Positions 1 to 5,979 of a stretch of 5,979 nt of DNA are shown here, in pieces. This DNA is from an uncultured Bacilli bacterium (lineage in GTDB: Bacteria > Bacillota_I > Bacilli_A > RF39 > UBA660): NCBI GenBank assembly GCA_947625425.1, contig CANQOH010000056.1, positions 1-5,979 on the forward strand. Direction: 5' to 3'. Both the position numbers and the translations under genes were made by a program. Numbering within the stretch: the first letter of the stretch is position 1; each line of letters starts with the position of its first letter. The notes beneath the pieces are model-generated. The model did not search any database, had not been told where the DNA came from, and saw only the letters and a list, made by a program, of their open reading frames with translations.

Positions 1-1331
1 CATTTTTCACAATAAATCATTGGAATTGGTTCACCCCAGAATCTTTGTCTAGAGAAGATCCAATCACGCATCTTGTAGTTATTTACAACACGACCAATAC
101 CTTTTTCTTCTAACATTTTCGTTAAAGCTTCTTTAGCTTCTTTAACTGTTAAACCACTATATTCTTCAGAATTAACTAATCTGGCATTAGGATTATCTAA
201 ATAATCATATTTTTCATAAGCTTTTTCTTCTAAGTTTCCACCGGTAATAACTTCTAAAATCTCTAAGTTATGAACTTTAGCATATTCATAATCTCTTTGA
301 TCATGAGCTGGAACAGCCATAACTGCTCCGGTTCCATAATCTCCTAAGACAAAATCACCTAAGAAAATAGGCACTTCTTTACCAGTAACTGGATTAATTG
401 CTTTAATACCTTTAACTTCAACACCAGTTTTACCTTTATTTAATTCTGTACGATCCATATTAGATTTCTTGCTTGTTTCTTCAATATAAGCTAATACTTC
501 ATCTTTATTTTCTACTCTTGGCATTAATTCTTTAATTAATTTACCATCAGGTGCTATTACAAAGAATGTAATACCATAAATAGTTTCAATACAAGTTGTA
601 AATATTGAGAATTTACCGCCTCCAACAATATCAACATCTACTTCAACACCTGTTGATTTACCTATCCAATTTATTTGCCCTAATTTAACTTTCTCCGCAA
701 AATTAGTATCATCTAAACCTTTTAATAAATCTTCAGCATAATCACTCATTCTTAACATCCATTGGGCTTTTTCTTTTTGAATAACTGGACTACCACAACG
801 TTCACAAACGCCACCAGCTGCATCTTCATTAGATAATACTGATTTACAAGTTGGACACCAGTTTACTGGAATTGTATCTTTATAAGCCATTCCATGTTTA
901 TAGAATTGTAAAAATTGCCATTGTGTCCATTTATAATACTCTGGATCAGTTGTTGAAAACTCTCTACTCCAATCAAATGAGAAACCTAAACTCTTCATTT
1001 GCTTTTTAAAAGTTACAATATTTTCTTTAACTGCTTCTTTAGGATGAATATGATTTTTAATCGCATATTGTTCAGCCGGTGCGCCAAATGCATCCCATCC
1101 CATTGGATATAAAACATTTAGTCCTTGCATTCTTTTCATTCTGGCAATGGCATCTTGAGCTGTATAACTTCTAACATGTCCTACATGTAACCCAGAACCA
1201 CTTGGATAAGGAAACTCTACTAAGATATAGTATGGTTTCTTACTTTTATCTCCTGTTTTAGCTTCAAAAGTATGATGATCATCCCAATACTTTTGCCATT
1301 TCTTTTCTATTTCATTAAAATTATATTCCAT
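1..1331 (-). CDS. leuS: Leucyl-tRNA synthetase (LeuRS), N-terminal 443 codons, cut by window edge
   Basis: Cytoplasmic class I synthetase that charges tRNA-Leu with leucine. Reading from the ATG at 1331, the sequence shows an N-terminal Rossmann half with PYPSGSGLHVGH (HIGH-type signature HVGH, residues about 49-52) and then GWDAFGAPAEQYAIK. A zinc-knuckle-like pair CPTC...CERC follows. The CP1 editing domain includes TTCIETIYG (bases 582-599 encode TTCIET) and VPAHDQRDYEYA. The return to the catalytic core is at RDWIFSRQRFWGEPIP. The KMSKS loop, anticodon-binding domain and C-terminus lie beyond base 1, so this is roughly half of a usual 800-residue LeuRS. The start is supported by an AAAGAGTGA ribosome-binding site at 1337-1345 that abuts the previous gene's TAG stop. 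The gene is third in a leucine T-box operon, 14 bp after the Nudix gene. Oddity: the usually TTRPDT editing motif reads TTCIET. The family call is certain. Confidence 0.97.
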   Translation of the reverse strand, partial: MEYNFNEIEKKWQKYWDDHHTFEAKTGDKSKKPYYILVEFPYPSGSGLHVGHVRSYTAQDAIARMKRMQGLNVLYPMGWDAFGAPAEQYAIKNHIHPKEAVKENIVTFKKQMKSLGFSFDWSREFSTTDPEYYKWTQWQFLQFYKHGMAYKDTIPVNWCPTCKSVLSNEDAAGGVCERCGSPVIQKEKAQWMLRMSDYAEDLLKGLDDTNFAEKVKLGQINWIGKSTGVEVDVDIVGGGKFSIFTTCIETIYGITFFVIAPDGKLIKELMPRVENKDEVLAYIEETSKKSNMDRTELNKGKTGVEVKGIKAINPVTGKEVPIFLGDFVLGDYGTGAVMAVPAHDQRDYEYAKVHNLEILEVITGGNLEEKAYEKYDYLDNPNARLVNSEEYSGLTVKEAKEALTKMLEEKGIGRVVNNYKMRDWIFSRQRFWGEPIPMIYCEK

Positions 1332-1345
1332 TATATTCACTCTTT

Positions 1346-2197
1346 CTAATTATGTTCTTCTAACCATTTTAAAATTACTTTAGTTGCTTCTTTTCTACTT
1401 AATCCATTAACTATCTCTGAATTAACTAAAATACCATCAGTTACAATAACTTGGTCTTGCATCGCATACTCATAAGTTTTATGATGTAAACCATCTTTTA
1501 TTTCTTCTAAAACAGTTTCTTTATCTACCCATTCCACACTAAATACTTCATCTTCATCTAAATTCTGTTTATTCTTCTTCCTATTTTTTAATTTAAATAA
1601 GAAACCAGTACATTCTATATTAAAGTATTTATCTTTATTAAAAGCATAATAATGATGATTTATTTTTGGTAACTCTTTCAGAAGTTCTAACTTATTATAA
1701 CCAGTTTCTTCTTCGACTTCTCTTAAAGCACAATCTAATGGCTTTTCGCCTTCTTTAATTGTTCCACCAATAAATAAACGCCCACCTTTTTCATGCCAAT
1801 TAATTGTGAGGTATTTATCATTATCTTCATCATAGACAATTGCAACAATTGAATTTTTCTTAAATTCATTATCGTGAGGTTCACCAGTAACTTCTTCAAT
1901 TACTTGTTTAATTTCAATATTATGTTTAATTGCATATTCATAATCTTCTTTATTATGAGCTGGAACTCCAACTCGATCTTCTTTAATCTTACTATCAATA
2001 TAAATAGGTAATTTTAAATTATTTATTGGATTAATCGCATACAGCTTAGTAAATCCATCTTTAATATCCATACCTAATTCTTTACTAGATTTTAATAATA
2101 AATAAGTAATACCATATAAAGTATCTACTTCTTTAACTGGTATTTCTAATACTTTATCTTTTTTATCTAATTTAAGTTTAACTATTTTACTTTTCAT
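1346..2197 (-). CDS. Nudix hydrolase domain embedded in a LeuRS CP1 editing-like domain
   Basis: A 283-residue protein with a complete Nudix box (G-x5-E-x7-REVEEETGY, residues 145-167), so it should hydrolyse a nucleoside-diphosphate-linked substrate with divalent metal. The Nudix fold spans about residues 114-235. The flanks resemble the LeuRS editing domain. Residues 24-34 (VDTLYGITYLL) match the region after the LeuRS TTRPDT motif. Residues 53-100 contain YAINP, VPAHNKEDYEYA and IKQVI, as in LeuRS VPAHDQRDYEYA. Residues 253-281 (TDGILVNS...GLSRKEA...WLEE) match the segment where CP1 returns to the core. Positions corresponding to E. coli LeuRS T252 (T26) and D345 (D85) appear retained, but about 40 residues of CP1 and the HIGH/KMSKS core are absent. 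The ATG at 2197 has GGGG at 2206-2209 eight bases upstream and overlaps the preceding gene by 11 bp, implying translational coupling. The gene lies just upstream of leuS. The Nudix call is certain; CP1 ancestry is strongly supported by motifs; the substrate is unknown. Confidence 0.9.
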   Translation of the reverse strand: MKSKIVKLKLDKKDKVLEIPVKEVDTLYGITYLLLKSSKELGMDIKDGFTKLYAINPINNLKLPIYIDSKIKEDRVGVPAHNKEDYEYAIKHNIEIKQVIEEVTGEPHDNEFKKNSIVAIVYDEDNDKYLTINWHEKGGRLFIGGTIKEGEKPLDCALREVEEETGYNKLELLKELPKINHHYYAFNKDKYFNIECTGFLFKLKNRKKNKQNLDEDEVFSVEWVDKETVLEEIKDGLHHKTYEYAMQDQVIVTDGILVNSEIVNGLSRKEATKVILKWLEEHN

Positions 2198-2549
2198 CTT
2201 TCTTACCCCATTTTTTATTTAGATAATGACCATATCCAAAATATAAACTAAATATTAAAATTAAAATAACTACAAAAGCAATTAATAACTTAATCCCAAT
2301 AAACCATCCATCAGGTAATATATCTACTAAAGTTATCGCAAAAGCTATAATAAAAGCATTAATAATTGAAATCATATTTAGTAACTTACGATAATTCATT
2401 TTCTTTTTATCTAAATTAAATTTCTTTGTCAGGATAACTAATTCAGATATTTTCGTATATTTTTCTTTTTTGAGTAAATCATCAAAGATGAAATAATATA
2501 CAAAATAAACTATTATAAAAACAATTCCAAAGAATACTAAATCAAACAT
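2187..2549 (-). CDS. Small three-helix membrane protein of unknown function
   Basis: A 120-residue integral membrane protein that I cannot assign to a named family. Three hydrophobic helices are visible: residues about 3-22 (very rich in Phe, Val, Ile and Tyr), 56-76 and 83-105. A basic cytoplasmic-type loop (about 25-55, with KKEKYTK and KKFNLDKKKMNYRK) separates helices 1 and 2, and the C-terminus is lysine-rich (NKKWGKKDEK). Helices 2 and 3 are joined by a short acidic turn (DILPDGW). By the positive-inside rule the large loop is probably cytoplasmic, which conflicts mildly with the basic C-terminus for an odd number of helices. There is no cleavable signal peptide. It is the first gene behind the leucine T-box leader, with GAGG at 2557-2560 seven bases before the ATG. 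Its stop overlaps the Nudix start by 11 bp, so the two are co-translated. Expression should follow leucyl-tRNA charging; its role is unknown. Confidence 0.85.
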   Translation of the reverse strand: MFDLVFFGIVFIIVYFVYYFIFDDLLKKEKYTKISELVILTKKFNLDKKKMNYRKLLNMISIINAFIIAFAITLVDILPDGWFIGIKLLIAFVVILILIFSLYFGYGHYLNKKWGKKDEK

Positions 2550-2556
2550 TATAAAA

Positions 2557-2567
2557 CCTCACTTTCC
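2557..2567 (-). promoter_or_regulatory. Ribosome-binding site of the first T-box operon gene
   Basis: The minus strand reads GGAAAGTGAGG just past the leader terminator, with GAGG seven bases before the ATG at 2549. It supports that start and shows that translation begins about 10 bases after the terminator U-run. Confidence 0.7.
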
Positions 2568-2572
2568 AAAAT

Positions 2573-2604
2573 AAAAGACATTTTCGTATAAGGACGAAAA
2601 TGTC
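2573..2604 (-). terminator. Conditional intrinsic terminator of the T-box leader
   Basis: A perfect 11-bp stem pairs GACATTTTCGT (2594-2604) with ACGAAAATGTC (2577-2587) around the six-base loop CCTTAT, followed by TTTTATTTT. It overlaps the 3' side of the antiterminator. The stem is AT-rich but long. It should stop transcription when tRNA-Leu is fully charged. Confidence 0.92.
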
Positions 2605-2772
2605 GTGGTACCACCTTAATTTCTGATAAATATATCAGCTTTAAATTGATAAAGGAATTACCCTAATAGCTCCAAAAGCAAGTTCAAATATCTATCATCC
2701 TAATTTTCACCACCCATTAGGTCTCTTTAATGAATTAATATTTTACTACTCTTTCTTCATCACTTAAATATT
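2577..2772 (-). promoter_or_regulatory. T-box riboswitch leader, leucine-specific
   Basis: Leader RNA that binds tRNA-Leu and lets transcription continue only when the tRNA is uncharged. Visible parts, 5' to 3', follow. Basal stem I pairs AAAG (2751-2754) with CTTT (2675-2678). The specifier loop has AGTAGTA (2744-2750) opposite GAACTTG (2679-2685). The stem above pairs 2738-2743 with 2686-2691. A distal hairpin pairs CCTAAT with ATTAGG (2716-2721 with 2699-2704) around the conserved GGGTGGTGAAA loop. A stem III-like hairpin CTGATA-TATT-TATCAG lies at 2623-2638. The hallmark AAGGTGGTACCACG is at 2604-2617, followed by a competing terminator. The codon at the specifier position, after GAA and before one purine and the stem, is CTT (2680-2682), a leucine codon; the overlapping TTG would also be leucine. 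The 5' end near 2772 is inferred from the promoter. This agrees with leuS being in the operon. Confidence 0.95.
2589..2618 (-). promoter_or_regulatory. T-box antiterminator element
   Basis: TAAGG (2614-2618) pairs with CCTTA (2589-2593), and ACG (2604-2606) with CGT (2594-2596). This leaves the canonical seven-base bulge TGGTACC (2607-2613). The UGGU of the bulge can pair with the tRNA end ACCA, which predicts an A discriminator base, as expected for tRNA-Leu. The 3' side is shared with the terminator stem, so the two structures are mutually exclusive. Confidence 0.9.
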
Positions 2773-2778
2773 AAATGT

Positions 2779-2807
2779 ATTATAAAATATCTTTATTTTT
2801 AAATCAA
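2779..2807 (-). promoter_or_regulatory. Sigma-A-type promoter of the T-box/leuS operon
   Basis: The -35 TTGATT (2802-2807) and the consensus -10 TATAAT (2779-2784) are separated by exactly 17 bp. The expected transcription start is around 2770-2773, just ahead of stem I of the T-box. The -35 lies only seven bases past the stop codon of the upstream 169-residue gene. Confidence 0.85.
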
Positions 2808-2813
2808 GAATAA

Positions 2814-3323
2814 TTAACGACTTCTACCATGTGATACAGTATCATCTTCATATTCTACCCCAATACTTTGAGCGAACATATACATTTGTAATGAAACATC
2901 TGCATCATTATAATAGCCAATCTTTTTCAAATGATCAAAATACTCAGCAGCTGCACGCATTTTTCTTAAATTACATTGCTCTTGGGAAATCTGTTCTGCT
3001 TTTAATGCTTTTTCTGCTAATTGTATTTTTCTATTAAACACACAAGTATGTAAGCCATTTGTTAAAATATGACGAATACCTACTAATGAACCTACTAATG
3101 CCCCTTTTCTTTGGATTGCATGTGACATTTTATGTCTTACGTTTTCTGAATAAGTAACATAAGAATCAATTGGTCCATTTACTGGAGTATGAACATTACC
3201 TCCAGCTGGTGCGGCAAATGGATTAACAACACGTCCATTAACCATTGCACGACCAGATCTACTAGTTGGTATTCCTCCTGCTGCTACACCTCTTCTAGGT
3301 CCTCTAGGCCCTCTTGGTGGCAT
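2814..3323 (-). CDS. Hypothetical protein with Gly/Pro/Arg-rich N-terminus
   Basis: A 169-residue protein that I do not recognise. Residues 1-55 look disordered and are rich in Gly, Pro, Ala and Arg (MPPRGPRGPRRG, then GRAMVNGRVVNPFAAPAGG). Residues about 60-155 look helical. They include a short apolar stretch (GALVGSLVGIRHIL, 74-87) too weak to be a convincing membrane helix, two cysteines (94 and 117), and a charged helix around 97-135 (QLAEKALKAEQISQEQ). The tail is acidic then basic (EYEDDTVSHGRSR). There is no signal peptide. The start at 3323 has a strong AAGGGGA site at 3331-3337. It follows the GH31 gene by 38 bp on the same strand, so it may be co-transcribed, but a candidate promoter also lies in the gap. 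The 5' third is visibly more GC-rich than its neighbours because of Gly/Pro/Arg codons. It is clearly coding by RBS and composition; function is unknown. Confidence 0.8.
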   Translation of the reverse strand: MPPRGPRGPRRGVAAGGIPTSRSGRAMVNGRVVNPFAAPAGGNVHTPVNGPIDSYVTYSENVRHKMSHAIQRKGALVGSLVGIRHILTNGLHTCVFNRKIQLAEKALKAEQISQEQCNLRKMRAAAEYFDHLKKIGYYNDADVSLQMYMFAQSIGVEYEDDTVSHGRSR

Positions 3324-3346
3324 AAAATCATCCCCTTACTACCGCT

Positions 3347-3375
3347 ATTATAAACACAAAATTAAATTTGTGCAA
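3347..3375 (-). promoter_or_regulatory. Possible internal promoter for the 169-residue gene
   Basis: A consensus -10 TATAAT (3347-3352) lies 24 bases before the ATG. A weak -35, TTGCAC (3370-3375), sits 17 bp further upstream and overlaps the end of the GH31 coding region. The -35 matches only about half the consensus and AT-rich DNA produces such boxes by chance, so this is tentative. Confidence 0.4.
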
Positions 3376-5842
3376 CATACTCTAGCAATTTCATAAACAT
3401 ATTGACAAACGTCTTATCTAAGCCAACTTTTTGTAAATTTCTAATTTCGGCACGTTTTTTATCAATACTCATATTAGAGAAGACAATTCTACCAATTTGT
3501 TCTTTTAATACTGTTTTAATCTGTAAATCAGAAATAATTGAATCAATATCTTCATTAATTAATCTTACAGCATCTATTTCAATATCTTTACCTTTACAAT
3601 TTATTGTTAATTGTTTAGTTGTTGGAACATCATTAACTTCTACAATAAAATCAGTATCTTCAATATAACAATTACGTTCTACTTTATCATTATTTATATA
3701 AACAATAACATCATTAGCTTCTCTTGTATTTCTAAATCTAATACGATAATTTCTCTTCGCTGGAACAATACCCGTCTTACCTTCTACTGGTCTAATAATT
3801 AAAGTATAGTTATTAGCCATATAGTTATAATCTACTCTAGTAAGTAAGTAATAACCTTCTTTATAAAGATTACTAAATCCATCATCTTCATATAAATTAT
3901 ATTGATTACTCTTACCAGGAAAAACATGTATTTCCATTGTCTTCGGTGAATTAGTTACATTCATATTATTCTCTAAATCAGCCATACATACAATAGATCC
4001 ATCTCTTGCAAATACTGGATAATCTTCATCTTTATAGAATAAAATATATCTCTTATTACCTAAATATTTTTTACCTGTCTTAAAATCATACCAAGTACCT
4101 TTAGGTAAGAATATCTTTTCGACAGATCTATTCATGACTGCATCTTTAGGTTTAGTAATTGGTGCCACAAATAACTCAGAACCATAATAATATTCATTAC
4201 GATAATCTAATTCATCATATATTTCTGGATATTGATAATATACTGGTTGTACTAAAGGTAAACCAACTTTATGATACTTATAAGCTTCTGAATATAAATA
4301 AGGTATTAATTTATGTCTCATTTGACAATATAATCTAACGATATTTAAAGTCTTAACATCCCATTTCCAAGGTTCTCTTTTATAATATCTTCCATACTTC
4401 GCACTAAATCTAAATATTGGACTAAAAGTTCCATATTGTACATATCTTATATATAATTCTGAATCTTCAATCCCATCTTTATATCCTCCAACATCATGAC
4501 TCCACCAAGATAAACCTAGATTAGAAGATGTACTATTATAGTAAGGTAATATCTTTAATGTATTCCAACTAACTAAAGTTTCACCACTATAATGAACAGG
4601 GAATAAATGCGGAGCATAAGTATTAGCTCTACTTAGTATTAAAGGTCTAACTCCTTCCATCTTATTAAAATCTGTAAAATGATAATAATTTAAGGCATCA
4701 TTACCTGCTTTATCTTTCAAGTTACGATAATTAATCCAGAAGAAATCTACTCCTACTTTATATAATGGATCAATTAAATCATTTAAATAAGAACTCATTA
4801 ATTCTTTATCAAAAGCATTAAAAGGTATTGTTTGTTTATCTCCTACACCAACTTTTTTTGCTACTTCATCAAACTTTGGTTCATGAGGATGAATACCTTC
4901 ACTAGGATCAATACTAAGTCCTACTCTTACGCCACGATCATGCATATATTTAACAAATTCCGTTGGTTTATAAAATAATTCACGATTAAAAGTAAAACCA
5001 GAATTAAATCTTGATAAATTATTTTTATCTTTTAAGTGCCAGTTATCTCCTAAAAGTAAAACACTCATTGGTATTTTATTTCGATTAAATTCCATAAGTA
5101 ACTTTTGAATATTATCAAAGTTATAAACATCATTTTTATTCCACCAAATACCTAAAGCATAACGAGGTATTAAAGGAGGCATACCTGTTAAAGTGAAATA
5201 ACTATGTAAGCAATTACCAAAATCTTTATTATACATAAAAACATATATATCAATACGTTTCTTATCATTATATATTAAAGCTCCATCTTCACCTATAAAA
5301 TTAGAACTTGAATCATCTATTGAAACAAAGCCATCAGCAGAATATAAACCTTTAGCTTTCGCTACTAACATATCTTCAATTTTTCTTTTAACATGTTTAA
5401 AGTCTTTAACTTCACTTTCCCCCAAAAATGGATCAACAGTTCTATCAATATTAGCCACAATACCACTATAATTTCTGGCTTCTGGATGACCATAATACCA
5501 TTCTTTACCATTAGCATCTAATAATCTAATTTTTAAAATACTATCTGGTGCATACTTATTGCTGGCAAAAGATTTTTCTTTTTCATAACGTAAATTAAAA
5601 TATTTAGTCGTTATATCTAAGACTCTTTCATTTTGATCTACTTTCATCTGCGGAATAGAAAAATTTCTAAACTTAGCAAACTCTGTAGGTCGATCTTCAA
5701 AATAACCTTCTTCACTAAACTCTAATCTAACTAATAAATCACTTAAAACTGTAATACGATAAAATTGTCCTTTAAATACTGATTGTGGTTTACTTATTGC
5801 ATCTTTATAATTAGGTTTAAAATGTTCACCAAAATTAGCCAT
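3362..5842 (-). CDS. GH31-family glycosidase-like protein, catalytic aspartates replaced
   Basis: An 826-residue cytoplasmic protein (no signal peptide) with glycoside hydrolase family 31 architecture. It has an N-terminal beta-sandwich (about 1-215), a TIM barrel (about 216-545, opening PRYALGIWWNKN), and C-terminal beta domains (about 546-765). A helical tail (about 770-826) appears to be an addition. Family landmarks present include FNREL, SWWSHDVGG (445-453), VQYGTFSPIFR, KREPW and PLVQPVYY. Active members are retaining alpha-glucosidases or xylosidases with an Asp nucleophile and an Asp acid/base. Here the nucleophile position in WID(W/Y) is Asn371 (WINYRN) and the acid/base in SGDT is Glu421 (HYSGETL). 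The -1 site DMDWH reads GDNWH (265-269), and the His of the RLHS-like motif reads Ser480. Arg405 (LSRAN) and Asp450 are kept. The frame is intact, so it is under selection. GGAGG at 5849-5853, six bases before the ATG, fixes the start. Fold assignment is certain; ordinary hydrolase activity is doubtful. Confidence 0.95.
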   Translation of the reverse strand: MANFGEHFKPNYKDAISKPQSVFKGQFYRITVLSDLLVRLEFSEEGYFEDRPTEFAKFRNFSIPQMKVDQNERVLDITTKYFNLRYEKEKSFASNKYAPDSILKIRLLDANGKEWYYGHPEARNYSGIVANIDRTVDPFLGESEVKDFKHVKRKIEDMLVAKAKGLYSADGFVSIDDSSSNFIGEDGALIYNDKKRIDIYVFMYNKDFGNCLHSYFTLTGMPPLIPRYALGIWWNKNDVYNFDNIQKLLMEFNRNKIPMSVLLLGDNWHLKDKNNLSRFNSGFTFNRELFYKPTEFVKYMHDRGVRVGLSIDPSEGIHPHEPKFDEVAKKVGVGDKQTIPFNAFDKELMSSYLNDLIDPLYKVGVDFFWINYRNLKDKAGNDALNYYHFTDFNKMEGVRPLILSRANTYAPHLFPVHYSGETLVSWNTLKILPYYNSTSSNLGLSWWSHDVGGYKDGIEDSELYIRYVQYGTFSPIFRFSAKYGRYYKREPWKWDVKTLNIVRLYCQMRHKLIPYLYSEAYKYHKVGLPLVQPVYYQYPEIYDELDYRNEYYYGSELFVAPITKPKDAVMNRSVEKIFLPKGTWYDFKTGKKYLGNKRYILFYKDEDYPVFARDGSIVCMADLENNMNVTNSPKTMEIHVFPGKSNQYNLYEDDGFSNLYKEGYYLLTRVDYNYMANNYTLIIRPVEGKTGIVPAKRNYRIRFRNTREANDVIVYINNDKVERNCYIEDTDFIVEVNDVPTTKQLTINCKGKDIEIDAVRLINEDIDSIISDLQIKTVLKEQIGRIVFSNMSIDKKRAEIRNLQKVGLDKTFVNMFMKLLEYVAQI

Positions 5843-5895
5843 AAAACGCCTCCATTTTATTCTTTAAGCTTTATCCTTATTATCTTTCATTATCT

Positions 5896-5924
5896 ATTAT
5901 ATCACGTATAATACTGATTAGTAA
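5896..5924 (-). promoter_or_regulatory. Extended -10 promoter of the GH31 gene
   Basis: The minus strand reads TGATATAAT (5896-5904), a perfect extended -10 (TGn plus TATAAT). A poor -35-like TTACTA (5919-5924) lies at 17 bp spacing; an extended -10 can work without a good -35. It lies about 54 bases before the ATG, leaving a short leader with a GGAGG site. Nothing further is recognisable in the AT-rich 5925-5979; the upstream gene is outside the window. Confidence 0.65.
5901..5918. repeat. Imperfect inverted repeat in the GH31 promoter spacer
   Basis: On the minus strand ATCAGTAT-T-ATACGTGAT forms two 8-base arms, with one extra G in the right arm. It fills the region between -35 and -10, where a repressor could block polymerase. 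It may be an operator for sugar-responsive control, but a short palindrome in AT-rich DNA can arise by chance. Confidence 0.3.
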
Positions 5925-5979
5925 ATTGATGAAATTGCAAATCATTAATTTATTAGTATAATAATTTTACTTATTTTTA

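Follow-up and report, generated by a model that had tools for sequence, protein, structure and literature searches.

AlaX and ThrRS-ed are free-standing trans-editing enzymes, and enzymes of this kind retain the deacylase pocket; to our knowledge, the known free-standing editing domains all keep proofreading activity. The CP1 editing domain of LeuRS (PF13603) has been solved alone, from E. coli (2ajg) and from S. pneumoniae (4k47). Excerpts of published work describe ProXp as a free-standing trans-editing enzyme (PMC11295145) and LeuRS-I of the Sulfolobaceae as a LeuRS derivative with a disrupted CP1 (PMC9437257). The main text of the latter paper has no occurrence of Nudix, and in the excerpted text of PMC12077802 nudix appears only within a reference. 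Among the open-access matches listed (titles, abstract starts and passages), we found no description of Nudix in LeuRS.

The window considered here, by which we mean the whole stretch of 5,979 nucleotides that was analysed, carries a gene for a detached LeuRS CP1 with a Nudix domain inside it, directly upstream of leuS.

A CP1 domain interrupted by Nudix

The first-pass annotation, made from the letters alone, had proposed a protein combining the LeuRS editing domain with a Nudix hydrolase. The ORF bears out the position, strand and length given for its gene (Table 1), and both profiles score above their Pfam cut-offs: PF13603 reaches 71 bits (E 1.1e-19, cut-off 25) in three stretches, and PF00293 reaches 58.5 bits (E 9.1e-16, cut-off 21.1) over residues 116-232. 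The Nudix box lies where it had been placed. In the VIA alignment, residues 1-283 correspond to E. coli LeuRS 227-407, and in the alignments the second CP1 part ends near the CP1 boundary, ahead of the NYKMRDW block of LeuRS. There is no synthetase body in the chain; the ORF is bounded by the CP1 limits. The CP1 of the neighbouring leuS lacks Nudix, as had been noticed, and matches PF13603 in one stretch (E 6.4e-55). A predicted structure (pLDDT 93.6, pTM 0.87), for which the underlying alignment included LeuRS CP1 domains, contains both a CP1 fold and a Nudix fold, with the flanks of the Nudix domain forming the CP1-like part; the proposal thus withstands the refuting condition that the first-pass annotation had set for itself.

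Table 1. Positions of the features of the window and, in the last three rows, of type II gene neighbourhoods at other loci
Feature	Position	Strand	Basis
Free-standing CP1-Nudix gene, 283 aa	1346..2197	minus	ORF; PF13603 + PF00293
CP1 part 1, residues 1-111	1865..2197	minus	alignment to E. coli LeuRS
Nudix hydrolase domain, residues ~112-246	1460..1864	minus	
Nudix box, complete, residues 145-167	1697..1765	minus	pattern GX5EX7REUXEEXGU matched
CP1 part 2, residues 247-283 + stop	1346..1459	minus	alignments
leuS, truncated by window end	3..1340	minus	TIGR00396, 568 bits
120-aa ORF, hydrophobic/membrane-bound	2187..2549	minus	by eye
T-box leader	2587..2769	minus	RF00230, 102.7 bits vs gathering score 93
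Pro/Gly-rich ORF, 169 aa, between GH31 and T-box	2814..3323	minus	
GH31 enzyme gene	3362..5842	minus	
Type II gene neighbourhood, L067	1886-6117		
Type II gene neighbourhood, L068	355-4642		
Type II gene neighbourhood, L069	1413-5652		

The conserved start ATG of leuS (MEYNF) is at 1331, 14 bases past the CP1-Nudix stop, and the 120-aa ORF shares an overlap with the beginning of the CP1-Nudix gene. Given this overlap and the short distance to leuS, all three genes seem to belong to a single operon under leucine control and would be cotranscribed. The T-box specifier, read by eye, is CUU (Leu) at 2680-2682, after GAA. A T-box was found in 5 of the 10 loci searched (L001, L002, L109, L111 and L123) and was not found in L004 and L066-L069; at L109, L111 and L123 it stands upstream of a Nudix-free leuS, and it is no mark of the free-standing gene.

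The 120-aa ORF reaches no family above cut-off in Pfam or NCBIfam. Similar ORFs, judged by eye, lie upstream of leuS in 16 of 19 loci viewed; none was seen in L154 or L155, and L153 starts too near its contig end. We considered this ORF as a partner gene of CP1-Nudix and rejected the idea, because its counterparts precede leuS with or without CP1-Nudix. The Pro/Gly-rich ORF is without a Pfam match at E 1 or an NCBIfam match at E 0.001; some relatives have ORFs that resemble it by eye.

In-line and free-standing forms, and exchange of CP1

The gene had first been read as a Nudix hydrolase inserted into a free-standing CP1. That order is most likely reversed. Of 23 related loci in named genome records, 21 carry the CP1-Nudix segment within a LeuRS frame 778-959 codons long, and only L001 and L002 have the free form, adjoining an 812-codon leuS frame. 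Among 193 genomes from the family, CP1-Nudix is matched in 46: the frame has 492-962 codons in 41 (LeuRS, in some cases truncated at a contig end) and 281-301 codons in 5. A type II query matched 105 of 375 genomes from the order; by frame length, which alone decided the call in most genomes, 100 are in-line (492-975 codons) and 6 are free-standing, with G888 holding both, and two extra matches, 166 and 169 codons long, are ordinary Nudix frames. The insert is rarer in a class-level sample (16/395; 15 in-line, 1 free) and in a phylum-level sample (5/392; 3 in-line, 1 free and 1 ordinary 142-codon Nudix frame). Among the 120 matches listed, two in-line proteins are named, as leucine--tRNA ligase (Bacilli bacterium) and class I tRNA ligase family protein (Candidatus Onthocola stercoravium).

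Free-standing proteins fall into three forms. Type I comprises the window, L001, L002, L149 (genome G552) and metagenome clusters; type II is found in G401, G398, G417, G507 and G910; the third, of 306 aa, is in G888. Proteins of free-standing size with both domains make up 13 clusters of 276-296 aa, the window included, as defined by length, domains and coverage, with the sequences of three read. In a Nudix tree of 83 sequences (FastTree, midpoint root), the type I free clade (0.989) is nested among in-line type I sequences, the type II free forms make up a clade (0.996) whose sister is that of the type II in-line sequences (0.977; joining node 0.627), and the G888 protein branches outside both groups. 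From these placements, it is likely that the free form arose two or three times. For type I the tree points clearly from in-line to free; for type II and the third form we infer the same direction.

Linkage to leuS, which the first-pass annotation had raised, is seen for type I in the window, L001, L002 and L149, where the free gene lies directly upstream of leuS. It does not extend to all forms. In five genomes with type II or the third form, leuS lies on a different contig, and none was seen by eye in the 11 kb inspected in G910. At L068, genes identified by profile precede the type II gene: a CMP kinase-like gene, a variant radical SAM gene, an unknown gene and a CYTH gene. By eye, L067 has the same set of neighbors, and so does L069, with a radical SAM frame that is not intact; G401 and G910 differ. 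As a hint at function, these nucleotide-related neighbors at L067-L069 are suggestive only. In G888, the third free-standing gene is adjoined by a 249-aa ORF (L182 6469-7218), with FHYTNLNNLPSIDKNG near its start and without a Pfam match; perhaps, and this is a guess, it has an ADP-ribosyltransferase-like fold.

How might a CP1 have come to stand alone? We compared 106 LeuRSs (113 loci with a LeuRS frame, less one short frame and seven duplicates, plus the window), a set that still contains some near-identical pairs. Their CP1s are in-line Nudix (58), Nudix-free with the motif TTCIET (29, window included; here called C-type) or regular Nudix-free (19). In these 29, TTCIET replaces TTRxDT (R249C, P250I and D251E) and HDxRD is kept; the editing specificity of such LeuRSs may differ. 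TTCIET was seen in the window (3-1340), L001, L002, part of L109-L133, and L149-L153.

The C-type forms one clade with a single change on the CP1 tree and requires 12 changes on the body tree, some nodes of which are weakly supported. In topology tests on 52 of the 106 sequences, hand-picked and run with a fast tree search, C-type monophyly was rejected by the body alignment (delta lnL 1309.8, AU p 6e-7) and the body tree by the CP1 alignment (delta lnL 1907, AU p 3e-7). In 30-residue windows, identity between L153 and L079 is 57-97% across the body, with a median of 87, and 33-63% in CP1; identical stretches run until WIGKS and resume from NYKFREW. In a single genus of 15 genomes, the free-standing form occurs in 3, the in-line form in 3 and neither in 9. 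These comparisons support a CP1 swapped between LeuRS bodies as a cassette, with sharp switches at both hinges. Such exchange suggests a history for the window in which a C-type CP1 replaced a Nudix-CP1 that was retained next door.

The editing pocket, the Nudix domain and their possible roles

The counterparts proposed for two editing residues are right, T26 aligning with E. coli T252 and D85 with D345. There is little support for the further suggestion that an aminoacyl-adenosine end may still be bound in the pocket. In the window's protein, T247/T248/R249 are replaced by V/K/E, a deletion covers E292-M298, Y330 is R, G331-T332 are gapped and D342 is N; D251, T252, V338, H341 and D345 are retained. 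Thus, of T247, T248, R249, T252, Y330, D342 and D345, which we take to be editing pocket residues of LeuRS, only T252 and D345 remain. Across 11 free-standing proteins aligned to E. coli LeuRS, the T247-T248-R249 motif is lost in 10 (P0013 alone retains it, as TTRPD) and T252 in 8. In all 11, the 292-298 segment is gapped, position 330 is not Y and D342 has become N or I, with H341 and D345 retained; among the pocket residues listed, D345 is the only one kept throughout. Among the 106 LeuRSs compared, every one of the 58 with in-line Nudix retains both TTRxDT and HDxRD. The pocket of CP1-Nudix therefore appears degraded, with no intact deacylase site.

The Nudix domain has fared differently. 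Its box is intact in 12 of 12 free-standing and 68 of 71 in-line sequences; the three in-line exceptions are L063, L073 and L074. Among the window, L001 and L002, dN/dS is 0.09-0.11 for Nudix and 0.22-0.24 for the CP1 part, rising to 0.21-0.25 and 0.62-0.72 against the more distant L149; these are plain pairwise estimates without a formal test against 1. The low values suggest that the gene is probably under selection, stronger on Nudix than on the CP1 part, and the comparison with L149 suggests a CP1 scaffold that is weakly constrained over longer times.

We think it probable, if well short of certain, that the detached protein is a Nudix pyrophosphohydrolase on a CP1 scaffold, made together with LeuRS, in which the editing pocket has decayed and selection has maintained the Nudix center. 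Ancestrally, Nudix would have sat inside the CP1 of a full-length LeuRS, as in many related gut Bacilli. We imagine that leuS in the window's lineage took up a Nudix-free C-type cassette and that the displaced CP1-Nudix piece remained alongside it as a separate gene downstream of the T-box. The editing pocket would then have decayed as selection kept the Nudix center, CP1 probably surviving as a scaffold to which the Nudix domain is anchored at its two ends, and the enzyme would be produced in step with LeuRS. Since the catalytic box is intact and constrained, the protein is presumably active, and a Nudix reaction on a nucleotide, one of the functions first suggested, stays the main reading.

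As to substrate, our tentative proposal is Ap4A-type dinucleotides or another adenylate product arising at synthetases. Ap4A-type dinucleotides come first because, in excerpts of PMC10148737, synthetases are a main Ap4A source and Nudix enzymes degrade Ap4A. Among PDB chains, an Ap4A hydrolase is matched weakly (E 0.0019). We also considered whether YqeK and CP1-Nudix complement each other in Ap4A turnover, and the distribution of YqeK gives this no support: across 37 genomes there is no complementary pattern, with YqeK above cut-off in 5 of 18 genomes with in-line Nudix, in 1 of 18 that are Nudix-free (where the copy contains 4 stops) and in 0 of 1 with the free-standing form, and weak matches only in 12 more. 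A YqeK-like match in genome G541 (C8:26145-26621) contains 4 internal TAA codons and is perhaps a decayed gene.

A broader version is possible, and we hold it with considerable doubt: CP1 would be an exchanged cassette whose Nudix payload acts on a nucleotide made at, or aimed at, LeuRS. Horizontal exchange of CP1 is supported and repeated detachment is likely; the payload role is putative, as are its proposed targets, an Ap4A-type alarmone or a leucyl-adenylate-like antibiotic. The Nudix-CP1 would have been worth keeping when a host's CP1 was displaced, and so would have been saved repeatedly as a free, editing-dead protein. If true, this would define a new class of synthetase-associated nucleotide hydrolase built from a proofreading domain.

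It is rather doubtful that the enzyme serves general nucleotide house-cleaning or acts as an RNA 5′-end pyrophosphohydrolase (MutT/RppH-like), with CP1 as a permissive site and scaffold and no tie to LeuRS. The Nudix domain falls in no named NCBIfam family; it matches RppH (highest-scoring of the Nudix models, 32.1 bits where 118 is required), NudB and YtkD models weakly, neither these nor MutT and the other Nudix models listed reaching cut-off, as well as Dcp2 chains. These matches would suit such a role, as would the type II genes that lie away from leuS and, at L067-L069, after CYTH and kinase genes. However, Nudix is kept at one site of one enzyme in 100 of the 375 order genomes, as called by frame length, and the type I free gene stands directly before leuS at all four loci named above.

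Compounds like agrocin 84 are leucyl-adenylate mimics directed at LeuRS. Self-protection, with Nudix breaking down adenylate-type antibiotics that target LeuRS and an arms race behind the CP1 swaps, is in our judgment unlikely. The differing CP1 states within the genus of 15 genomes, the exchange of CP1 between bodies and the TTCIET editing strand in 29 of 106 LeuRSs would be in keeping with it; however, we did not notice a toxin gene or a producer gene at any locus viewed, and the patchiness fits neutral exchange as well.

Trans-editing, also among the first suggestions, would have the free CP1 still deacylating mischarged tRNA-Leu. The five retained positions and the CP1 fold of the predicted model speak for it. 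We nevertheless regard it as very improbable and rejected it as the main reading, because T252 is lost in 8 and D342 in all 11 of the free-standing proteins and because the window's protein has lost T247, T248, R249, segment 292-298, Y330 and D342; moreover, the LeuRS it partners carries an HDxRD editing motif itself.

That the gene is a decaying relic of a leuS duplication, as the faster evolution of its CP1 part and its lost segments might suggest, we reject as highly improbable given the dN/dS among close relatives, the open frames (13 clusters, and 12 of 12 free Nudix boxes intact) and the likely repeated origin of the free form. Equally hard to credit is a free-standing CP1-Nudix that was later inserted into LeuRS: the type II free clade is sister to, not within, its in-line relatives, but CP1 is integral to LeuRS, it is the free forms that have lost editing residues, P0013 keeps TTRPD and type I is nested among in-line sequences.

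Relation to known systems

The in-line architecture is already visible in database domain annotations, and some Candidate Phyla Radiation LeuRSs may also carry Nudix. What appears to be new is a free-standing form that is editing-dead and likely arose repeatedly, together with the exchange of CP1. CP1-Nudix appears to have dropped proofreading and kept the passenger enzyme, probably more than once, raising the question of which reaction on a nucleotide belongs at the proofreading arm of a synthetase. The CP1 swaps indicate that a quality-control domain of an essential enzyme is replaceable as a unit, which bears on the evolution of synthetase modularity and on drugs against the LeuRS editing site.

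The in-line Nudix-LeuRSs of uncultured Bacilli are kin of CP1-Nudix and have the same Nudix at the same CP1 insertion site; unlike it, they are full synthetases with intact editing motifs. Compared with the CP1 domains solved alone, CP1-Nudix is free-standing, interrupted by Nudix and mostly without its editing pocket. It shares the fold and a complete box with the Nudix superfamily (PF00293), but its Nudix sits inside CP1 and reaches no NCBIfam cut-off. Sulfolobaceae LeuRS-I has a degraded CP1 as well, but keeps the synthetase body. Like ProXp, AlaX and ThrRS-ed, CP1-Nudix is a synthetase editing domain encoded as its own gene; in contrast to them, its deacylase pocket is degraded and another enzyme domain has been kept.
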